Origin: a virus | DNA: 64,000 nt | Direction: 5' to 3' (one strand) | IMG/VR virus record: IMGVR_UViG_3300035145_004174 | Location: 1 to 64,000 of that record | Shown: in pieces, positions 1 through 64,000 of the stretch | How positions within the stretch are numbered: the stretch's first letter is position 1 | Layout of the letters: every line of letters begins with the position of its first letter | Position numbers and translations under genes: made by a program | Notes under the pieces: generated by a model | Databases searched by the model: none | What the model was told of the DNA's origin: nothing | The model's input: the letters and a program-made list of their open reading frames with translations, nothing else

Positions 1-6
1 CTATAA

Positions 7-546
7 TCATGACCCTGTGCTACCAAAGCCTCCAGCTCCCCTTTGGGTTTCGTCTAGTTTTTTTGAGATAAAAATTTTAGGATGTACATGCTTTGAGAAA
101 ATCAATTGTCCTATTTTATCTCCTTTAGAATAAATCATACTCTCATCTATTCCCAATAAAAGGTTTTGGGAATCATTAATAATATAATAATTTTCTGGTT
201 GAGGTATGTATTTAAATCTTAGTTTAATAGTCTCTCTATATCCAGAGTCAATAACACCTACCGAATTACATAATGCAAGATTGTATTTGCTTATACTTGA
301 CCTAGGAAATACCTGAGTGAATATTTCGTAGTCTCCAAATTCATCTAAATCTGGTTGAATAGAGATGTTTGTATCGTATTCAAGGAAATAAATTTTTTTA
401 TAAAGTTTTCCTTGGTAGATGTCCCCAACTATCCTAGGATAATCTGCAGCAATTAAATCATAACCTGCATCTCCTTTGTTTTGGGGAGATACTATTTTTC
501 CTTTTGGAAGATTTTTATTTAAATCTAAACATATGTTAATTTTCAT
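7..546 (-). CDS. dut: dUTP diphosphatase (dUTPase)
   Basis: Hydrolyses dUTP to dUMP and pyrophosphate, keeping uracil out of phage DNA and supplying dUMP for dTMP synthesis. All five trimeric-dUTPase motifs are visible: GDAGYDL at residues 25-31, PRSS at 81-84, GVIDSGYR at 97-104, GDKIGQLI at 142-149 and the C-terminal RGAGGFGSTG at 169-178. At 179 aa it is longer than the usual ~150 aa because of about 30 extra residues between motifs 1 and 2. Motif 3 has E where the family usually has G after YR. It overlaps the upstream small gene by 11 bases and reads leftward, away from the glycan operon. Family assignment is secure. Confidence 0.96.
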   Translation of the reverse strand: MKINICLDLNKNLPKGKIVSPQNKGDAGYDLIAADYPRIVGDIYQGKLYKKIYFLEYDTNISIQPDLDEFGDYEIFTQVFPRSSISKYNLALCNSVGVIDSGYRETIKLRFKYIPQPENYYIINDSQNLLLGIDESMIYSKGDKIGQLIFSKHVHPKIFISKKLDETQRGAGGFGSTGS

Positions 547-853
547 TTTCTTTTTTCATTAAATTTATAATTTTATTATACTTTGAAGATAGATCATACA
601 TACCTGCATTAGCTAGTACATCTGGAGTATAAAGCATGTAACAATCGTCAACAACCTCCATTTTTTCCAAAATGGAGGAAATATCAAGAACTGTTATGTT
701 CGGAGCTAAGTTTAATTCTTTTCCGAATTTTTTATTGGACATTTCTACGGCTATAGCTGCCGCATCAGCTTCATCGGTTGTTTTCACCATGCATTCCCAA
801 TTTGCACAGCTTACATAGAATGCCTTTTTTCCGTCTTCCTTATTTTCTATCAT
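536..853 (-). CDS. Small protein of unknown function
   Basis: A 105-residue soluble protein with no family I recognise. The N-terminal half has an A/Y-rich stretch (FYVSCANWECMVKTTDEADA) that weakly resembles the segment YHYYMAHNAEEAIKF of the small protein encoded at 58794-59024; this may be one small phage domain family, but I could not test it. It is the promoter-proximal gene of the leftward unit and overlaps dut by 11 bases, so the two are probably co-translated. The acidic middle and lysine-rich tail show no signal peptide or membrane segment. Confidence 0.7.
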   Translation of the reverse strand: MIENKEDGKKAFYVSCANWECMVKTTDEADAAAIAVEMSNKKFGKELNLAPNITVLDISSILEKMEVVDDCYMLYTPDVLANAGMYDLSSKYNKIINLMKKENEN

Positions 854-971
854 TGCTGATCAATTTAATCTGTTTTCCCGAAAAATCAACCCTTTTTTTT
901 TATTTTATATAATTAAATCATATTGAATAATATATAAATTCTATGATTATATATTATTAATATATTATATA
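854..971. promoter_or_regulatory. Divergent promoter region with a 12-bp inverted repeat
   Basis: These 118 bases separate the leftward dut unit from the rightward glycan operon and must hold both promoters. The tract is almost pure A/T. It contains a perfect 12-bp inverted repeat, AATAATATATAA at 926-937 and its complement at 947-958, with a 9-base centre, ending 13 bases before the first glycan gene. It could be an operator for a dimeric regulator or an RNA hairpin in a short leader. A/T richness raises the odds of chance, but twelve matched pairs are notable. No clear -35/-10 pair could be chosen. Confidence 0.5.
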
Positions 972-1862
972 ATGGAAGAAATTAAGATATGTTTTATTGA
1001 CGATTCCGTCTCTGTCGTAGGGGGGACCAGTTTAACTATCGATGCTATAGTTGAACCTAATATCAAGAACGTGGATTTCGTAAGCACTAGGGAATTCTCA
1101 CTTAAGAATCTATTTTCTGATTATGATTTTTTTATCTTAGGCAACCTGACTTCCTTTACTAAAAATTCTCTCGATGCAATTTTACACATGATGGAGCAGA
1201 AACCTTTTTGCAAGATAGAGTTTGATTATGGTTATTGCGAATATAGAGGAACGATACCGCATAAAATCATAGCGGGCGAAGATTGCTCCTGTCCTTTCGG
1301 AGATAGTGGAAATTTAGTTTTTTCTAAAATATATTCATTAGTCAAGAGTAATTCACTTCATACATTTTACATGTCTGGAGCTCAAATGAAAATTCATTCA
1401 AGACAATTAAACTGGGACGACCATACAAGAAAAAGTGTTCTTTCTTCTTGCTTTACTTCGGAAACTCTCTCATTATTCAAAGAACTTAAGAAAAAAAACA
1501 AAAACAACAAATATGCCATAATAGATGGTCAAGGAGGTTGGCACACACAAGCCAAAGGAATAAAAGAAAGCATAGAGTACGCAAAAGCCAATAATATTGA
1601 ATACGATCTAATAAAAACAGAAACACACAAAGAAATGCTTCACTTATTGTCTCAGTACAAAGGTTTAATATTCCTCCCTATAATAGAAGATACTTGCCCT
1701 AGGGTCACTATTGAGGCTAGATACATGGGATTGGATGTTATTACTAATAATAATTCACAACACATAAAAGAAGATTGGTGGAAAGCTGACGACTCTCACG
1801 CTTTTCATTTTACAAAATCTAGACCTAATTATTTCTGGAAAATTTTAAAATGTTTAAAATAG
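972..1862 (+). CDS. Putative GT-B glycosyltransferase
   Basis: First gene of a rightward glycan operon. The 296-residue protein is soluble. Near the C-terminus, FLPIIEDTCPRVTIEARYMG resembles the sugar-nucleotide-binding segment of GT4-type enzymes, with the E-x7-E pair seen there (E in IIEDTCP and in TIEAR). The N-terminal half has an alternating strand/helix pattern and several cysteines but no motif I can name. It overlaps the next gene by 13 bases. Its start lies directly after TATTATATA, with no Shine-Dalgarno sequence. Donor and acceptor are unknown; the glycosyltransferase call rests on the C-terminal motif and the neighbourhood. Confidence 0.6.
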   Translation: MEEIKICFIDDSVSVVGGTSLTIDAIVEPNIKNVDFVSTREFSLKNLFSDYDFFILGNLTSFTKNSLDAILHMMEQKPFCKIEFDYGYCEYRGTIPHKIIAGEDCSCPFGDSGNLVFSKIYSLVKSNSLHTFYMSGAQMKIHSRQLNWDDHTRKSVLSSCFTSETLSLFKELKKKNKNNKYAIIDGQGGWHTQAKGIKESIEYAKANNIEYDLIKTETHKEMLHLLSQYKGLIFLPIIEDTCPRVTIEARYMGLDVITNNNSQHIKEDWWKADDSHAFHFTKSRPNYFWKILKCLK

Positions 1863-2569
1863 TAATACCGTGCCACGGAAATAAATCTAATAATTTAGAA
1901 TCTCTTATTTCTAGCATAGAAAACCAAAAGCACTCTACCAAACTTGAGTATTATTTCTTAGAGGATCAAATAGACAAAGACTATAAGAATAAAATTACAG
2001 AATTTTGCAGTGGTTCTGAAAAAAGTTTTTTTATAGAAAATACTTACGGAACTAAGCTTTATGGAATTTATAATATTTATAGATTCTTATCAAGATTGAA
2101 TTCCGATTGTTTTATTGGGGTTATAGATTGCGACGACCACCTTTGGGGTAACGACTGCATTAGTAATATAAAATTAGAATACGATAAAGGGTTCGATTGT
2201 GTTTGGACTGCAAATGAACTGAAAGGTATTGGCGTTAATTTCTCTGGTCCTTTGGCTCATGATTGCGATGTATATTCCCACCCTTGGGTTTCAAGCCATT
2301 TCAAGACATTCAAACTTTCTGATTTCAAAAAAGTTCCTGAGTCTAATTTTAAAGATAAAGAGGGTAAATGGTTTGATTCTTGTTATGACCAAGCCTTAAT
2401 GTTGCCTATTTTGCATAATGTATTTAAGAGGGGTGGTACCACTAAATACATAAATAAAATTCATTATATATACAACGGAACATTAAACCCAGACGCGGAG
2501 TCAAAATACAGAATATCTCAACTTGAAAACGAGCACTTTATTAGATCTAGGGGGTATTTGAATGAGTGA
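1850..2569 (+). CDS. GT2-like (GT-A fold) glycosyltransferase
   Basis: The N-terminus KIVIPCHGNKSNNLESLISS matches the nucleotide-binding opening of GT2 enzymes, and FIGVIDCDDHLW around residues 89-100 gives the acidic DxD-type metal site. The 239-residue length fits a single GT-A catalytic domain. It overlaps its neighbours by 13 and 8 bases, so it is translationally coupled within the operon. It would transfer a sugar from a nucleotide donor onto the growing glycan in the cytoplasm; substrates cannot be read from sequence. Confidence 0.78.
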   Translation: MFKIVIPCHGNKSNNLESLISSIENQKHSTKLEYYFLEDQIDKDYKNKITEFCSGSEKSFFIENTYGTKLYGIYNIYRFLSRLNSDCFIGVIDCDDHLWGNDCISNIKLEYDKGFDCVWTANELKGIGVNFSGPLAHDCDVYSHPWVSSHFKTFKLSDFKKVPESNFKDKEGKWFDSCYDQALMLPILHNVFKRGGTTKYINKIHYIYNGTLNPDAESKYRISQLENEHFIRSRGYLNE

Positions 2570-3476
2570 TTTTTATATTAATAATTATTCAAATACAGAT
2601 GGGCCTTCTATATTTTCCAATCGCCTTAAAATTGAATTAGAAAACCAAGGTCATAAATTTAATGATCAATCGTACAATAGATTATTAATAACAAACGGAA
2701 ATATTGTAGAAAATAAATTTAATATACTAAGGCTTGATGGATTGTATCTAGACTCTGGTAATACACTTGGCCCGAATGAAGAGTTGAACCGACCTATCTT
2801 TGAATGTTACAAAAAATCTGACCATATTATTTTTCAATCAGAATACGCTCGTAATGTATACGAAGCTTTTACTGGTGAAAAAAAATCTAACTCTATTATC
2901 TATAACGGGGTAGAAGATATATTTTTTACAAATAATGAATCTATAGATAAGCCATATGGTTTTGAAAAAGTAGTTATAGCTTCGTCTAAATGGAGGAGGC
3001 ATAAAAGAATCGAAGAGTGTATTGAAGCTTTTAAGGACAAAAGATTAAAAGATGTTGCCCTAGTTATTCTTGGCGGTTATTCAAATGTAGATCTTCCAAA
3101 TGTTTTTAGTTTACCTATGATAAATCCTGTTGATTTACCCAGGTATTATAAAATGGCCGATGTGATGATTCACTTGTGTTGGTTAGATTGTTGCCCTAAT
3201 TCTGTCGTAGAAGCATTGGCTTGCGGAGTTCCTGTTGTTTGCAGTCACAATGGGGGAACAAATGAGTTAGTTAAACAAGATGGGGTGATATTAAAATTAG
3301 AAGAAGATTATGAATACGGATCTCTTGTTGATTTATATAATCCTCCTAAAGTTTCTATTGACTCTATTGTAGATGGAGTAATAAAATGCCTTGATATAAA
3401 ACAAATTAATCCTAGGTTAGATTTAAATATATCTAATACAGCAAAACAATACTCCAGTCTATTTAAAAATGAATAA
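2562..3476 (+). CDS. GT4 family glycosyltransferase
   Basis: A retaining GT-B enzyme. The linker motif IIYNGVEDIFF is the usual turn between the two Rossmann domains. The C-terminal domain carries VIASSKWRRHKRIEECIEAF and the donor-binding E-x7-E region SVVEALACGVPVVCSHNGGT. At 304 residues it is somewhat short for GT4, mainly in the N-terminal acceptor domain. It overlaps the preceding gene by 8 bases and the following methyltransferase by 8 bases. The family is clear; the sugar is unknown. Confidence 0.88.
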   Translation: MSDFYINNYSNTDGPSIFSNRLKIELENQGHKFNDQSYNRLLITNGNIVENKFNILRLDGLYLDSGNTLGPNEELNRPIFECYKKSDHIIFQSEYARNVYEAFTGEKKSNSIIYNGVEDIFFTNNESIDKPYGFEKVVIASSKWRRHKRIEECIEAFKDKRLKDVALVILGGYSNVDLPNVFSLPMINPVDLPRYYKMADVMIHLCWLDCCPNSVVEALACGVPVVCSHNGGTNELVKQDGVILKLEEDYEYGSLVDLYNPPKVSIDSIVDGVIKCLDIKQINPRLDLNISNTAKQYSSLFKNE

Positions 3477-4293
3477 TATAGAATTTTTCTTTCAACACTT
3501 GTGTGAATACTATAACGTAACTATCGAAGATGCTATAGATTTATCAACCAGAAAAACTGGTAGAAAGCCTAGTTTACCTGGATCAAAAACATGCGACCCT
3601 GTCTCTGGAATGAATCTTGAAGAAATTTGGGATTCACAAGAAAGAGATTCGGAAGAATCTATTTTTAAATTTTACAAAGATCAAGGAGCTTGGAGTGCAT
3701 TCAGGCAATGCATGAGACTATCTCAAGCTGTCGGTGCATACCAGAATTACCTATTAAATGTAATTGAAAGATTGGATACTCAATTTAAAATCGGAAGAAC
3801 TGTTTCTATATGTGAATATGGATGTGGGACTGCCCCATTCGGATTCCTTCTTCTCAACCTATTAAAACCAGATATTAAAATTAATTTTTATATATCGGAT
3901 GTTGACTGCGAGCATTTAAACTTTGGAGAATGGAGGTTGAATCAAATCAAGAAGCATAGAAAACTAGAAAATGTAAAAATTATAAAAAAGCTCGTCGAAC
4001 CTAATTCCTTGCCGACTTATGAAGATAAATTGGATGCTGTATTTATATTTGAAGTCTTAGAGCATGTCCCCAGCCCAATTGCCACAACATTAAATTTAAT
4101 AAACCAAATAAACTCTGGCGGGTTCTTTATAGAAAATTTCATAAAGCATGAAGATGAAAAAGGGCGTTGCGACCTACCTTCCTCCCAAAAAGAAAGGTCT
4201 GAATGTCTTGAATATTTAGATAAAAATCTTAATTTGTTCATGGGAGAGACTGAAAGTAAATCTCCAAATGGAACTAGAATTTGGATGAAGTAA
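3469..4293 (+). CDS. SAM-dependent methyltransferase
   Basis: A class I methyltransferase. ICEYGCGTAPFGFLLLNLL at about residues 117-135 is the glycine-rich SAM loop, followed by YISDVD (the acidic residue that holds the ribose) and AVFIFEVLEHVPSP, typical of small-molecule or sugar O-methyltransferases. The first ~110 residues form an additional helical region rich in charged residues. It sits between two glycosyltransferase genes and ends in TAATG, sharing one base with the next start. It probably methylates a sugar or an intermediate of the operon's glycan. Confidence 0.8.
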   Translation: MNNIEFFFQHLCEYYNVTIEDAIDLSTRKTGRKPSLPGSKTCDPVSGMNLEEIWDSQERDSEESIFKFYKDQGAWSAFRQCMRLSQAVGAYQNYLLNVIERLDTQFKIGRTVSICEYGCGTAPFGFLLLNLLKPDIKINFYISDVDCEHLNFGEWRLNQIKKHRKLENVKIIKKLVEPNSLPTYEDKLDAVFIFEVLEHVPSPIATTLNLINQINSGGFFIENFIKHEDEKGRCDLPSSQKERSECLEYLDKNLNLFMGETESKSPNGTRIWMK

Positions 4294-5216
4294 TGATTTT
4301 CTATTTTAATAGAATACCACTGAACTCTCCATGGGGAGGAGGTAATCAATTTTTGCAATCAATGATTGATTTTTTTAAAATAAAAGGTCACACCGTAGTC
4401 CACGACCTAGTTCCAAACATTGACTGGATATTCACAATCGACCCTAGGCCTAGAGAGCAAGGAGTGGGAATTAACGAAATTCATAATTACAAATTAAAAA
4501 ACCCTAATGTTAAAATTTTTTATAGGGTTAATGAATGTGATAAAAGAAAAAATACACATGGAATGGATGAGCTGATATATCATATGGTTTCCATTTCAGA
4601 TAAGGTTGTTTTTATTAGTGACTGGCTTAAAAAATATTTTTTTAGATTGGGAGTAAATAAAGAATCTCATGTAATTACAAATGGATGTAATCATGATCAT
4701 TTTTACCCTAAAGACCATTCTGGGTTTACAGAAAAAATAAAATTAGTAACTCACCACTGGTCAGATAACTGGTTAAAAGGTTTTGATATTTATCAAAAAA
4801 TAGACGAATATATCTCAAATAACCCAGAATGCCCCTTTGATTTCTACTACATAGGAAATCATAATAATTCGTACAAACCAAATTCTACTAAATTAATAAG
4901 TCCAACATGTGGCAAAGAATTAGGAGATTTATTGCGCCAATTTGATCTTTATGTTACTGCTAGCAGATGGGAGCCTGGAGGAATGCATCATATAGAAGCT
5001 GCATCCTGCGGCTTGCCTATTCTTTATCATAAGGATGGCGGAGGAATAAATGAATTAGCAAGTTTACACGGAGAAGAGTTTGGTGATTTCGAAGAGTTTT
5101 TATATAAATTCAATATTTTAAAATCTAATTATCTAAAATATCGCAACGAAATAAATTATAATAATTTATCTTCATATACTTGTTGTGAAAAATTTTACAA
5201 TTTAATTTGTAATTAA
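4293..5216 (+). CDS. GT4-like glycosyltransferase
   Basis: A GT-B enzyme of 307 residues. VITNGCNHDHFYPK is the interdomain motif; SRWEPGGMHHIEAASCGLPI with the following GGGINEL is the donor-binding region. The start at 4293 is preferred over an ATG 12 bases upstream because it forms the TAATG stop/start overlap seen repeatedly in this genome, and the protein then begins with the expected strand MIFYFNRIPLNSPWGGG. A histidine replaces part of the usual E-x7-E. The substrate is unknown. Confidence 0.84.
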   Translation: MIFYFNRIPLNSPWGGGNQFLQSMIDFFKIKGHTVVHDLVPNIDWIFTIDPRPREQGVGINEIHNYKLKNPNVKIFYRVNECDKRKNTHGMDELIYHMVSISDKVVFISDWLKKYFFRLGVNKESHVITNGCNHDHFYPKDHSGFTEKIKLVTHHWSDNWLKGFDIYQKIDEYISNNPECPFDFYYIGNHNNSYKPNSTKLISPTCGKELGDLLRQFDLYVTASRWEPGGMHHIEAASCGLPILYHKDGGGINELASLHGEEFGDFEEFLYKFNILKSNYLKYRNEINYNNLSSYTCCEKFYNLICN

Positions 5217-5227
5217 ATTTTCAAGCT

Positions 5228-6034
5228 ATGGGAATGGGAGGGCATTTAATGTGGACTGCGGTTGCAAGAAACATTCGCAATCACACAGATAAAATATGTG
5301 TCCCACTTGAGGGTCACAATTTTTGCAAAAGTGATATATTTTATAATAACCCAAATTTTTCATATAATGGAGATTTTTTATTAGACCTATCCTTACCTCA
5401 AACGAACTACATAAAAGAAGATGGTGCTGTTGTAAAATTTGCTTGCCCCAAAAAACATGCCATAGTTCATGCCCTCAATTTTTATGGCATACATAACAAT
5501 GTAGATTTAAAATGTGAATTATTTTTAACTAAAGAAGAAGATTTGATCTCCCAAAGTGTCACATCAAACCTTCCTAAAAAATATGCATGCATTGAACCTC
5601 ATTCCAAAACAAGCTGGATGCAGTCTAGGCTGTATTCTTTTGAGAAATATCAAAATGTAGTAAATGCTTTGAAAGATCAAATAACCTTTGTTCAGATAGG
5701 GGCTAAAGGTGCCCCACGATTAGATAATGTAATATATATTAACGGATTATTAAGTTTTAGGCAGACTTACAATGTACTTAAAAATTCTAATTTCTTTTTG
5801 TCTACCGAAGGAGGGTTGGTTCATTTATCTAACAGTGCTGGCACCAGATCTTTTGTTATTTACACTAGTTATCAATTTCCAGAAATGACAATGTATCCAG
5901 ATAATTTTTTGATAGATATATCTTTATATAGGAATCAAATATTAGGCCACAAAAACAACCCTTTGTATTTAGACGAAATAGAAAAGCACGACGAGAATTC
6001 TATTATAGATTTAATTCAAAAAGAGAAGCTATGA
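5228..6034 (+). CDS. GT9-like (heptosyltransferase fold) glycosyltransferase
   Basis: The protein begins directly with the glycine loop MGMGGHLMWTAVARNI, which in GT9 enzymes follows a first strand that is missing here. An in-frame stop upstream shows that no longer reading is possible. The C-terminal half has the hallmark FFLSTEGGLVHLSNSAGTRS, corresponding to the D/E-x-G-x2-H-x-A segment of ADP-heptose transferases. At 268 residues it is shorter than typical (~330). It is probably a cytoplasmic glycosyltransferase; the truncated first strand makes activity less certain. Confidence 0.68.
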   Translation: MGMGGHLMWTAVARNIRNHTDKICVPLEGHNFCKSDIFYNNPNFSYNGDFLLDLSLPQTNYIKEDGAVVKFACPKKHAIVHALNFYGIHNNVDLKCELFLTKEEDLISQSVTSNLPKKYACIEPHSKTSWMQSRLYSFEKYQNVVNALKDQITFVQIGAKGAPRLDNVIYINGLLSFRQTYNVLKNSNFFLSTEGGLVHLSNSAGTRSFVIYTSYQFPEMTMYPDNFLIDISLYRNQILGHKNNPLYLDEIEKHDENSIIDLIQKEKL

Positions 6035-6972
6035 ATTTTATTTTAAGACAAATGTCTCATATTAGATATATGATCCCCTTAATTATTGAAGGTAATTATA
6101 GAGGTATAAAATCAACTATTTATTGGCAGTCCTGTGGTAAATACAATTCACCACATCTATATGTAGATGTTTTAAAAAATTTATCAAAAAAGTTTTGCTT
6201 CACTTTAATTAATTCTGACTCAGGAAACTTAAATGGAATAACTTTTAATGTAGAAGGAGATGGCATAGGAAATTTTCAAACAGAAAAGTTGGTAATACTG
6301 ACTAACATGACTGATTTCCATATTGGTCATAAAAGATATTGGGACAAAATAGATAAGTGCATTTTCCCTTCTAAATATTTTGCTTCTTTAGCGGGAAGAG
6401 AACTTGATTCTAAATCTCTTTTTTTAGGTAGCCCTAAATACGATGTAACTTTAGACAAAAAAGATATTTATAAAAAATATAATCTTAATGAAGATTATAA
6501 ATATGCATTTATGCCTCTTCCAAGAGCAAGGGATTATCATAATATGAATATAAATAATTTATGTTCCTTAATTAAGGATATGGGGTATAAAGTTATAACC
6601 AAAACCAGAGGAAAAGATAACTGCTCAGCTAAATCCGACCTTCATTTGGTTGACTTTTCGTGGTATCCCCATGACAGTATGGAGCTTATGTCCGTTTCAG
6701 ATTTCGTAATTAACTTTGATTCGACTTCAATAAAAGAATGTATAAAATTAAAAAAGAAAGTATTGAACTACAACATAAAACCTTTTCAGCAATTATTGCC
6801 AGTTTTCTATGAATCAAAATCAGTACTAAACGTTAAAAAAGATTTTGATCTAAACAATGAGCTTAGAATTAAAAAACTCCTTGAGTCTCCTTACGATTTT
6901 GATTACTATATAGATCAGTATTTGTTTACAGGGAATTCGTCCAAAAGAATTATAGATTATTTTTTTAAATGA
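6031..6972 (+). CDS. Putative GT-B transferase, CDP-glycerol/epimerase-like
   Basis: A 313-residue protein whose C-terminal half contains MSVSDFVINFDSTSIKECIK followed by LKKKVLNY. This is the pattern of the UDP-GlcNAc 2-epimerase / CDP-glycerol-phosphotransferase type of GT-B fold, where an S/T-rich loop binds the donor phosphates. The N-terminal half is less recognisable. It overlaps both neighbours with ATGA junctions, so it is clearly part of the operon. It could be a transferase or an epimerase; I favour a transferase because no matching N-terminal catalytic residues were found. Confidence 0.5.
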   Translation: MNFILRQMSHIRYMIPLIIEGNYRGIKSTIYWQSCGKYNSPHLYVDVLKNLSKKFCFTLINSDSGNLNGITFNVEGDGIGNFQTEKLVILTNMTDFHIGHKRYWDKIDKCIFPSKYFASLAGRELDSKSLFLGSPKYDVTLDKKDIYKKYNLNEDYKYAFMPLPRARDYHNMNINNLCSLIKDMGYKVITKTRGKDNCSAKSDLHLVDFSWYPHDSMELMSVSDFVINFDSTSIKECIKLKKKVLNYNIKPFQQLLPVFYESKSVLNVKKDFDLNNELRIKKLLESPYDFDYYIDQYLFTGNSSKRIIDYFFK

Positions 6973-7550
6973 AAATTAACGTTATTATTCCAGCCAGAGG
7001 TGGCAGCAAAAGGCTTTTGAATAAAAACATACATCCTGTTTGGGGCAAGCCTATGATATACTGGGCTATAAAATCTGCTTTAAATTTAAACAAATGGCAC
7101 GAAACCAAAGTTTGGGTAAGCTCTGATAGTTTAGAAATATTAGATGTCGCAAAAGAATTTGGAGCTAATACTATATTAAGGTCGAAGAATCTTTCTGGAG
7201 ACTTGGTCTTTAAGCAGGCTGCCATAAGAAATGCAGCATTGGATATTTCCAAAACAGACCCGAGCGACTTATGGGTATCCTTGCAGGCTAACTCTCCAGA
7301 AATTTCTGAAGTACATCTTAAGCAAGCTATTGATGTATTAGTAGAAAATGAAAGAGATGAGATATTTTCTGTTGACTCTAATTTTATGCAGAATGCAGCG
7401 TTTAGAATATTTAAGGGGGGTTATGTCTTTCAAGAAGATTTAAGTACAAATTGTGGGGTAATAGTTTGCGATATCCAAGATGTTCATACAATAGATGATA
7501 TTAAGTTTATAGAATCAAAACCGTCAACAAGAATAATTAATTGGTCGTAA
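6969..7550 (+). CDS. neuA: CMP-nonulosonate (acylneuraminate) cytidylyltransferase
   Basis: Activates a sialic-acid-like sugar with CTP to the CMP-sugar. The nucleotide-binding signature IIPARGGSKRLLNKNI opens the protein, followed by the typical PMIYWAIKSA and VWVSSDS segments. At 193 residues it is a minimal version (~225 usual), with the dimerisation region shortened. Three genes downstream is the matching NeuB-like synthase, which supports a nonulosonic acid role. The gene starts in an ATGA overlap and ends in a TAATG overlap. Confidence 0.88.
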   Translation: MKINVIIPARGGSKRLLNKNIHPVWGKPMIYWAIKSALNLNKWHETKVWVSSDSLEILDVAKEFGANTILRSKNLSGDLVFKQAAIRNAALDISKTDPSDLWVSLQANSPEISEVHLKQAIDVLVENERDEIFSVDSNFMQNAAFRIFKGGYVFQEDLSTNCGVIVCDIQDVHTIDDIKFIESKPSTRIINWS

Positions 7551-8182
7551 TGAATAATAAAAAATCAAAATATTACTGGGGAAGTGATGTGGCACATGGA
7601 ACCTATCTCTATAATGATAAAAACTCATGGAAGGGTCTCCAACTTGAGTTTTTGTTCGAATTTATAAAAAATAATTTTAAGTTTTCTGATGGCACAAAGT
7701 GTCTTGATATTGGATGTAATGCTGGTCTTAATTTAAAAACATTCAAAGAGAAATATGATCATGTGGATAATAAGTATATTGGATTTGATTTGAACGATAC
7801 AGCACTAACTTTAGCTAGACAAAATCTGCCCGATGGCGAATTTAAAAAATGCAATTTTCTATTAGAGAATCCAATTAAGTCATATAGCGATGATTCTTTT
7901 GATATTTGTTTCTCAACATGGGTCTTAACACACCTTAATATTTCAGACGAAAGGGAAAATTTAATTAAGGATATGGTTCGAACATCGAAAAGAGGTATTA
8001 TCTACGAAGCATATGCAGAGAAGTGCGGCCTAGATTACCCTCCAAAATATTCGGAAAAAAGTAAGCCAGATAATTTTAATGTTGTGGTTTACGATGACTA
8101 TAGAAGGTATTCTAACTTAATTATGATTCACGAACTTCAATACGAAAATTGTTCCAAGTTATATTATTGGGATAAAACATGA
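7550..8182 (+). CDS. SAM-dependent methyltransferase
   Basis: A class I methyltransferase of 210 residues. CLDIGCNAGLNLKTFKEKY is the SAM-binding loop and YIGFDLNDTALTLAR holds the ribose-binding aspartate; SFDICFSTWVLTHL is motif IV-like. The ATG at 7550 shares one base with the stop of neuA (TAATG) and is chosen over a TTG nine bases upstream. Its place between neuA and neuB suggests methylation of the nonulosonic acid or a precursor, but this is inferred from position only. Confidence 0.8.
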   Translation: MNNKKSKYYWGSDVAHGTYLYNDKNSWKGLQLEFLFEFIKNNFKFSDGTKCLDIGCNAGLNLKTFKEKYDHVDNKYIGFDLNDTALTLARQNLPDGEFKKCNFLLENPIKSYSDDSFDICFSTWVLTHLNISDERENLIKDMVRTSKRGIIYEAYAEKCGLDYPPKYSEKSKPDNFNVVVYDDYRRYSNLIMIHELQYENCSKLYYWDKT

Positions 8183-8201
8183 GTTGATTTTAAAAAATAG
8201 T

Positions 8202-8903
8202 ATGTCAATATATATTATAAGTGAGTTATGCGGTCAATGGGGAGGATCTATTGACAAAGCAAAAAAAATGATAGATCAATCTGCTGATTGCGGGGCTGAT
8301 GCCGTTAAAGTTCAACTCTATGATACTTACAGGATGCCTGGAGAAAATAGACATAAATGGGAATACCTCTCTATGTCTAAAGATGTTTTCCTGGAATTAA
8401 AAGATTATTCTGAGGAAAAAGGTCTTGATTATTTTGCATCAGCTTTTCATGAAGATAGATTTCAATGGGTTTTAGATTCTGGATTGAAAACAAATAAAAT
8501 AGCTAGCATTCTTATTGAAAATGATTTTGATCTTTGCTCTAAAATGTTAGATTCTGGATTAAAAACTTATCTATCATTAGGAAAGTGGACAAAAAAATCC
8601 TTACCCTTTCATCAGCTCAACAATGTTGATTATTTGCATTGTGTTTGTAAATATCCACATTCAGTTAATGAAGCGAAAAAATTAATGCCTAAGCGCTTTG
8701 GCGACAGATTAGTAGGTTATAGCGATCATACAACAGGCATTGAATCATGTAAGCTTGCAATAGAAAGAGGGGCAACTGTAATTGAAAAACATTTTACATT
8801 AAATCGCAGCTCGCAATGTGATACTGAAAGTGCTCATATATGTTCAATGGACCACAAAGAGCTACTAGAATTAAGAAGTCATTGTGATACGAGATATAAA
8901 TAA
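8202..8903 (+). CDS. neuB: NeuB-like nonulosonic acid synthase, lacking SAF domain
   Basis: Condenses phosphoenolpyruvate with a C6 sugar to give a nine-carbon sialic-acid-type sugar. The TIM-barrel signatures are present: IISELCGQWGG at the start, ADAVKVQLYDT, DYFASAFHEDRF, LVGYSDHTTGIESCKLA and the C-terminal GATVIEKHFTLNR. The usual C-terminal SAF (antifreeze-like) domain is absent: the protein stops at 233 residues instead of ~340, soon after the barrel. The ATG at 8202 is preferred to an upstream TTG because it directly precedes the first barrel strand. In bacterial NeuB the SAF domain closes the active site of the partner subunit, so its loss is unusual. Confidence 0.87.
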   Translation: MSIYIISELCGQWGGSIDKAKKMIDQSADCGADAVKVQLYDTYRMPGENRHKWEYLSMSKDVFLELKDYSEEKGLDYFASAFHEDRFQWVLDSGLKTNKIASILIENDFDLCSKMLDSGLKTYLSLGKWTKKSLPFHQLNNVDYLHCVCKYPHSVNEAKKLMPKRFGDRLVGYSDHTTGIESCKLAIERGATVIEKHFTLNRSSQCDTESAHICSMDHKELLELRSHCDTRYK

Positions 8904-9567
8904 TATTTTAATAATAGCAGCTCATCAAGACGATGAAACTATAGGTTGCGGTGGGTCTATTAAAAAGTGGCATCTAGAAAATAAAACAATAAATTTAGTC
9001 TTATTTACGGACGGCAGCACAGGGATAGATCAACTAAATTTATATGATTCTATTACTGAGGTTAGAAATAAAGAATTGGATACAGTAAAAAGTATATTAG
9101 GCATAAATAAAGTCGTAACTTTAAATGAAAAATGTCAAAGTATTGAAAATAGCCAGAATACATTCCATAAAATAATTAAATTAATTAGAGAATATAAGCC
9201 CGACTTAATCATAACACATTCAAATATAGATAAACATAGAGACCATAGAACTATAAACGAAATAGTTACAGAAGCTTGCTGGAAGGCTCAGGAAAATATT
9301 CATCCTGAATTAGGCAAACAACATAAAATAAAAGACTTATGGGCATTTGAGGTAACAGATTTACTCCCTAAAGTAGATTATGTAGTAGACATCACAGACA
9401 CCTATCATTATAAAATTAAAGCTATGGATACCTATAACTCCCAGCATAACATAATGAAAGGAATTAATAACCATTTAAAAGGCATGGCATTATGTCGAGG
9501 TTATATGATAGAAAAAATGTATGGAGAGGCTTTTGTAAGGATATCAAAACAGCCAGTTATATTGTGA
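8884..9567 (+). CDS. PIG-L/LmbE-family N-acetyl sugar deacetylase
   Basis: A zinc-dependent deacetylase of 227 residues. The metal and catalytic motif AHQDDE (AHPDDE in the family) is at about residues 14-19, and the second metal motif HSNIDKHRDHR is in the middle. It would remove an acetyl group from an N-acetylated sugar. The start is a GTG 20 bases inside the end of neuB; no ATG lies between it and the essential motif. It overlaps the formyltransferase by four bases (GTGA), suggesting the freed amine is formylated next. Confidence 0.9.
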   Translation: MIRDINNILIIAAHQDDETIGCGGSIKKWHLENKTINLVLFTDGSTGIDQLNLYDSITEVRNKELDTVKSILGINKVVTLNEKCQSIENSQNTFHKIIKLIREYKPDLIITHSNIDKHRDHRTINEIVTEACWKAQENIHPELGKQHKIKDLWAFEVTDLLPKVDYVVDITDTYHYKIKAMDTYNSQHNIMKGINNHLKGMALCRGYMIEKMYGEAFVRISKQPVIL

Positions 9568-10265
9568 AAAATATAATAATAACCTCTACTCAACCTAGGC
9601 ATAATTATTATGCAGGTATGTTGTGTGAAAATATTAATATAGATTATATTATATGGGAGGATAAACCTGAATCGGGTGGAGTTTTTAAAGATTTTAACAA
9701 TAAAGAAAAGCTTAAATTTGATAAATATTTAGATTTTAAATTTAAATGCCCTCAATTAAATTTGAAAAAAGGCGAAATTAATAATCCCCCCACGATAGAT
9801 AGAATAAAAGATATAAACCCTGACATTATATTTGTTTTTGGTAGTAGTTTATTAAAACCAGAAGTTTTTAATCTGGCCAAAAAAGGCTGTATAAATATAC
9901 ACACAAGTTTAGTTCAATATTTCAGAGGGGTCGATAGTTCTTTTTGGGCAATTCATGATGAGCGGCCAGAAGCTATAGGAGCGACCCTTCATTTTATAAA
10001 CAATACTATAGACGCAGGGGACATAATAGACCAAAAACAAGCAAGCTTGTCTATAGATGACAATTTAGATGATCTATTTTTAAAATCATGCGAATGTGGG
10101 TTTAATATGTTATTAGATAATTTAAAAGATATCGTAAACCAAAAAACAAAAACAAAAAGTCTATCTAAGTTGGGAAAGTTATACACACTTAAAGATATGA
10201 ACAATCATGTAAAACAGATTGCCCAAGACAAAACATTTGACGTTCTAAAAAAATATATAAAATAA
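9564..10265 (+). CDS. Formyltransferase-fold enzyme, probable sugar N-formyltransferase
   Basis: Resembles the catalytic domain of methionyl-tRNA and sugar-nucleotide formyltransferases. GCINIHTSLVQYFRG contains the N-x-H catalytic core, and GATLHFINNTIDAGDII holds the conserved aspartate. At 233 residues only the catalytic domain is present, with no tRNA-binding or dehydrogenase module, which argues for a sugar substrate. The GTG start overlaps the deacetylase stop as GTGA. Transfer of formyl from N10-formyltetrahydrofolate to the amine exposed by the deacetylase is the simplest reading. Confidence 0.82.
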   Translation: MKNIIITSTQPRHNYYAGMLCENINIDYIIWEDKPESGGVFKDFNNKEKLKFDKYLDFKFKCPQLNLKKGEINNPPTIDRIKDINPDIIFVFGSSLLKPEVFNLAKKGCINIHTSLVQYFRGVDSSFWAIHDERPEAIGATLHFINNTIDAGDIIDQKQASLSIDDNLDDLFLKSCECGFNMLLDNLKDIVNQKTKTKSLSKLGKLYTLKDMNNHVKQIAQDKTFDVLKKYIK

Positions 10266-10272
10266 TTTATTT

Positions 10273-11046
10273 ATGAAAACCTCCTTGGTCGTCGGCATTA
10301 AAAATAGAACATCTCATTTTTTACAAACCTTTCCTTTCATGATATCTCAAATTGGTCAGGATTATGAGCTTGTAATAGTCGACTTTCATTCGGAGGATGA
10401 ACTTTTGCAATTGTTCCAAAAAGAATGTAGGCTTAGAAAAGATACGGTGTCAAAAAATTTAAAAGAAATAAAGTATGTTAAAGTAAATGAAAATTTAAAA
10501 TACAACCCAAATAAAGTAAAAAACTTAGGAGCAAAAATAAGTTCTGGTGAAAAAATTGCATTTACTGATGCTGATGTATTTTTATCAATGGACTATTTAT
10601 CTTTCTGGTCTAATAAAGTAAAAGAAAAAAAGACATTCCTGGCTACTAGATTTCAAGAAACTAGAGTTTCTTTAGCGAAAAGAATTTCGCCAGAGATTAA
10701 CTATGGAAACATAATCGTTTCTTCAAAAGATTTTTATGAAATTGGTGGTTGGAATGAATCAATGGTTAAATGGGGGGGCGACGACGATGACCTTTGCCAT
10801 AGATTAAAGCTATACGGTCTTAGAGAAATCAACCCAACAGACCCTCAAGATTCTAGACATTACTCAATATTACATGGGGATGATTTAAGACTAGCAGAAC
10901 TCGAAGTTCCAGAAAAACACAACGCTGACCCCGAATTGGGCGAAACAATATTCCAAAGAGTTTTTTCTAATACTAATTTTCTAAACAATAATAATTGTTT
11001 TTTTAAATATAAAAATTATAATATAACCACCATTAATTTTAATTAA
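10273..11046 (+). CDS. GT2-like glycosyltransferase
   Basis: A GT-A fold protein of 257 residues. It has an N-terminal SLVVGIKNRTSHFLQTFP strand, the metal site IAFTDADVFL, and the acceptor-side motif EIGGWNESMVKWGGDDDDLC, which matches the galactosyltransferase-type C-terminal segment of GT2 enzymes such as chondroitin polymerases. Seven bases separate it from the formyltransferase. It is a cytoplasmic glycan-assembly enzyme of unknown donor. Confidence 0.84.
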   Translation: MKTSLVVGIKNRTSHFLQTFPFMISQIGQDYELVIVDFHSEDELLQLFQKECRLRKDTVSKNLKEIKYVKVNENLKYNPNKVKNLGAKISSGEKIAFTDADVFLSMDYLSFWSNKVKEKKTFLATRFQETRVSLAKRISPEINYGNIIVSSKDFYEIGGWNESMVKWGGDDDDLCHRLKLYGLREINPTDPQDSRHYSILHGDDLRLAELEVPEKHNADPELGETIFQRVFSNTNFLNNNNCFFKYKNYNITTINFN

Positions 11047-11059
11047 AACCATCAATAAG

Positions 11060-11677
11060 ATGAATGCAGATGTTTCAATAGTAATTACTAATTACAATTA
11101 TTCTAAATACATACAAAGATGCTTAAGAAGCTGTATAAATCAGAAGTATGTAAATCATGATGTAATTGTTGTTGATGATTGCTCTACGGACAATTCTATA
11201 GAAAAACTTTCCCCCTTTCTTGAAGATATAAAACTTTACAAAACTGATCAGAATTCTGGAGTTGCTGCTGCTGCTAATTTGGGTGTAGAGAAATCAAAGT
11301 CTCAGTTTTTTATTCGCGTGGATGCTGATGATTTTATCACTAGTAATATGTGCTACATCATGAAAGAGTATCTTGAAGCTAATAATGATTGTTTTTGTGT
11401 GTCTTGCGACTACTATATGGTAAATAATGGAGAAGAAGTCGTTGAAAGAAAGTATGCCGAAGTAGATGATATATCTTGCGGAATTATGTACAGAAGAGAT
11501 TTGTTCTTAGATTTAGGTGGTTATAATCCTGATATGAGACACAAAGAAGAAAGAGAATTAAGAAAAAGATTAGGATTGGAATATAAAATAGATCATTTAA
11601 AAATTCCATTTTATAGATATAGAATGCATGATTCTAATAAAACTAAATCTAAAGAGTATGAACAAACAAAAGTATGA
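11060..11677 (+). CDS. GT2 family glycosyltransferase
   Basis: A classical short GT2 enzyme. VSIVITNYNYSKYIQRCLRS opens the nucleotide-binding fold, VIVVDDCSTDNS carries the uracil-contacting DD, GVAAAANLGVEKS is the helix that follows, and FIRVDADDFI is the DxD metal site. At 205 residues it has little beyond the catalytic core. It shares ATGA with a 41-codon reading frame after it. Confidence 0.88.
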   Translation: MNADVSIVITNYNYSKYIQRCLRSCINQKYVNHDVIVVDDCSTDNSIEKLSPFLEDIKLYKTDQNSGVAAAANLGVEKSKSQFFIRVDADDFITSNMCYIMKEYLEANNDCFCVSCDYYMVNNGEEVVERKYAEVDDISCGIMYRRDLFLDLGGYNPDMRHKEERELRKRLGLEYKIDHLKIPFYRYRMHDSNKTKSKEYEQTKV

Positions 11678-11799
11678 AAAAGGTTTTATTCGATTTAACA
11701 CAAAGTTCCAGTTGGGGAGATAAATCTCAAATGCTTTCCTGGATTTGCTGGTATAGCAAACAAGGTTGGCCCCTGGGAAGTAAATCTATCAAAACTTAA
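11674..11799 (+). CDS. Possible 41-residue peptide or gene remnant
   Basis: A short frame beginning at an ATG that overlaps the preceding stop (ATGA), the junction used throughout this operon. It starts MKKVLFDLTQSSSWGDKS and has three tryptophans before the stop, which looks like the opening strand of a larger enzyme rather than random sequence. It may be a real small protein or the leftover start of a glycosyltransferase deleted during module exchange. The 38 bases that follow before the dehydrogenase are A/T-rich without other features. Confidence 0.35.
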   Translation: MKKVLFDLTQSSSWGDKSQMLSWICWYSKQGWPLGSKSIKT

Positions 11800-11837
11800 A
11801 AAAAAAATAAATTAATACTAGATTTTATTTTATATAA

Positions 11838-12755
11838 ATGTATCATAAGGTAATGGATATAACACTAGGAGTCATAGGAAATGGATTTGTAGGATCAGCG
11901 GTGGTTCATGGCTTTAATCATTTTGTTAAAAGCGTTAAAGTTTTTGATAAAGATCAAAATAAAAGATCCCATTCTCTTCAAGAAACTTTAGGTCAAGATA
12001 TTGTATTTGTATGCCTTCCTACTCCAATGTCTCTTTCTGAAGATGGCAAGTGCGATCTTTCTATTCTTGAATCTTTTTTTTCTGAAGTTTCTGGCCTTTC
12101 CCCCGATTGTATTTTCGTAATAAAGTCTACTGTTCCAGTAGGAACAACTTCAATACTTCAAAAACAGTATGATAAATTAAAAATTTTACATTCTCCTGAG
12201 TTCCTTACCGCGAGAACATCTCTTTTAGATTTCATAACCCCCTCTAGGAATATAATAGGTTACCCAAAAGAGTTTTACTCTAACATGCATTCTATCCCTA
12301 ATAAAGTTGTGGAGCTTTTTGAAAAAAGATTTCCAGGAGTAAAAACATTATTAATGAATAGTGACTCTACAGAAATGATCAAGTATGTAGCTAATTGTTT
12401 TTTTGCCACTAAAATTAGTTATTTTAATGAAGTCAAATTGCTTTGCGATAAATTAGATTTAGACTATGAAGAAATTCTTGAAGGGGTTCTTTCTGATGGT
12501 AGGATTGGAATAAGTCACTATCAAGTCCCAGGGCATGATGGTAAACTCGGTTTTGGGGGAACATGCTTTCCTAAAGATATAAACTCTTTTATAAATTTAA
12601 TGAAGCTTAATGGGATAGACCCTAAAGTTCTTCAATCTGTTTGGGATAGGAATGTTTCAGTTAGACCAGAGAAGGATTGGGAGAAATTTTCAGCAGCTGT
12701 ATCTACGGGAACTGAGGAATTTGATTTATCTGGCTGTGGGCATGATCATATTTAA
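11838..12755 (+). CDS. UDP-glucose/GDP-mannose 6-dehydrogenase family, C-terminally truncated
   Basis: Oxidises a nucleotide sugar to its uronic acid in two NAD steps. The Rossmann motif GVIGNGFVGSAV, the segment VFVCLPTP, the conserved KSTVPVGTT, the helix STEMIKYVANCFFATKISYFNE, and the catalytic cysteine in GFGGTCFPKD are all present. The protein ends at 305 residues where the family continues to ~390-430, so the C-terminal nucleotide-sugar-binding domain is missing. The start may instead be the ATG at 11853, which places the first strand right at the N-terminus and has AAGG nearby. Confidence 0.88.
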   Translation: MYHKVMDITLGVIGNGFVGSAVVHGFNHFVKSVKVFDKDQNKRSHSLQETLGQDIVFVCLPTPMSLSEDGKCDLSILESFFSEVSGLSPDCIFVIKSTVPVGTTSILQKQYDKLKILHSPEFLTARTSLLDFITPSRNIIGYPKEFYSNMHSIPNKVVELFEKRFPGVKTLLMNSDSTEMIKYVANCFFATKISYFNEVKLLCDKLDLDYEEILEGVLSDGRIGISHYQVPGHDGKLGFGGTCFPKDINSFINLMKLNGIDPKVLQSVWDRNVSVRPEKDWEKFSAAVSTGTEEFDLSGCGHDHI

Positions 12756-12776
12756 TAAATAATTAAAACAAAAAAA

Positions 12777-13709
12777 ATGAAATATACAGTAATTGGAGGA
12801 GCTGGCTTTATAGGAAGCCATTTGGTTGATAAACTTTTAGATCTTGGACACGAAGTGGTTGTCTTGGATAATTTGTCTAGCGGTAAGGCTGAGAATGTTA
12901 ATAAAAGAGCTAAATTACACAGAGTTAATATAGAGCTTTTGGGAACTCCTCTTTCTGAAAAAATAGATGCATATAAAAATGCAATAATGGATGCCGCAGG
13001 TTCAGACGCCATTTTTCATTTAGCGGCTAAAGCCAGAGTTCAGCCTTCTATTGAAGACCCTGTTGGTTATAATAAACATAATGTAAATGGAACACTATCA
13101 GCTCTAGAACTTTGCAAAAATTTAGAGGTAAGAAGATTTATTTACAGTGCGAGTTCTTCTGCATATGGAGATGCTAGTGTTTTTCCTACTCCAGAAGATC
13201 ATCCCACGAATCCACAAAGCCCTTATGGATTACAAAAGCTTATAGGTGAAGAGTATTGTAAAGTTTATAGTAAATGCTACGGGATAGATACTGTATCTCT
13301 TAGATATTTTAATGTTTATGGAGACAGATTTTCCAGCGATGGTGACTACGCTTTAGTTTTGGCAATTTTTTTAAAACAAAAAATGTATAAAAAAGCTTTG
13401 ACTATTACTGGAGACGGAACTCAAAAAAGAGACTTTACTTTTGTCGGAGATGTTGTCAATGCAAATATTTTAGCTATGGAATCTTCTAATAAATTTAATG
13501 GAGATGTTATTAATATAGGTAATGGTGATAATGTTTCTATAAATGAAGTTGCGGATTTAATTGGGGGAGAAAAAAAATATATCGAAGCTAGGCAAGAACC
13601 TAAAGAAACTCTAGCTGACAGGTCTAAAGCTAAAGAGCTACTCGGGTGGGAGCCAAGCATGACACTACAGCAATGGATCCCTAAGTATCTTAAGCAAGAA
13701 GGTCTATAA
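12777..13709 (+). CDS. NAD-dependent sugar-nucleotide epimerase (extended SDR)
   Basis: An extended short-chain dehydrogenase of the UDP-glucose/UDP-GlcNAc 4-epimerase type. It has the NAD loop GGAGFIGSHLVDKL, the acidic VVLDNLSSG, the segment FHLAAKARVQPS, the catalytic serines of YSASSSAYGD and the YGLQK Tyr-Lys pair, followed by RYFNVYGDRF. Its 310-residue length is normal. The leader is A-rich (AAAACAAAAAAATG) without Shine-Dalgarno. With the dehydrogenase before it and the GDP-sugar enzymes after it, it supplies a precursor for the glycan. Confidence 0.9.
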   Translation: MKYTVIGGAGFIGSHLVDKLLDLGHEVVVLDNLSSGKAENVNKRAKLHRVNIELLGTPLSEKIDAYKNAIMDAAGSDAIFHLAAKARVQPSIEDPVGYNKHNVNGTLSALELCKNLEVRRFIYSASSSAYGDASVFPTPEDHPTNPQSPYGLQKLIGEEYCKVYSKCYGIDTVSLRYFNVYGDRFSSDGDYALVLAIFLKQKMYKKALTITGDGTQKRDFTFVGDVVNANILAMESSNKFNGDVINIGNGDNVSINEVADLIGGEKKYIEARQEPKETLADRSKAKELLGWEPSMTLQQWIPKYLKQEGL

Positions 13710-13723
13710 AAATTTTTTAATTT

Positions 13724-14785
13724 ATGAAAAAAATAATTATAACTGGAGTTACTGGTCAAGATGGTAGTCATATGGCCGATTTCTTAATCAAGAAGTTAGA
13801 GCTAGATTTAGATGACATAGATTTTAAAATTTATGGTGCTGTAAGGAGACTTAGTGTAAAGAATCATGAAAACATTCTCCACTTAGAAAATAATCCTTAT
13901 TTTGAATTGATCGATATGGATTTGAACGATGCTCATAGTATTAGAGATGTCATTATTGATATTCAGCCAGACTATTTTATTAATTTTGCTGCTCAGTCTT
14001 TCGTGGCTGGTAGTTGGAAATATCCCATACAGACCTGGGGCACTGATGCTGATGCCGTTTTACATATACTTGAATCTATAAGAAGATTCGCACCTTCTTG
14101 TCGTTTTTATAATGCTGGATCTTCTGAAGAATTTGGTGATGTCATTTATAGCCCTCAAGACCAAAAACATCCACTAAGGCCTCAATCTCCCTACGGAGCA
14201 GCCAAGTGTGCGGCTAGGCATATAGTCAGAGTCTATAGAGAATCTTATGATTTATATGCGGTTCAGGGTTGGCTGTTTAATCACGAAGGAGTTAGGAGAG
14301 GCTTGGACTTTGTAACTAGAAAAATTTCCTATAATGTAGCTAAGTTTAAAGTTGAATCAGATAAAAATTTAAAGACCACCCCTTTTCAGCTTGGAAACCT
14401 TGAAGCTCAAAGAGACTGGAGTGATGCTGAAGATTTTATGGATGGAGTTTGGCTTATGCTTAACCAAGAAAAACCAAAAAATTATGTGTTAGCTAGTGGG
14501 GAAATGCATACAATAAGAAGCTTTTTAGAAAAAACTTTAGATAGAGCCTCTATTGATTTTTATAAAACGGGATCAGGTTCTAATGAAAAATATTTCTGCA
14601 AAAAAACAAACAATTTGATAATGAATGTGGATGAAAAATTCTATAGACCAGCTGAGGTTCATGAGCTTTGCGGAGATCCATCTTCAGCGGAATCTGAATT
14701 AGGATGGGTAAGGAAAACTGACTTCACTGGTCTTGTTAATAAAATGTTTGATTCCGACTATTCCAAATTAAGTGAAAAAATCTGA
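13724..14785 (+). CDS. gmd: GDP-mannose 4,6-dehydratase
   Basis: First step from GDP-mannose to GDP-L-fucose, giving GDP-4-keto-6-deoxymannose. ITGVTGQDGSHMADFL is the NADP loop typical of this enzyme; INFAAQSFVAGSWKYP, FYNAGSSEEFGD, QSPYGAAKCAARHI (catalytic Tyr-Lys) and LFNHEGVRRGLDFVTRKI all match GMD signatures. Full length (353 aa). The next gene is the second enzyme of the same pathway, overlapping by 14 bases. Confidence 0.96.
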   Translation: MKKIIITGVTGQDGSHMADFLIKKLELDLDDIDFKIYGAVRRLSVKNHENILHLENNPYFELIDMDLNDAHSIRDVIIDIQPDYFINFAAQSFVAGSWKYPIQTWGTDADAVLHILESIRRFAPSCRFYNAGSSEEFGDVIYSPQDQKHPLRPQSPYGAAKCAARHIVRVYRESYDLYAVQGWLFNHEGVRRGLDFVTRKISYNVAKFKVESDKNLKTTPFQLGNLEAQRDWSDAEDFMDGVWLMLNQEKPKNYVLASGEMHTIRSFLEKTLDRASIDFYKTGSGSNEKYFCKKTNNLIMNVDEKFYRPAEVHELCGDPSSAESELGWVRKTDFTGLVNKMFDSDYSKLSEKI

Positions 14786-15719
14786 ATCTATCTTTGTGGC
14801 TGGCCACAAAGGAATGGTTGGTTCTGCTACCTTAAAAGAATTAAAGAGGCGTGGTTATAATAGTGTAATTACGGCTTCGAAAGAAGAATTAGATTTAAGA
14901 GATTATTCTGAAGTTAAGTCTTTTTTTGATAGATTTAATATAAAAAATGTAATTTTATGCGCTGCTAAGGTAGGAGGTATATTAGCAAACAATAATTATA
15001 GGGCAGATTTCATATCAGATAATCTTTCTATAGGGTCCAACATTGTAAAAGCTTGTCATGAATATTCTGTCTCAAAATTAATTAACCTTGGCTCTTCTTG
15101 CATATATCCTAAAGAAGCTGAAATACCTATAAAAGAAGAGAGTTTACTTACTGGGCTCCTAGAGTACACTAATGAGCCTTATGCTATAGCGAAGATAGCG
15201 ACTCTTAAAATGTGTCAAAGTTTTTACGATCAACATGGTTCTAACTTTTATTCTCTAATGCCTTGTAATCTTTATGGGATAAATGATAATTTTGACTTAA
15301 ACTCCTCTCATGTATTACCAGCTCTTATAAGGAAAGTTCATGAAGCCAAACAAAACAATTTAGATAATGTTATTTTGTGGGGAAGCGGTAAGCCTTTAAG
15401 AGAGTTTCTTTTTTCTGAAGATGTTGCTTCTGCTATAGTTTTCTGTTTGGAAAATGTAAATGCTGAAGATGTTTACTCTCAAGGGATTTCACACTTAAAC
15501 TGTGGTTCCGATGAAGAGTTATCTATAAAAGAGCTGATGCTCAAAATCAAAAAGATAATAGAATATGAAGGCGATATAATTCTTGACCCATCTAAACCCG
15601 ATGGAACTTTTAGAAAAAAAATGGACAACTCAAGAATCAAAAAGCTTGGATTTATTCCGCAAGTCAGCATGGATGAAGGCATTGCAAAAACCTATTCTTG
15701 GTATCTTGAAAATATGTAA
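14772..15719 (+). CDS. fcl: GDP-L-fucose synthase
   Basis: Epimerises and reduces GDP-4-keto-6-deoxymannose to GDP-L-fucose with NADPH. FVAGHKGMVGSATLKEL is the cofactor loop; CAAKVGGILANN, LGSSCIYPKEAEIPIKE, EPYAIAKIATLKMC (Tyr-Lys pair), MPCNLYGINDNFDLNSSHV and the C-terminal LREFLFSEDVA are all characteristic. It starts with GTG inside gmd and has normal length (315 aa). Last gene of the glycan operon; a candidate fucosyltransferase lies far away at 63271-64000. Confidence 0.96.
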   Translation: MKKSESIFVAGHKGMVGSATLKELKRRGYNSVITASKEELDLRDYSEVKSFFDRFNIKNVILCAAKVGGILANNNYRADFISDNLSIGSNIVKACHEYSVSKLINLGSSCIYPKEAEIPIKEESLLTGLLEYTNEPYAIAKIATLKMCQSFYDQHGSNFYSLMPCNLYGINDNFDLNSSHVLPALIRKVHEAKQNNLDNVILWGSGKPLREFLFSEDVASAIVFCLENVNAEDVYSQGISHLNCGSDEELSIKELMLKIKKIIEYEGDIILDPSKPDGTFRKKMDNSRIKKLGFIPQVSMDEGIAKTYSWYLENM

Positions 15720-15729
15720 GATATTAAGG

Positions 15730-15758
15730 TTGACTTTATTTGCTTTTGTCCTTAAATT
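15730..15758 (+). promoter_or_regulatory. Candidate sigma-70-type promoter upstream of nrdA
   Basis: TTGACT at 15730-15735 and TAAATT at 15753-15758 are separated by 17 bases. They would start transcription about 70 bases before nrdA, upstream of the hairpin at 15775. The -10 matches only four of six consensus positions, so this is tentative. Confidence 0.4.
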
Positions 15759-15774
15759 CAATTCATAATTTATT

Positions 15775-15790
15775 TTCGAGAAAACTCGAA
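15775..15790 (+). other. Short hairpin between glycan operon and nrdA
   Basis: TTCGAG-AAAA-CTCGAA is a perfect 6-bp stem with a four-base loop in the 119-base gap between fcl and nrdA. No run of T follows, so an intrinsic terminator is doubtful; a leader hairpin or a weak attenuator at the border of two gene modules is possible. Confidence 0.45.
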
Positions 15791-15838
15791 TTCAACAAAA
15801 TAATTGTGTAATAGAAATAATCCGACCCTAATTTATAT

Positions 15839-18289
15839 ATGGACATAAAAGTTAAGAAAAGAAACGGCAGACTAGAAGATTTTAATGTAGAAAAAATAAA
15901 TACTATAGCACAGAGGGCATGTCACGAGATAGAAGATGTTTCGGCTAGCGAAATTGTCCTAGATGCCCAATTACAGCTATTCGATAAGATTACAACAAGA
16001 GAAATAGATCAAGCTTTAATACTATCAGCAAGAGAAAAGATAGAAAAAGAGCCAAATTACTCTTATGTAGCCTCAAGTTTATTACTTAATACTTTGTACA
16101 AAGAGGTTTTTAATGAAGGTGTAGACTCTGACGTCTTCAAATTACAGTACAGAAAAAGCTTTATACAAAACATTAAGAAGTTAGTAAAATCAAATAGGTT
16201 AGATTCTAGGTTATTGGATTTTGATTTGTCGTTATTATCCGAATCTTTAAAAATTAGAAGAGATAAATCCTTAAAGTATTTAGGTTCTCAAATTTTATTT
16301 GATCGCTACTTCCTAAGACTAGACAACAAGATCATGGAAACGCCTCAGTCTTTTTACATGAGGGTTGCTATGGGTTTAGCTATAAACGAAGAAAATAAGA
16401 ACGAAAAGGCTATAGAATTCTATGACCTTTTAAGTCAGCAATTTTATACTTCTTCGACACCTACATTATTTAACAGCGGAACAACCCATTCCCAGCTTAG
16501 CTCTTGTTATTTGAATACTTTTGATGATAGTATTGATGGTATTTTTGACGGAGCTTGGCAAGAAGCTAGAAAGAGTAAGTATGCTGGCGGACTTGGTTTT
16601 GATGTTACTCCATTTCGATCTACTGGCTCTCATATAGAAGGAACTAATGGGATTTCTAGCGGATTAGTTCCGTGGCTAAAAATTTATAATGACCTTTTGG
16701 TTGCTGTTAACCAAGGTGGTAAGCGTCCAGGAGCTGGTTGTGCATATTTAGAGCCGTGGCATTTAGATTTCGAAGACTTCCTTAATCTTCGAAGAAATAC
16801 TGGAGATGATCGCTTGCGTTGTCACGATATGAATACTGCCTCTTGGATTCCTGATGAATTTATGCGTAGGGTAAAGAACGAAGATGATTGGTATTTCTTT
16901 GATCCAAGCGAGATGACTTACGAAGACGGCAAAACTCTTCACGATTATTTTGGAAAAGATTTTGATGATAAATACAAAGAGGCTTGTCTTGCTGCGGAAT
17001 CTGGAGACGTAAAAAACTTCAGGAAAATCCCCGCTAAAGATTTATGGAGAAAAATGCTTACGGTTTTATTTGAAACATCTCATCCATGGTGTACATTTAA
17101 GGATCCATGTAATATTCGTTATACAAATCAACATGAGGGTTCTGTTCGTAGTAGTAATTTATGCACAGAAATAACTCTCCATACAAAAGCATCTAAATAT
17201 AAAGATGGTGAAAAAATAGAAGTAGGAGAAACTGCTGTTTGTAATTTAGGATCTATTAATTTATTAAACCACCTTAATGACTCAAATAAAATAGACTTTC
17301 AAAAGTTAAAATCATCTATACATACTGCCATAAGAATGTTGGATAATGTTATTGATATAAATTTTTACCCAACTAAAGAGGCTAGTAATTCTAATCTAAG
17401 AAACAGACCAATAGGTTTAGGGATAATGGGATTGCATGATGTCATGCACGTTCAAAACATAAATATTGATAGCGAAGAAGCTGTTTCTTTTAATGATAAA
17501 TTATTTGAATTTTTTAGCTGTGAAGCTATATTAGCTAGTTCTAAATTAGCAAAAGAAAGAGGCGGTTATCAAAATTACGAAGGGTCTTTATGGTCTCAAG
17601 ATATTTTTCCTATCGATAGCTGGAATAATTTATTTTCTTATAGAAATAAAACTAAACCTAAAAAAAATGGAGAAGGCCAATCTTTAAAAAGGTGGGATAT
17701 AGTAAGATCTCATGTTAAAAAACATGGCATGCGAAATAGTAATGTTATGGCTATTGCTCCGACAGCTACTATAGGTTATATAAATGGAGTAGAACAAAGT
17801 ATTGAGCCGAATTTTTCTGTTCTATTTGTTTACGAGAACAAAAGCGGAAACTTCTATATAACAAACCCTCATTTCGTTCAAGATATGAAGGACAGAGGCC
17901 TCTGGAATATTGAAGTCTCCCAGTTGGTCAAAAGTTGTGATGGGGATCTTTCTTTATTAAATGGATCTATACCAGAAGACTTGAAGAATAAATACAAAAC
18001 ATGCTTTGATCGAGACATGTTTAAATTAATAGAATGTAATTCTGTTCGTCAAAAATGGATAGACCAAGCTATTAGCTTTAACCTTTACAATAAAACTGTC
18101 TCTAAAAAATATCTTAACGATCTCTATATGGCGTGTTGGGACTCTGGATTAAAAACTACTTATTATTTAAGAAACAGAGCGGCATCAAAAGTGGAGAAAT
18201 CCACAGGGTCTACTTCTACCACTACTGAGGCTAGCGCATGCAGTATTGAAGCTATGAAAAATGGAGAGGTTTGCGATTCTTGTCAATGA
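15839..18289 (+). CDS. nrdA: Class I ribonucleotide reductase, large (alpha) subunit
   Basis: Reduces ribonucleoside diphosphates to deoxyribonucleotides. The N-terminal ATP-cone (VKKRNGRLEDFNVEKINTIA) is present, so allosteric activity control may be kept. Catalytic-core signs include TPTLFNSGTTHSQLSSCYLN with the substrate-site cysteine, SSNLCTEI with the thiyl cysteine in N-L-C-x-E, and MAIAPTATIGYINGVEQSIE. The C-terminal redox pair is CDSC at residues 812-815. At 816 aa it is a full-length enzyme. It is followed by Nudix in an ATGA overlap and, after four genes, by nrdB. The start follows TTATAT directly with no Shine-Dalgarno. Confidence 0.97.
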   Translation: MDIKVKKRNGRLEDFNVEKINTIAQRACHEIEDVSASEIVLDAQLQLFDKITTREIDQALILSAREKIEKEPNYSYVASSLLLNTLYKEVFNEGVDSDVFKLQYRKSFIQNIKKLVKSNRLDSRLLDFDLSLLSESLKIRRDKSLKYLGSQILFDRYFLRLDNKIMETPQSFYMRVAMGLAINEENKNEKAIEFYDLLSQQFYTSSTPTLFNSGTTHSQLSSCYLNTFDDSIDGIFDGAWQEARKSKYAGGLGFDVTPFRSTGSHIEGTNGISSGLVPWLKIYNDLLVAVNQGGKRPGAGCAYLEPWHLDFEDFLNLRRNTGDDRLRCHDMNTASWIPDEFMRRVKNEDDWYFFDPSEMTYEDGKTLHDYFGKDFDDKYKEACLAAESGDVKNFRKIPAKDLWRKMLTVLFETSHPWCTFKDPCNIRYTNQHEGSVRSSNLCTEITLHTKASKYKDGEKIEVGETAVCNLGSINLLNHLNDSNKIDFQKLKSSIHTAIRMLDNVIDINFYPTKEASNSNLRNRPIGLGIMGLHDVMHVQNINIDSEEAVSFNDKLFEFFSCEAILASSKLAKERGGYQNYEGSLWSQDIFPIDSWNNLFSYRNKTKPKKNGEGQSLKRWDIVRSHVKKHGMRNSNVMAIAPTATIGYINGVEQSIEPNFSVLFVYENKSGNFYITNPHFVQDMKDRGLWNIEVSQLVKSCDGDLSLLNGSIPEDLKNKYKTCFDRDMFKLIECNSVRQKWIDQAISFNLYNKTVSKKYLNDLYMACWDSGLKTTYYLRNRAASKVEKSTGSTSTTTEASACSIEAMKNGEVCDSCQ

Positions 18290-18726
18290 TTGACCCTGTA
18301 AAAAGAGCTTCTGGTGTAAGTATTGTTTGTGGCGATCAAATATTACTAGGCAAAAGATGCCTAGAATGGGAAGGAAAACCTATTACTCTTGGGGGTTATT
18401 GGAGTATATTCGGAGGGTCCATAGAAGAAGGTGAGAACTCTATGATTTGTGCGATTAGAGAGTTGAAAGAAGAAACGGGTATAGATGTTCCATTTCACTC
18501 ATTATCTTATGTTAAAGATATTTATAACGAAACTATATGCGGTAGCATTACTCGTTTTTCTGTTTATATTGCTGGACTCCTCTACCAACCAGATATCTTC
18601 CTTAATGATGAACACACAGATTACATCTGGTTTGATATTAAAAAAATCGACGACTTTCCATACAAAATCAAGCCAGACTTAGTTGATTGCATTAAAATGT
18701 ATTTCAATAAGAGGTATATTGAATAA
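18286..18726 (+). CDS. Nudix hydrolase
   Basis: A 146-residue Nudix protein. The full Nudix box G-x5-E-x7-R-E-L-x-E-E-x-G-I is visible, beginning GSIEEGE and ending RELKEETGI near residues 45-67. It cleaves a nucleoside diphosphate linked to another group, as in nucleotide house-cleaning or GDP-sugar hydrolysis; the preceding GGYWSIFGG resembles GDP-mannose hydrolase-like members only loosely. The start forms ATGA with the nrdA stop; an upstream TTG is less likely. Confidence 0.92.
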   Translation: MIDPVKRASGVSIVCGDQILLGKRCLEWEGKPITLGGYWSIFGGSIEEGENSMICAIRELKEETGIDVPFHSLSYVKDIYNETICGSITRFSVYIAGLLYQPDIFLNDEHTDYIWFDIKKIDDFPYKIKPDLVDCIKMYFNKRYIE

Positions 18727-18787
18727 TTTTTTTTGAAAAAACCTAAATATTTTTTATTATAAATTTAATTCTAACCAAAAAAATATC

Positions 18788-18979
18788 ATGATCCAATTTT
18801 ATAACGTTAAAAAGAAAGAAAAAGTCGAAATTTCAGAAGATAGAGTTGAGAGAAAAACCTACGAAAAAGTTTCGAAAGCTGGAAAGCTTACAATTAGATA
18901 TGCTCTTGCTGCGATAGATGAAGACGGAACAAAGTTAACTAAATTCTGCAGCAAGGATGTCTACGACAGCCTTGGTTAA
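18788..18979 (+). CDS. Small conserved-looking protein of unknown function
   Basis: A 63-residue charged protein with a simple beta-like pattern (IQFYNVKKKEKVEIS, then RYALAAIDEDGTKLTKF). No catalytic motif or membrane segment. The leader AACCAAAAAAATATC has no Shine-Dalgarno. It ends in TAATG, sharing a base with the membrane protein downstream. Function unknown. Confidence 0.75.
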   Translation: MIQFYNVKKKEKVEISEDRVERKTYEKVSKAGKLTIRYALAAIDEDGTKLTKFCSKDVYDSLG

Positions 18980-19413
18980 TGGGCCCAATTCTAAATACTA
19001 TATTGGGTGCGGGAATTAAACTCGCATGTAATTTGATAAACTCCTGGCTGGAGCAAAAAAGGCAAGACCAAATGATGCTTGCCGCCAGAGACAGCGCAAT
19101 GCTTGATGCCATGATTAAAAATCAAGCTGCCCAAGCCAGCGACCCCTTTGTTAAGACTACAAGGAGAATATTGTTTATGTCTATTACATTTACAATGTGT
19201 TATCTTATGTTGTATTATGCTCACAACCCAACCATTAGTTATGATATAATAGTGCCTCGTGGAGATGGAGCTAAATGGGGTTTCTTTAGCTGGATATTTG
19301 GAGGTAAAGACTGGGAAGTTGTTACATTAACTGGAGGGCTGATGCTTAGTTCTTTTATAGATTTATGTTTTATGGTTGTCGGATTCTATGCTATTCCTAG
19401 CAAGAAGAGATGA
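18979..19413 (+). CDS. Two-helix membrane protein, possibly holin-like
   Basis: A 144-residue protein. An amphipathic N-terminal region (ILNTILGAGIKLACNLINSW) is followed by a charged helix with many Q, M and D residues. Then come two membrane segments, around residues 64-83 (ILFMSITFTMCYLMLYYAH) and 116-137 (LTGGLMLSSFIDLCFMVVGFYA), and a basic tail. This layout is compatible with a phage holin or a virion-associated membrane protein. I see no endolysin next to it, so the holin idea is only a suggestion. Confidence 0.6.
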   Translation: MGPILNTILGAGIKLACNLINSWLEQKRQDQMMLAARDSAMLDAMIKNQAAQASDPFVKTTRRILFMSITFTMCYLMLYYAHNPTISYDIIVPRGDGAKWGFFSWIFGGKDWEVVTLTGGLMLSSFIDLCFMVVGFYAIPSKKR

Positions 19414-19431
19414 TTTTGTGTAATATTCTAC

Positions 19432-20490
19432 ATGAACTTTATTGATTTAAAAAACGAGATTCACCGTGCAAGCAAGTCTGAATTTATCAGTCAACGCGCT
19501 ACTTGGGTATCTAATATCAAAACTTTACTCGCTAATGCATCAGAGGCAGACATTGAATACTTCAGGAATCATGTTGGCAGAGAGTTGTTTAGAAAAGCAA
19601 ACTTATTTGACGATGCATCTTTTATAAAAGATGATTTTGACTCTGGGTTTCGTCCTAGAAGAGTCGATCCAATTACGGGATTAAATGGAAAGATTATCTC
19701 ATGGTACGATGCATCAGATTCTAGTTCTCACGACCTAGATTCTCAAAACAGAATTCTAAAAGCTTATGATAAAGCTGGATCCTTTGATTTATCTACTAAC
19801 AAAGGGATAGACAGAACCCCGACAATTGATCCTTTAAAATTTGATGACGGAAGATTAAGAAATACTTTCTTTTTTAATAGAGGAGAGGGGCATGATAATT
19901 GTTTGTTCAGGAGTTATGATTTTTCTCATAACTTTAGCTCAGCTGGTGAATTAAATATGCTCATTGTTGTACATCATATGGAATCTAATCCAGGAGATCA
20001 AGATTCTCAAGATTTTATTTTTGAAGCTGCTCAAAACGGCAGGCATGATACGGGAAGCCCTAGGTTTTTTCTTAGAAAAGGTGGTGAAAATGGAAGCGAT
20101 GGATCTTTTAATAATGCAGGGCTTGGAGGCGCAATTAGTTTCAATGAAACACAAGCTGGATTACAGCTAGATAACCCCGTTAATTTACTACTTAACATTC
20201 ATCTCAAAAACGGTTCTCAAGCATTACGATTAAATGGTACTGAAATTAAAACATCAACTAATGCTACTGTAGTCAACATAACCAACGAACCTATAAATGG
20301 TAGTGGTAACGGAGGTGGAGGAATCTACTGGGGAAGCAATATCTATGGAGGACAGACTTTAGAAGGTGGATTTGGCGAGATAATATTGTACAATGATTTT
20401 TCAGGAGATGGAGAGTTCCTAGAATCTTATCTTGCTAAGAAGTGGGGCTTCAATATCCCCACCCCTAAACATTTTAAAACATTTGTGTAG
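19432..20490 (+). CDS. LamG/lectin-like surface or tail protein
   Basis: A 352-residue protein. Residues ~75-345 look like a jelly-roll lectin domain: IISWYDASD near the start, repeated short strands with G/N-rich turns, and a C-terminal GEIILYNDFSGDGEFLESYL leading into AKKWGF. The ending Y-L-A-x-K-W-G is the standard end of LamG-like domains in large secreted proteins of Planctomycetes and Verrucomicrobia and in some marine phages. It may be a glycan-binding tail fibre or head decoration. The N-terminal ~70 residues are helical and charged and may attach it to the virion. Confidence 0.7.
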   Translation: MNFIDLKNEIHRASKSEFISQRATWVSNIKTLLANASEADIEYFRNHVGRELFRKANLFDDASFIKDDFDSGFRPRRVDPITGLNGKIISWYDASDSSSHDLDSQNRILKAYDKAGSFDLSTNKGIDRTPTIDPLKFDDGRLRNTFFFNRGEGHDNCLFRSYDFSHNFSSAGELNMLIVVHHMESNPGDQDSQDFIFEAAQNGRHDTGSPRFFLRKGGENGSDGSFNNAGLGGAISFNETQAGLQLDNPVNLLLNIHLKNGSQALRLNGTEIKTSTNATVVNITNEPINGSGNGGGGIYWGSNIYGGQTLEGGFGEIILYNDFSGDGEFLESYLAKKWGFNIPTPKHFKTFV

Positions 20491-20492
20491 TT

Positions 20493-21083
20493 TTGGATTT
20501 TATACTTTTTAGCCTATTAATAGTTTCTTCGATACTATCGGTTGGTTTTTATTTAAAATTTAAAAAAACTTTTAAATATTTGAAAGATATAGAAAATGAT
20601 AATTTTTTAATTCAAGCTAGGTTCAAAGATTTAGAAAAAAATTTAGAGCTAAAAGAAAATCAACATAGACTTAGTATGGAATCGTTAAAAGAATCTTTTG
20701 AGCATGAAAGAAAATCTATAGAAGAAAAAAAGGTAGAAATACAAACCAAGGAAAAAGATTTCCAGATTGCCGTGGCAAAGCTCACCGAAGACCTTGAAGA
20801 GCAAAAAGAATTAAAATCTAAAGTTACCTCTCAGAAAAAAAGTAGCGAAGTTAGGTTGGGGCATATAGCAGAAACTCTTGCTCCTTTTCTAGATCAATTT
20901 GAATTTGAACCAGAAGAATGTTGCTTCTTGGGAAAGCCAATTGATTACGTGTCCTTTGGAGAAGAAGAAATTACATTTATAGAAGTTAAAAGCGGCCAAA
21001 GCCAACTAAGCACAAAGCAAAGAAAAATTAGAGATCAAGTCAAAGCTGGAAAAGTTTCTTGGAAAGAAGTGAGAATAAAATAG
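20493..21083 (+). CDS. Membrane-anchored coiled-coil endonuclease, Holliday-resolvase-related
   Basis: A single N-terminal membrane helix (FILFSLLIVSSILSVGFYL) is followed by a ~90-residue lysine/glutamate-rich coiled coil and a C-terminal nuclease domain. That domain carries GKPIDYVSFG and ITFIEVKSGQSQLSTKQRKI, the D...E-x-K active-site pattern of predicted secreted endonucleases distantly related to archaeal Holliday-junction resolvases (COG4741-like). The start is a TTG two bases after the previous gene; no later ATG would keep the membrane helix. It probably cuts or resolves DNA near the membrane. Confidence 0.75.
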   Translation: MDFILFSLLIVSSILSVGFYLKFKKTFKYLKDIENDNFLIQARFKDLEKNLELKENQHRLSMESLKESFEHERKSIEEKKVEIQTKEKDFQIAVAKLTEDLEEQKELKSKVTSQKKSSEVRLGHIAETLAPFLDQFEFEPEECCFLGKPIDYVSFGEEEITFIEVKSGQSQLSTKQRKIRDQVKAGKVSWKEVRIK

Positions 21084-21090
21084 TTTACGC

Positions 21091-21118
21091 TTGATTTAAA
21101 CTTTTTTCTATTTATAAT
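21091..21118 (+). promoter_or_regulatory. Sigma-70-type promoter for nrdB
   Basis: TTGATT at 21091-21096 and a perfect TATAAT at 21113-21118 are 16 bases apart. The start site would be about 21125, only ~7 bases before the nrdB ATG at 21132, giving a very short leader without Shine-Dalgarno. This is the best-matching promoter I found and suggests use of the host housekeeping sigma factor here. Confidence 0.6.
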
Positions 21119-21131
21119 CGTTCTATAAACT

Positions 21132-22145
21132 ATGGATACTAAAACTGGAGAATTACTTACTGAAAATATAGCTGGAGTGAATAGAATTTTGCCCCATAAG
21201 CATAAATATGCATGGGATTTATTCTTAAAAAGTTGCGCCAATAATTGGATGCCCACTGAAATATCTATGCAAAACGATATAAAACAGTGGAAAAATAATG
21301 AAATTTCAAAAGATGAAAAATTACTTGTTAAACGCTGTCTTGGATTCTTTGCTGGCTCTGAGTCTTTGGTTGGTAATAATTTGTTATTATCCGCTTTTCG
21401 TTTTATCACGGATGCTGAATGTCGTCAATACATACTTCGTCAAGCCTTTGAAGAGAGCCTTCACAATCTCACGGTAGTTTATATTTGCGACAGTCTTGAT
21501 TTAGATATTGAGGAAGTTTTCGCTGCATACGAGACTATTCCTAGCATAAAAGCTAAAGATGATTTCTTGATGAGTATTACTGATGACATCAGTCGTCAAG
21601 ATTTTGATTCTACAACCAAAGAGGGTAAGCAAGAAATATTGCGCAACTTTTTGACTTATTGGATTGTGTGTGAAGGTACATTTTTCTTTAGTGGCTTTGC
21701 CATGTTGCTAGCTTTAGGAAGGCAAAATAAACTACAGGGTATTTCTGACCAAATTAAATACACATTAAGGGATGAAAGCTCTCACATTGCCTTTGGAACC
21801 TATTTAATTAATACTCTCATAGAGCAAAATCCCGACATCTGGACTAAAGAAATCCAGGATGAGTTCGTTTCACACATTAAAAAAGCTGTTGAGCTAGAAA
21901 TTGCTTATGCTCATGATGTGTTACCAACAGGAATATTGGGGCTCAATGCTGAAATGTTTGTTGACTATATGCATTATATTGGCAATCGTAGATTAGAAGC
22001 TATTGGGCTAGACTACCGCTTCCCAAGCGACAAAAACCCTTTTCCTTGGCTCGGAGAGGTTGTAGACGTTCAAGCTATGGGTAATTTTTTCGAGAGGAGA
22101 GTTAGGGAGTATCAGCAAAGCGGCTCTCTTGAAGATGACTTCTAA
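21132..22145 (+). CDS. nrdB: Class I ribonucleotide reductase, small (beta) subunit, tyrosine-less
   Basis: Partner of nrdA; houses the metal cofactor that generates the radical. Ligand motifs are visible: E in GSESLVGNN, EESLH 31 residues later, the E of WIVCEGTFFF, and RDESSHIAFG. Aligned to E. coli NrdB, the D84 ligand is glutamate and the radical tyrosine (four residues after the first ligand histidine, ESLHNLTV) is valine. Both changes are those of the Chlamydia-type class Ic (Mn/Fe) subunit. The C-terminus LEDDF is the usual acidic tail that docks on the large subunit. Length 337 is normal. Confidence 0.95.
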   Translation: MDTKTGELLTENIAGVNRILPHKHKYAWDLFLKSCANNWMPTEISMQNDIKQWKNNEISKDEKLLVKRCLGFFAGSESLVGNNLLLSAFRFITDAECRQYILRQAFEESLHNLTVVYICDSLDLDIEEVFAAYETIPSIKAKDDFLMSITDDISRQDFDSTTKEGKQEILRNFLTYWIVCEGTFFFSGFAMLLALGRQNKLQGISDQIKYTLRDESSHIAFGTYLINTLIEQNPDIWTKEIQDEFVSHIKKAVELEIAYAHDVLPTGILGLNAEMFVDYMHYIGNRRLEAIGLDYRFPSDKNPFPWLGEVVDVQAMGNFFERRVREYQQSGSLEDDF

Positions 22146-23355
22146 AAAGTCTATAACTATAGTCATAGCTTATTATAACTCTTGTAAATACAGAGAAGCA
22201 AATTTTAACTTCGTCAGAAGTCATATATTAAAAAGTGAAATACCTTTGGTTGTTTCTGAGCAATTACCTTTAGGAGAGGCAGCTAAAGATATTTTAGGCG
22301 ATAAATATAAACATATATATCATAATTCTAGTTTACCTTTTCACAAAACAAAACTTCTTAATTTAGCTTTTGATCATGTTGAAACCGATTATGTTCTGTT
22401 TTTAGACTGTGATGTTTATTTCGAATATTCCAAGCTTATAGATTATATTAGCGATCAAAAAGTTCTAAGACCTTTCAGCTCCGTATTCTGCTTAGAAAAA
22501 AATGCCTCCAGTAGATTCATATCGAATGAGACAATAAGCACCGAAAATTCTACGGTTGATAGATTTTTTGGAAAGCATGCGATAGCTTTAAAAAGCTCTA
22601 TCTTTCTTGAGTCTGGAGGGTACGATGAAAATTTCTTTGGATGGGGGTGGGAAGATTTTGATTTTATATTTAATAAATTAAAATATTATCAATTTGATAT
22701 TGTTGAAGATTTGAATGCTGTTCATTTGTGGCATCCTTCGGCAAAAAAAGTTAATGAAAGAAATAATTATCATAGGTTCTTAGAAAACAAAGGTTCCAGG
22801 AAACCTTTAAGCATATGTACTGTAATAGATGAGGATTTTGAAAACCAAAAAATAAATATTGAAAATTTTTTGAACAATCATATTCAATACAATGAACTTA
22901 TTGATTTCACTATGGTTTCTTTTGGTCCTTATGACCCTTACCTTTTCGATTCCATTAAAGATATTTGGGTCAAGTTTCCCTGTGTGAAACATTTTTCTTA
23001 CTCGGATGCTAATGTTCCTTTTTTCGAAAAGATTAACACATCAATTTATTTATCTGAAGGCGAGTCTTTCTTTTATTTTGATTTCAGTTATGATATTAAA
23101 CATTTAAACCTTACAACTTTTTTATCTCTTAGTTCTAGATCTGCTGGTTTTCTTGAGCACGAAAACTTTATAGCATATAAAAGAGATTTTTTCAACCAGC
23201 ATAATGGTTACAAAGAATCATTATCTATTAATGATTGTAATAAATTGTTTAAAACAAAATCAGTTTCTCCTCAACCTTTTAATGTTTGTACTTTTGGAGT
23301 CAGGGATGGGATTAATTATTCAAATTTTAAAAATAATTATTCTGAGCCGATTTAA
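22135..23355 (+). CDS. GT2-like glycosyltransferase with C-terminal extension
   Basis: The first ~230 residues form a GT-A domain. It opens ITIVIAYYNSCKYREANFNF, has the metal site DYVLFLDCDVYF, and carries the acceptor-side motif GGYDENFFGWGWEDFDF, as in galactosyltransferase-type GT2 proteins. The remaining ~170 residues are aromatic-rich and unassigned; they may be a second acceptor-binding region. The ATG at 22135 is preferred over a TTG six bases earlier; it overlaps nrdB by 11 bases. A lone glycosyltransferase inside the nucleotide/replication block. Confidence 0.82.
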   Translation: MTSKKSITIVIAYYNSCKYREANFNFVRSHILKSEIPLVVSEQLPLGEAAKDILGDKYKHIYHNSSLPFHKTKLLNLAFDHVETDYVLFLDCDVYFEYSKLIDYISDQKVLRPFSSVFCLEKNASSRFISNETISTENSTVDRFFGKHAIALKSSIFLESGGYDENFFGWGWEDFDFIFNKLKYYQFDIVEDLNAVHLWHPSAKKVNERNNYHRFLENKGSRKPLSICTVIDEDFENQKINIENFLNNHIQYNELIDFTMVSFGPYDPYLFDSIKDIWVKFPCVKHFSYSDANVPFFEKINTSIYLSEGESFFYFDFSYDIKHLNLTTFLSLSSRSAGFLEHENFIAYKRDFFNQHNGYKESLSINDCNKLFKTKSVSPQPFNVCTFGVRDGINYSNFKNNYSEPI

Positions 23356-23394
23356 CTTGTTTTTAAAATCAAAACATTTATTATTAATTATAAA

Positions 23395-23742
23395 TTGAAA
23401 ATAAAACAATCATACAAGAAAGAAATAATTAATTCTTTACTAGATGTACCATCGAAAGGTAAAAGAAATTTTTGGGGTAGAGAAATAAAATTTTTAAATG
23501 AACTCTATGAGCTTTTTCCAAATGTTGATTTTTGGCTAAAGTTAACTTTTGAAAAAAAATACGACTCACTACTTTTCTTAAAAGGAAACTTTGGAATGTC
23601 TATCTTGAAAAAAAGATTTTTAGAGTTTAACTATAGACCTAGGAAAGTAGATCATATTAATATCTCTGACAAAAAGTATGGCGATAATTTTATTAAAACT
23701 AAACAACCTAAAACTATAAAAGATTTTTTGAAAAATGAGTGA
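23395..23742 (+). CDS. Small basic protein upstream of recA
   Basis: A 115-residue protein rich in lysine, phenylalanine and leucine, with no membrane segment. It begins at TTG (no ATG is available in the first 60 codons that would keep the reading) just after TATAAA. The ending KQPKTIKDFLKNE overlaps the recA-like gene by 8 bases, so the two are probably made together. It may be a recombination accessory protein, judged only from position. Confidence 0.65.
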   Translation: MKIKQSYKKEIINSLLDVPSKGKRNFWGREIKFLNELYELFPNVDFWLKLTFEKKYDSLLFLKGNFGMSILKKRFLEFNYRPRKVDHINISDKKYGDNFIKTKQPKTIKDFLKNE

Positions 23743-24817
23743 TACATTAAAAATAATAGACGACTTTCTCGCCGACAAAGAAAACAAAAAATATCATTAC
23801 AATAATTACCAAGATGATGATTATAAAATTTCTTCTGGAAGTATAAATTTGGATCTAGCTCTAGGTGGGGGCTTCCCTTCTGGAGCTCATAGATTTACAG
23901 GAGTTAATGAAGGGGGTAAAACTAGCTGTGCTTTAACTGTTGCTAAAAATTTCCAAAAACATTTTGGAGAAAAAGGTATGGTTGTTTATGTGAGAAGCGA
24001 GGGTAGACTCAGCCCAGAGTTACTTAATAGGTGTGGTATAGATCAATCTCCAGAAAAATTTTTTAAATTTGATTGTAATATTTTTGAAAAAGTTTTTCAG
24101 TTGATAAGAACTCTAGTAGAAGAAAATCCTGATGACAAAAAATATTTATTTATAATAGATAGTGTGGATGCATTGTGTAGAATTGGCGACTTTGATAAAC
24201 CTTTTGATGAAAGCGAACAGGTTGCTGGCGGAGCTTTGGTCACTTCTGTTTTTCTTAAAAAAATGGTTTTACCAATCACTAAAATGGGACATATGATGAT
24301 ACTCACTTCTCAGGTAAGGGTTGAGGTCGCCGCCAATCCTTATGCTAGTAGAGGTGGCCCCAAGGTAAAACAGGCTGGAGGTAATGCTGTAAAACATTAT
24401 GCAAATTTTATTTTGGAATTCCAAGAAAGGTATACTAATGACATTATATACCCTAATTCTTCTGCGTCTAAAATAGAAGACAAAGGGGATCCAATAGGGC
24501 ATATTTGCAAAATTATTTTCCGAAAAAGTGTCAACGAAAAGACTGGAGGTGTAGTAAGATATCCTATAAGATATGGCCAGACAAATGGTAACAGTATATG
24601 GATTGAGAAAGAAATAATAGATATGATGAAATTATGGGGCTACATAGAACAGAAAGGCGCTTGGATTTCTTTTGACGAAGATGTTGTTAAATTAGCTCAG
24701 TCTAAAAATATAGAATGTCCAGAAAAAATCCAAGGAGAAAATAAGTTGACCCAGTTTATAGAAGAGAATAAAGACTTTACAAATCTTATGCTAGAGCAAA
24801 TACAATCTAATTTTTAA
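23735..24817 (+). CDS. RecA/UvsX-type recombinase
   Basis: ATP-dependent strand exchange for recombination and recombination-dependent replication. After SGSINLDLALGGGFPSGAHR comes the Walker A loop GVNEGGKTS; Walker B is YLFIIDSVDAL; TSQVRVEVAANPYASRGG corresponds to RecA motif 3 / DNA-binding loop regions. Length 360 aa. The Walker A loop differs from bacterial RecA (GPESSGKT), as in phage enzymes. It is followed at once by a small nuclease gene and the helicase-primase set. Confidence 0.92.
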   Translation: MSDTLKIIDDFLADKENKKYHYNNYQDDDYKISSGSINLDLALGGGFPSGAHRFTGVNEGGKTSCALTVAKNFQKHFGEKGMVVYVRSEGRLSPELLNRCGIDQSPEKFFKFDCNIFEKVFQLIRTLVEENPDDKKYLFIIDSVDALCRIGDFDKPFDESEQVAGGALVTSVFLKKMVLPITKMGHMMILTSQVRVEVAANPYASRGGPKVKQAGGNAVKHYANFILEFQERYTNDIIYPNSSASKIEDKGDPIGHICKIIFRKSVNEKTGGVVRYPIRYGQTNGNSIWIEKEIIDMMKLWGYIEQKGAWISFDEDVVKLAQSKNIECPEKIQGENKLTQFIEENKDFTNLMLEQIQSNF

Positions 24818-25228
24818 ATGAAATTCAAAACTATCCATGGAGGATTAAAAAGAGTACCCAAAGTAAGAAATTATTTAATTGATTGGGATGCAGAAAGCAA
24901 AAGTAAAATTCAATTTAAGACCAAGCAATTTATAAAAGATTTTTGGTATAATAATTTGGTTTTTGAAGAATTTCCAGTTGCTGGAACTAGACTCTCCTTA
25001 GATTTTTATAATGCTACAAAAAAAATTGCCATAGAAGTTCAAGGAGCGCAGCACAGAAAGTATGTCCCTCATTTTCATGGTGGACATAAATCTAACTATA
25101 TTGATCAACTCAGGAGGGATAAGCAAAAACTAGAATTCTGTGAAATAAACGGAATTCATCTTATGGAAGTTTATGATGGAGATGTTTTAGATAAATCTCT
25201 TTTTAAAAAGCATGGAATAAATTTGTAG
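24818..25228 (+). CDS. Small PD-(D/E)xK-like endonuclease
   Basis: A 136-residue protein whose centre reads TRLSLDFYNATKKIAIEVQG, the D-x(n)-E-x-Q pattern of very-short-patch-repair/DUF559-type nucleases, followed by QHRKYVPHF and a late DQLRRDKQKLEFCEINGIHL helix-strand typical of the same fold. The start follows the recA-like stop without any gap. It may act on branched or mismatched DNA together with the recombinase. Confidence 0.72.
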   Translation: MKFKTIHGGLKRVPKVRNYLIDWDAESKSKIQFKTKQFIKDFWYNNLVFEEFPVAGTRLSLDFYNATKKIAIEVQGAQHRKYVPHFHGGHKSNYIDQLRRDKQKLEFCEINGIHLMEVYDGDVLDKSLFKKHGINL

Positions 25229-25253
25229 TGTATATATTATATATTGAACACTA
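25226..25253. promoter_or_regulatory. Inverted repeat before small gene at 25.3 kb
   Basis: TAGTGT at 25226-25231 and ACACTA at 25248-25253 form a 6-bp inverted repeat with a 16-base A/T centre; TATAAATA follows and touches the start codon. A similar arrangement (AGTTGT, 16 bases, ACAACT) lies at 47248-47275. It could be an operator; the arms are short. Confidence 0.3.
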
Positions 25254-25259
25254 TAAATA

Positions 25260-25508
25260 ATGGAAGATTTCGACCCTAATTCAGAATATCACTTTAGCAT
25301 CCCTAAAGATTTCCTAGAAAGGCTTTATGACTTTACGGGTGGCAAAGAAGGTAATGCTGGCTTTGTTTTAAGTTATGTGAACGACGAAGGCAAAGCATTA
25401 GTTTATACAAGGGCTAGTTCTGAAATAGTAGAAATGGGTTTAAGAAAAGCTTTGGAAAAATATTTAATGCAAATGGAAGAGGGGGAAATCTCTATAGATC
25501 TTCCTTAA
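25260..25508 (+). CDS. Small acidic protein of unknown function
   Basis: An 82-residue protein, net acidic, containing YHFSIPKDFLERLYDFTGG and a C-terminal helix ending in an acidic tail (MEEGEISIDLP). No recognisable family. Its start directly follows TATAAATA, so it has essentially no leader if transcription begins nearby. It lies between recombination and helicase genes and may be a small replication accessory factor; this is position only. Confidence 0.72.
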   Translation: MEDFDPNSEYHFSIPKDFLERLYDFTGGKEGNAGFVLSYVNDEGKALVYTRASSEIVEMGLRKALEKYLMQMEEGEISIDLP

Positions 25509-25522
25509 TTCTTTTTTTACTA

Positions 25523-25550
25523 TTGTTTTTTTTTATTTTTAAGTTATACA
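25523..25550 (+). promoter_or_regulatory. Candidate promoter with very short leader before helicase
   Basis: TTGTTT at 25523-25528 and TATACA at 25545-25550 are spaced by 16 bases. The -10 box ends 6 bases before the helicase ATG, so the transcript would be nearly or fully leaderless. The match to consensus is modest. Confidence 0.35.
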
Positions 25551-25556
25551 TACTTT

Positions 25557-27077
25557 ATGCGTTTGTATAACTATGAATTAGAACAGCATTTAATAGGGGG
25601 GCTACTACAATCACCAGAAGTTTTTTATAAAATTTCTAATTTTGTTTCCGAAAAAGATTTTTTTTCAGATGGTAGTTCTATAAATAGAACACTATTTATT
25701 TTAATTAAATCCTGTATAGAAAAAAATGAATCTGTCGATGAGTATTTAATATCTGAAAAGGTTAAGTCGCTAGGTATAAGTTTTGAGGAGGGGATAGATT
25801 GCTTGGAGTACCTACAAAGTCTTTTATTGAGAAGATGCTCGGAAAGCTCTATAATCGATACAGCTAAGCAACTTAAAATACTAACTCTTAAAAGAGACAT
25901 TTCTCAAATTGGGTCTGATTTAAAATCAAGTATGTCTAGGCCAGATTTAATTAACTATCAAGATATAATAGATAAGGCGGATTCAATATATAATGGTAAA
26001 ATAAATTTTTACGAATCAGGGTCTGATATTCCAGAAAATATTTACGAAAATATGGAAGAAATGATCGAAGAAAGAGGAGAAAATCCCATTGACGATCATG
26101 GACTTGAGGGTCCCCACCAAAGACTTCATGAAATTTATGGATCTCTACTTAGGCCTGGAAATATAAGTGTAATCGTTGCTAGGTCAGGCATAGGTAAAAC
26201 ACAATTTTGTATGGATTTTTGCACAAAAGTTTCTTCCATGAATAATAATGTACCTATTCTTCATTTTGACAATGGAGAGATGAGTATTGAAGAATTGACA
26301 ATGAGACAATGTGCTGCTCTTTCTGGAATTCCATTAAATTTGCTTGAAAGTGGAAGGTGGAGAAATGCTGGAGACGAAGTTGTTAACAAAGTTCGCAGAG
26401 TTTGGAAAAATCTTCAAGGCATGAAGTTTTATTATTATAATTGTGGTGGTATGTCTGTTGATGAAATGGTAAACACAGTAAAAAGATTTTATTTTTCAAA
26501 CGTAGGAAGGGGAAATCAGATGATTTTTAGTTTTGATTATATCAAAACAACATTTCAGCCCTCTGGAAATAAATCTGAATGGCAAATAGTTGGAGAAATG
26601 GTTGATAGGTTTAAAAGATTGATAGCTAAAGATTTGATCTTCGATAAAAAACCTGTAGTATCTATGTTGACTAGTGTTCAAATGAATAGGGTTGGAACTA
26701 GCCGCAATAGAACTGCTGACAATATAGTTGAAGATGAGACTGTAGTATCTTTATCGGACAGGATTACGCAGTTTTGCTCTCATATGTTTCTTCTTAGAAG
26801 CAAAGAGCCAGCTGAAATAGCCGAAGATGGCGAGTTTGGAACCCATAAACTTACTAATATAAAAGCTAGACACTTAGGTCAAGATCCAATGGGTGAAATT
26901 GAGCCAGTAAGAATGGCCGATGGAACTTTAAGAAGAAACTATTTAAATTTAGATTTTAATAATTTTAATATAACAGAAAGGGGTGACCTCAGAGACTTGG
27001 TCGAGCACTTAAGGGTAGAAGGAGTTTCTCCTGACCAAGACGGAGACAGTGACTTACCAAATCTTTTCAATGATTAA
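25557..27077 (+). CDS. DnaB-like replicative helicase
   Basis: A 506-residue hexameric 5'-3' helicase. The N-terminal domain (NYELEQHLIGGLLQSPEVF) matches DnaB-N; the RecA-like C-terminal domain has Walker A ARSGIGKTQF, PILHFDNGEMSIEEL, a Walker-B-like MIFSFDYIK, and TSVQMNR (H4-type). It opens the phage replication fork with the primase encoded next, which overlaps by 8 bases. The Walker A lacks the usual P-G start (ARSG for GRPSMGKT). Confidence 0.92.
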   Translation: MRLYNYELEQHLIGGLLQSPEVFYKISNFVSEKDFFSDGSSINRTLFILIKSCIEKNESVDEYLISEKVKSLGISFEEGIDCLEYLQSLLLRRCSESSIIDTAKQLKILTLKRDISQIGSDLKSSMSRPDLINYQDIIDKADSIYNGKINFYESGSDIPENIYENMEEMIEERGENPIDDHGLEGPHQRLHEIYGSLLRPGNISVIVARSGIGKTQFCMDFCTKVSSMNNNVPILHFDNGEMSIEELTMRQCAALSGIPLNLLESGRWRNAGDEVVNKVRRVWKNLQGMKFYYYNCGGMSVDEMVNTVKRFYFSNVGRGNQMIFSFDYIKTTFQPSGNKSEWQIVGEMVDRFKRLIAKDLIFDKKPVVSMLTSVQMNRVGTSRNRTADNIVEDETVVSLSDRITQFCSHMFLLRSKEPAEIAEDGEFGTHKLTNIKARHLGQDPMGEIEPVRMADGTLRRNYLNLDFNNFNITERGDLRDLVEHLRVEGVSPDQDGDSDLPNLFND

Positions 27078-28113
27078 GTTAAATTTTAAGGAAACCCTCG
27101 AGAATTTGGGTTATAGATTATTAGATAGAGGAGATTATTGGCAAACTAATGCTTTATTCAGAGGTGGCGATAATAAAACCGCAATACAAATATATAAAGA
27201 TACAGGAGTATGGAAAGATTATGTAAATCAAACTCCATTCATGCCATTTAAAAAGTTAATTCAAGCAACTATCGGCTCTACCGAAGATGAGATGGTAGAT
27301 TCCTTATTAGTAAAGAATGAGCTCTTCGATAACCCTCATGCTAAAATTCCTCAACCTAGAATTTCTATGGAGAAAATATACAAAGAAGATTGTTTATCTA
27401 GATTGCTTCCTCACTATTCGTTTTACGAATCCAGGGGTATATCTATTGAAACCCTTAAGGTATTTAAAGGTGGTTTGTGTACAGAAGGAAAAATGTACCA
27501 ACGTTTTGTTTTTCCTATTTATAATCTTAACGGCAAAATACATGGATTTTCTGGTAGAGATATGGCGGAGTCCAAAGATAGGCCAAAGTGGAAACACATA
27601 GGAACTAAAACTAAATGGGTATTTCCATTCCATATTTCAGAAGCTTTTATAAAAGAAAGTTCTGAAGTTATTTTAGTTGAAAGTATTGGAGATGTTTTAA
27701 GTTTGTACGAGCAAGGAGTAAAAAATGTCTTATGCACTTTCGGGACTCTTATATCCCCGTCGTTAATTTCTATTTTAGTTAGAGTTAATCCTGATAATAT
27801 ATATTTAAGCTTGAATAATGATCGGTCGAATCATAATAATCCAGGGTTATTTGGAGCTTTAAAAAGTTTTTATAAAATAATTCAAGTTATTGATTATAAT
27901 AAAGTTAAAATATGTCTTCCTACAAAAAATGATTTTGGAGAAATGGATGATGATGATTATCATAAATGGTTTTCCAAAAAAAATCTCTGCAATACTGACT
28001 TTGATTATTCCAAACTCATTGAATCTACTGATAAAATGTGTCTTAACCAAGATCAGCCAAAGTCATTGTTAAGCAAAATTAAAAAATTTAAAAAAGAATT
28101 TAAAAATGAATGA
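27070..28113 (+). CDS. DNA primase (TOPRIM type)
   Basis: Makes RNA primers at the phage fork. The 347-residue protein has an N-terminal region with a degenerate DnaG-like fold (WQTNALFRGGDNKTAIQIYK; no zinc cysteines seen), FPIYNLNGKIHGFSGRDM of the primase core, and a TOPRIM domain with VILVESIGDVLSLYEQG and the later LSLNNDRSNHNN, where D is expected for metal binding. The ATG at 27070 is preferred over a GTG 21 bases upstream. Loss of the zinc-binding domain is odd and suggests loading through the helicase. Confidence 0.88.
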   Translation: MIKLNFKETLENLGYRLLDRGDYWQTNALFRGGDNKTAIQIYKDTGVWKDYVNQTPFMPFKKLIQATIGSTEDEMVDSLLVKNELFDNPHAKIPQPRISMEKIYKEDCLSRLLPHYSFYESRGISIETLKVFKGGLCTEGKMYQRFVFPIYNLNGKIHGFSGRDMAESKDRPKWKHIGTKTKWVFPFHISEAFIKESSEVILVESIGDVLSLYEQGVKNVLCTFGTLISPSLISILVRVNPDNIYLSLNNDRSNHNNPGLFGALKSFYKIIQVIDYNKVKICLPTKNDFGEMDDDDYHKWFSKKNLCNTDFDYSKLIESTDKMCLNQDQPKSLLSKIKKFKKEFKNE

Positions 28114-29173
28114 GGATGTTATTTTATCGGCTAGTAAAATCAAAACAGCACAGAGTTGTAGCTGGAAATACTGGACTAGTTATGTTTTAAAATTGCCTCA
28201 GTCTAGCAACGACGGGGCTAGCAGAGGTTGGATTTGCCACTTGGTTTGTGAGCTTCTTGGTGAGCCAAAGCATAGATCTCATTACAAAAAAATTATAAAA
28301 AAGGGTACTATTCATGCATCCAAAGGAGTTAGTAAATTAGTTAAATTTCATGCGAGAAACTTAAATGTTGACGACTCTGATAACATGGAGTTGATAGATA
28401 TGATGACGGTCAAAGCTCTCTTGTTTGATTTTTTTGGAAAAGAAAGGGGCAAACCTTCTGAATCGATATCAGAACAAGAGTTTAATATTAAAGTCTCGGA
28501 AGATGGCAAGGATTATAAAATAAGAGGTTTTATTGATAAATTATTTCTCTATGACTCTGGAAAAAAAGCTTTAATAAGAGACTTCAAAACTAGTAAACAA
28601 ATTTTTAAAGGCAAAGAAATATCAGATAATTTACAAAATTTAATGTATTGTTTGGCTGTCAAAAAAACTTTTCCTTCAGTTGATGATGTTGAAGTTGAGT
28701 TTTTATTTTTAAAATTTGAATTAGAATCAGATTTACTAGGCAAATCTGGCAAAGGAGTTCTAAAAATGGAAAAAATTAGCAAACATGAGTTAGAAGGGTT
28801 CGAATATCAATTAACATCCATACAGGAATACCTAGAGAACTTCGACGAGGAATGCGCGGTTAGTGATTTCGCTGCGGACAGAAATTATCCAGCAGATGGT
28901 ACTTTTGGAGGCCCTTTAATGTGTGGCAAAGAAGGTTTTAAAAAATCAAGAGGCGAATATGTCCTTGATTCCGATGGTAATAAAATAAAAAATTTTATAT
29001 GCGAACACAGGCTTCCGTTCGACTATTATGAACATTCAGATGAAAATGGTAAAATCATTAAATGTTATAAGGAAAAGCCATCTATAAGTTTGAAAAAAGG
29101 GGAGTCTCTTAATCTTAAAAAATACGAAGGTTGCCCTCATTTCAGGAGTAGCAAATCAGCTTTTTTAGTGTAA
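28106..29173 (+). CDS. RecB/Cas4-like PD-(D/E)xK exonuclease, possible Fe-S protein
   Basis: The 355-residue protein starts ILSASKIKTAQSCSWKYW, the usual opening of PDDEXK_1 nucleases. The active site is IRGFIDKLF with ALIRDFKTSK, followed by the helix DNLQNLMYCLA (Q-x3-Y). One cysteine at residue 18 and several near the C-terminus (LMCGK, FICEHR, IIKCYK, EGCPHF) match the layout of Cas4/AddB iron-sulfur clusters. It probably resects DNA ends for the recombinase. It overlaps the primase gene by 8 bases. Confidence 0.85.
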   Translation: MNEDVILSASKIKTAQSCSWKYWTSYVLKLPQSSNDGASRGWICHLVCELLGEPKHRSHYKKIIKKGTIHASKGVSKLVKFHARNLNVDDSDNMELIDMMTVKALLFDFFGKERGKPSESISEQEFNIKVSEDGKDYKIRGFIDKLFLYDSGKKALIRDFKTSKQIFKGKEISDNLQNLMYCLAVKKTFPSVDDVEVEFLFLKFELESDLLGKSGKGVLKMEKISKHELEGFEYQLTSIQEYLENFDEECAVSDFAADRNYPADGTFGGPLMCGKEGFKKSRGEYVLDSDGNKIKNFICEHRLPFDYYEHSDENGKIIKCYKEKPSISLKKGESLNLKKYEGCPHFRSSKSAFLV

Positions 29174-29181
29174 AATAAGTT

Positions 29182-29316
29182 ATGGCAGTTTTTAAAGACA
29201 TAAAAAATAGTGGACTTGTTTTTGTTAAAGGTCACCTTTTGCTAAAAAAACGTAATAGAAATATTAAATTTTATGCCAAAGAAAAGGGCAATAGTCCACA
29301 TTCTACTGGGGAATAA
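29182..29316 (+). CDS. Small basic 44-residue protein
   Basis: A short frame between the nuclease and the first virion-like gene, ending two bases before the latter's ATG. The product (MAVFKDIKNSGLVFVKGHLL and a K/R-rich middle) is strongly basic. Tight packing on the same strand and clean start/stop placement support a real gene. Function unknown; a virion-assembly or DNA-binding peptide is possible. Confidence 0.55.
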   Translation: MAVFKDIKNSGLVFVKGHLLLKKRNRNIKFYAKEKGNSPHSTGE

Positions 29317-29318
29317 AA

Positions 29319-31181
29319 ATGGGTACACCTATATGGCCAAGAAAACCTTTATCGAGGGATCAAAGAATATTTGAAAGCTCTCGAGCGGGCAGAAAAATTA
29401 CAGAAGGCGCGGCTAGACTTATTGAATCAGTATCTCCATTTACAAAATCTTTCAGCTCCCAAATAGCAATTAACCAATACGGACAAAAAGAATTTGCAAA
29501 CATGTCCGCAGGATCTCTTCCTGTAAATAAGTCTATTATTCAAAGCACTGAGGTTAGATATCCTTCTAAAGATTATAATGACAATGGTTTTTTCAATGGC
29601 TTTCCTTTTTTGCTTCAACAAGAAAATGAATATATAAAGCCTATAGAAAATAAATTTAAAGTTAATGATCAAGAATCAGTATTTACTAGTAACTTTTGCG
29701 AAAGAGGATTGACTGGAATACCTGTTTCTAATTATGATGCTGTTAATGTTCTGGGTGGAGGTTATGAGTTATATAAAACTGATGGATATTATTCCCCTTG
29801 TGATAATTTTAATAGCAGAAGAGCGGTCACTTGTAATAATTTCTGGAACTTGGCTGTAGTTGAAACTGACTTTGTTATACAAACTAGGTCTTGTCCTGAT
29901 TTTTATGAAACTGGGTATTGTTTTCATACTGACAAAGATGATGATGATTTGCAATTAATATCTGAAGATTATGAGGTTGTAGAATCTTTTTCTGACAACT
30001 CCTACTTGCCTCATTTAAGGAAGTATATTGATCCCACTGGTTCTACTCAGCAGTGCTCGATCAATGAAGAGAGTAGATTAATAGAAGGAAGCGGTCAGAA
30101 CTATTCTTCTATGTTCGTTCATGGTCATGATACTGGTAATTTTGCTGATTTTTTTATGCCTTTATCTATTCAACCTAGTAATACAGGCGCTTTTACTATC
30201 ACTTTTGACGAAGGGGTGGCTGGTTATTTAGAAAATTTAGATTCTTTTGGTGAGAAAAAAGCATTCAATTGCAATATGCTTTTTGATTTCAATATAAAAG
30301 ACAAGGATCATGAAGGTTTTGTAGGATCAAACATAGAATATCACTGCTTTCCATATAAAGCTTATATAATACCTGCGAAAGGTTGGGACTTTACGGTTTT
30401 AGGCTCTAAAGTTAAAGGTATATATTATACTTACCCTCAAAATGCTGACCTGAGGTATGCTGGAGATCAATCTAGCACTATTAATCATAGACCTTGGTAC
30501 AAAGATATTACTTTTTCTTATTCGAAAAATTCTCCAGCTAGATTTGGTGGGCATGATATAGTTTACAACGATTCGCCTTATACCCATATTCCATTTGAAT
30601 ATGCTGCGGGTAAAGTGGAGGACGGTAAAGATGTTTATTACTCATACTACTTTTCTGCTGATAGTAGATTTTCTTATGTTACGCCAATTATAGATTTAGA
30701 TGAATCTACTTCTCAATACAGACCAGAGTATAAATATGGATTGAGATATTCAAATCTTATTGGCTCTGAAAAACCTGAAATTCAGTATTTCCATAGCCTC
30801 AATAGAGATAGCTTAGTGCTTTCTGACGAAATGATACAGAAATTTTTTAATGAAAAGTATAGATATACTCAAATTAGAACTGTTGGAACGAATAGCTTGA
30901 CTGCAGAAGATATATCTAATTTATTCAGAAATGCTTCAATTAACCCAAATAATAGGTATATGAGTGAAGCGAATATACTACATGCAGAGAATAAAGCTAG
31001 AACTCTTATTGATTCTGAAGTTTCCTCTAGATTTATAGGGCGCAAAAAATCTGATTACTCTCAATATACAGCTCCAGCTGAAAGAGCAAATCTTAGATTC
31101 AATCAAAAACAAATTAACCAAGGTCAATTCCCCGAATTTAGGAGGCCTGTTGCGGTTCCAGTACGTCGTCGCGCGATATGA
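29319..31181 (+). CDS. Large virion-like protein of unknown function
   Basis: A 620-residue protein with no known enzyme motif. The N-terminus is basic (IWPRKPLSRDQR), the middle is rich in Y, D, S and short beta strands with several cysteines (C in SNFCERG, VTCNNF, SCPDFYETGYC), and the tail is strongly basic (PVAVPVRRRAI). This composition is common in phage baseplate or tail proteins. The next genes (proline-rich coiled-coil protein, membrane coiled-coil protein) and the codon-dense block support a structural role. A GGGG-A leader near GGGGAATAAAA may serve as a ribosome site. Confidence 0.6.
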   Translation: MGTPIWPRKPLSRDQRIFESSRAGRKITEGAARLIESVSPFTKSFSSQIAINQYGQKEFANMSAGSLPVNKSIIQSTEVRYPSKDYNDNGFFNGFPFLLQQENEYIKPIENKFKVNDQESVFTSNFCERGLTGIPVSNYDAVNVLGGGYELYKTDGYYSPCDNFNSRRAVTCNNFWNLAVVETDFVIQTRSCPDFYETGYCFHTDKDDDDLQLISEDYEVVESFSDNSYLPHLRKYIDPTGSTQQCSINEESRLIEGSGQNYSSMFVHGHDTGNFADFFMPLSIQPSNTGAFTITFDEGVAGYLENLDSFGEKKAFNCNMLFDFNIKDKDHEGFVGSNIEYHCFPYKAYIIPAKGWDFTVLGSKVKGIYYTYPQNADLRYAGDQSSTINHRPWYKDITFSYSKNSPARFGGHDIVYNDSPYTHIPFEYAAGKVEDGKDVYYSYYFSADSRFSYVTPIIDLDESTSQYRPEYKYGLRYSNLIGSEKPEIQYFHSLNRDSLVLSDEMIQKFFNEKYRYTQIRTVGTNSLTAEDISNLFRNASINPNNRYMSEANILHAENKARTLIDSEVSSRFIGRKKSDYSQYTAPAERANLRFNQKQINQGQFPEFRRPVAVPVRRRAI

Positions 31182-31215
31182 AAATAGCCCAACAAATAGA
31201 AAGAAGGATGGTATA

Positions 31216-32457
31216 ATGAGTGCTCCCGCTCCCCCTCCTCCTAAAGCTCCCCCTCCTCCTGGTGGTGGCGGTAGTTCGAGCACGAGTAGTTCTAGTCCTT
31301 TTAGTGATTTTGCTGGCGGAAAAGCAATGAGTACGCCCGCTGCTGACCCAGCTCCTACCTTCAATACAAAAGGAACTACCAATTTCCAAAGGGATAGCTT
31401 CAAAGAATCTTTACCTTTAACCACGGAGACTGGAGACCTTGTTCCTAAGCAGCAAAACACCAATGACGGTCAAAATATAGATAAGGCCTTAGACACATTA
31501 TCAGACACAGCTAATACTCTAAAGGAAATAAAAAAAATGCGGGACGAGATTGCTAAGCTCAAGCAGGAAAATCAAGAGCGTGCAAACAGGCTTGCAGAGA
31601 TGGCTAAAAAGGCTCAAGAGCAATCGCAAGGTGATGGTGGGGATAATCAAAAGTCCCAGTTAAGCGAGGAAGAAAAGCAAAAGCTTGAAGACGAATACCG
31701 AAAGAATGGTTGTAAAGATTGTCCCCCTGGAAAAGATGAAAAAGATGCTGTTGATCCAAATAAAGCAGCTCCTCCTTCGCCCAACGCTCGAGAGAAAGAA
31801 GACTTAGGAGATGACACTCAAGGCAAGGATCAGAGTTACAACGATCTTCCCCCCGCATGGTCAGAGACATTTTTTCATGACTTAGAGCAAGGAGATAGTT
31901 TTGGTTTAGTTTTTGACAGTAAAAGCGGAATTCATATGGGTAACGCTATGCTTCTTTCAGCTGTTCAAATGTACAATGATCCTTCTAAGTTTGCTCCTGG
32001 AGAATCTCATACTTCTGGAGCAATTAAATTCACCAAATGGAAGTACGGCAAAACTTGCGTGACATATACTCCAGTTGCTGGCGGCGGGCCTCTTGGAGAC
32101 TCAAATGCAATGAATGGTTATAATCTTTTGCGGGACATTCGGCAGGATACCGAAAGAATGCTATCTCTTGAGCTGAGCATCAAAAACACAATGAAACACC
32201 TTAACAACCAAATCTCTTCCCTTGGTATTGATTTAGCCTACACTTTTGGAGATAGTGCTGCAAAAGATGAATTTGGTTTCGATGATAGTGTTTTTCTATC
32301 TTATCAACAAAATGGTGACGGATTGTTCGGAATGGAAAATCTGGGAGGGAATATGATGGATAATTTAGAAAATATGGTTTATGGAGTGGGAGCCGCCTTA
32401 AATAAGACCTGGGAAAATCTTGTGGACGCAAAAGACTTTGTCATGGATGCGTTTTAA
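31216..32457 (+). CDS. Proline-rich coiled-coil structural protein
   Basis: 413 residues. It opens with a proline/glycine tract (APPPPKAPPPP, then a GGGG-serine run), followed by a disordered region, a coiled coil around residues 90-135 (KEIKKMRDEIAKLKQENQE), an acidic linker, and a C-terminal ~190-residue domain beginning PPAWSETFFHDLEQGDSFG. The ATG at 31216 is chosen over a TTG 66 bases upstream because it has AAGGA nearby and starts at the low-complexity head. The role is probably virion structure or assembly; no family recognised. Confidence 0.62.
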   Translation: MSAPAPPPPKAPPPPGGGGSSSTSSSSPFSDFAGGKAMSTPAADPAPTFNTKGTTNFQRDSFKESLPLTTETGDLVPKQQNTNDGQNIDKALDTLSDTANTLKEIKKMRDEIAKLKQENQERANRLAEMAKKAQEQSQGDGGDNQKSQLSEEEKQKLEDEYRKNGCKDCPPGKDEKDAVDPNKAAPPSPNAREKEDLGDDTQGKDQSYNDLPPAWSETFFHDLEQGDSFGLVFDSKSGIHMGNAMLLSAVQMYNDPSKFAPGESHTSGAIKFTKWKYGKTCVTYTPVAGGGPLGDSNAMNGYNLLRDIRQDTERMLSLELSIKNTMKHLNNQISSLGIDLAYTFGDSAAKDEFGFDDSVFLSYQQNGDGLFGMENLGGNMMDNLENMVYGVGAALNKTWENLVDAKDFVMDAF

Positions 32458-32686
32458 AGATGTGAAAAACTCAAGAAAAATAGACCCCCTGGAAATTACT
32501 TCTTTTTTTGCTAATCATAAAAAAGAATCTGCCATACCAGCAAATTCATTCAATGATTTAGCTTTCCCCGATCCAGAAATAGATTTATTGGAAGAGTATC
32601 CTGATGCTTTTGGCAAACAAAGAATGGCTGACGGGAGCTCAATCCTAATCGAAAAACAAAAAAAATTCAAAAAGAAAAAGCAATGA
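32447..32686 (+). CDS. Small protein of unknown function
   Basis: 79 residues, charged, with an acidic middle (FPDPEIDLLEEYPDAFGKQ) and a lysine-rich tail (KKFKKKKQ). It overlaps the preceding structural gene by 11 bases and the following membrane protein gene by 4 bases (ATGA). The ATG at 32447 is preferred over an upstream TTG. Probably a small virion or assembly component, from context only. Confidence 0.65.
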   Translation: MRFKDVKNSRKIDPLEITSFFANHKKESAIPANSFNDLAFPDPEIDLLEEYPDAFGKQRMADGSSILIEKQKKFKKKKQ

Positions 32687-33921
32687 GGCATTTATTACTT
32701 TGTTCTGCTGTATTTCTTTCTTCTATAGCTGCATATTTTAGCATAGTTGGCTTGTCGACAATTTTTCCTGGCTCTATTTTTTCTATAGTTGTTATGGCCT
32801 TAGGTTTAGAGTTTGCAAAGATAATCGTTGCAGTCTGGACTCATCAAAATTGGAAAAGAATTTCCATACTAACAAAGTCTTATTTATCTTTTGCTGTTTT
32901 TATTTTGATGGGCATAACCAGTACTGGGATTTTTGGCTTTTTAAGTAAGTCTCATATAGAACATTCCTCCAGCGTTTCTTTTTCAGAAAATATAATAAAA
33001 GAAATAGAAAGAAAGATTGAACTAGAAGAAGGTTCTATTAATAGGCATAAGTCTTTAATAGATGAAAAGAAATCTGTAAAAAATTCATTTGAAGACAAAA
33101 ACAACAAAATTATTTCGCAGCTTTCTGGTCAAATAGATAGCATTTACTCTAGGCTGGACATCGATGTAAAAGTATCTAATGAAAAAATAGATAAACTTCA
33201 GTCTAGAATAAAAGACTTAGACAATCAACTCCAAGAATTAAGAAATCAAAAAACTGGATTCTTCTCTAGTAACAAAAGTAAAATAGATAATCTTGAAGCT
33301 TCTCAAAAAGAAGAAAGAGAGTACATTGCATCTCAACTTGTTAGCTTGAATGATTCAATAGTTAATTCAAAAAAATCTGCCTCTTCCAAAGTCGAAGAAT
33401 TGAGAATGCAAATAAATTCTCTTCAGAGTAAAGATATAGACATAGAGGATGAAGATTTATCACTGATATCTTCTTATGAGAATAAAATAAAAGAGGCTTT
33501 ATCAAGCATAGAGCAGCTTAATCTTGAAAAATTTAAACTTGAAAGCGAGAATCTTAAAATAGAAAATGAGCTTGGTCCAATTAAATACATAGCTGAATTT
33601 ATAAAAGAGTTTGGAGGTCCTGAACTAAACACATCAGGATCAATAAGGCTAGTCATATTACTCATAGTATGCGTTTTTGATCCATTGGCTATAGTTATGA
33701 TTATATGTGCATTTAGTTTAAATAATTCTAGCCCACCTCTCCAGTCTTCAAAAGAAAAAGATTTAAAATCTTTTAAATTCGTAACTGAAAATAATGATAG
33801 CGGAATAATTTCCGAAGAAGACCCGAACGAAGAAGTTGAAAATATTAAAGAGTCTGACACGGATAATCCTTCTAAAGAAAAGAAGCTTGTAAGGAAAGAC
33901 GGCTACAGTTATTACGAATAA
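32683..33921 (+). CDS. Membrane protein with long coiled coil
   Basis: 412 residues. Three N-terminal membrane segments (about residues 3-25, 32-52 and 66-88) are followed by a ~200-residue coiled coil rich in K, E, S and L, a further membrane helix near 320-345 (VILLIVCVFDPLAIVMIICA), and a disordered acidic tail. Similar 'coil-containing' membrane proteins occur in marine phage genomes without known function. It could act at the host membrane during DNA injection, assembly or lysis. No enzyme motif. Confidence 0.72.
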   Translation: MRHLLLCSAVFLSSIAAYFSIVGLSTIFPGSIFSIVVMALGLEFAKIIVAVWTHQNWKRISILTKSYLSFAVFILMGITSTGIFGFLSKSHIEHSSSVSFSENIIKEIERKIELEEGSINRHKSLIDEKKSVKNSFEDKNNKIISQLSGQIDSIYSRLDIDVKVSNEKIDKLQSRIKDLDNQLQELRNQKTGFFSSNKSKIDNLEASQKEEREYIASQLVSLNDSIVNSKKSASSKVEELRMQINSLQSKDIDIEDEDLSLISSYENKIKEALSSIEQLNLEKFKLESENLKIENELGPIKYIAEFIKEFGGPELNTSGSIRLVILLIVCVFDPLAIVMIICAFSLNNSSPPLQSSKEKDLKSFKFVTENNDSGIISEEDPNEEVENIKESDTDNPSKEKKLVRKDGYSYYE

Positions 33922-33960
33922 GTCCTTGACTTTTTTTGTTTATCATGCAGGATAAAATGC

Positions 33961-34701
33961 ATGATACCTATTTTTAAATCTGATTTTTCAATCGGAAAAA
34001 GTATTCTAAGGTTAGATGAGAAATCTTTTAATGAAAATTCTGAATCAAGTATATTTAAAATACTAAAAGATTCCAATCTCACTAATTTAGTTTTAGTAGA
34101 AGACACAATGACTGGCTTCTTGGAAGCTCATCATAATTGTTTGAAGTTTGATATCAATTTAATATTTGGATTGAATATATTTTGTGACTCTTTAGCGGAC
34201 AAAAAAAACAAGGACAAGTATATAATTTTTTCTAAGAATAAAGATGGATGTATTGCTTTAAATAAAATATATAGTTTTATTCACTCTGAAGAGGGCGGTT
34301 TCATTTCATTAGACCAATTAAAAGAATTTTGGAGCAACGATGTTTCTCTTTATATACCCTTTTACGACTCTTTTCTTTATAACAATTTCATGTATTTTAC
34401 TGAGAGTATACCTGATTTAGAATATTTCAATCCAACCTTTTTTATAGAAAATAATAATTTACCTTTTGATAGTTTTATAAAATCTTCCGTAGAATCTTAT
34501 TGTAAAAAATATAACTACACATCCTTACTTGCTAAAAGTATATTTTATAACAAAAAAACTGACTTCTCTGCGTTTCAGGTTTATAAATGTCTCTGCTCTA
34601 GAAATTTTTCTAATAATTCTAGTATCGAATCTCCCAACCTAGATCACTGCTCTAGTAGTGAATTTTCTTTTGAAAGCTATTTACAACATGAAAGCACTTA
34701 A
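33961..34701 (+). CDS. Degenerate PHP domain of DNA polymerase III alpha (split N-terminal part)
   Basis: The 246-residue protein follows the order of the DnaE N-terminus. FKSDFSIGKSILRL stands where the HxHxxS loop and 'ysLLdg' lie; LTNLVLVEDTMTGFLEAHHN where the 'ALTDHGNMFG' segment lies; INLIFGLNIFC (cf. IkPIiGcE); KYIIFSKNKDGCIALNKIYS (cf. the 'A.n..GY.NL.kL.S' segment); and YNYTSLLAKSIFYNKKTDFSAFQVYKCL (cf. 'l.aTND.HYl..eD...+.vLlci'). The metal-binding histidines are gone (HLHVHS to PIFKSD, TDHG to EDTM), so it cannot be a working PHP phosphatase/exonuclease. The polymerase core is encoded separately at 36279-38822. Confidence 0.72.
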   Translation: MIPIFKSDFSIGKSILRLDEKSFNENSESSIFKILKDSNLTNLVLVEDTMTGFLEAHHNCLKFDINLIFGLNIFCDSLADKKNKDKYIIFSKNKDGCIALNKIYSFIHSEEGGFISLDQLKEFWSNDVSLYIPFYDSFLYNNFMYFTESIPDLEYFNPTFFIENNNLPFDSFIKSSVESYCKKYNYTSLLAKSIFYNKKTDFSAFQVYKCLCSRNFSNNSSIESPNLDHCSSSEFSFESYLQHEST

Positions 34702-35644
34702 ATATTCAGACATTTGTTTAATTCCTAATTATAGCGAGGTTCATAGTAGAGTTGATTGCGATCCCTCTGTAGAGTTTTGTACTAGGGAATTTATGCTACC
34801 AATTATACCTGCCAATATGAAATCAGTTATAGATATGAACTTATCTAGGAATTTGGCTAATGATCGTTATTTTTATATCATGCATCGATTTGGTAACTCC
34901 CTTAAAGATACCGTTATTCAAATGAATGAAGAAAGATGGCCCCTCATTTCTGTTAGTATGGGCGTAAAAATTTCCGATAAAAAAGATATACTAGCTCTTG
35001 CAAAACTTAAACAAAGAATTGATTTCATAACAATTGATATCGCCCATGGACATTGTAAAAGAATGCGTGATGCAATTAATTATGTTAAAAAACATTTTCC
35101 TCGAACTGATATTATAGCTGGAAACGTTGCGACGCCAGAAGCTGTAAGGCAACTTTATGATTGGGGGGCATCTGCCGTAAAAGTTGGCATAGGTCAAGGC
35201 TCTCCATGTACAACAAAAGACAAAACAGGGTTTACAATGCCAATGTTTACTTGCGTTCAAAAGTGTTCTGCTGTTATGGATGATGGATACCGTATTCCTG
35301 TTATTGCGGATGGTGGAATAAAATGTAACGGAGATATAGCAAAGGCAATAGTTGCTGGAGCGACAATGGTTATGGCTGGAGGTTTATTTGCCGCATGTAT
35401 TGATAGTCCAGCTATCGAAAGTTCTATTGATAATATTTCTCATAAAGCATATTTTGGATCTGCAAGTGCAGAAAACAAAGGTCATAATAATAATATAGAA
35501 GGCAAGCTAACAAACATAGCTTGCAACAATATGACTGTTGGTCAAAAACTTTTCGAAATAACTCAAGACTTGCAAAGCGCTATAAGCTATGCTGGTGGAA
35601 ATCAAATATATGCTTTGAATCAAGTCCAATACTACGAAGTATGA
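34688..35644 (+). CDS. GMP reductase / IMP dehydrogenase-like enzyme
   Basis: 318 residues, the length of a GMP reductase without CBS domains. MKALKYSDICLIPNYSEVHS matches the N-terminus of the IMPDH/GMPR family; IDIAHGHCKRM, DIIAGNVATPEAVRQL, VKVGIGQGSPCTTKDKTGF (catalytic Cys) and VIADGGIKCNGDIAKAI are the barrel signatures. It would interconvert GMP and IMP using NADP(H). The ATG at 34688 is chosen over one 30 bases upstream as it begins the family-like N-terminus. It sits between the two parts of the split polymerase. Confidence 0.88.
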   Translation: MKALKYSDICLIPNYSEVHSRVDCDPSVEFCTREFMLPIIPANMKSVIDMNLSRNLANDRYFYIMHRFGNSLKDTVIQMNEERWPLISVSMGVKISDKKDILALAKLKQRIDFITIDIAHGHCKRMRDAINYVKKHFPRTDIIAGNVATPEAVRQLYDWGASAVKVGIGQGSPCTTKDKTGFTMPMFTCVQKCSAVMDDGYRIPVIADGGIKCNGDIAKAIVAGATMVMAGGLFAACIDSPAIESSIDNISHKAYFGSASAENKGHNNNIEGKLTNIACNNMTVGQKLFEITQDLQSAISYAGGNQIYALNQVQYYEV

Positions 35645-36282
35645 ATGAGAATTTATTAAGATTTAAAAAAAATCAAAAGTATGTAATATTTGATTATGAG
35701 ACTTGTAACCTAAATCTTAGCTCTTTGGAAAATAAACCTTGGCAATTAGGGTTTATTTGTTGCTCTGGATCTAATATTATAGATAAGTTTGACTTGACTG
35801 TAGGTTGGGATGAAATAAATGTTTCTGATGACGCCGCCAAGATAACTAACTTCAACATAAATAAATATAATAAAAATAAAATTGATGCAAAAAAATGCTT
35901 AGACTCTTTTGAAAAATATCTTTATGACCCTGATTACATTATTGTAGGCCATAATGTTTTAGGCTTCGATGTTTATATTCATAATATTCATAGATTACTT
36001 TGCGGCAAAGAGGGTGATTATTCATATATGAATAGAGTGTTGGATACTAATTGTTTAGCTAGAGCAATAAAAAATGATATAAAGTTTGACCAATCTTCTT
36101 GTTTGATTTCCTGGCAGTATAAGCTTTTAAATTATAGAAAAAAAGGAGTCAAAACAAATTTAAAACAGTTATGTAAAGATTACTCAATAGAGTTTGACGA
36201 TTCTAAATTGCACGATGCTTTATATGATGTTGAAAAAACCTTTGAAGTATTAAATAAGATAATATGGGACATAGAGATATGA
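35641..36282 (+). CDS. DnaQ-like 3'-5' exonuclease (DEDDh)
   Basis: 213 residues. ExoI motif VIFDYETCNL (D-x-E), ExoII VGHNVLGFDVYIHNI (HN...FD) and ExoIII LHDALYDVEKT (H-x4-D) identify a DEDDh exonuclease. It shares ATGA junctions with the gene before and the polymerase gene after, so it is very likely the proofreading subunit of the phage polymerase. Confidence 0.9.
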   Translation: MNENLLRFKKNQKYVIFDYETCNLNLSSLENKPWQLGFICCSGSNIIDKFDLTVGWDEINVSDDAAKITNFNINKYNKNKIDAKKCLDSFEKYLYDPDYIIVGHNVLGFDVYIHNIHRLLCGKEGDYSYMNRVLDTNCLARAIKNDIKFDQSSCLISWQYKLLNYRKKGVKTNLKQLCKDYSIEFDDSKLHDALYDVEKTFEVLNKIIWDIEI

Positions 36283-38822
36283 GCGACTTTTTTTACAAAC
36301 AATTTTCTAGTTACGAAGGTTGCACTCCTCCAGGAGTTAGATTACCTGAAATAATTATAGAACCTAAGTATTATAAAAAATTAAATTTATCAAAAGATAT
36401 ATCTAATTTTCATTTTCTTGAAAGTATTTGCTACTCATCTTTAGAATCAAAAAACATCAATAATTCTAAATATAAAGAGAGGCTCGATTATGAGCTGTCT
36501 ACATTAAGAGATCTCGGTTTCGTTGATTACATACTCTTGAATTGGGATATAATAAATTTTTGTTTTGAAAATAAAATACCCACTGGGCCAGGTAGAGGAT
36601 CTGCTGCAGGAAGCTTGGTTTTATTTTTAATAGGAGTAACTAAAGTTGACCCTATAAAATACGATCTCTTTTTTGAAAGGTTTGTCTCTAAAAGTAGAGC
36701 TAAGAAAATAAAAAAAGATGGAATTATTTATCTAGATGGAAGCCTTCTAGCAGATATAGATAATGATATAGCTTATGAACATAGGCAAACTGTCATTAGT
36801 TATATTGAAAAAAAGTACCCATCAAGAACTGCAAAAATTCTTACTTTAAATACTTTAAGCGGTAAACTCTGTATAAAAGAATGTGGAAAACTAGTCTCAA
36901 GAATATCAGAACAAGAAGCTAATTATGTTAGCGATATGATCCCCAAGCAATTTGGCAATGTGGCTAGATTGACCGAAGCTTATGAAGAGAGCGAAAAGTT
37001 TAAAAAATTTGTTGATGAAAATCCTAAAGTTTACGAGATCTCCTTAAAACTCGAAGGCTTGAAAAAAAATACTGGAATACATCCTTCTGGAATTGCAATA
37101 TCTTTTAGTAAAATATCTGAAATATGTCCTCTTCAAAAAAGTAACGATGGCTCTCTGGTTACTGGATATGACATGAACTGGGTCTCAGAACTCATGGTTA
37201 AATTTGATATACTCGGATTGCGAACATTGTCAGCCATTTATTCTTGCTGTAATAATTTAAAAATCGATCCTACTGATATAAATCTCGATTCTGATGATAT
37301 TTATTCTAACCTTGATGATTTGAGAACTCCTCATGGTCTTTTTCAAATTGAGGCTAGTGCAAATTTTATGGTTTGTAAAAAAATAAGACCTTCTAGTCTT
37401 GAGCAATTGAGTGCTGTTATTGCTATAGCTAGACCAGGAGCTATGGATTTTGCAGATTTATATAAAGACTATAGAGATACTGGCAGACACCAAAGTGTTG
37501 ATTCTTTTTTTGACGATGTATTGTCTTATACTGGCGGCATACCATTATACCAAGAGCAGCTCATGAAGATGGCTGTAAAGGTTGGATTCAGCCTAGAAGA
37601 ATCAGAAGAATTGAGGCGTATCGTTGGGAAGAAAAAGGTAAAAGAGATGCCTAAATGGAAAAAGAAAATAGAAGAAAAAATAAAATCCAACAATTTGTCC
37701 AGCAACATTTCTGATGTTCTTTGGAAGGTTGCTGAAGATAGTGCTAATTATTCTTTCAATAAAAGTCACTCTATTTCTTATGCCATATTGGCGGCTTGGA
37801 CTATATATTTAAAATTCAAACACCCTCAAGACTTTTTCCTTAGCTTATTAAAAATGACTAAGTACGAGCCTTCTCCACAAGATGAGATAAACAAAATATC
37901 TCAAGAGTTAGCTCATTTTGGAATTTCTTTACTTTCTCCAGATTTAGCTCTTTCTGAGATGGATTTTACTATAGAAGGTTCTGATATACGCTTTGGCCTC
38001 AATAGCATAAAAGGAATAAGCGAAAAGTCTTTAGAAAAATTAAAAGATTTCAGAAACTCTAGCAAGCCAAACAAGTATGATACTTTTCTATCAGCGAAAG
38101 AGTCGGGTCTTAACATTGGAGTTTTATCTGCTTTAATTCAAGCTGGAGCATTATCTTCCTTCAAAACAAACAGACCTCGCTTGGTTTTAGAGGCCCAAGT
38201 TTTTAACTTATTAACAGACAGGGAGAAAAGAAATTTTATAAAAATTGGTCCAAAATATAATTTTGATATTTTAAATTCCATACATGATTGCGTTCAAAAC
38301 CAAATAATTGGAGACGACAACAAGCCTATCATGAAAGACTCTAGGTTTGCTACATTAAAATCCAAATACAAATCTTATAAATCTATTTATGAAAAAAATA
38401 AAAAATATGAAGATTTTGCTAATTGGTTTTTTGAAAAGACCTTATTAGGGTTTAGTTATAGCAAAAATCTCTCTGAATGTTTCGGTGCTAATAAAAATTT
38501 CAAAACATCCTTGCATTTCAACTCTTGCGAAAAAGGAGATCGAGCTAAATACATTGGTGTGGTTGAAGATATTATTTCTAGAAAAAGCAAGAAAAATAAT
38601 AATTATATTAAAATGACAATAGGTGACGAATACGGTCGATATGATGCTTTAATTTTAGATGCTAAAGAAAAAAATCTTACTAAATTTTTATCATCAAATA
38701 CTATGCCTGAAAAAAATAGCATAATTGTTTTGCTTGGTAGCAAAGGTGAAGATATATTATTTGTTAATCAAGCATCTGTTATAGATGAAAAAATATATAT
38801 GAAACTTTCTGAAATTAGATAA
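36279..38822 (+). CDS. DNA polymerase III alpha, catalytic core without PHP domain
   Basis: 847 residues, family C polymerase. The palm begins with PTGPGRGSAAGS at about residues 101-112; the catalytic aspartates are in LADIDNDIAYEHRQ at 157-170 (family PDIDIDF) and in VKFDILGLRTL. IHPSGIAIS and FNKSHSISYAILAAWTIYLK are further signatures; a tandem HhH (GLNSIKGISEKSLEKL) and an OB-fold near the C-terminus (RAKYIGVVEDIISR) follow. The first ~280 residues of ordinary DnaE are missing and are encoded at 33961-34701. The ATG at 36279 shares ATGA with the exonuclease stop. Confidence 0.93.
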   Translation: MSDFFYKQFSSYEGCTPPGVRLPEIIIEPKYYKKLNLSKDISNFHFLESICYSSLESKNINNSKYKERLDYELSTLRDLGFVDYILLNWDIINFCFENKIPTGPGRGSAAGSLVLFLIGVTKVDPIKYDLFFERFVSKSRAKKIKKDGIIYLDGSLLADIDNDIAYEHRQTVISYIEKKYPSRTAKILTLNTLSGKLCIKECGKLVSRISEQEANYVSDMIPKQFGNVARLTEAYEESEKFKKFVDENPKVYEISLKLEGLKKNTGIHPSGIAISFSKISEICPLQKSNDGSLVTGYDMNWVSELMVKFDILGLRTLSAIYSCCNNLKIDPTDINLDSDDIYSNLDDLRTPHGLFQIEASANFMVCKKIRPSSLEQLSAVIAIARPGAMDFADLYKDYRDTGRHQSVDSFFDDVLSYTGGIPLYQEQLMKMAVKVGFSLEESEELRRIVGKKKVKEMPKWKKKIEEKIKSNNLSSNISDVLWKVAEDSANYSFNKSHSISYAILAAWTIYLKFKHPQDFFLSLLKMTKYEPSPQDEINKISQELAHFGISLLSPDLALSEMDFTIEGSDIRFGLNSIKGISEKSLEKLKDFRNSSKPNKYDTFLSAKESGLNIGVLSALIQAGALSSFKTNRPRLVLEAQVFNLLTDREKRNFIKIGPKYNFDILNSIHDCVQNQIIGDDNKPIMKDSRFATLKSKYKSYKSIYEKNKKYEDFANWFFEKTLLGFSYSKNLSECFGANKNFKTSLHFNSCEKGDRAKYIGVVEDIISRKSKKNNNYIKMTIGDEYGRYDALILDAKEKNLTKFLSSNTMPEKNSIIVLLGSKGEDILFVNQASVIDEKIYMKLSEIR

Positions 38823-41203
38823 TGGAAAAATACAACCTAACACCTAGGGTTCAAAAAGTAATATCTTTAGCTAGAGAAACTGCTGATAATTTAAAATGTG
38901 ATATAGTAGATTTAGATCATTTATTATTTGCGGTTCTAGATAGCGGCCAGTCTACAATTGTTAGTTTCTTTGAAGACTTGAACATATCTTTAGATGATTT
39001 TAAAACATTTGTATTTAACAATATACAAGGTGATTTTTTTAGCAGTTCTGATTCCTCAAAAATTTCTTTTTCTAAAGATTTTAAGGATGCGTTTTCGGAG
39101 TCTAAGGTTTTGTGTGAAAAATTAAATCACAATTATATAGGGGTTGAGCATTTATTTTATTCTTTGATATGTCATGAAAAATCTCCTTTAATTGATTTTT
39201 TCAAAACTTTTAAAGTTAGCGTTAAAAAATCAAAAGAAAAACTTGAGAAGTTTTTTAAGACTGGCGAATGGGACGAAACAAAAAAAAGAAAAAAAGTAAG
39301 CCCTCCTCCTATCCCCCAACAGGACAACTCAAACCAATCTTCAAATTTAGAATCTTATTGCAAAAATTATAACTTAATGGCTCTTCGTGGTCATTTTGAT
39401 AAAGTCATATTTAAAGAAGAAGAATTGTCTAAAATATCTGAAATATTATGTAGGAGAAATAAAAACAATCCTGTATTGGTTGGGCTTCCTGGCACAGGAA
39501 AAACTACTTTGGTCGAGGGTCTAGCTCAATCTATAGTCAATGGAACTTGCACCAGTTTTCTTTCTAATAAAATTATCTATGAGTTGGATCTTGCTGCCAT
39601 GATAGCTGGAACTAAGTATAGAGGTCAGTTTGAAGAAAGACTAAAAGGTTTGCTAAAAGAAGTTTCGAATTCTAATAATATAATTCTATTTATTGATGAG
39701 ATTCACACTATAATAGGGGCGGGTTCTGCGGAGGGCAGTTTAGATGCCGCAAATATATTAAAACCTTCTTTAGCTAGAAATAAAATTAAATGTATAGGAG
39801 CTACCACCCCCAAAGAATTTAAAAGATTTTTCACGAAAGATCCTGCTTTAGAAAGGAGATTTGAGGAAGTCCAAGTGGTGCAACCTTCTCCTAAAGAAGC
39901 TTACGAGATATTGAAAGGCATCAGTTCTCAATATGAAAAATTTCACCATGTAGTATACAGAAAAAATTCTTTAAAGCTAGCTGTAGACTTATCTGTTAGA
40001 TATATAAATGATCGACAGTTGCCAGATAAAGCTATAGACATCATAGATCAAGCTGGAGCCAAAGTTAAAATGAGAAATTTTAAAAAGCCAGAAAAAGCTC
40101 TACTTCTTGAGAAAAAGATAGATGATTCTATGCATAAAGATTATGATGGTTTTGACGAAGAGCAGGAGGATTTATTGTCTCAATATAAGTCTGTATTAGA
40201 ATCTTGGACAAATTCTTATCAAAATAAAAAATTCTTTGTAACTAAAGATGATATTTACGATGTGATATCATCAAGGACAGGCATACCAGTCGGAAACTTA
40301 ACCGAGAAAGAATCTAATATTTTATTAAATTTAAATAATTCTTTAAATAAAATTGTTTTTGGTCAAAGTAAAGCTTGTTCTGCCGTTTCTCAATGTATAC
40401 TTAGGTCAAAAAGCGGACTTACAGAAGGGAGCAAACCCGTGGGATCTTTTCTCTTCTTAGGTCAGACTGGTGTTGGCAAAACTTTCATGGCTAAAGCTTT
40501 AGCCAAGCATGTATTTGGTAGCGAAGATAATTTAATACATATAGATATGTCAGAATATTCTGAGAAGATAAACATATCAAGACTTATAGGCTCTTCTCCA
40601 GGTTACGTTGGTTATGAAGATGGAGGTCAATTAACTGACAAAATCAAAGCTAAGCCTTATTCTGTCGTACTTTTTGACGAGATTGAAAAAGCTCATCCAG
40701 ATGTTTTAAATGTTCTCCTTCAGCTTTTAGATGAAGGTAGGCTTACTGATAATTTTGGAAGAGTTTCCGACTTCACTAATACCATTGTTATATTAACTAG
40801 TAATATAGGAGCGAGATCTTTGACTAAAAATACTTCAGTAGGGTTTGTTTCTTCAAAAAAAGAATCAATGAGTGACGCTCGCAAGGAAGCTGAAAAAAAA
40901 TTAACTCCAGAATTAATTAATAGACTTGATGAAATTATAGTTTTTAATTCTTTCTCTTTAAAAGATATAAAATCATTTTTTATCAATGAGCTTAAGCAAC
41001 TAAAATCTAAAGTAAAAAAGAACAATAAAATTATTTTAGAAATAGAGCCAGAAATGGTTGATTTTTTATCAGAAGAAGCTTATAATAAAAACTTAGGTGC
41101 TAGACCAGTAAAAAGAATGATTCAAAAATATATTGAAAATGATGTATCCAAATGGATAATAAATCAACAAACTGGAAAACTGACAATTAAAAAACCAATT
41201 TAA
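38822..41203 (+). CDS. ClpC/ClpA-like double-AAA+ protein unfoldase
   Basis: 793 residues. The N-terminal Clp-N repeat domain (LTPRVQKVISLARETADNL and a second repeat) is followed by the first AAA module (Walker A GLPGTGKTT, Walker B IILFIDEIHT), a very short middle region, and the second AAA module (GQTGVGKTF, VVLFDEIEKA, sensor LINRLDEIIVF). After SNIGARSLTKN comes SVGFVSSKK, where ClpC/ClpA proteins have the VGF/IGL tripeptide that docks on ClpP. It starts in TAATG at the end of the polymerase gene. It probably feeds host or phage proteins to host ClpP. Confidence 0.92.
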   Translation: MEKYNLTPRVQKVISLARETADNLKCDIVDLDHLLFAVLDSGQSTIVSFFEDLNISLDDFKTFVFNNIQGDFFSSSDSSKISFSKDFKDAFSESKVLCEKLNHNYIGVEHLFYSLICHEKSPLIDFFKTFKVSVKKSKEKLEKFFKTGEWDETKKRKKVSPPPIPQQDNSNQSSNLESYCKNYNLMALRGHFDKVIFKEEELSKISEILCRRNKNNPVLVGLPGTGKTTLVEGLAQSIVNGTCTSFLSNKIIYELDLAAMIAGTKYRGQFEERLKGLLKEVSNSNNIILFIDEIHTIIGAGSAEGSLDAANILKPSLARNKIKCIGATTPKEFKRFFTKDPALERRFEEVQVVQPSPKEAYEILKGISSQYEKFHHVVYRKNSLKLAVDLSVRYINDRQLPDKAIDIIDQAGAKVKMRNFKKPEKALLLEKKIDDSMHKDYDGFDEEQEDLLSQYKSVLESWTNSYQNKKFFVTKDDIYDVISSRTGIPVGNLTEKESNILLNLNNSLNKIVFGQSKACSAVSQCILRSKSGLTEGSKPVGSFLFLGQTGVGKTFMAKALAKHVFGSEDNLIHIDMSEYSEKINISRLIGSSPGYVGYEDGGQLTDKIKAKPYSVVLFDEIEKAHPDVLNVLLQLLDEGRLTDNFGRVSDFTNTIVILTSNIGARSLTKNTSVGFVSSKKESMSDARKEAEKKLTPELINRLDEIIVFNSFSLKDIKSFFINELKQLKSKVKKNNKIILEIEPEMVDFLSEEAYNKNLGARPVKRMIQKYIENDVSKWIINQQTGKLTIKKPI

Positions 41204-41204
41204 A

Positions 41205-41747
41205 ATGACTGAAGACAAAAAAAAATATAAATATCAAGTATCTATAGCTGACAAAAGGGTAATGGAGTACAACCAAGTTGGCCCTGAATATCATTCAAGA
41301 AACTGGTTCAAGTTTGAAACCATTCTTGATTTTTTAAAATTTTTGAAATCAAAAGATGGTAAGAAATTTGAACTTTCTGACGGCATGAATATCTCAATGA
41401 TAACGCAAAAAGACACTGACAGAATTTTAAGCATAAATCTTGTAGCGTCAATTGATTGTGATGTAGAGGGAGCTATTGAAGAGCATGTTTTTGACTCCAA
41501 AGAAGAGGCTAATGATTTCATTAAAAAAGAAAACCTTAAGCCTTCATCCAACCTTCTTGACGAAGAATCTAAAGATCAACTTAGTAAATTCTTTTCGGGC
41601 AAAAAGTGCTTTTTTCCAGAAGCTTCTAAACTTCAGTCTGATTATTTCGATGCGAAGGAAAAATTGGAAGCCTCAGATGTAAAAGGAGAAATTATTCTAG
41701 GGATGGAGTACGAACAAAAGGTCGTAGATATTTTAATCAATTATTAA
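41205..41747 (+). CDS. Hypothetical protein next to clpC-like gene
   Basis: 180 residues, charged, no membrane segment or known motif. The N-terminal YKYQVSIADKRVMEYNQVGP and the central SINLVASIDCDVEG read as beta-strand hairpins; the C-terminal half is acidic and helical. It starts one base after the previous stop. It could be an adaptor for the unfoldase or a replication protein; neither can be supported further. Confidence 0.7.
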   Translation: MTEDKKKYKYQVSIADKRVMEYNQVGPEYHSRNWFKFETILDFLKFLKSKDGKKFELSDGMNISMITQKDTDRILSINLVASIDCDVEGAIEEHVFDSKEEANDFIKKENLKPSSNLLDEESKDQLSKFFSGKKCFFPEASKLQSDYFDAKEKLEASDVKGEIILGMEYEQKVVDILINY

Positions 41748-41765
41748 ACAAAAACCAAAACAATT

Positions 41766-42362
41766 ATGTCTATTCAAATATATAAACCAAACAGCAAAAA
41801 CACAGGATCAGCTTTCACATTTTCCAAAAGTTTAGATAAAAAAACTGGATCTCCCGTTTTTTATATCAGTGCTATATCTCAGTTCTCTTGGAATGATGAT
41901 ACTAAAACTGGTTCTTTTTCTGGAAATTCAAAAAACCCAGAAAAAACTATAAATGTCAAGATCAGTGAATCTGAAGCTGGTTCGTTAATAAGCTCGTTTA
42001 ATTCTAGGTACGAGTATACCGCTTTTCATAGTTACGAAGGCAACAATACAACAATTAAATCTACACCTTGGGATAAGAAGCAGAAGGTTTCTAAATACGA
42101 TACAGCCTCAAAGGGTTTCGTCGATTCCGAGATTCAAGTTCCAGCTTTTGGTATGACTTTGTCTAAAGGCAAAGGCAACTCTATAAAGATAGCTCTTGAG
42201 CCTGGAGAGGTTGAGCTTGTTAAAAGCTTGCTTTCAATATTCATTGAAGATTTCTTAAGATTTAAAATTTCTCTATCAGAGTCTTACTCGCAAAAATCTA
42301 CTCAAAAATCAGAACCTCAATCAACCGAAGAGCAAGATGAGTTTGAAGATGCTCCATTCTAA
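41766..42362 (+). CDS. Candidate single-stranded DNA-binding protein
   Basis: 198 residues. A beta-rich core with many K, S, T and aromatic residues (GSAFTFSKSLDKKTG, FYISAISQFSWNDD, YTAFHSYEGNN) is followed by a disordered Q/S/E linker and the acidic end DEFEDAPF. This resembles the DDDIPF-type tail of bacterial SSB that recruits partner enzymes. No OB-fold signature could be confirmed; a Whirly-type fold is also possible. It sits among replication genes, and the phage otherwise lacks a recognisable SSB here. Confidence 0.6.
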   Translation: MSIQIYKPNSKNTGSAFTFSKSLDKKTGSPVFYISAISQFSWNDDTKTGSFSGNSKNPEKTINVKISESEAGSLISSFNSRYEYTAFHSYEGNNTTIKSTPWDKKQKVSKYDTASKGFVDSEIQVPAFGMTLSKGKGNSIKIALEPGEVELVKSLLSIFIEDFLRFKISLSESYSQKSTQKSEPQSTEEQDEFEDAPF

Positions 42363-42367
42363 TCCAA

Positions 42368-44281
42368 GTGGATAAAAAATTAAAAATATTATATCACAGT
42401 AATTATTCCAAAATACTTACTGGGTTCGGCAAAAATGCAAAAAATGTATTAAAATATTTAGCGAAAACAGGTAAGTATGAAATTGTTGAATTAAGTAACG
42501 GTGTAAGCAAAAGCAGTGAAGACTTAAAGAAACTTCCATGGAAAGCTGTGGGTGGCATACCAGATGATCAGTCTGTGATAGATAAGATAAACAAAGATCC
42601 TAATTTATCTAGACAAGCCCAATATGGAATGATTGGGATAGACGATATTATCAAATCTGAAAAACCAGATGTTTACATAGGTGTAGAAGATATATGGGGT
42701 CTCTCCTCGTTTACCAAAAAAAGCTGGTGGAACAAAATCAATTGTATGATATGGACCACCTTAGATAGCCTTCCTCTTTTACCCGATGCTGTCAAAAGAG
42801 CCCCATCTATAAAAAATTATTTTGTCTGGGCTTCTTTTGCCGAAAAAGCCATGAAAAAACTTGGTCATGACCATGTTAAAACATTGCATGGGGCTGTAGA
42901 CTGCTCTAACTTTTTCAATGTTGGCCCTGAAAACAAGAAAAAATTAAGAAATTTTTTTAATATTGACGAAGATGCTTTTGTTATAGGTTTCGTTTTTAGA
43001 AATCAGCTCAGGAAAAGTGTCCCAAATTTATTAGAAGGATTCAAGATCTTTAAACAAAAAAACCCAAAATCTAAAGCTAAATTATTATTACATACTAACT
43101 TTGCTGAAGGTTGGGGGATTCCCGCATTAGTTGAGGAGAAAGGTTTAGATAAAGATGACATTTTATGTACTTACTATTGTCCTAATTGTAAAAGATATGA
43201 AGTAAAACCTTTTCAAGGACACAAGCTTGATTGCAAGTTCTGTGGGTCAAAAGAAAGCTGTAACACAACCTCTATAGTTGCTGGGGTTGACGAAAATCAA
43301 CTTAATGAAATTTACAATTTAATGGATGTTTATTGCCATCCTTTTACATCTGGGGGGCAAGAAATACCGATTCAAGAAGCTAAACTTACTGAGCTTATAA
43401 CTCTAGTCACTAATTACTCTTGCGGTGAAGACATGTGTACTGATGAATCTGGAGGTTTCCCTCTTGATTGGTCTGAATACAGGGAGCCTGGAACTCAATT
43501 CATAAAAGCTAGTACATCCCCAAACAGTATCTCTAATAAATTAACTAAGGTTTATAAGATGGATGATTTAAAGAGATCTTCTCTTGGTAAAAAATCTAGA
43601 CAATACATCATTGACAATTATTCCGTTGATGTTATTGGTAAAAAATTAGAAAATATAATTGATTCTATGGGGGCTACTACTTACGACTTTTCTTTTGAGG
43701 CGGAAAAGAGAAACCCAAAATACATTCCACCAAATATAGATAACGATTCTGATTGGCTTATAGATTTATATAAAAATATTTTAAAAGTTGATTTGGACCA
43801 TAATGACGATGGGCACAAGCATTGGATGAATGCTTTAAAAAACGGAGCCACTAGAATTTCTATTTTAGATTATTTTAGATCAGTAGCTGAGCAAGAAAAT
43901 AAAAACATGTCTCAGAAACCTATAGACTTGAATAATATAATTCAAAACTCTGGTAATAAGAAAGCTTTATTTTCCGTAAGTACGTCAAGGGAAGATGTTT
44001 TTTTGGTTCTAACTTTATTAGAATCCTTCAAGAAGAAAAATGAAAATTGCGATATCTTTTTTGCTACTCGTCCTGAATTTTTTTCCATGGTTGATTGTAA
44101 TCCTTTTGTTTACAAATGCATACCTTATCAAGATGGGCTTGACAGTGAAAAATCTATGCTAGGAGCAAACTTAAAAGAAGGTGAAAAATATTTTGATTAT
44201 TGTTATAATTTTAATTTTTTACTTAGAGGTGGTCCAGACATGATTTCGGCTCAAAATAATTTATTTGAAATTTATGAATAA
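42368..44281 (+). CDS. Large glycosyltransferase: GT4 domain with zinc-ribbon insert plus GT9-like N-half
   Basis: 637 residues from a GTG start. Residues 1-~450 form a GT4-type GT-B enzyme: KILYHSNYSKILTGFGKNA opens it, LHGAVDCSNFF is the interdomain motif, GQEIPIQEAKLTELITLV the donor site. A four-cysteine insert (CPNC...CKFC) between strands of the C-domain looks like a zinc ribbon. Residues ~520-637 (KKALFSVSTSREDVFLVLTL) resemble the first Rossmann half of GT9 enzymes, whose second half appears in the next gene. Role: glycan assembly; sugar unknown. Confidence 0.78.
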   Translation: MDKKLKILYHSNYSKILTGFGKNAKNVLKYLAKTGKYEIVELSNGVSKSSEDLKKLPWKAVGGIPDDQSVIDKINKDPNLSRQAQYGMIGIDDIIKSEKPDVYIGVEDIWGLSSFTKKSWWNKINCMIWTTLDSLPLLPDAVKRAPSIKNYFVWASFAEKAMKKLGHDHVKTLHGAVDCSNFFNVGPENKKKLRNFFNIDEDAFVIGFVFRNQLRKSVPNLLEGFKIFKQKNPKSKAKLLLHTNFAEGWGIPALVEEKGLDKDDILCTYYCPNCKRYEVKPFQGHKLDCKFCGSKESCNTTSIVAGVDENQLNEIYNLMDVYCHPFTSGGQEIPIQEAKLTELITLVTNYSCGEDMCTDESGGFPLDWSEYREPGTQFIKASTSPNSISNKLTKVYKMDDLKRSSLGKKSRQYIIDNYSVDVIGKKLENIIDSMGATTYDFSFEAEKRNPKYIPPNIDNDSDWLIDLYKNILKVDLDHNDDGHKHWMNALKNGATRISILDYFRSVAEQENKNMSQKPIDLNNIIQNSGNKKALFSVSTSREDVFLVLTLLESFKKKNENCDIFFATRPEFFSMVDCNPFVYKCIPYQDGLDSEKSMLGANLKEGEKYFDYCYNFNFLLRGGPDMISAQNNLFEIYE

Positions 44282-45440
44282 AATAGAAAAGATTAGCTTG
44301 AGTTATGCTTTGAAGTCCTCAAAGCCTTTTATTAATTTTTGCTTTTACCCTCTCCCTTTTGATAGGTATGTCACGATGGATTTCTCTAAAGATCCTCAGT
44401 CTCTTTGCTATAATCATTGGCAAGATGTTATTGATATCATCAAACCTTATTTAGATGAAAATAACATTCGTATTCTTAGGCTAGGAGATGCAGATAGTTA
44501 CCAAGTTGACGGCATTCAAGATTATACCTCTAAGACTTTCAATCAAAATGCTTATATTCTAAAAAATTCCATGTTGCACTTTGGTTCGAATGGGTTATTG
44601 ACTTTTCTTTCTAGCAATCTGGACATCCCTTTAGTTTCTCTTTTTTCAGGCACACCTTCTTCCCTTTTTCCTTTTCCTGAGACCTCTAAACGTATATTCA
44701 TAGACTCTCCTAAAGATGGCAAAAATCCAAGTTTTTCCGACTATGAATCACCAAAAACTATTGATAAAATAGATCCCTGTGAGATTTCTAGATCTATATT
44801 AAATTTGTTGAACATCTCTCACCAATTAGAATCTTCTAAGCTTATATTTCAAGGGGATATGTCTAACATTAAAACTATAGAAATAATTCCAGATTTCTTT
44901 CCCTCCAAAAGTCTTCTTCCAGGATCACTTATAAATGTAAGGGCTGACCTTTTTCTTGATGAACAAAATATTTTTGGACTATCTCAATCCAATAGACGTC
45001 TTGGGATTATAACAAAAGATAGGCTTTCAGCAGGTCTTCTTAGTTCTATTTCTAAAAGTGTTCAAAGGATAACTATTAATGCTGATGAGGGAATAGATGA
45101 AAAATTTCTTTTTGATTTAAAGATGTTAAATATTCCATATGAATTTTTTGTAACAAAAAAAGACAGGCTTAAAGAATTAAGATTAGATTATATAGATGAA
45201 ACGATTGAGCTTTTTGAGAAACCAAAAAAACCCCTTGCTTTTAAAGTTGAAAATTCACATAATGCTTATGTGAAGTCATCTAAAATATTATTATCTAAGT
45301 TGGGTAGTTTTCCTACAAAAGCCCACTGGATCTGTGATAAAAAAAGTGAAGGAGTTTTTCAGGAATATATAGATTCCTCTGATTTTTGGGAAGACTCTGA
45401 TTTTATAAATATATATCAATCTAAAAATGAAATCGTCTGA
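44274..45440 (+). CDS. GT9-like C-terminal half plus unknown domain
   Basis: 388 residues; the ATG at 44274 is preferred over a TTG nine bases upstream. The first ~140 residues (NHWQDVIDIIKPYLDENN, IRILRLGDAD, HFGSNGLLTFLSSNLDIPLV) match the second Rossmann domain of heptosyltransferase-type enzymes. The gene overlaps the preceding one by 8 bases in another frame, so the pair looks like a GT9-type domain split over two proteins. The C-terminal ~230 residues contain two more alpha/beta repeats and are unassigned. Confidence 0.6.
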   Translation: MNKIEKISLSYALKSSKPFINFCFYPLPFDRYVTMDFSKDPQSLCYNHWQDVIDIIKPYLDENNIRILRLGDADSYQVDGIQDYTSKTFNQNAYILKNSMLHFGSNGLLTFLSSNLDIPLVSLFSGTPSSLFPFPETSKRIFIDSPKDGKNPSFSDYESPKTIDKIDPCEISRSILNLLNISHQLESSKLIFQGDMSNIKTIEIIPDFFPSKSLLPGSLINVRADLFLDEQNIFGLSQSNRRLGIITKDRLSAGLLSSISKSVQRITINADEGIDEKFLFDLKMLNIPYEFFVTKKDRLKELRLDYIDETIELFEKPKKPLAFKVENSHNAYVKSSKILLSKLGSFPTKAHWICDKKSEGVFQEYIDSSDFWEDSDFINIYQSKNEIV

Positions 45441-46185
45441 AAAAAATACTCCTCCAAGCTCGTATAAGAGAAACGAATATGGATTAATTTCTAATGTAGA
45501 TTATGTGTTCAATGAAGATGGATCTGTTGACTGGAGATCCATGATTAAAGAAGAGCATCTTTTCCCCAATAAAGGCTGGTTTGATGCCAGAAAAAAAACC
45601 ATGCCCAAGAGTATTTCTGGATTAAAAGATCACCAACTTTTAATTAAACTTGGGGGTATCAAAGAGCTCGCAAAACTAAGGGGGTTCACATCTGTTCAAT
45701 ATAAAACTGTGAAGTGTGACCAAGACCATGTTGCGGTTTCTTGTTCTATAACTTTTTTACCTAATTATGAAACAGGAGACAACCCTGTCGTCTTTGAAGA
45801 CATGGCGAATGCTACCTTAAACAATACCAGTAGTTTTGCTACAAAATTCCTTGAAACTATAGCTTGTAATAGGGCTTTCGTTAGGTGTGTTAGAAATTTT
45901 TTAAATGTACATATTGTTGGCGATGATGAGATAGATAAATCTGATGGTTCCAACTCTATACCTACTATTTCTAAGTCAAGTTCTTTATCTCCACAGGGCA
46001 TATTAAAGAATACATGTATTGACCATGGACATTCATCTTTTAATGAATTTATGGAAGTGCTAAGGACTTGGCACACTACAGGCATTTATATTGTACCAGA
46101 TAATGTTGACCCCAAAACATGGTCTGATTTTGAAGACATCCCCGCAAAACAAGCTAGGGAGTTTTTAAAATTAATTAAAAATTAA
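45427..46185 (+). CDS. Hypothetical protein, possible DNA recombination role
   Basis: 252 residues. The central part is well structured: HQLLIKLGGIKELAKLRGF, strands with VAVSCSITFLPNYE, and a helix LETIACNRAFVRCVRNFLNV. The beta-then-helix order with an A/N-R-A-x-x-R-x-x-R helix faintly recalls single-strand annealing proteins (Rad52/Erf type), but I cannot identify it. It overlaps the preceding gene by 14 bases. Last gene of the rightward block before convergent transcription. Confidence 0.6.
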   Translation: MKSSEKNTPPSSYKRNEYGLISNVDYVFNEDGSVDWRSMIKEEHLFPNKGWFDARKKTMPKSISGLKDHQLLIKLGGIKELAKLRGFTSVQYKTVKCDQDHVAVSCSITFLPNYETGDNPVVFEDMANATLNNTSSFATKFLETIACNRAFVRCVRNFLNVHIVGDDEIDKSDGSNSIPTISKSSSLSPQGILKNTCIDHGHSSFNEFMEVLRTWHTTGIYIVPDNVDPKTWSDFEDIPAKQAREFLKLIKN

Positions 46186-46201
46186 TATTCGTAAAAGTGA
46201 T

Positions 46202-46229
46202 AGGGATTTTAAATACATTTTTAATCCTT
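46202..46229. terminator. Candidate bidirectional terminator hairpin
   Basis: AGGGATTTTAAA at 46202-46213 pairs with TTTTTAATCCTT at 46218-46229 around TACA, with two internal T-T mismatches and one G-T pair. It lies between the convergent genes ending at 46185 and 46221 and overlaps the last codons of the latter. Position between convergent genes supports a shared terminator; the stem is imperfect. Confidence 0.4.
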
Positions 46230-46652
46230 ATAAATTAAATCTATGCACTTTTTAACCCATTCATCAACAGTTCCTTCTTCTAAAATTAAATCAGGATTTT
46301 TTGGAGGATCAAATATTTTATTAGTGTCTTCAAATCTTCCTTCCTTAATTCTATCAATATATATTATTATATCTGCATTAAAAGCCTCCCTAGTTTCGTC
46401 TGTGGGGCAAACGAAGTCTGCTATAACATAGCCCCCTCCAAAAGACGCCCAATCGCACATCTTACTGAGTCTTTTGGCTTGTTCTAACCTATCTTCCATT
46501 GACCATTTCAAATCTTTATTTATGTGTTCTCTTACTAAGTCAGCATTAAACCATCCAGATTTAATTTTTTTGGACAAAACAGAAGCTAATGTAGTTTTAC
46601 CGCTACCAGGAAGCCCCATAATTAAAATTTTTTTATTCATTGATAATATCAT
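46221..46652 (-). CDS. Adenylylsulfate (APS) kinase-like P-loop kinase
   Basis: 143 residues. Walker A is GLPGSGKTTLA; FNADLVREHINKDLKWSMED corresponds to the D/N-x-D-x-V-R...D-L-x-F-S-x-x-D-R segment of APS kinases, and YVIADFVCPTDETREAF to the 'visPf...R' segment. It would phosphorylate APS to PAPS, the sulfate donor. Phage proteins of this kind are often annotated as APS kinase; other small-molecule kinase roles cannot be excluded. It is a single leftward gene inside a rightward block. The start could also be the ATG at 46640 (MNKKILIMG). Confidence 0.75.
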   Translation of the reverse strand: MILSMNKKILIMGLPGSGKTTLASVLSKKIKSGWFNADLVREHINKDLKWSMEDRLEQAKRLSKMCDWASFGGGYVIADFVCPTDETREAFNADIIIYIDRIKEGRFEDTNKIFDPPKNPDLILEEGTVDEWVKKCIDLIYKD

Positions 46653-46680
46653 ATAATGATAATTAATACTTTCAAATGTT

Positions 46681-47223
46681 ATGAAAAAAAACTTATTATT
46701 TAAAACTAAAACATACTTAGTAGGCCATATGCAATATTTAAATGGCAGAAACTGGAGGCAAGAAGTTTGCTCTCAGTTAGAGCCTAAAGGTATAACATGT
46801 TTTGATCCTTATAAAAAACCTTTTGTTAAAGATATAGAAGAGGACGAAAAATCTTTACAGGAGATGCAAGAGCACATTGAGCTTGAAAATTATGAATTAG
46901 TTTCTGAAAAGATGAGGGTAATAAGATGCTATGACCTTAATCTTGTTGACAGAAGTGACTTTGTGATCGCTCATATTAATCCTAAAATTGCTAGTTGGGG
47001 TAGTGCTGAAGAAATAGTAACTGCTGTTCGAATGAAAAAGCCTATTTTTATTAGCGTGGAAGGTGGGAAGAAAAAAACTCCTTTATGGATTTTAGGAATG
47101 CTGCCTCATAAATATATCTATGATTCGGTTGATGATATAATAAAAACTATTTTTGATATAGATTCTGGAGCGATAGAGATAGATTCTGATAGATGGAGGT
47201 TATTGAGAGAAAATTTCAGATAA
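46681..47223 (+). CDS. Nucleoside 2-deoxyribosyltransferase-like protein
   Basis: 180 residues. TYLVGHMQYLNGRNWRQEV and GITCFDPYKKPF match the N-terminal nucleotide-site of the family; DLNLVDRSDFVIAHINPKIASWGSAEEIVTA carries the aspartate and the catalytic glutamate (G-x-x-E). It would exchange bases between deoxynucleosides or hydrolyse a nucleoside bond, in salvage or control of host nucleotides. It diverges from the APS-kinase-like gene across only 28 bases. Confidence 0.75.
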   Translation: MKKNLLFKTKTYLVGHMQYLNGRNWRQEVCSQLEPKGITCFDPYKKPFVKDIEEDEKSLQEMQEHIELENYELVSEKMRVIRCYDLNLVDRSDFVIAHINPKIASWGSAEEIVTAVRMKKPIFISVEGGKKKTPLWILGMLPHKYIYDSVDDIIKTIFDIDSGAIEIDSDRWRLLRENFR

Positions 47224-47299
47224 CTTTTTTATTTCTGGTGTATATATAGTTGTGACGGTAAAACTTCAAACAACTAATTTATTAAACTATTAAAATATT
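47224..47299. promoter_or_regulatory. Leader of virion-like block with inverted repeat
   Basis: A 76-base A/T-rich gap before the second virion-like block. It contains GTGTATATATAG and the 6-bp inverted repeat AGTTGT (47248-47253) / ACAACT (47270-47275) with a 16-base centre. A promoter for the structural genes is expected here; no consensus -35/-10 pair is convincing. Confidence 0.35.
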
Positions 47300-47770
47300 A
47301 TGGCAGGACAAGGATTAGCAAGAGCAGCGGTAGCAGCTGGTAGAGCAATAGGGCCAGCAGTCTCGAAACTTGGAAAACGGGCAGCTCAAGAGAGCGGAAA
47401 ATACAGTAAAGCAGGAAAAGAGGCTGGGTCGAATGTAGTATCAAATACTGGTGCTTATGTAGACGACCCTAGTAGACCTTTTCAAACAGGAAACAAAATT
47501 ATAGATAATATAGGTAACTTCATTTTTGGAGATAACAGTCCGACAGATGATGATTTTAAACCAGGTGGTAAATACAATCCTTTTCCACCAGATCATCCTG
47601 CTCCAGGGTCTGGAGATGAAGGAAATCCACCAGGCGGAGAAGGTAAAGATGGAAAAGGCAGCAAAGCCAGTATCGCTGCAGCAAAAGAATTACAAAATCA
47701 ACAAAATTTACCTAAAGGCAGGCAGGACTTCCCAGACATTCCTGCTAGTAGCTGGCCTATGTTTGGATAA
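47300..47770 (+). CDS. Low-complexity virion-like protein
   Basis: 156 residues. An alanine/glycine/lysine-rich N-terminus (AGQGLARAAVAAGRAIGPAV) is followed by a proline/glycine/aspartate-rich disordered middle and a short tail (DIPASSWPMFG). No catalytic motif. It begins the second virion-like block, and its composition resembles the proline/glycine-rich proteins at 31216 and 49734. Probably a minor virion component. Confidence 0.62.
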   Translation: MAGQGLARAAVAAGRAIGPAVSKLGKRAAQESGKYSKAGKEAGSNVVSNTGAYVDDPSRPFQTGNKIIDNIGNFIFGDNSPTDDDFKPGGKYNPFPPDHPAPGSGDEGNPPGGEGKDGKGSKASIAAAKELQNQQNLPKGRQDFPDIPASSWPMFG

Positions 47771-47789
47771 TTTTAAACTATTATAAAAA

Positions 47790-49691
47790 ATGAGTGAAAA
47801 AAGAGTATGGACACGTCAAGAGTTAGTTGACCCCTTGGTTGGAGATTTTGATACTTCTCCTTTTCCTATAACCCTTGGTGTTGATGGTAATGAATTGCTT
47901 CAATCTGAATTTAAAGATTTAACGCCAGAACAAAGACTTGATTCTTTGTATACCACGATGGCGGTAAATCATGCGAGAAAATCTTTAGGCTTAGATAGCT
48001 TGTATCAATTGCGCATAAATAAAAATCCCGAAGTTATTAACCTTACCGCTGAAGGTGGTAAATTTGTTTATGATAATACACCTCAACCAAGAATACTTCT
48101 TGTTGTGGGTAAGTCATATACAATCAATACTCCCTCCCCTCATCCTATCGCTTTAGCAGAAGAGCTAGATGATAACGGCCAAGGGTTCGTAGAGTATACG
48201 GCGGAAGGTATTACTAGAGTTACTCCTAATCAAATCAAGGTAACACCTACGGTTCGTACTCCCAATTTATATTATTACTGCACTGCACACGCTAATATGG
48301 GAGGAGAAATAGGAGCTACAAATGCTTACACTTTTGAAACTGTTCAGGTTGAAGGATCAGACGGGCTTGTTGATGATTATTTTATTCGATGGGATCCTTC
48401 ACAATTTAATAGGCTTTCAGTTGAAGAAGTGGCTATAGACTTAGCAGCTCTAACCTTAGATTCGGATAGTCAAGTAAGACAAACTTATCTTTCTTTTATT
48501 CCTCAAATAGACACTACAACAAACAATAGTTTTGATGCTAGTGTAAATGTTCAAAATTTTAAAGATTCCATTGCTAATGACATGGTCTTTTTAGATCAGG
48601 AGGATTATTTAGATTTATCAGGAAATACTCTTCTTATGAAATGGACCAACACTGAAGAGCCTATAATTCAAAACGAATATAGTGATGCCCTTGCTATGAA
48701 TTCTGGACCTGGGCACAAACCCTATACAGACAACTTAACCACAGAGCAAGCAGCTCAAATAGATACAGGGATAAATAGGTATAAAGAAATTATTTCCGAA
48801 GGCAAATTACCAGCTAGTAGCTATTTCAATCCTCCAAGAAAACAAGCTAATGACAATCCATCTGCTTTTGAGGTTGTTGAAACTGCACCTATAGCCGCAA
48901 GATCGTACTTGCATCAATGTTATGAACTTTGCAACTGGAATGAGATTTACCAACCAGCAGACGGAATCTTCTTTGATAGTATATTTTTGTTTTTAAATAT
49001 CAAAGACCCAGCCTATGGAATATCTGCGGATGGTAGTGGTTGCCAAGACTACATGGAACCCAGACAGAAAGTTAGAATTGCTAGGGTGTTAACCGAAAAA
49101 GGGATTTTCAGTAAACGTAGAAATGTAGAGTTTACAATGGAGGATCAGCCTCGTGGTTCTCTTTTTATGGGAGATTGTGTGGTTTCAGTTCCTACGGCAT
49201 ATGTTTCGCCTAGATATGATATATTTCCTAGGTTTGATATGTTTTGTTATGGCGAAAACAACCACAAGTTTGAAAATAATCCAAATTTAAAGTATAGAGT
49301 AAAGCACGATTTAGAACAAAAAGATGGTAACATATCCCTTACTGAAGAGCAGCTTCAAGAAATGAGTGATAATGCGGTTTGGTCGGCAGTTCAAGATTTG
49401 CCCTCCGCTTTTTCCCAAGACCATTTTAAGCTTAGAGGTACAGATGGAATCACAAAAATTAGTGTGTTTAAAAGAGGCGTTAATATTAACACATCTAATG
49501 TTGGTTACAAATCTGCTACTTTTAGTGCTGGGACAGCGCAGCAAACATATTGGGTTCTTGATCCAGCATTAACATTGAACTTAGATCTTTTTAATCATGG
49601 GGTAAAAAGAATGTTCATTTTAGACGAAACTGGTTATGATCTAAATTCATCCGCTCAATCTTTTGAAAACTTATATTCTTATAAAGTTTAA
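47790..49691 (+). CDS. Large virion-like protein with cupredoxin-type motif (paralog A)
   Basis: 633 residues. The N-terminal part (DTSPFPITLGVDGNELLQSE, TMAVNHARKSLGL) and the C-terminal half (YFNPPRK, ELCNWNE, LFLNIKDPAYGISADGSG, QPRGSLFMGD, PRFDMFCYGE) are shared with the protein at 50937, so the two are paralogs. Between them lies a small beta domain ending LYYYCTAHANMGGEIG, with C164, H167 and M170 and an earlier H118. This spacing is that of amicyanin-type type-1 copper sites. Similar Y-Y-C-x-x-H-x-x-M-G segments occur in structural proteins of marine phages. It is probably a major tail or baseplate component. Confidence 0.68.
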   Translation: MSEKRVWTRQELVDPLVGDFDTSPFPITLGVDGNELLQSEFKDLTPEQRLDSLYTTMAVNHARKSLGLDSLYQLRINKNPEVINLTAEGGKFVYDNTPQPRILLVVGKSYTINTPSPHPIALAEELDDNGQGFVEYTAEGITRVTPNQIKVTPTVRTPNLYYYCTAHANMGGEIGATNAYTFETVQVEGSDGLVDDYFIRWDPSQFNRLSVEEVAIDLAALTLDSDSQVRQTYLSFIPQIDTTTNNSFDASVNVQNFKDSIANDMVFLDQEDYLDLSGNTLLMKWTNTEEPIIQNEYSDALAMNSGPGHKPYTDNLTTEQAAQIDTGINRYKEIISEGKLPASSYFNPPRKQANDNPSAFEVVETAPIAARSYLHQCYELCNWNEIYQPADGIFFDSIFLFLNIKDPAYGISADGSGCQDYMEPRQKVRIARVLTEKGIFSKRRNVEFTMEDQPRGSLFMGDCVVSVPTAYVSPRYDIFPRFDMFCYGENNHKFENNPNLKYRVKHDLEQKDGNISLTEEQLQEMSDNAVWSAVQDLPSAFSQDHFKLRGTDGITKISVFKRGVNINTSNVGYKSATFSAGTAQQTYWVLDPALTLNLDLFNHGVKRMFILDETGYDLNSSAQSFENLYSYKV

Positions 49692-49733
49692 TTTTAAAAA
49701 TTAAAAATAAATCCAAAACGAAAAGGAAAAATC

Positions 49734-50912
49734 ATGAAAGCACAAAGCTCATTAGTATCAAGTAACATAAGTCAAGCAATGCTTGCTAGTTCTAAGAAAG
49801 AAGCTAGATTTGCAGGGGGAACTACATCCAGATCTATGAATGGTAGCGATACTGACCGACTTCCCAGGGGAGCAAAAGTTTATCATCAAGGCACTATACC
49901 AAATGACAGCGCTTATACTAAAGCCCTCCAAGATTCCGTTGAAAGTAGTGTCAATCGAATAATGCATCCTCAAGTCGGAGAAGGCGGAGGTCCTGGTGCG
50001 GTAAAAAGCTGGAGAAATCAAAAAGATGATGCTGGTTATCCAAAAAATGACAGTGATATTCCCGAAGATTGGGAAGAGCAATATCACAAGGACTTTCCTA
50101 CACCTGGCGGACAAGACTGGCCTCAACAACCCAATCCTCCCGCTAGCAACACTGGAGCGAAAGGTCATTCAGGAAGTTCAAGTAGCCATGCAGCTGCTGC
50201 AGGGGGGCAAGGGGGCACGCTTCCTGATTTCGTTAGTGGGCCAAGTGTTTCTCCTGGGTTAGGCTCAGGGGCTGGGGGGCCTGTTTTTAAATCTCAGTCT
50301 AATACTGGCTCAGAAGAAGATGCTCCCGTCAATCAAATTGTGAACGCTCTTGATACAAGCAGTAAGCCAGCATTACTCAACAGTATTGAAAATAGTCTTA
50401 AAAGTAAACTACGACCAACTGGAGAAATAATTGATTCTCCTCGGGGGCAAGTAATAGGAGTGGCTCTAGATAAATTAGGCGGAAAAGATACTGTTATATT
50501 CCCTTCTAAACCTAGCAAGGGTGTTACTAAGACAGATAAATTAGTAAAGAAAGGTGTACTTTTACAAGCTCCCACTTCAGGTAAAACAGTTAAAACTTAT
50601 GTGGCTTTATCTGACCCTAAAGGCTCGGATATGCCTAAAGTTTGTGGGTGCAAAGCGTTAGCGCCTCTTGCTTTGTCCAAAAAAAGACCCCAGAAAGGCC
50701 AAACTCATCAGGTTATTGATGGCGATAAATATAAAAATATGAGCAAGTTTTCCCTTCAAAAACCTTCAGGAATACATAAGCCTTCTGGCCCTGTTTTTGA
50801 TAGCGTAGTTAAAGGTTCTTCAAAAAGACCCAAGAATCACCAAGTTACCGTCGCGACTGTTTCGGTCAACGGTGGTAGAACTTACAATACTCTTGCTTAC
50901 AAAGTCGATTAA
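49734..50912 (+). CDS. Low-complexity virion-like protein between the two paralogs
   Basis: 392 residues. Serine/glycine/proline-rich, largely disordered N-terminal half (SGSSSSHAAAAGGQGG), then a more ordered part with VIGVALDKLGGKDTVIFP and KTYVALSDPKGSDM, and a C-terminal VTVATVSVNGGRTYNTLAY. A single CGC motif occurs in the middle. An AAAAGGAAAAATC leader is one of the few Shine-Dalgarno-like sequences here. Likely structural. Confidence 0.62.
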   Translation: MKAQSSLVSSNISQAMLASSKKEARFAGGTTSRSMNGSDTDRLPRGAKVYHQGTIPNDSAYTKALQDSVESSVNRIMHPQVGEGGGPGAVKSWRNQKDDAGYPKNDSDIPEDWEEQYHKDFPTPGGQDWPQQPNPPASNTGAKGHSGSSSSHAAAAGGQGGTLPDFVSGPSVSPGLGSGAGGPVFKSQSNTGSEEDAPVNQIVNALDTSSKPALLNSIENSLKSKLRPTGEIIDSPRGQVIGVALDKLGGKDTVIFPSKPSKGVTKTDKLVKKGVLLQAPTSGKTVKTYVALSDPKGSDMPKVCGCKALAPLALSKKRPQKGQTHQVIDGDKYKNMSKFSLQKPSGIHKPSGPVFDSVVKGSSKRPKNHQVTVATVSVNGGRTYNTLAYKVD

Positions 50913-50936
50913 TAATTTAAATAAATTTAAAATAAA

Positions 50937-53012
50937 ATGAGAACATTAGAATTCCCAGAAAGCGAAAAAAATGTAGATAGAACTGAAAAATTGACAGTTC
51001 AAAAAAGACTGAGTGATGATATAGGCAAATTTGATTACTCTCCCTATCCTATAACAATAGGGTTGGATGGCGATGAAATTGATGAAGCAGCATTCGCCTT
51101 ACTTACAGAAGAACAGAGAAAGCAAGCTATATATTTAACTATGGCAGTAAATTATGCTAGAAAAAAATTAAATATAGATGACTTGGAAGATCAAAGAAAA
51201 AACGCTAATACCACAATATATGTACTTGGTGGAAATCCTTCAGACTCTAGCTTTACTTGGACCAAGTATGAAACCAACCACTATGGGGATAAATTAGGAG
51301 ATGGACAAGTTATTACTGCCGATGCAACCAATCCATTGGAATTTACGGTTGGTAAAAGGTATGTTTTTGAGGTTTCAGCGACAGAAGAGCTAGGTTTTTA
51401 TCTAGATCCTAATGACAAAGCTGGTTCAGAGTTCTGGGATTCAGAAGTCCTTACTGATAGTGATGGTCAATTTGACGAGCCAGAAATGAGAGAAAATTTA
51501 CCCGCAGGATGGGAGCAAATAGTTTTTGAGCCTAATGAACTTACTCCTAATTTATATATTTGGTCACAGGCTAATTCTAATAAAGATGTTGCTATAAATA
51601 TATTTTTGCCTATAGACGAAGGTGATGATACTATCAAGCATACTCCTAGCGAATTTAACTTATTAAGTAAAGAGGCTGTTGGTTTCGAGCTAGATGAAAC
51701 GGTTGATCTTGATGCACTTGATGACACTAATGATCCAACAGGGCTATTAAGATATTTTGCGACAATAAAGAATGATCTTCCTTATTTCCCATTAGTTACC
51801 GATAATGGAGATGGTAGTTTTGACATGGATGTTGATATTACAAATTTCATAACTGCCGTTGAAAAAGGAGAAATTTTACTTGATTATGAAGACTGGATCG
51901 ATCCAATAGGCAATAATTGTTTTGCTAAAGTTATGGAGCGTCCCGCTGGAGATACACTCGCTTATATTTTTGGTTCTAACCACTTGCCGTTTACCGATGG
52001 CATGAGTGCTGAAACTATTGCTGCGATCACTAAAGCTAGAGATGATTATTTTCTTGAATTAAAAAAAGGACGTCTTCCAATGAGTGGATATTTTAATCCT
52101 GTAAGGAGGAAGATGAACCCTGATGACGCTGATAGTCTTCCCATTATTCCAGAACAATCTCTTGCCTCTAGAGCCCCCAGCCATTCATTTTTTGAATTAT
52201 CTAATTGGGGAGAGGAATATGTTGGAGTTGAAGGTGTTTATTTTGATGACATTTTTAGCTTATTAAATATTAAAGATCTGGGCTATGGGATTTCTGACGA
52301 TGGATCTGGCGGACAAAACTTAATGCTTGCTAATCAAAGATCTAGAAGTTGCAGGGTTGTTGGCGATAATGGAATGATGGTAGATGTGGCTGAATACTTT
52401 TTTCACCATGCTACTCAACCAAGAGGTGGTCTTTATTTTGGTGAGTTTGTTGTTGCTCCTCCTAGGAGTTATATTCCTATTAGGTATAAAGCTGTACCAA
52501 GACTTGATCTTTTTTGTTTTGGCGATATTGCATCTAATTTAACTCTAGACTCTCAGTGGTCAAATGATTCATCTTGGACTCAACTTGCAAAACTTGGAGA
52601 AATTGGATGTAATGTAAATTTAAGATACAGAATATATCATGATTTACTGCAAATTAATCCTGATTTTGAACTTTCTGATTTAGATAGCGTCATAAATTTA
52701 ATTGAAATTAATTCTGATACTTTTAGTACTTCTAAATCTTTTGATTCTGCAACCAGTTCTCATAATTTTGGATTCAGAATGAAAGACGGAAAAACTGTTC
52801 GTCCTCTTTTCAAAAAAGGCGGCTCTAGTGTCTCAGTGCCTCAATACAAAGAGGCCATCTTAAATTACCAAGACGAGGTTAGAACATATTGGATTCTTGA
52901 TGCTGTAATAGATAAACCCGTATTAAAAATTCCATATTTAAAAAAATATGTTATTTCTCCAAATGGAATAAGCTCAGACGAATCAGCTTCATCCATTACT
53001 TTTGTAGTATAA
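50937..53012 (+). CDS. Large virion-like protein, copper motif lost (paralog B)
   Basis: 691 residues. Paralog of the protein at 47790: FDYSPYPITIGLDGDEIDEA, TMAVNYARKKLNI, YFNPVRRK, ELSNWGEEY, LLNIKDLGYGISDDGSGG, QPRGGLYFGE and PRLDLFCFGD line up one by one. The inserted beta domain is present but ends LYIWSQANSNKDVAINI, so the Cys, His and Met of paralog A are absent. It probably occupies a related position in the particle, for instance in a heteromeric tail or baseplate ring. Confidence 0.68.
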   Translation: MRTLEFPESEKNVDRTEKLTVQKRLSDDIGKFDYSPYPITIGLDGDEIDEAAFALLTEEQRKQAIYLTMAVNYARKKLNIDDLEDQRKNANTTIYVLGGNPSDSSFTWTKYETNHYGDKLGDGQVITADATNPLEFTVGKRYVFEVSATEELGFYLDPNDKAGSEFWDSEVLTDSDGQFDEPEMRENLPAGWEQIVFEPNELTPNLYIWSQANSNKDVAINIFLPIDEGDDTIKHTPSEFNLLSKEAVGFELDETVDLDALDDTNDPTGLLRYFATIKNDLPYFPLVTDNGDGSFDMDVDITNFITAVEKGEILLDYEDWIDPIGNNCFAKVMERPAGDTLAYIFGSNHLPFTDGMSAETIAAITKARDDYFLELKKGRLPMSGYFNPVRRKMNPDDADSLPIIPEQSLASRAPSHSFFELSNWGEEYVGVEGVYFDDIFSLLNIKDLGYGISDDGSGGQNLMLANQRSRSCRVVGDNGMMVDVAEYFFHHATQPRGGLYFGEFVVAPPRSYIPIRYKAVPRLDLFCFGDIASNLTLDSQWSNDSSWTQLAKLGEIGCNVNLRYRIYHDLLQINPDFELSDLDSVINLIEINSDTFSTSKSFDSATSSHNFGFRMKDGKTVRPLFKKGGSSVSVPQYKEAILNYQDEVRTYWILDAVIDKPVLKIPYLKKYVISPNGISSDESASSITFVV

Positions 53013-53029
53013 TATATTATTTAACTTGA

Positions 53030-53046
53030 CAAAGCTAAAAGCTTTG
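53030..53046 (+). terminator. Hairpin after virion-like block
   Basis: CAAAGCT-AAA-AGCTTTG is a perfect 7-bp stem 18 bases after the stop of the large virion-like gene, followed by a pyrimidine-rich stretch (CCTTGATCTTTCCTTTCTTTT). It is a plausible terminator, though the tail is not a pure T-run. A TTGACA overlaps its left arm but has no partner -10. The rest of the 143-base gap shows nothing recognisable. Confidence 0.5.
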
Positions 53047-53155
53047 CCTTGATCTTTCCTTTCTTTTAGTTAGGATTATTTCGTGAAACAAAATTTTTTT
53101 TTTGAAAGCTTTTGTAAAAAGTTCGAATACTGATAAGCCACCTTTAAATTAGAAC

Positions 53156-54052
53156 ATGGACACGATTGTAACTATAGCAATATGCACGAGTAATAATTAT
53201 AATACCTGCGCGCGTCTATTAAATAGTCTTTTTGTACAGGATTTCAATGGTTTTAATGTTATCATACAAGATAACACTCCAGCGCATCAAAAAGATACAG
53301 GCTTCATTAAAAAACTTATAAAAGATAAACTAAATTATAAGTATATTTATAAAAATTATGGAAACTCTTGTAGTTCTAGAAATTTATGCATCAAAAAATG
53401 CAAAACTAAATACATACATTTTCTTGACGACGATGTCATTTGCCCAAAAAATTTCTGCAAAAATTTATCATCTTTTCTGTATGAATTTTCGCCTTCCGCC
53501 GTGGGTAGCAAAGTAATCCCTGACTGGAATGGCCTTCAGAGGCCAGAATGGATGTCTATTTACTGTTTGTCTTTAATGTCAATGATTGACCATGGCTCAG
53601 AGGTAATAAAGGTCGACAACAAGACAAGAAGCCCTCTTATAATAGGAGCTAGTATTTGCTTTTTAACTTCTGCTCTCAAAAAGTTTGGCGGTTTTACCGA
53701 ATCGCTAGGCAGAAATAGTTGGAACGAATCTTTAATAAGTAATGATGAAACTCAAGTTATCTCAAAAATGCTTGATTCAAACTTAGATGTTTATTATGCC
53801 CCTAATTTTCCAGTCTACCATTTGGTTCACGAGGATAGGCTAAAAAAAAGTTGGATAATAAAAAGGTCTGCTTGGCAAGCGGTTTCAGATATCATTTCTA
53901 ATGACACATCTTTTTACGAAAGTTTTAAAAAAAAATCTTTTATAGAGTCTTGTTATATATCTATTTTTACTGGCAGGCTTTCAAATATAGAAGAGCTTTC
54001 TAGAAAAGTTAGAATTTTGACATACTTCCTTCTATCTGGTATTATAAAATAA
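53156..54052 (+). CDS. GT2 family glycosyltransferase
   Basis: 298 residues. VTIAICTSNNYNTCARLLNS opens the GT-A fold; VIIQDN and SSRNLCIKKCKTKYIHFLDDDVICP contain the nucleotide-binding and metal residues (DDD). GGFTESLGRNSWNESLISND is the later acceptor-side segment with ND-E. It is a complete single-domain enzyme. It begins a two-gene glycan unit after the structural block. Confidence 0.84.
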   Translation: MDTIVTIAICTSNNYNTCARLLNSLFVQDFNGFNVIIQDNTPAHQKDTGFIKKLIKDKLNYKYIYKNYGNSCSSRNLCIKKCKTKYIHFLDDDVICPKNFCKNLSSFLYEFSPSAVGSKVIPDWNGLQRPEWMSIYCLSLMSMIDHGSEVIKVDNKTRSPLIIGASICFLTSALKKFGGFTESLGRNSWNESLISNDETQVISKMLDSNLDVYYAPNFPVYHLVHEDRLKKSWIIKRSAWQAVSDIISNDTSFYESFKKKSFIESCYISIFTGRLSNIEELSRKVRILTYFLLSGIIK

Positions 54053-54054
54053 CT

Positions 54055-54966
54055 ATGAAAAAAAATATAATCTTATGCTTTCGTCACCAAGCGTTTTTTA
54101 ATGGTAAAATTGACTCAACTTTTTACGGTATTGGAGATATAATGAAATCATTTTTATCAGCCTACTTGTTTTGCAAGCAAAATAATTTTAATTTTTTTGT
54201 TAATTTTGACGGACATTGCCTTAAATCTTTTTTAAATTTTAAAAAAAATGATTTTAGGTTACATTTTAAAAACAAAAAAATTCCTAAAAATGTTCCCTTT
54301 ATTAAAGGCTCTGATTTTTTTGGTTATATTGAAGATTATGCGGGCAACGATGTCTTTTTAACAACTGATGGTAATAATTTATTTAATTTTCACTACGAGG
54401 ATGAAGTTTTGCATGATTTTGAGGAGACTTTCTTTTCTAGCCCTAAAATAAAAAGCATTTATGAATCTAATTTTTCAGGTTGCAAAAAAGTTTTTCATGC
54501 TAGATTGGGCGATGGGAATATGGTTTCAGATAATTTTTTGAATGATTTTTATTTAAGAGATTTTAAACATCAATATTCTTCTGCCGATTGGTATAATTCT
54601 ATAAGCTTTGACGATCTATACCCTTTTATTTTAAAGAACTTCAAAGTAGAAATAAGTTCTTGCGACTATATCTCATCTGACCATCTTTCCTTCAAGAAGT
54701 TAGTTTCTTCTAATTTTGATATTAAATTCACAGATTCTGAACCAGTTCATCTCGGCATAAAAACTCCATCTAAAAATTTGATAAGTACATTATGCGATTT
54801 ATATTCAATCTTCTATTCCGATGGGGGTGTTTCAATATCACAATATCCTTTCTCAGAAAGACCTTCGGGGTTTGTTTATTGGATAGATAAAGTATTTTTA
54901 AAAGATTATAAATATTATGCTGTAGATTGGCTTTACAAAGGTATAAAACCAATTAATTCCTTTTAG
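54055..54966 (+). CDS. Putative HxRxGD-type glycosyltransferase (fucosyltransferase-like)
   Basis: 303 residues. The N-terminus STFYGIGDIMKSFLSAYLFC has the glycine loop found in GT11/GT23-type GT-B enzymes, and KKVFHARLGDG at about 142-152 corresponds to the H-x-R-x-G/T-D donor-binding motif of alpha-fucosyltransferases. CDYISSDHLSFKKLV then gives the 'SD...K' segment. With GDP-fucose made by the gmd/fcl pair, a fucosyltransferase is reasonable, but similarity is weak. It ends tail-to-tail with the minus-strand operon, overlapping 14 bases. Confidence 0.6.
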   Translation: MKKNIILCFRHQAFFNGKIDSTFYGIGDIMKSFLSAYLFCKQNNFNFFVNFDGHCLKSFLNFKKNDFRLHFKNKKIPKNVPFIKGSDFFGYIEDYAGNDVFLTTDGNNLFNFHYEDEVLHDFEETFFSSPKIKSIYESNFSGCKKVFHARLGDGNMVSDNFLNDFYLRDFKHQYSSADWYNSISFDDLYPFILKNFKVEISSCDYISSDHLSFKKLVSSNFDIKFTDSEPVHLGIKTPSKNLISTLCDLYSIFYSDGGVSISQYPFSERPSGFVYWIDKVFLKDYKYYAVDWLYKGIKPINSF

Positions 54967-55930
54967 TTTTTTTTCTTGTTAGATGTCCCTTTATAGACCT
55001 TACTGATTTAAGCGGGACCTTTGTTGTTTTAGCTACATCTATACAAGAAGCTCCTTTTTTTAACATTCTGGTAGCTTTTTTTACATCTCTAGGTTTTTTG
55101 ATTAACCAAGATAATTTATTTTTTATTATACAGCTTGCCACCTGCTTGGTCTCAAATTTATTAGAAAACAACCTTCGATTTATTTCTTTCGGTGAAAATG
55201 TATTTGGGTTTAAATATAATGTTTTTTTTATTAATTCTTTATCTTCTTTTTTTATGAATATGTGAGATTTTTCAAAAAAATTTTTAATTGCAATTTTTCC
55301 TTGGCTTACTTTGTCGTAGGATTCGTCTTTTAATGTAGCTCCGTTGAAATAAGACCTCACATTAGCTTTAATATCTGAAAAGTATTGCGATATTCTTTGA
55401 TGCGTCAACCCCATCTGTTTAGCTACTTCTTCTCTGGTTAAGCCTTTTTCTAACAACTCAAATACTTTTTTCTCTTTTGAGTTAAGTATTGATGAATATT
55501 CTTTTATTATTTTTAGTAGAGATTCATGTTTATCTTTTTTATCAAATTCAAAATCGTCATCAATCCCCGTTGTGTTAATTATGTTTTCGTAAACACTAAT
55601 CATTTCTCCATCCTCATTGTAAACAGAACCATCAACTCTTCTTTTTACATATGATTTATTTGATTTTATTTGATGAGACCATTTTATCAAATTTCTTGCA
55701 TGCACAAATGCAGATATTTTAAAATTATTTTGATTAAATTCTCTTTCTCTTTTATTATATTCTATAATTGAATCTCTTTTTTTTATTAAATCCATATTTA
55801 TTTCGCTCACTAACTCTTCGTGAGTCATTATATGGTTCTTGTATCTATATTTTCCGATTATTTTAGCTAGGTCTTCTTGGAATAGTTCGAGCCAAGAATT
55901 ATAATTTTCAATATCTTTTTTTGTAACCAT
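54953..55930 (-). CDS. Sigma-70-like factor with extra C-terminal helix-turn-helix
   Basis: 325 residues. Residues ~25-95 (HEELVSEINMDLIKKRDSII, ISAFVHARNLIKWSHQI) resemble sigma region 2. Residues ~145-190 form a region-4-type HTH: LNSKEKKVFELLEKGLTREE then VAKQMGLTHQRISQYFSDIK. A further helix-turn-helix near the C-terminus (KGASCIDVAKTTKVPLKSVR) is followed by a basic tail. The first two-thirds are paralogous to the protein at 56950. It is probably a phage transcription specificity factor; the last gene of the minus-strand operon, starting in a TAATG overlap with the frame at 55930-56160. Confidence 0.75.
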   Translation of the reverse strand: MVTKKDIENYNSWLELFQEDLAKIIGKYRYKNHIMTHEELVSEINMDLIKKRDSIIEYNKREREFNQNNFKISAFVHARNLIKWSHQIKSNKSYVKRRVDGSVYNEDGEMISVYENIINTTGIDDDFEFDKKDKHESLLKIIKEYSSILNSKEKKVFELLEKGLTREEVAKQMGLTHQRISQYFSDIKANVRSYFNGATLKDESYDKVSQGKIAIKNFFEKSHIFIKKEDKELIKKTLYLNPNTFSPKEINRRLFSNKFETKQVASCIIKNKLSWLIKKPRDVKKATRMLKKGASCIDVAKTTKVPLKSVRSIKGHLTRKKTKRN

Positions 55931-56160
55931 TATTTATTAAATGGAGTTTTAAATGGGCTAGGGTACTCCTTCTCCCAATTAATTTCTTGTTTGCTTTGTT
56001 GCATATATTTTTTTAATAAAGATTTTTTTATTTTTAAATAATCTGCCGCTTTAGATCTAACATTATTACAGTTATTTAAAGCATGTTTTATTATAGGTAT
56101 CCAATGTTTTAATTTTTCTTCTCTTTTTCTTGTTTTAGCTTTTTTTAAATTTTTATTTTT
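55930..56160 (-). CDS. -1 frame extension of the FDQYW/Fis-type protein (second HTH)
   Basis: After the stop of the gene at 56145-56963 an open frame continues in the -1 phase for 76 codons and ends in TAATG, sharing one base with the sigma-like start. It has no start codon near its head; its product runs into a Fis-type helix-turn-helix (IIKHALNNCNNVRSKAADYL, then KIKKSLLKKYM) and INWEKEYPSPF. These align with the HTH and NWWNENFPY-type segment at the end of the upstream frame, so it is a second copy of that domain. The two frames meet at a run of ten A (minus strand) at 56156-56165, giving a fused protein of ~344 residues by -1 slippage. Confidence 0.65.
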   Translation of the reverse strand, partial: KNKNLKKAKTRKREEKLKHWIPIIKHALNNCNNVRSKAADYLKIKKSLLKKYMQQSKQEINWEKEYPSPFKTPFNK

Positions 56161-56963
56161 TTTTTCTCTTGTTCTTCTGTCAAACAGAAAGGTTTTATTC
56201 CTTGCTCTGCCCTCTTTTTCATAACTTTTTTTTGAATTTCAGACCTTTGCTCTTTAGAGATTTTAGGTAAAACTCTTTCGTAAGGAAAGTTTTCATTCCA
56301 CCAGCTCAAGGGGTGGATTCTTTTCATTACCTTGTATAACTGAGTTCTTCCCATGTTTAAAGATAATGAAGCAGCCTTTCTGTTGTTTTTAGAAATTTCT
56401 AAAGCTTCTATTATTCTTTTTTCGGTTCGGAGCATTTCTTCTTTGTCCCAATCTATCCATTTTGCCCCATTCCATTTTTTTCCAATTCTTTTTTCTATAG
56501 CTAAATGCTTTCCTTTTCTGTGTATAGTTGAATAGTTGTTTGGCCCACTCTTAAACCCTATTGTTTCCAAGTGTTCGTAGTTTGTTTTGTTGAACCTGTT
56601 AGAGTAACCTTTTGGTCTTTGGGTTTCGTATTTAAATAAAAAATCATTTTCATTTGGGTATGCACATTTCTTAATTTGATCCCAATCCTCTAAGTCTAAC
56701 CTTCTTGATATCCCTTCTCCTATTAATCTTTTATAATCTTTATGAAGCATAAAACCTTGCAAGGATTTAATCTTCACACCACCTTCAAGCAATTTACTCT
56801 TAAGGATATTTTTGGCTAAATCATAAGATTTAGATTTTATAAATGTTTTATAATCTTTTTCTGATTTATCTCGGTATATTTCTGTATAAGATATTATCCA
56901 ATATTGATCAAAATTAAAAACAGTATTCCTAAATTGTTTTTGACAATATTTACCTTTTTTCAT
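56145..56963 (-). CDS. 'FDQYW' domain protein with Fis-type HTH
   Basis: 272 residues in frame 0. The N-terminal ~105 residues (FNFDQYWIISYTEIY, DWDQIKKCAYPNENDFLFKY) are paralogous to the whole protein at 57615. A middle region with YEHLETIGFKSGPNNYSTIH follows, then a Fis-like HTH (EKRIIEALEISKNNRKAASL and NMGRTQLYKVMKRIHP). The start at 56963 is preferred to one 24 bases upstream because both paralogs then have exactly 21 residues before the FDQYW tryptophan. It overlaps the preceding sigma-like gene by 14 bases. Probably a DNA-binding regulator; see the frameshift extension. Confidence 0.7.
   Translation of the reverse strand: MKKGKYCQKQFRNTVFNFDQYWIISYTEIYRDKSEKDYKTFIKSKSYDLAKNILKSKLLEGGVKIKSLQGFMLHKDYKRLIGEGISRRLDLEDWDQIKKCAYPNENDFLFKYETQRPKGYSNRFNKTNYEHLETIGFKSGPNNYSTIHRKGKHLAIEKRIGKKWNGAKWIDWDKEEMLRTEKRIIEALEISKNNRKAASLSLNMGRTQLYKVMKRIHPLSWWNENFPYERVLPKISKEQRSEIQKKVMKKRAEQGIKPFCLTEEQEKKKIKI
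56156..56165 (-). other. A10 slippery run (minus strand)
   Basis: Ten consecutive A residues follow GAG in the sense strand, near codon 266 of the frame-0 gene. Frame 0 reads AAA AAA AAA ATA AAA ATT TAA; slipping back one base enters the 76-codon extension. Runs of this length promote ribosomal or polymerase slippage and are also error-prone in sequencing. Confidence 0.6.
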
Positions 56964-57615
56964 TTGAAAATAACTCTTCCATTGCATTATTTCCTATAGA
57001 TATATTCTCCCAAGATTCGTCTTGAAGATAATCATCTTTTACTCTGCATCTTAATTTGTCTTCTAATCTAATTATGTTAAAGCTTACAGCTTGATGGGTA
57101 ACTCCTAAAATTTCAGATATTTCCACCTGTTTATACCCCTCTAAAATTAGGTCTATTAATTGAATTTCATTTTTAGTTAAGAATTCTGAGTAATTTTTAA
57201 TTAATTTTAAAAAATATTCATGTTTAGAGTTTTTATCAAAATCGAAATCTGATTCTATACCTTTTGTATGTTCTAAAGATTCGAATGTACTTACTTGCCC
57301 TCTATAGGTTTTTATTGAATAATCATCTCTGTTTGTGTAAAACTTTTCTTGTTTTTTTCTGCATTGATACCATCCAATTGCATTTTTTATGTAACAACAA
57401 ACTTGAAATCTAAAAGATTCGAAATTGAACTCATCAAAAAAATCATTCCTGAAGTTTATTATTGCATCTTTCTTTTTTATTAGGGCTAAATTTAAATCGC
57501 TAGCAATCTCTTCTACCGACATTAAGTGATTGTGCCTTCTTTTAGAAGCTATCAAACTTAAAATATCATTTTGAAATTCTGATAAGTACTTGTAAAATTT
57601 ATCTTCTTGGGTCAT
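56950..57615 (-). CDS. Sigma-70-like factor, shorter paralog
   Basis: 221 residues, paralogous to the first two-thirds of the protein at 54953: SVEEIASDLNLALIKKKDAI, CYIKNAIGWYQC, FDFDKNSKHEYFLKLIKNYS. The C-terminal region-4-like HTH is NEIQLIDLILEGYKQVEISE then ILGVTHQAVSFNIIRLEDKL. It lacks the third domain of its paralog. It starts in a TAATG overlap with the FDQYW gene at 57615, so each sigma-like gene is paired with an FDQYW gene. Probably a transcription factor that binds RNA polymerase or DNA. Confidence 0.72.
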   Translation of the reverse strand: MTQEDKFYKYLSEFQNDILSLIASKRRHNHLMSVEEIASDLNLALIKKKDAIINFRNDFFDEFNFESFRFQVCCYIKNAIGWYQCRKKQEKFYTNRDDYSIKTYRGQVSTFESLEHTKGIESDFDFDKNSKHEYFLKLIKNYSEFLTKNEIQLIDLILEGYKQVEISEILGVTHQAVSFNIIRLEDKLRCRVKDDYLQDESWENISIGNNAMEELFSNEKR

Positions 57616-58010
57616 TATGCTTTAATTTTTTCCTCCATATTGTTTTCTTGTTCTTGCTTTACTGTTCCTATGCAATATTTGAATAAATAATCATTTTGAT
57701 TAGGAAATGAACATTCCCTAATGTGCTGCCAATCTTTTATTGATAGTGGCAATTTGTGTCTGTTCAAATAGTTTTTATAGAACATATGAAAATTTTTGAA
57801 TTTAAAATCTTTAAATGAGTTTTGCTCTTTTAATTTTTCTTTCAACACGAAGGTTGCAAACTCAAGCGATCTAGCTTTTATTACTGAAATAAACTCAAAA
57901 ACTTCTCCACTTAGAGATGTTAGTGTGTAATTTATTTTCCAATATTGGTCGTAACCAAATTTCTTTTTTCTATACTTTTCTTGAATATTTTTTTTAGTCT
58001 TCATCTTCAA
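57615..58010 (-). CDS. 'FDQYW' domain protein, short paralog
   Basis: 131 residues. FGYDQYWKINYTLTSLSGEV, ARSLEFATFVLKEKL and DWQHIRECSFPNQNDYLFKY align with the N-terminal part of the protein at 56145; the HTH region of that protein is absent. I do not know this domain from any family. It overlaps the upstream membrane protein gene by 17 bases (less if the start is the second ATG at 58004, which matches the paralog). Possibly a partner of the sigma-like factor encoded next. Confidence 0.68.
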   Translation of the reverse strand: MKMKTKKNIQEKYRKKKFGYDQYWKINYTLTSLSGEVFEFISVIKARSLEFATFVLKEKLKEQNSFKDFKFKNFHMFYKNYLNRHKLPLSIKDWQHIRECSFPNQNDYLFKYCIGTVKQEQENNMEEKIKA

Positions 58011-58239
58011 CCTTTCTATCTACTTTTTCTTTAAAGCATGGATTATTCTCGTATTCACCTACAGATCTTCCGATATTGAAGGAAAATCTGTCAATAAATA
58101 TTATTACTCCAAATAATATATATAATGCATAATTTGTCAAATCTAAATTTAACAACAATAACCCTATTACTATTACATATGGTAAATACTTATTTAATAA
58201 GTAGTCTATTACCGCCCAATTACTTTCTTTAATCTTCAT
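57994..58239 (-). CDS. Small two-helix membrane protein next to ECF sigma gene
   Basis: 81 residues with two hydrophobic stretches (about 19-29 YVIVIGLLLLN and 34-49 YALYILFGVIIFI) and a charged, acidic C-terminus (KVDRKVEDED). It overlaps the end of the ECF sigma gene by 11 bases, the arrangement usual for an anti-sigma factor, though it lacks any recognisable anti-sigma domain. Alternatives are a superinfection-exclusion or other small membrane protein. Confidence 0.65.
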   Translation of the reverse strand: MKIKESNWAVIDYLLNKYLPYVIVIGLLLLNLDLTNYALYILFGVIIFIDRFSFNIGRSVGEYENNPCFKEKVDRKVEDED

Positions 58240-58801
58240 AATTTCCGTATACTTCGTATTTATTCATTTTTCTTTTTGCGCACTTTGTTAAGTTACTTCT
58301 GATCCTAAACATTGTGCCTGAGACAGCTCCAATGCTTCTTCCTGTTATTTTTGAAATTTCTTTCATGCTTTTTTCTTGCTTGAACCATAAATTAGCTATC
58401 AAGCTCATATGATCTGGCAAGTCTCTATAGCATGAATTTAAAATTTTACTTTCTAGTTTTATGTCATTTTCATTTATTTCCTGTGCTTCATCCATTATAG
58501 TTTCTACCATTTCACTGTTAAATGATAACCTATTTCTTTTTGATTTTGTTAAAAATCCCATTATTTGAAACCTAGCTATAGCGAAAACCCAATTCTTGAA
58601 CTCGCCTTTTGAGGGGTCGTAGCAATCTTGTCTTTTGAATGAGATCATATTTGTTTCTTGGAGTACATCCATAGCATCCGCTTTATTCGGTATTATTGAT
58701 AATATAAAACCAAGTAGCCTTGGTTGTAGTATTTTTAACTCGCTCTCAAAACAAAATTGTTTTGAATTCTGCTTTGTAATTTTCTTTTTTGCTTTAAACA
58801 T
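58229..58801 (-). CDS. ECF-type sigma factor, Rhodopirellula/Verrucomicrobium-like
   Basis: 190 residues. Region 2: LQPRLLGFILSIIPNKADAM, DVLQETNMISFK, FKNWVFAIARFQIMGFLTKS. Region 4: ISKITGRSIGAVSGTMFRIR followed by SNLTKCAKR. The phrases D-V-L-Q-E-T, A-I-A-R-F-x-I and the R-I-R-x-x-L-x-x-C ending match the ECF family described from Rhodopirellula and Verrucomicrobium. It would direct host RNA polymerase to phage promoters. It overlaps the small gene upstream by 8 bases and a membrane protein gene downstream by 11. Confidence 0.86.
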   Translation of the reverse strand: MFKAKKKITKQNSKQFCFESELKILQPRLLGFILSIIPNKADAMDVLQETNMISFKRQDCYDPSKGEFKNWVFAIARFQIMGFLTKSKRNRLSFNSEMVETIMDEAQEINENDIKLESKILNSCYRDLPDHMSLIANLWFKQEKSMKEISKITGRSIGAVSGTMFRIRSNLTKCAKRKMNKYEVYGNYED

Positions 58802-59024
58802 CCTGCATCTCCCATTTCTCAGAATACGGATTATACTTTTCTACCGAAATGGTTTGTACCGTGATCTTGTTTGAATCTAACATTGCATCATGAAACTTTA
58901 TAGCTTCTTCAGCGTTATGGGCCATATAATAATGATAATTGTTCATCGCAATATGTTCGGACGATGCATTGTATTTAACTCTGAATTCAAATAATTTATC
59001 AAATTTATATTTTTTCTTCTTCAT
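58794..59024 (-). CDS. Small protein of unknown function
   Basis: 76 residues beginning MKKKKYKFDKLFEFRVKYNA; the ATG at 59024 has GAGG five bases upstream and gives the shorter overlap with the previous gene, so it is preferred to an ATG 33 bases earlier. The segment YHYYMAHNAEEAIKFHDAML resembles part of the small protein at 536-853. No known motif. Confidence 0.6.
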   Translation of the reverse strand: MKKKKYKFDKLFEFRVKYNASSEHIAMNNYHYYMAHNAEEAIKFHDAMLDSNKITVQTISVEKYNPYSEKWEMQDV

Positions 59025-59193
59025 GACCTCGCCAATAAATACCATCAAGTAAAACAAAATTTATTTCATTTTCGATTTCGATATCGACACCTACTGGGTC
59101 TCCCTCTAGCACTGGAAGGTCTGATTCTACATAGAAGAATTCTTCTTCTTGTTCTGCGTGTACTAATTGGCATGATTTCATTTTAATATTCAT
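59005..59193 (-). CDS. Small acidic protein of unknown function
   Basis: 62 residues, strongly acidic (EQEEEFFYVESDLPVLEGDP, DIEIENEINF). It overlaps the preceding gene by 4 bases and the next by 20 bases, as expected in this compact operon. Acidic small proteins like this can be DNA mimics or inhibitors, but nothing specific is visible. Confidence 0.6.
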   Translation of the reverse strand: MNIKMKSCQLVHAEQEEEFFYVESDLPVLEGDPVGVDIEIENEINFVLLDGIYWRGHEEEKI

Positions 59194-59450
59194 ATTTTAA
59201 TTTCTAGTTGTTTTTGATTATGTTCTGATTCTAAAGCATTTTTCTGGTTAATGTCAACACTTTTTTTATTTTTTTTGAAATTCTTTTGGGCTATCCTTAC
59301 CATGAACCTCATCAAGGAGAAAGAATAAGCTTTACTGAAGCTTATGGTTTGCACCTCTTCTGTTTCTTTATTTTTGATAGTTACTCGAAATTGCTTTAGC
59401 TCAGAATCGTACTCAAATTCTCCAAATTTAAGTTCTTTTATTATTTTCAT
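59190..59450 (-). CDS. Small protein of unknown function
   Basis: 86 residues. The first half has two short beta hairpins (KELKFGEFEYDSELKQFRVT, TEEVQTISFSKAYSF), the second half is helical and basic. It starts one base after the methyltransferase stop. No family recognised. Confidence 0.62.
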   Translation of the reverse strand: MKIIKELKFGEFEYDSELKQFRVTIKNKETEEVQTISFSKAYSFSLMRFMVRIAQKNFKKNKKSVDINQKNALESEHNQKQLEIKI

Positions 59451-59451
59451 G

Positions 59452-60495
59452 TCAATCGATTGGAATTGTTTTAATTATTTCTCTCGCCATTGTTGGGGGA
59501 AAACATTCACCAAGAACTTTTCTAATAAAATTCTCTGATTTGTTACCTTTAAATTTGTCTAAAAATCTTTCTGGAAGTCCACAAATAATACCTAATTCTT
59601 CAACCGACAAGACTCTTGCGTCGGAATATGTTCCATCTGTTAGTTTATTTCCTGGGTGAACATTGTTTTGGCTTGAAACCGCTCCATTGCACATGGTAAC
59701 TGTTGGGGCTGGCTTGTCCCAATCTATTCTTTTGTAAGTCGTAGAGAACCCTTTTATTCTTCTTCCATCTTTTTTTGGATAATGAATTTTATTTTCAAAT
59801 GCGGTTTTCCCTGTTGGTGTGTTTTTCATCCAAACTATGTGATTAGGATTATGTTTTTTTGCGTAATGCCAAGGTAATGAGCTTTTTTCTCCAGATTCTA
59901 AGGAATCTAGATGGGATATCGCATCTTTTGTTGTTATTATTTTTTTTCTAGATTCTGGATGCTTCCATTTTCCGCCTCTAGAGATCAGCCCAATAAACCT
60001 TTTCCTTGATTGAGGTGTATTATAATTTTTTGCATTTAAAATTTTCCACCTTAGAGACCAAGGTTGGGGAAGTTTTGACTCAATATAATTTATGATGTTT
60101 ACTATGTTTCCGTCATCATTTATAAACGTCTCTGACATGCCAGATACATTTTCTATCAACATATATTCTGGTAAAATTTCATTAAACACTTCCATGGCAT
60201 GAATTATTAATGAGTTCCTGTGGTCATTTGGAGACCTTTTTGCATTAGCAACACTCATTCCTTGACAAGGTGGGGTTGCTATAATTAAATCTATTGTGTC
60301 GCAATTCTCATAAATTTGCTCTTTTATTGTTGCATTTGTTATGTCTCCGCAAATAACATTCACATCAGGATGTATCTCTCTGTACATCTTGCATCTATCT
60401 TCTTGTAGCTCGTTAGCTACAACAACATCCACTCCGAATTCCTTGAAATAAACCTCGCCAAAACCTACATTAGAAAAAAGAGATAAAGCCTTCAT
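59452..60495 (-). CDS. C5-cytosine DNA methyltransferase
   Basis: 347 residues. Motif I region LSLFSNVGFGEVYFKEFGVD, motif IV IIATPPCQGMSVAN with the catalytic cysteine, motif VI LIENVSG (E-N-V), motif VIII NTPQSRKRFIGL (Q-x-R-x-R) and motifs IX-X (PTVTMCNGAVSSQ, VRK..GECFPPTMA) are all in order. It methylates cytosine in a sequence not readable from here. No restriction partner is seen, so it is likely a solitary phage enzyme that protects against host restriction or marks DNA. First gene of the leftward regulatory operon. Confidence 0.94.
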   Translation of the reverse strand: MKALSLFSNVGFGEVYFKEFGVDVVVANELQEDRCKMYREIHPDVNVICGDITNATIKEQIYENCDTIDLIIATPPCQGMSVANAKRSPNDHRNSLIIHAMEVFNEILPEYMLIENVSGMSETFINDDGNIVNIINYIESKLPQPWSLRWKILNAKNYNTPQSRKRFIGLISRGGKWKHPESRKKIITTKDAISHLDSLESGEKSSLPWHYAKKHNPNHIVWMKNTPTGKTAFENKIHYPKKDGRRIKGFSTTYKRIDWDKPAPTVTMCNGAVSSQNNVHPGNKLTDGTYSDARVLSVEELGIICGLPERFLDKFKGNKSENFIRKVLGECFPPTMAREIIKTIPID

Positions 60496-60504
60496 TCTGT
60501 ATTA

Positions 60505-60518
60505 TAATAATATTATTA
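60505..60518. promoter_or_regulatory. 14-bp palindrome upstream of the DNA methyltransferase
   Basis: TAATAATATTATTA is a perfect 14-bp palindrome ending 9 bases upstream of the methyltransferase start, in the 86-base divergent gap. It is A/T only but long for chance. It may be an operator for the operon, perhaps for the methyltransferase itself or one of the HTH proteins. A TATAAT at 60547-60552 faces the plus-strand gene without a clear -35. Confidence 0.4.
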
Positions 60519-60581
60519 ACAAGAATATCAACTCAAAAAGTGTATTTATAATTTAGTTGAATTTTTAATATATTATAAGCG

Positions 60582-61232
60582 ATGAAAAACTCTAAAGTAA
60601 TAACATGTATAGGGAATTGCCAAGCCCTTAGTTTGACTTGGTATTTGTCTCAATTGGGTCCAGAATTTGATGTTTCCTATGTGAGTCCTTCTATGAAGCT
60701 CCAGAATTTGATTATTGGAGATTCTGTCGAGGAGGCTCCATCGGCTCCTAATTATGCATTAGACGATTCCAAACACGACGAAATAAAACCATGGGCAGGG
60801 AAGCTCATTAAAAGGGCAAAAAACCCATCTATGGGGGTCGATATGGTCAAAAAATCAGATCTAGTTTTTTATCAGACAATTAGATTGGAAACATCTAAAC
60901 TTTTCAACCTTGCAAAATTGCGAAGCTATGTTGATGTTTCTAAATTAAAACAAATTGGAGTGTTTCATTATAATCCCAATGACCCTTTTATTGAATCTGG
61001 TTTTGTGGGAATGATGGAAAGAGAAAAAAGACATAAGATAGAATTTTCGATTTGTGAATTGATTTACAAGCACCGAGATAAAATTTACTGCCAACCAGGA
61101 AACCGCAGGCATCCAAATTCTTTTTATTTTTTAGAATTAGTGAGGTCTATTTGTGAAAAAATGGAATGGGATTTTTATGATGAATCTACTTATATGGAAA
61201 TTCTTGAACAAAAATGGCCATTTAAATGTTAG
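60582..61232 (+). CDS. WcbI-like polysaccharide biosynthesis protein
   Basis: 216 residues. The N-terminal VITCIGNCQALSLTWYLSQL matches the G-N-C-Q opening of the WcbI family, which is linked to capsule/acyl-transfer steps. DLVFYQTIRLE and the later histidine-rich PGNRRHPNSFYFLEL are compatible with the same SGNH-like fold. It would modify a surface glycan. It converges on the first sulfotransferase gene, overlapping by 4 bases. Confidence 0.72.
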   Translation: MKNSKVITCIGNCQALSLTWYLSQLGPEFDVSYVSPSMKLQNLIIGDSVEEAPSAPNYALDDSKHDEIKPWAGKLIKRAKNPSMGVDMVKKSDLVFYQTIRLETSKLFNLAKLRSYVDVSKLKQIGVFHYNPNDPFIESGFVGMMEREKRHKIEFSICELIYKHRDKIYCQPGNRRHPNSFYFLELVRSICEKMEWDFYDESTYMEILEQKWPFKC

Positions 61233-61936
61233 AACTTATAATTAAAATACTCTATATCTTTTATATAAATTTCTTTAACTAAATTAAAGGATTTATCATC
61301 GTAGTATTCTCTGTAGTCTCTTGGCTTGATATTTTTTTTAATTTGCTTTCGTTTTCGCATTTCATTTATCTTTTTTTCTAAATCTATTATTTTTTCTGTA
61401 TCTTTAGTCGAAGTTTTTTCCTTCTCTAAAAGTTTTATCAATCTTTTTTCTTTTTTTTCGTTATCTCTTTTGTTTAAATGGTAGAGCTTTTCCATCTGGC
61501 CCAAGCCTATAATATTGCAAATATTTTTAAAATCTTCTTCTAGGTTTTCGTATTTTCCAATAAAGTCTAAATTTCCGTAGTTTTTTTCGCAAAATTGATG
61601 AAATGTTGGTTGCATTTTAAAATGCATTGAAGATATGTACTCAGAGAATTCCATTTCTCTGTATTTTTCGTTATAAATTAGGTGGTATTTTAAAGAGACA
61701 GCTCTATCCCAAGGGTTCCTAACAAATGCAAACTTGAAATAATTGCTGCATTCTGGGTACTTTATTAATGCACCTTTTAATCCGCTATGTCTAATTTTAC
61801 CTTCTTTTTTTTTGTGGTTTTCGAATCTGACCCAATTAATTTCTGGATGATGTCTTCTTAAAGCAGTGGATATCGAAAGAGTTCCTGTTTTTGGGTATTC
61901 TAAAAATATAAATTTATGTTCGTGTGATATTATCAT
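61229..61936 (-). CDS. PAPS-dependent sulfotransferase (copy 1)
   Basis: 235 residues. The 5'-phosphosulfate loop is FLEYPKTGTLSISTAL near residues 11-26, the 3'-phosphate site is FAFVRNPWDRAVSLKYHL, and the C-terminal YYDDKSFNLVKEIYIKDIEY matches the helical end of bacterial sulfotransferase-2 proteins. A lysine/glutamate-rich coiled-coil insertion (residues ~165-200) sets it apart from the other two copies. It transfers sulfate from PAPS to a hydroxyl, probably on a glycan. It starts in a TAATG overlap with copy 2. Confidence 0.88.
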   Translation of the reverse strand: MIISHEHKFIFLEYPKTGTLSISTALRRHHPEINWVRFENHKKKEGKIRHSGLKGALIKYPECSNYFKFAFVRNPWDRAVSLKYHLIYNEKYREMEFSEYISSMHFKMQPTFHQFCEKNYGNLDFIGKYENLEEDFKNICNIIGLGQMEKLYHLNKRDNEKKEKRLIKLLEKEKTSTKDTEKIIDLEKKINEMRKRKQIKKNIKPRDYREYYDDKSFNLVKEIYIKDIEYFNYKF

Positions 61937-62586
61937 TACTTATCTTCAAATTCATAACCAAAAAACTCAATGTCTTTTGCGTATTTTTTTGCAACAATTT
62001 CTCTAGTCTCATCGTCGTAGTATTCGGTATAATGTTTGTGACTTGATTTGTTTTTGTGTGGAAGTTGTTGTGTTGGGATTCCGATTTTGTCACAAACTAT
62101 ATTGAAGTCTTTTTGGATATTTTCAAATCTGATTACATAATCAAGTTTATGGTCATTATATTTTTTTACACAAAAATAATCAACACATGGTTTGGGTCTG
62201 TAGTTATTTCTGTTCCTTTGAATTAGGTTATTAATAAATATCTTTTTATTAAACGATTTATGCCCTTTCCAAAAATAATATGAAATAGCACGATCCCACG
62301 GATTCCGTGTTACGCCAAACTTGAAAAAGTCTTCAATGCTTTCGTATTTTTTTTGCCAAGCATTATAGTATGCGTTTAATGTTGCATGCTTATGTATTTT
62401 TAATTTTTTATTAGATGACCTAATTTCAAATCTGTCTAAATGAGATTTACTCTTCGCATTATGAGTTGCTTGTTCCTCGGTTACCCAAATCTTATCCTCA
62501 GAATAGTTTTGAAGGTAATTTTGTATAGAATTACCCGCAGTTTTTGGAACATGAATAAAAATAAATTTATGTTTATGACTTATCAT
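61936..62586 (-). CDS. PAPS-dependent sulfotransferase (copy 2)
   Basis: 216 residues. FIFIHVPKTAGNSIQNYLQ is the phosphosulfate loop, FGVTRNPWDRAISYYFW the 3'-phosphate site, and HYTEYYDDETREIVAKKYAK the conserved C-terminal helix, nearly identical to copy 3. The intervening ~100 residues differ, so acceptor choice probably differs. A palindrome lies 26 bases upstream of the start. Confidence 0.9.
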   Translation of the reverse strand: MISHKHKFIFIHVPKTAGNSIQNYLQNYSEDKIWVTEEQATHNAKSKSHLDRFEIRSSNKKLKIHKHATLNAYYNAWQKKYESIEDFFKFGVTRNPWDRAISYYFWKGHKSFNKKIFINNLIQRNRNNYRPKPCVDYFCVKKYNDHKLDYVIRFENIQKDFNIVCDKIGIPTQQLPHKNKSSHKHYTEYYDDETREIVAKKYAKDIEFFGYEFEDK

Positions 62587-62611
62587 TATTGTTAATCATT
62601 ATTAATCTAGC

Positions 62612-62628
62612 GTGTATAACTTATACAC
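62612..62628. promoter_or_regulatory. 8-bp perfect palindrome between sulfotransferase genes
   Basis: GTGTATAA-C-TTATACAC is a perfect inverted repeat with a one-base centre in the 92-base gap between copies 2 and 3. Its position 26 bases before copy 2 suits an operator or an RNA hairpin at the start of a transcription unit. The remainder of the gap is T-rich and shows nothing else. Confidence 0.5.
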
Positions 62629-62678
62629 CATTGCATTTTTATGTAGACATCTTTCTTTCCAAAATTGTTTTTTTCATT

Positions 62679-63254
62679 TTACTCTCCAAATTTGTATCCA
62701 AAATACTCAATGTCTCGTGCATATCTTTCCGCAACAATTTCACGAGTTTCATCATCGTAGTATTGGGTGTAGTGTTTTTTGTCTGAACGTCGCCTTTTTT
62801 TTGTATTTTTATTTATGGTGATCCCTATTTTTTTGCAAATATATTCGAGGTCTTGAGTTCGGTTTTCAAATCGACCTATGAAGTCCATTTTTTCGGGTTC
62901 AAAATAATCCAACAAGCTATCTCCGCTTTCATGAATAGCTGGCTTGTAATGCTCTAAAAAATATTTTAAAGTTTTACCAGAATGATGCCCAATTTTACCA
63001 CCTCGCCCTTTAATTGGACTAGAATACCAACCTCTATCAAAATATTTTGATATTATAATGTCCCAAGGGTTTCTGACAAAAGTGAATTTAAAATAGTTCT
63101 CAAAGTTTTTTTGGTTCAAATGATTTTCCCAATCTCTTAAACTCCAATGTTTATTTCCCTCTTTTGCCTCGTTGTATTGAAACTGAGCTTCTATACTCGT
63201 GCCTCCAGTTCGAGGAACATGGATGAAAAGAAATTTATTTTTGTGGTTAATCAT
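62679..63254 (-). CDS. PAPS-dependent sulfotransferase (copy 3)
   Basis: 191 residues. FLFIHVPRTGGTSIEAQF is the phosphosulfate loop, FTFVRNPWDIIISKYF the 3'-phosphate site, and HYTQYYDDETREIVAERYAR the C-terminal helix shared with copy 2. It is the smallest of the three. It is separated by 16 bases from the fucosyltransferase-like gene upstream and by 92 bases from copy 2. Confidence 0.9.
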   Translation of the reverse strand: MINHKNKFLFIHVPRTGGTSIEAQFQYNEAKEGNKHWSLRDWENHLNQKNFENYFKFTFVRNPWDIIISKYFDRGWYSSPIKGRGGKIGHHSGKTLKYFLEHYKPAIHESGDSLLDYFEPEKMDFIGRFENRTQDLEYICKKIGITINKNTKKRRRSDKKHYTQYYDDETREIVAERYARDIEYFGYKFGE

Positions 63255-63270
63255 TTAAATATTACATTGT

Positions 63271-64000
63271 TCATTCTAGCGATTTAAATTTTGTTTTTGT
63301 TGTGCATGTATTGCTAATATATCTATACACATTACTAGTTCTAGTTCCCACAAAACTCACAGATCTCTTTGCTATTTCGATTTCTGAAAAAAATTGTACA
63401 AAAAAATTTCTATCATATTCTTTTTTCTCTTCTATATCAATATCTGTAGAATGTCCGTCTTGTTTTTTTTCTGTTAAATAATACAGCTTTATTGGCAAAT
63501 TTTCAAACAATATAAATTGCTTAGCTTCATCGATGACTTTGTAATCATCAGTCATTATAAAAATTGACCCAAATTTTTTTGAGATTTTCGCCAAATATTG
63601 GTCAAATTCATACCTTTTAGACTCTGGTCTGCCCCTCCGTTCTCCCCATTTGTATTTTTTCTCCAACACCTTGTCCCCTCTTCTTATATGAAAACAACAG
63701 AATTCTTCAGGTAAATTCAAAGATGATATTTTGTCTTCCACTTCTTCTAAGAATTTTTTTTTATATTTAAAAAAATTTGAACATTCGACTTTTGATAAAT
63801 TCGTGTGTCGTGTTAAACGACAAGGGCCTTTTCTTGTAGAAGAAGCAGCTCGCCTTTTTAGGGATTGAGGAAAGTCAAATATTTCGTAAATATGTGTTTT
63901 TTTAAAATATTGAGAATTTCTTGAGTTAACAAAAAATTTAGATTCAGTATTTGCTATGTCTCTTTGAAAAAAACTAACCAAGCCATTTAGTTCCGAGCAT
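63271..64000 (-). CDS. FUT8/NodZ-like (GT23-type) alpha-fucosyltransferase, partial
   Basis: At least 236 residues; the frame stays open to the window edge (in-frame codons run to 63997), so the true start lies outside and the apparent TTG start at 63981 is not real. FCCFHIRRGDKVLEKK corresponds to the H-x-R-R-x-D-K-V GDP-fucose-binding motif of NodZ/FUT8, IFIMTDDYKVIDEAK to the 'ATDD...EAK' segment and FVGTRTSNVYRYI to the 'FVGTFSSQVCR' segment. It would transfer fucose from GDP-fucose, which gmd and fcl supply. A promiscuous GT-B of related type is the alternative. Confidence 0.8.
   Translation of the reverse strand, partial: CSELNGLVSFFQRDIANTESKFFVNSRNSQYFKKTHIYEIFDFPQSLKRRAASSTRKGPCRLTRHTNLSKVECSNFFKYKKKFLEEVEDKISSLNLPEEFCCFHIRRGDKVLEKKYKWGERRGRPESKRYEFDQYLAKISKKFGSIFIMTDDYKVIDEAKQFILFENLPIKLYYLTEKKQDGHSTDIDIEEKKEYDRNFFVQFFSEIEIAKRSVSFVGTRTSNVYRYISNTCTTKTKFKSLE

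What the first reader, a model, noticed from the sequence alone, without database searches (positions are those of the whole stretch)
6969..10265. Nonulosonic acid module with deacetylase-formyltransferase pair
The order CMP-sugar synthetase, methyltransferase, NeuB-like synthase, PIG-L deacetylase, formyltransferase is compact and overlapping. The last two share GTGA. Deacetylation followed by formylation would replace N-acetyl by N-formyl on a sialic-acid-like sugar. I know of formylated sugars in bacterial O-antigens but not of such a phage-encoded nonulosonate swap.
Basis: partly seen in the sequence, partly recalled or inferred. Interest (0 to 1): 0.66.

Follow-up and report, generated by a model that had tools for sequence, protein, structure and literature searches.

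The report
Phage nonulosonic-acid island with acyl-swap cassette
A large lytic phage carries its own pair of enzymes for making and activating a sialic-acid-like sugar, followed by a deacetylase and a formyltransferase that recur together in several other phages and probably swap the sugar's acetyl group for a formyl group, altering the surface sugars the phage helps to build.

Summary
In detail: five overlapping genes at 6969-10265 encode a CMP-nonulosonate-type cytidylyltransferase, a methyltransferase, a NeuB-fold synthase, a PIG-L deacetylase and a formyltransferase (FMT), the last two sharing GTGA. Related viral contigs give 12 distinct lineages with cytidylyltransferase and NeuB. Five, window included, carry NeuB-PIG-L-FMT as direct neighbours; a sixth has NeuB-FMT. 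In 14 phage records PIG-L occurs nowhere else. The rest is modular: the slot between cytidylyltransferase and NeuB holds a methyltransferase, a PhyH dioxygenase, a radical-SAM protein or nothing. The island sits in unlike phage backbones. The phage NeuB lacks the SAF domain, including the arginine that senses the N-acetyl group, so it is not a standard NeuB/PseI. The closest bacterial PIG-L in one phylum sample lies between two formyltransferases inside a complete pseudaminic-acid operon. Exact substrate, position and order of steps remain inferred. N-formyl nonulosonates are known (Halorubrum, virus HRPV-1), as are phage-encoded nonulosonate-modifying enzymes (EpaA/EpaB). This is a new variant of a known kind. 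Mass-shift correction: acetyl to formyl is -14 Da, not +28.

The parts
6031..6972 (+). Putative GT-B transferase (TagF/CDP-glycerol-transferase-like), upstream neighbour of the cytidylyltransferase cassette in the phage relatives; candidate CMP-nonulosonate transferase
   Evidence: Homologue found in all 12 lineages, 33-50% identity. PF04464 matched by 3 of 12 members, best 4.8e-7; the window member itself has no Pfam match. Donor use is inference.
6969..7550 (+). Compact CMP-nonulosonate-type cytidylyltransferase (193 aa)
   Evidence: CTP_transf_3 3.8e-23; PseF best NCBIfam, 89.7 bits, below the 205.7 cut-off; AF2 pLDDT 89.6, top PDB matches all CMP-NulO synthetases ahead of KdsB
7550..8182 (+). 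SAM methyltransferase in the variable cargo slot
   Evidence: Methyltransf_11 5.7e-12; TIGR03587 Pse_Me-ase best NCBIfam, 37.8 bits, below the 112 cut-off. Slot holds other genes in relatives
8202..8903 (+). NeuB-type nonulosonate synthase, TIM barrel only, no SAF domain (233 aa)
   Evidence: NeuB 1.9e-31; AF2 pLDDT 89.4, top PDB 6ncs, PseI, NeuB; no PF08666 in the record
8884..9567 (+). PIG-L family de-N-acetylase (227 aa)
   Evidence: PF02585 7.6e-28; AAHxDDE and HRDH motifs invariant
9564..10265 (+). 10-formyl-THF-type sugar N-formyltransferase (233 aa)
   Evidence: PF00551 4.3e-13; best PDB ArnA, also WlaRD, VioF and PseJ; N111/H113/D150 invariant in six phage homologues
972..15719 (+). 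Surrounding glycan island: glycosyltransferases, methyltransferase, UDP-sugar dehydrogenase, epimerase, GDP-mannose dehydratase-like and GDP-fucose-synthase-like genes
   Evidence: homologous islands in L002, L004, L007-L017

Best explanation
This is a phage-borne nonulosonic acid (NulO) island with interchangeable decoration cassettes. The SAF-less NeuB condenses phosphoenolpyruvate with a host-supplied (or island-made) N-acyl hexosamine to give a NulO, and the cytidylyltransferase makes the CMP-NulO. PIG-L removes an N-acetyl group, most simply the one that starts as the HexNAc 2-acetamido and becomes N5, and the formyltransferase puts a formyl group from 10-formyl-tetrahydrofolate on the freed amine. 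The methyltransferase may add an O-methyl. A neighbouring TagF-like transferase and the other glycosyltransferases place the sugar on a glycan, most likely host surface polysaccharide during infection, possibly a virion glycoprotein. Shown by sequence or model: the families, intact PIG-L and FMT motifs, NulO-synthase and CMP-NulO-synthetase folds, conserved NeuB-PIG-L-FMT order across phages. Inferred: substrate, order of steps, acceptor and purpose (for example masking receptors against superinfection).
For: Folds and families. Catalytic residues kept: NeuB E8, Q38, F82, K99, Y151, S174, H176, E195 match NmNeuB Glu25, Gln55, Phe112, Lys129, Tyr186, Ser213, His215, Glu234 (alignment; residue list PMC6795526); PIG-L and FMT motifs. 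Order: NeuB-PIG-L-FMT in the window, L004, L009, L012, L014; FMT alone after NeuB in L013. Across 14 phage records PIG-L (6) and FMT (7) occur only there, one copy each. Over 12 distinct lineages PIG-L is in 5 of 6 with FMT and 0 of 6 without (Fisher two-sided p=0.015; lineages not fully independent). Cellular context: the best of 30 PIG-L loci from 395 genomes is FMT-PIG-L-FMT-PseI inside PseB-PseC-PseF-PseG/H (curated cut-offs passed for PseB, C, F, G, I and WbuX); another is PseB-PseC-PseF-Pse_Me-ase-PIG-L-PseG-PseI by family and order; the only strong match in 398 genomes of a second phylum lies near PseG- and NeuB-like genes. N-formyl NulO exists: 5-N-formyl-legionaminic acid (PMC6137143).
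Against: No biochemical data. Half of the NeuB+ lineages lack both PIG-L and FMT, so the swap is optional. Phage PIG-L form their own clade; their relation to the NulO-locus PIG-L clade against BshB-like PIG-L is not resolved, so the cellular operon is a contextual, not a proven genealogical, match. The window FMT is only 36-47% identical to other phage FMTs, and the cellular FMTs are distant (E 4e-11 and 3e-7). NeuB lacks the SAF domain with Arg314, which contacts the N-acetyl group and is essential in N. meningitidis (PMC6795526), so activity or acceptor may differ. No hydrolysing 2-epimerase and no DegT aminotransferase was found in the window record, so the acceptor would have to come from the host.
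Confidence: 0.6

Rival explanations
1. PIG-L and FMT work together, but on a different amino sugar of the same phage-built glycan (for example UDP- or lipid-linked GlcNAc/ManNAc), and lie beside NeuB only because the whole island is one glycan assembly line.
For: PIG-L enzymes classically act on GlcNAc conjugates; best NCBIfam relatives are BshB-type GlcN-malate deacetylases, below cut-off. The island makes several sugars. L013 carries a WecB-type epimerase above cut-off.
Against: In six of six PIG-L+ records it lies directly between NeuB and FMT, never elsewhere. Bacterial Pse operons also hold PIG-L, one of them with FMT.
Confidence: 0.22
2. The two enzymes do not form a swap: PIG-L leaves a free amine on one sugar while FMT formylates a 4-amino sugar made by an aminotransferase, as PseJ or ArnA-type enzymes do.
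For: FMT without PIG-L exists in L013, whose record holds a DegT aminotransferase. The PDB match list includes PseJ, ArnA, WlaRD and VioF.
Against: The window record and three other PIG-L/FMT records (G006, G010, G011) have no DegT aminotransferase (records may be incomplete). The DegT of L004 best matches RfbH, below cut-off. The GTGA overlap suggests coupled translation.
Confidence: 0.1
3. NeuB and the cytidylyltransferase are too trimmed to be active; the module is a relic or has another role.
For: SAF domain with essential Arg314 absent (PMC6795526); the cytidylyltransferase matches known enzymes by sequence only over its first ~140 residues.
Against: Open, conserved genes in 12 lineages at 53-71% identity to the window NeuB with catalytic residues kept; confident folds.
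Confidence: 0.05

Closest known systems
Pseudaminic acid biosynthesis (PseB-C-H-G-I-F), with bacterial PIG-L-containing Pse operons found here (L103, L104)
   Same: NeuB/PseI-type synthase, PseF-like cytidylyltransferase, PIG-L with formyltransferase (L103) or with methylase TIGR03587 (L104) in one operon
   Different: Phage has only the two late steps, a SAF-less synthase and short cytidylyltransferase; no PseC-type aminotransferase or 2-epimerase found in the window record
N-formyl-legionaminic acid pathway of Halorubrum sp. PV6 and the HRPV-1 virion glycan (PMC6137143)
   Same: NeuB-type and NeuA-type genes with a formyltransferase gene in one region; product is a 5-N-formyl NulO, also found on a virus
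   Different: Encoded by the archaeal host, not the virus; the paper text mentions no deacetylase
Phage-encoded EpaA/EpaB NulO 8-epimerisation in Acinetobacter prophages (PMC12053666)
   Same: Phage genes that alter a NulO of the host capsule
   Different: Acts on host-made Pse by epimerisation; no synthase, no N-acyl change; temperate phage
PseJ / ArnA / WlaRD / VioF sugar N-formyltransferases
   Same: Formyl_trans_N fold, N-H-D triad, 10-formyl-THF chemistry expected
   Different: These formylate amines made by aminotransferases (own knowledge); here a deacetylase appears to supply the amine. Equivalog cut-offs are not reached
NeuB of Leptospira borgpetersenii, PDB 6ncs
   Same: Best match in sequence (2.6e-24) and fold (1.3e-18); 290-residue chain
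   Different: 31% identical; phage enzyme about 50 residues shorter

Membership tests
NeuB/PseI nonulosonate synthase | NeuB TIM-barrel domain (PF03102) | tested here: met
   109.8 bits against cut-off 22.1; fold match to 6ncs, PseI, NeuB
NeuB/PseI nonulosonate synthase | C-terminal SAF/antifreeze-like domain with Arg314 | tested here: not met
   ORF ends after the barrel; no PF08666 match in the record or in three relatives
NeuB/PseI nonulosonate synthase | Equivalog score of NeuB_NnaB or PseI | tested here: not met
   111.9 of 399.65 and 91.6 of 340.25 bits
NeuB/PseI nonulosonate synthase | Active-site residues of the barrel | tested here: met
   Eight of the listed NmNeuB residues identical, Thr110 to Ser; Asn74 and Asn184 not kept
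CMP-nonulosonate synthetase (NeuA/PseF) | CTP_transf_3 domain and PARGGSK loop | tested here: met
   82.9 bits against 22.6; PARGGSK
CMP-nonulosonate synthetase (NeuA/PseF) | PseF equivalog score | tested here: not met
   89.7 of 205.7 bits
PIG-L de-N-acetylase | PF02585 with AHPDDE-type and HxxH metal motifs | tested here: met
   98 bits against 28.2; AAHQDDE and HRDH
Sugar N-formyltransferase | Formyl_trans_N with Asn-His-Asp triad | tested here: met
   49.9 bits against 26.1; N111, H113, D150
Pseudaminic-acid methylase TIGR03587 | Equivalog cut-off | tested here: not met
   37.8 of 112 bits
N-formyl-NulO pathway | Formyl-NulO product | not testable with these tools
   Needs enzymology or glycan mass spectrometry

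The most novel reading that the evidence does not exclude
Phages carry a mobile 'N-acyl editing' cassette that rewrites nonulosonic acids. A SAF-less NeuB that no longer reads the N-acetyl group accepts N-altered hexosamines; PIG-L and FMT exchange acetyl for formyl; and in most FMT+ phages an AsnB-type glutamine amidotransferase (5 of 6 FMT+ lineages, 0 of 6 FMT-) further converts the formamide to a formamidine or amidates the glycan, giving sugars not described in bacteria.
Probability: 0.12. Interest if true: 0.82.

Novelty: new variant of a known kind. Interest (0 to 1): 0.6.

Why it matters
If right, phages do not only modify host nonulosonic acids but make and chemically re-acylate them, with exchangeable decoration genes. 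That would explain part of the diversity of surface sugars that phages recognise, give compact enzymes for making N-formyl sialic-acid analogues, and point to an apparently undescribed deacetylase-formyltransferase branch inside bacterial pseudaminic-acid operons (no paper in the open library holds both 'pseudaminic acid' and 'PIG-L').

Tried and rejected
Searching viral contigs with the single PIG-L protein found no relative; the relatives came through NeuB and FMT. Searching viral and bacterial collections with the FMT profile found one phage and 46 bacterial FMT loci with no NeuB or PIG-L beside them by the phage profiles, so the FMT query did not reach the cellular operon; the PIG-L profile did. 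A missing SAF domain encoded elsewhere: none in four records. The idea that FMT-only L013 carries a NeuC/LegG hydrolase was rejected: its epimerase is WecB-type. The idea that phage PIG-L descends from the NulO-locus PIG-L was not supported. Collections of isolated phages hold only distant NeuB (25-28%), formyltransferase or PIG-L matches. The second-phylum search used a strict cut-off (1e-24), so it says nothing about weaker matches.
Full report
The window lies in a 101,071-base virus record, 28-39% GC per 2-kb step, with no tRNA found in the window. It carries rIIA, rIIB and a UvsX-like recombinase, a DnaB-like helicase and primase, and a DNA polymerase whose nearest annotated match is a Pol III alpha subunit, so it is most likely a large lytic tailed phage. 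The finding sits in a glycan island from about 972 to 15719.

Observation. The five genes are real and compact. Families are clear. Reading the bases: the upstream transferase and CTP gene share ATGA, CTP/MT share one base, NeuB/PIG-L overlap by 20 nt, PIG-L/FMT share GTGA at 9564-9567. Homologues fix the NeuB start at ATG 8202 and the FMT start at GTG 9564.

What the first two enzymes are. The NeuB protein is only the barrel: 233 aa. AlphaFold2 with 12 homologues gives pLDDT 89.4, and the first 12 PDB matches are NulO synthases or the related SpsE-type proteins. Eight barrel residues listed as catalytic-site residues of N. meningitidis NeuB are identical, but the SAF domain is absent and was not found elsewhere in this record. 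That domain carries Arg314, which contacts the N-acetyl of ManNAc; R314A is inactive (PMC6795526). So the phage enzyme works like a NeuB on fold and most active-site residues, but fails a defining feature of standard NeuB/PseI, and its acceptor cannot be read from family membership. The cytidylyltransferase model (pLDDT 89.6) matches CMP-NeuAc, CMP-Kdn and CMP-Pse synthetases ahead of KdsB.

Relatives. Scans of viral contigs with NeuB and FMT gave, with the window, 12 distinct lineages (two further contigs are near-copies). All keep a TagF-like gene upstream of the cytidylyltransferase, the cytidylyltransferase, NeuB, and a GT of the 11060 type downstream. Between CTP and NeuB lies a variable slot: methyltransferase (window), FkbM methyltransferase (L007), two methyltransferases (L012), PhyH dioxygenase (L004, L009), radical-SAM/SPASM protein (L008; by position and sequence start also L016), or nothing (L002, L010, L013, L017). 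In L004 the PhyH insert is flanked by an exact 33-base repeat of the NeuB 5' end, and in L014 the start of an FkbM gene remains in front of NeuB: traces of cassettes coming and going. After NeuB comes PIG-L-FMT (window, L004, L009, L012, L014), FMT only (L013), or neither. Whole-record searches of 14 records show PIG-L in 6, all between NeuB and FMT; FMT in 7; NeuB in all 14, one copy each. An AsnB-type amidotransferase is in 6 records, all FMT+; only the window lacks it among FMT+ records. The window's polymerase is shared at 63-84% with G001, G002 and G009 only; other island carriers have a distant (30-32%) or no detectable one, so the island appears to have spread between phage backbones, though some records are fragments. 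Within the window's own group all three states occur: PIG-L+FMT, FMT only, neither.

Cellular parallels. The PIG-L profile was run on 395 genomes of the phylum of a Flavobacteriaceae MAG. Of the 30 best loci, the first (L073, enlarged as L103) is FMT-PIG-L-FMT-PseI within an operon whose PseB, PseC, PseF, PseG and PseI pass their curated cut-offs, with a WbuX-type N-acetyl-sugar amidotransferase in the same locus. The twelfth (L084, enlarged as L104) is PseB-, PseC- and PseF-like genes, Pse_Me-ase (over cut-off), PIG-L, PseG-like, and PseI/NeuB-like with SAF. In 398 genomes of a second phylum, the only match at 1e-24 (L105/L106) lies near PseG- and NeuB-like genes; neighbouring FliS/FliD-like flagellar genes are my reading of the sequences. 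A tree keeps phage PIG-L, NulO-locus PIG-L and BshB-like PIG-L as three groups without resolving which two are sisters, so these operons show that bacteria also place PIG-L and FMT in NulO pathways; they do not show where the phage genes came from.

Mechanism. The amine at C4 of the hexosamine (N7 of the NulO) is made by an aminotransferase and can be formylated directly, as proposed for PseJ (own knowledge). The nitrogen at C2 (N5) starts as N-acetyl, so a 5-N-formyl NulO needs a deacetylation or an N-formyl precursor. No DegT aminotransferase was found in the window record, while it has PIG-L plus FMT. This fits an N5 acetyl-to-formyl exchange, the same product type as 5-N-formyl-legionaminic acid on Halorubrum S-layer and HRPV-1 VP4 (PMC6137143). 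It is inference: order of steps (before NeuB, on the NulO, or on CMP-NulO) is open.

What is known. Phage-encoded enzymes that change a NulO exist (EpaA/EpaB, PMC12053666). Formyltransferases occur in flagellin glycosylation islands (PMC5109656, PMC4875605). I found no paper in the open library that joins PIG-L and pseudaminic acid, and none of my ten searches surfaced a report of phage NeuB-PIG-L-FMT modules; most subscription journals were not searched.

Verdict. New variant of a known kind.

Noticed in passing
L004:7386-7418 and 8600-8632: Exact 33-base direct repeat of the NeuB 5' end flanks an inserted PhyH-type dioxygenase gene, suggesting recent cassette insertion by duplication of the target.
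   Followed up: yes
L014:6944-6994: The start of an FkbM methyltransferase gene (MKKVYFIDCGANIGQS) is fused in frame before NeuB, a likely deletion scar.
   Followed up: partly
L004:11556-13184; also G006, G008-G011: AsnB-type glutamine amidotransferase present in 5 of 6 FMT+ phage lineages and in none of the FMT- ones; the window lacks it. Function in the glycan pathway unexplained.
   Followed up: partly
6031-6972: TagF-like gene kept upstream of the cytidylyltransferase in all 12 lineages, without a Pfam match of its own; candidate NulO transferase.
   Followed up: partly
L103:983-3608: WbuX-type amidotransferase with HisH- and HisF-like genes in the same bacterial Pse locus as PIG-L and two formyltransferases, hinting at amidino derivatives.
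   Followed up: no
LR756508.1:322757-323512 and MH319754.1:87479-88192: Distant NeuB-like genes (25-26% identity) in an uncultured 484-kb phage and a single-cell marine virus.
   Followed up: no
13724-15719: GDP-mannose dehydratase-like and GDP-fucose-synthase-like genes in the same island: the phage may also make a GDP-deoxysugar.
   Followed up: no
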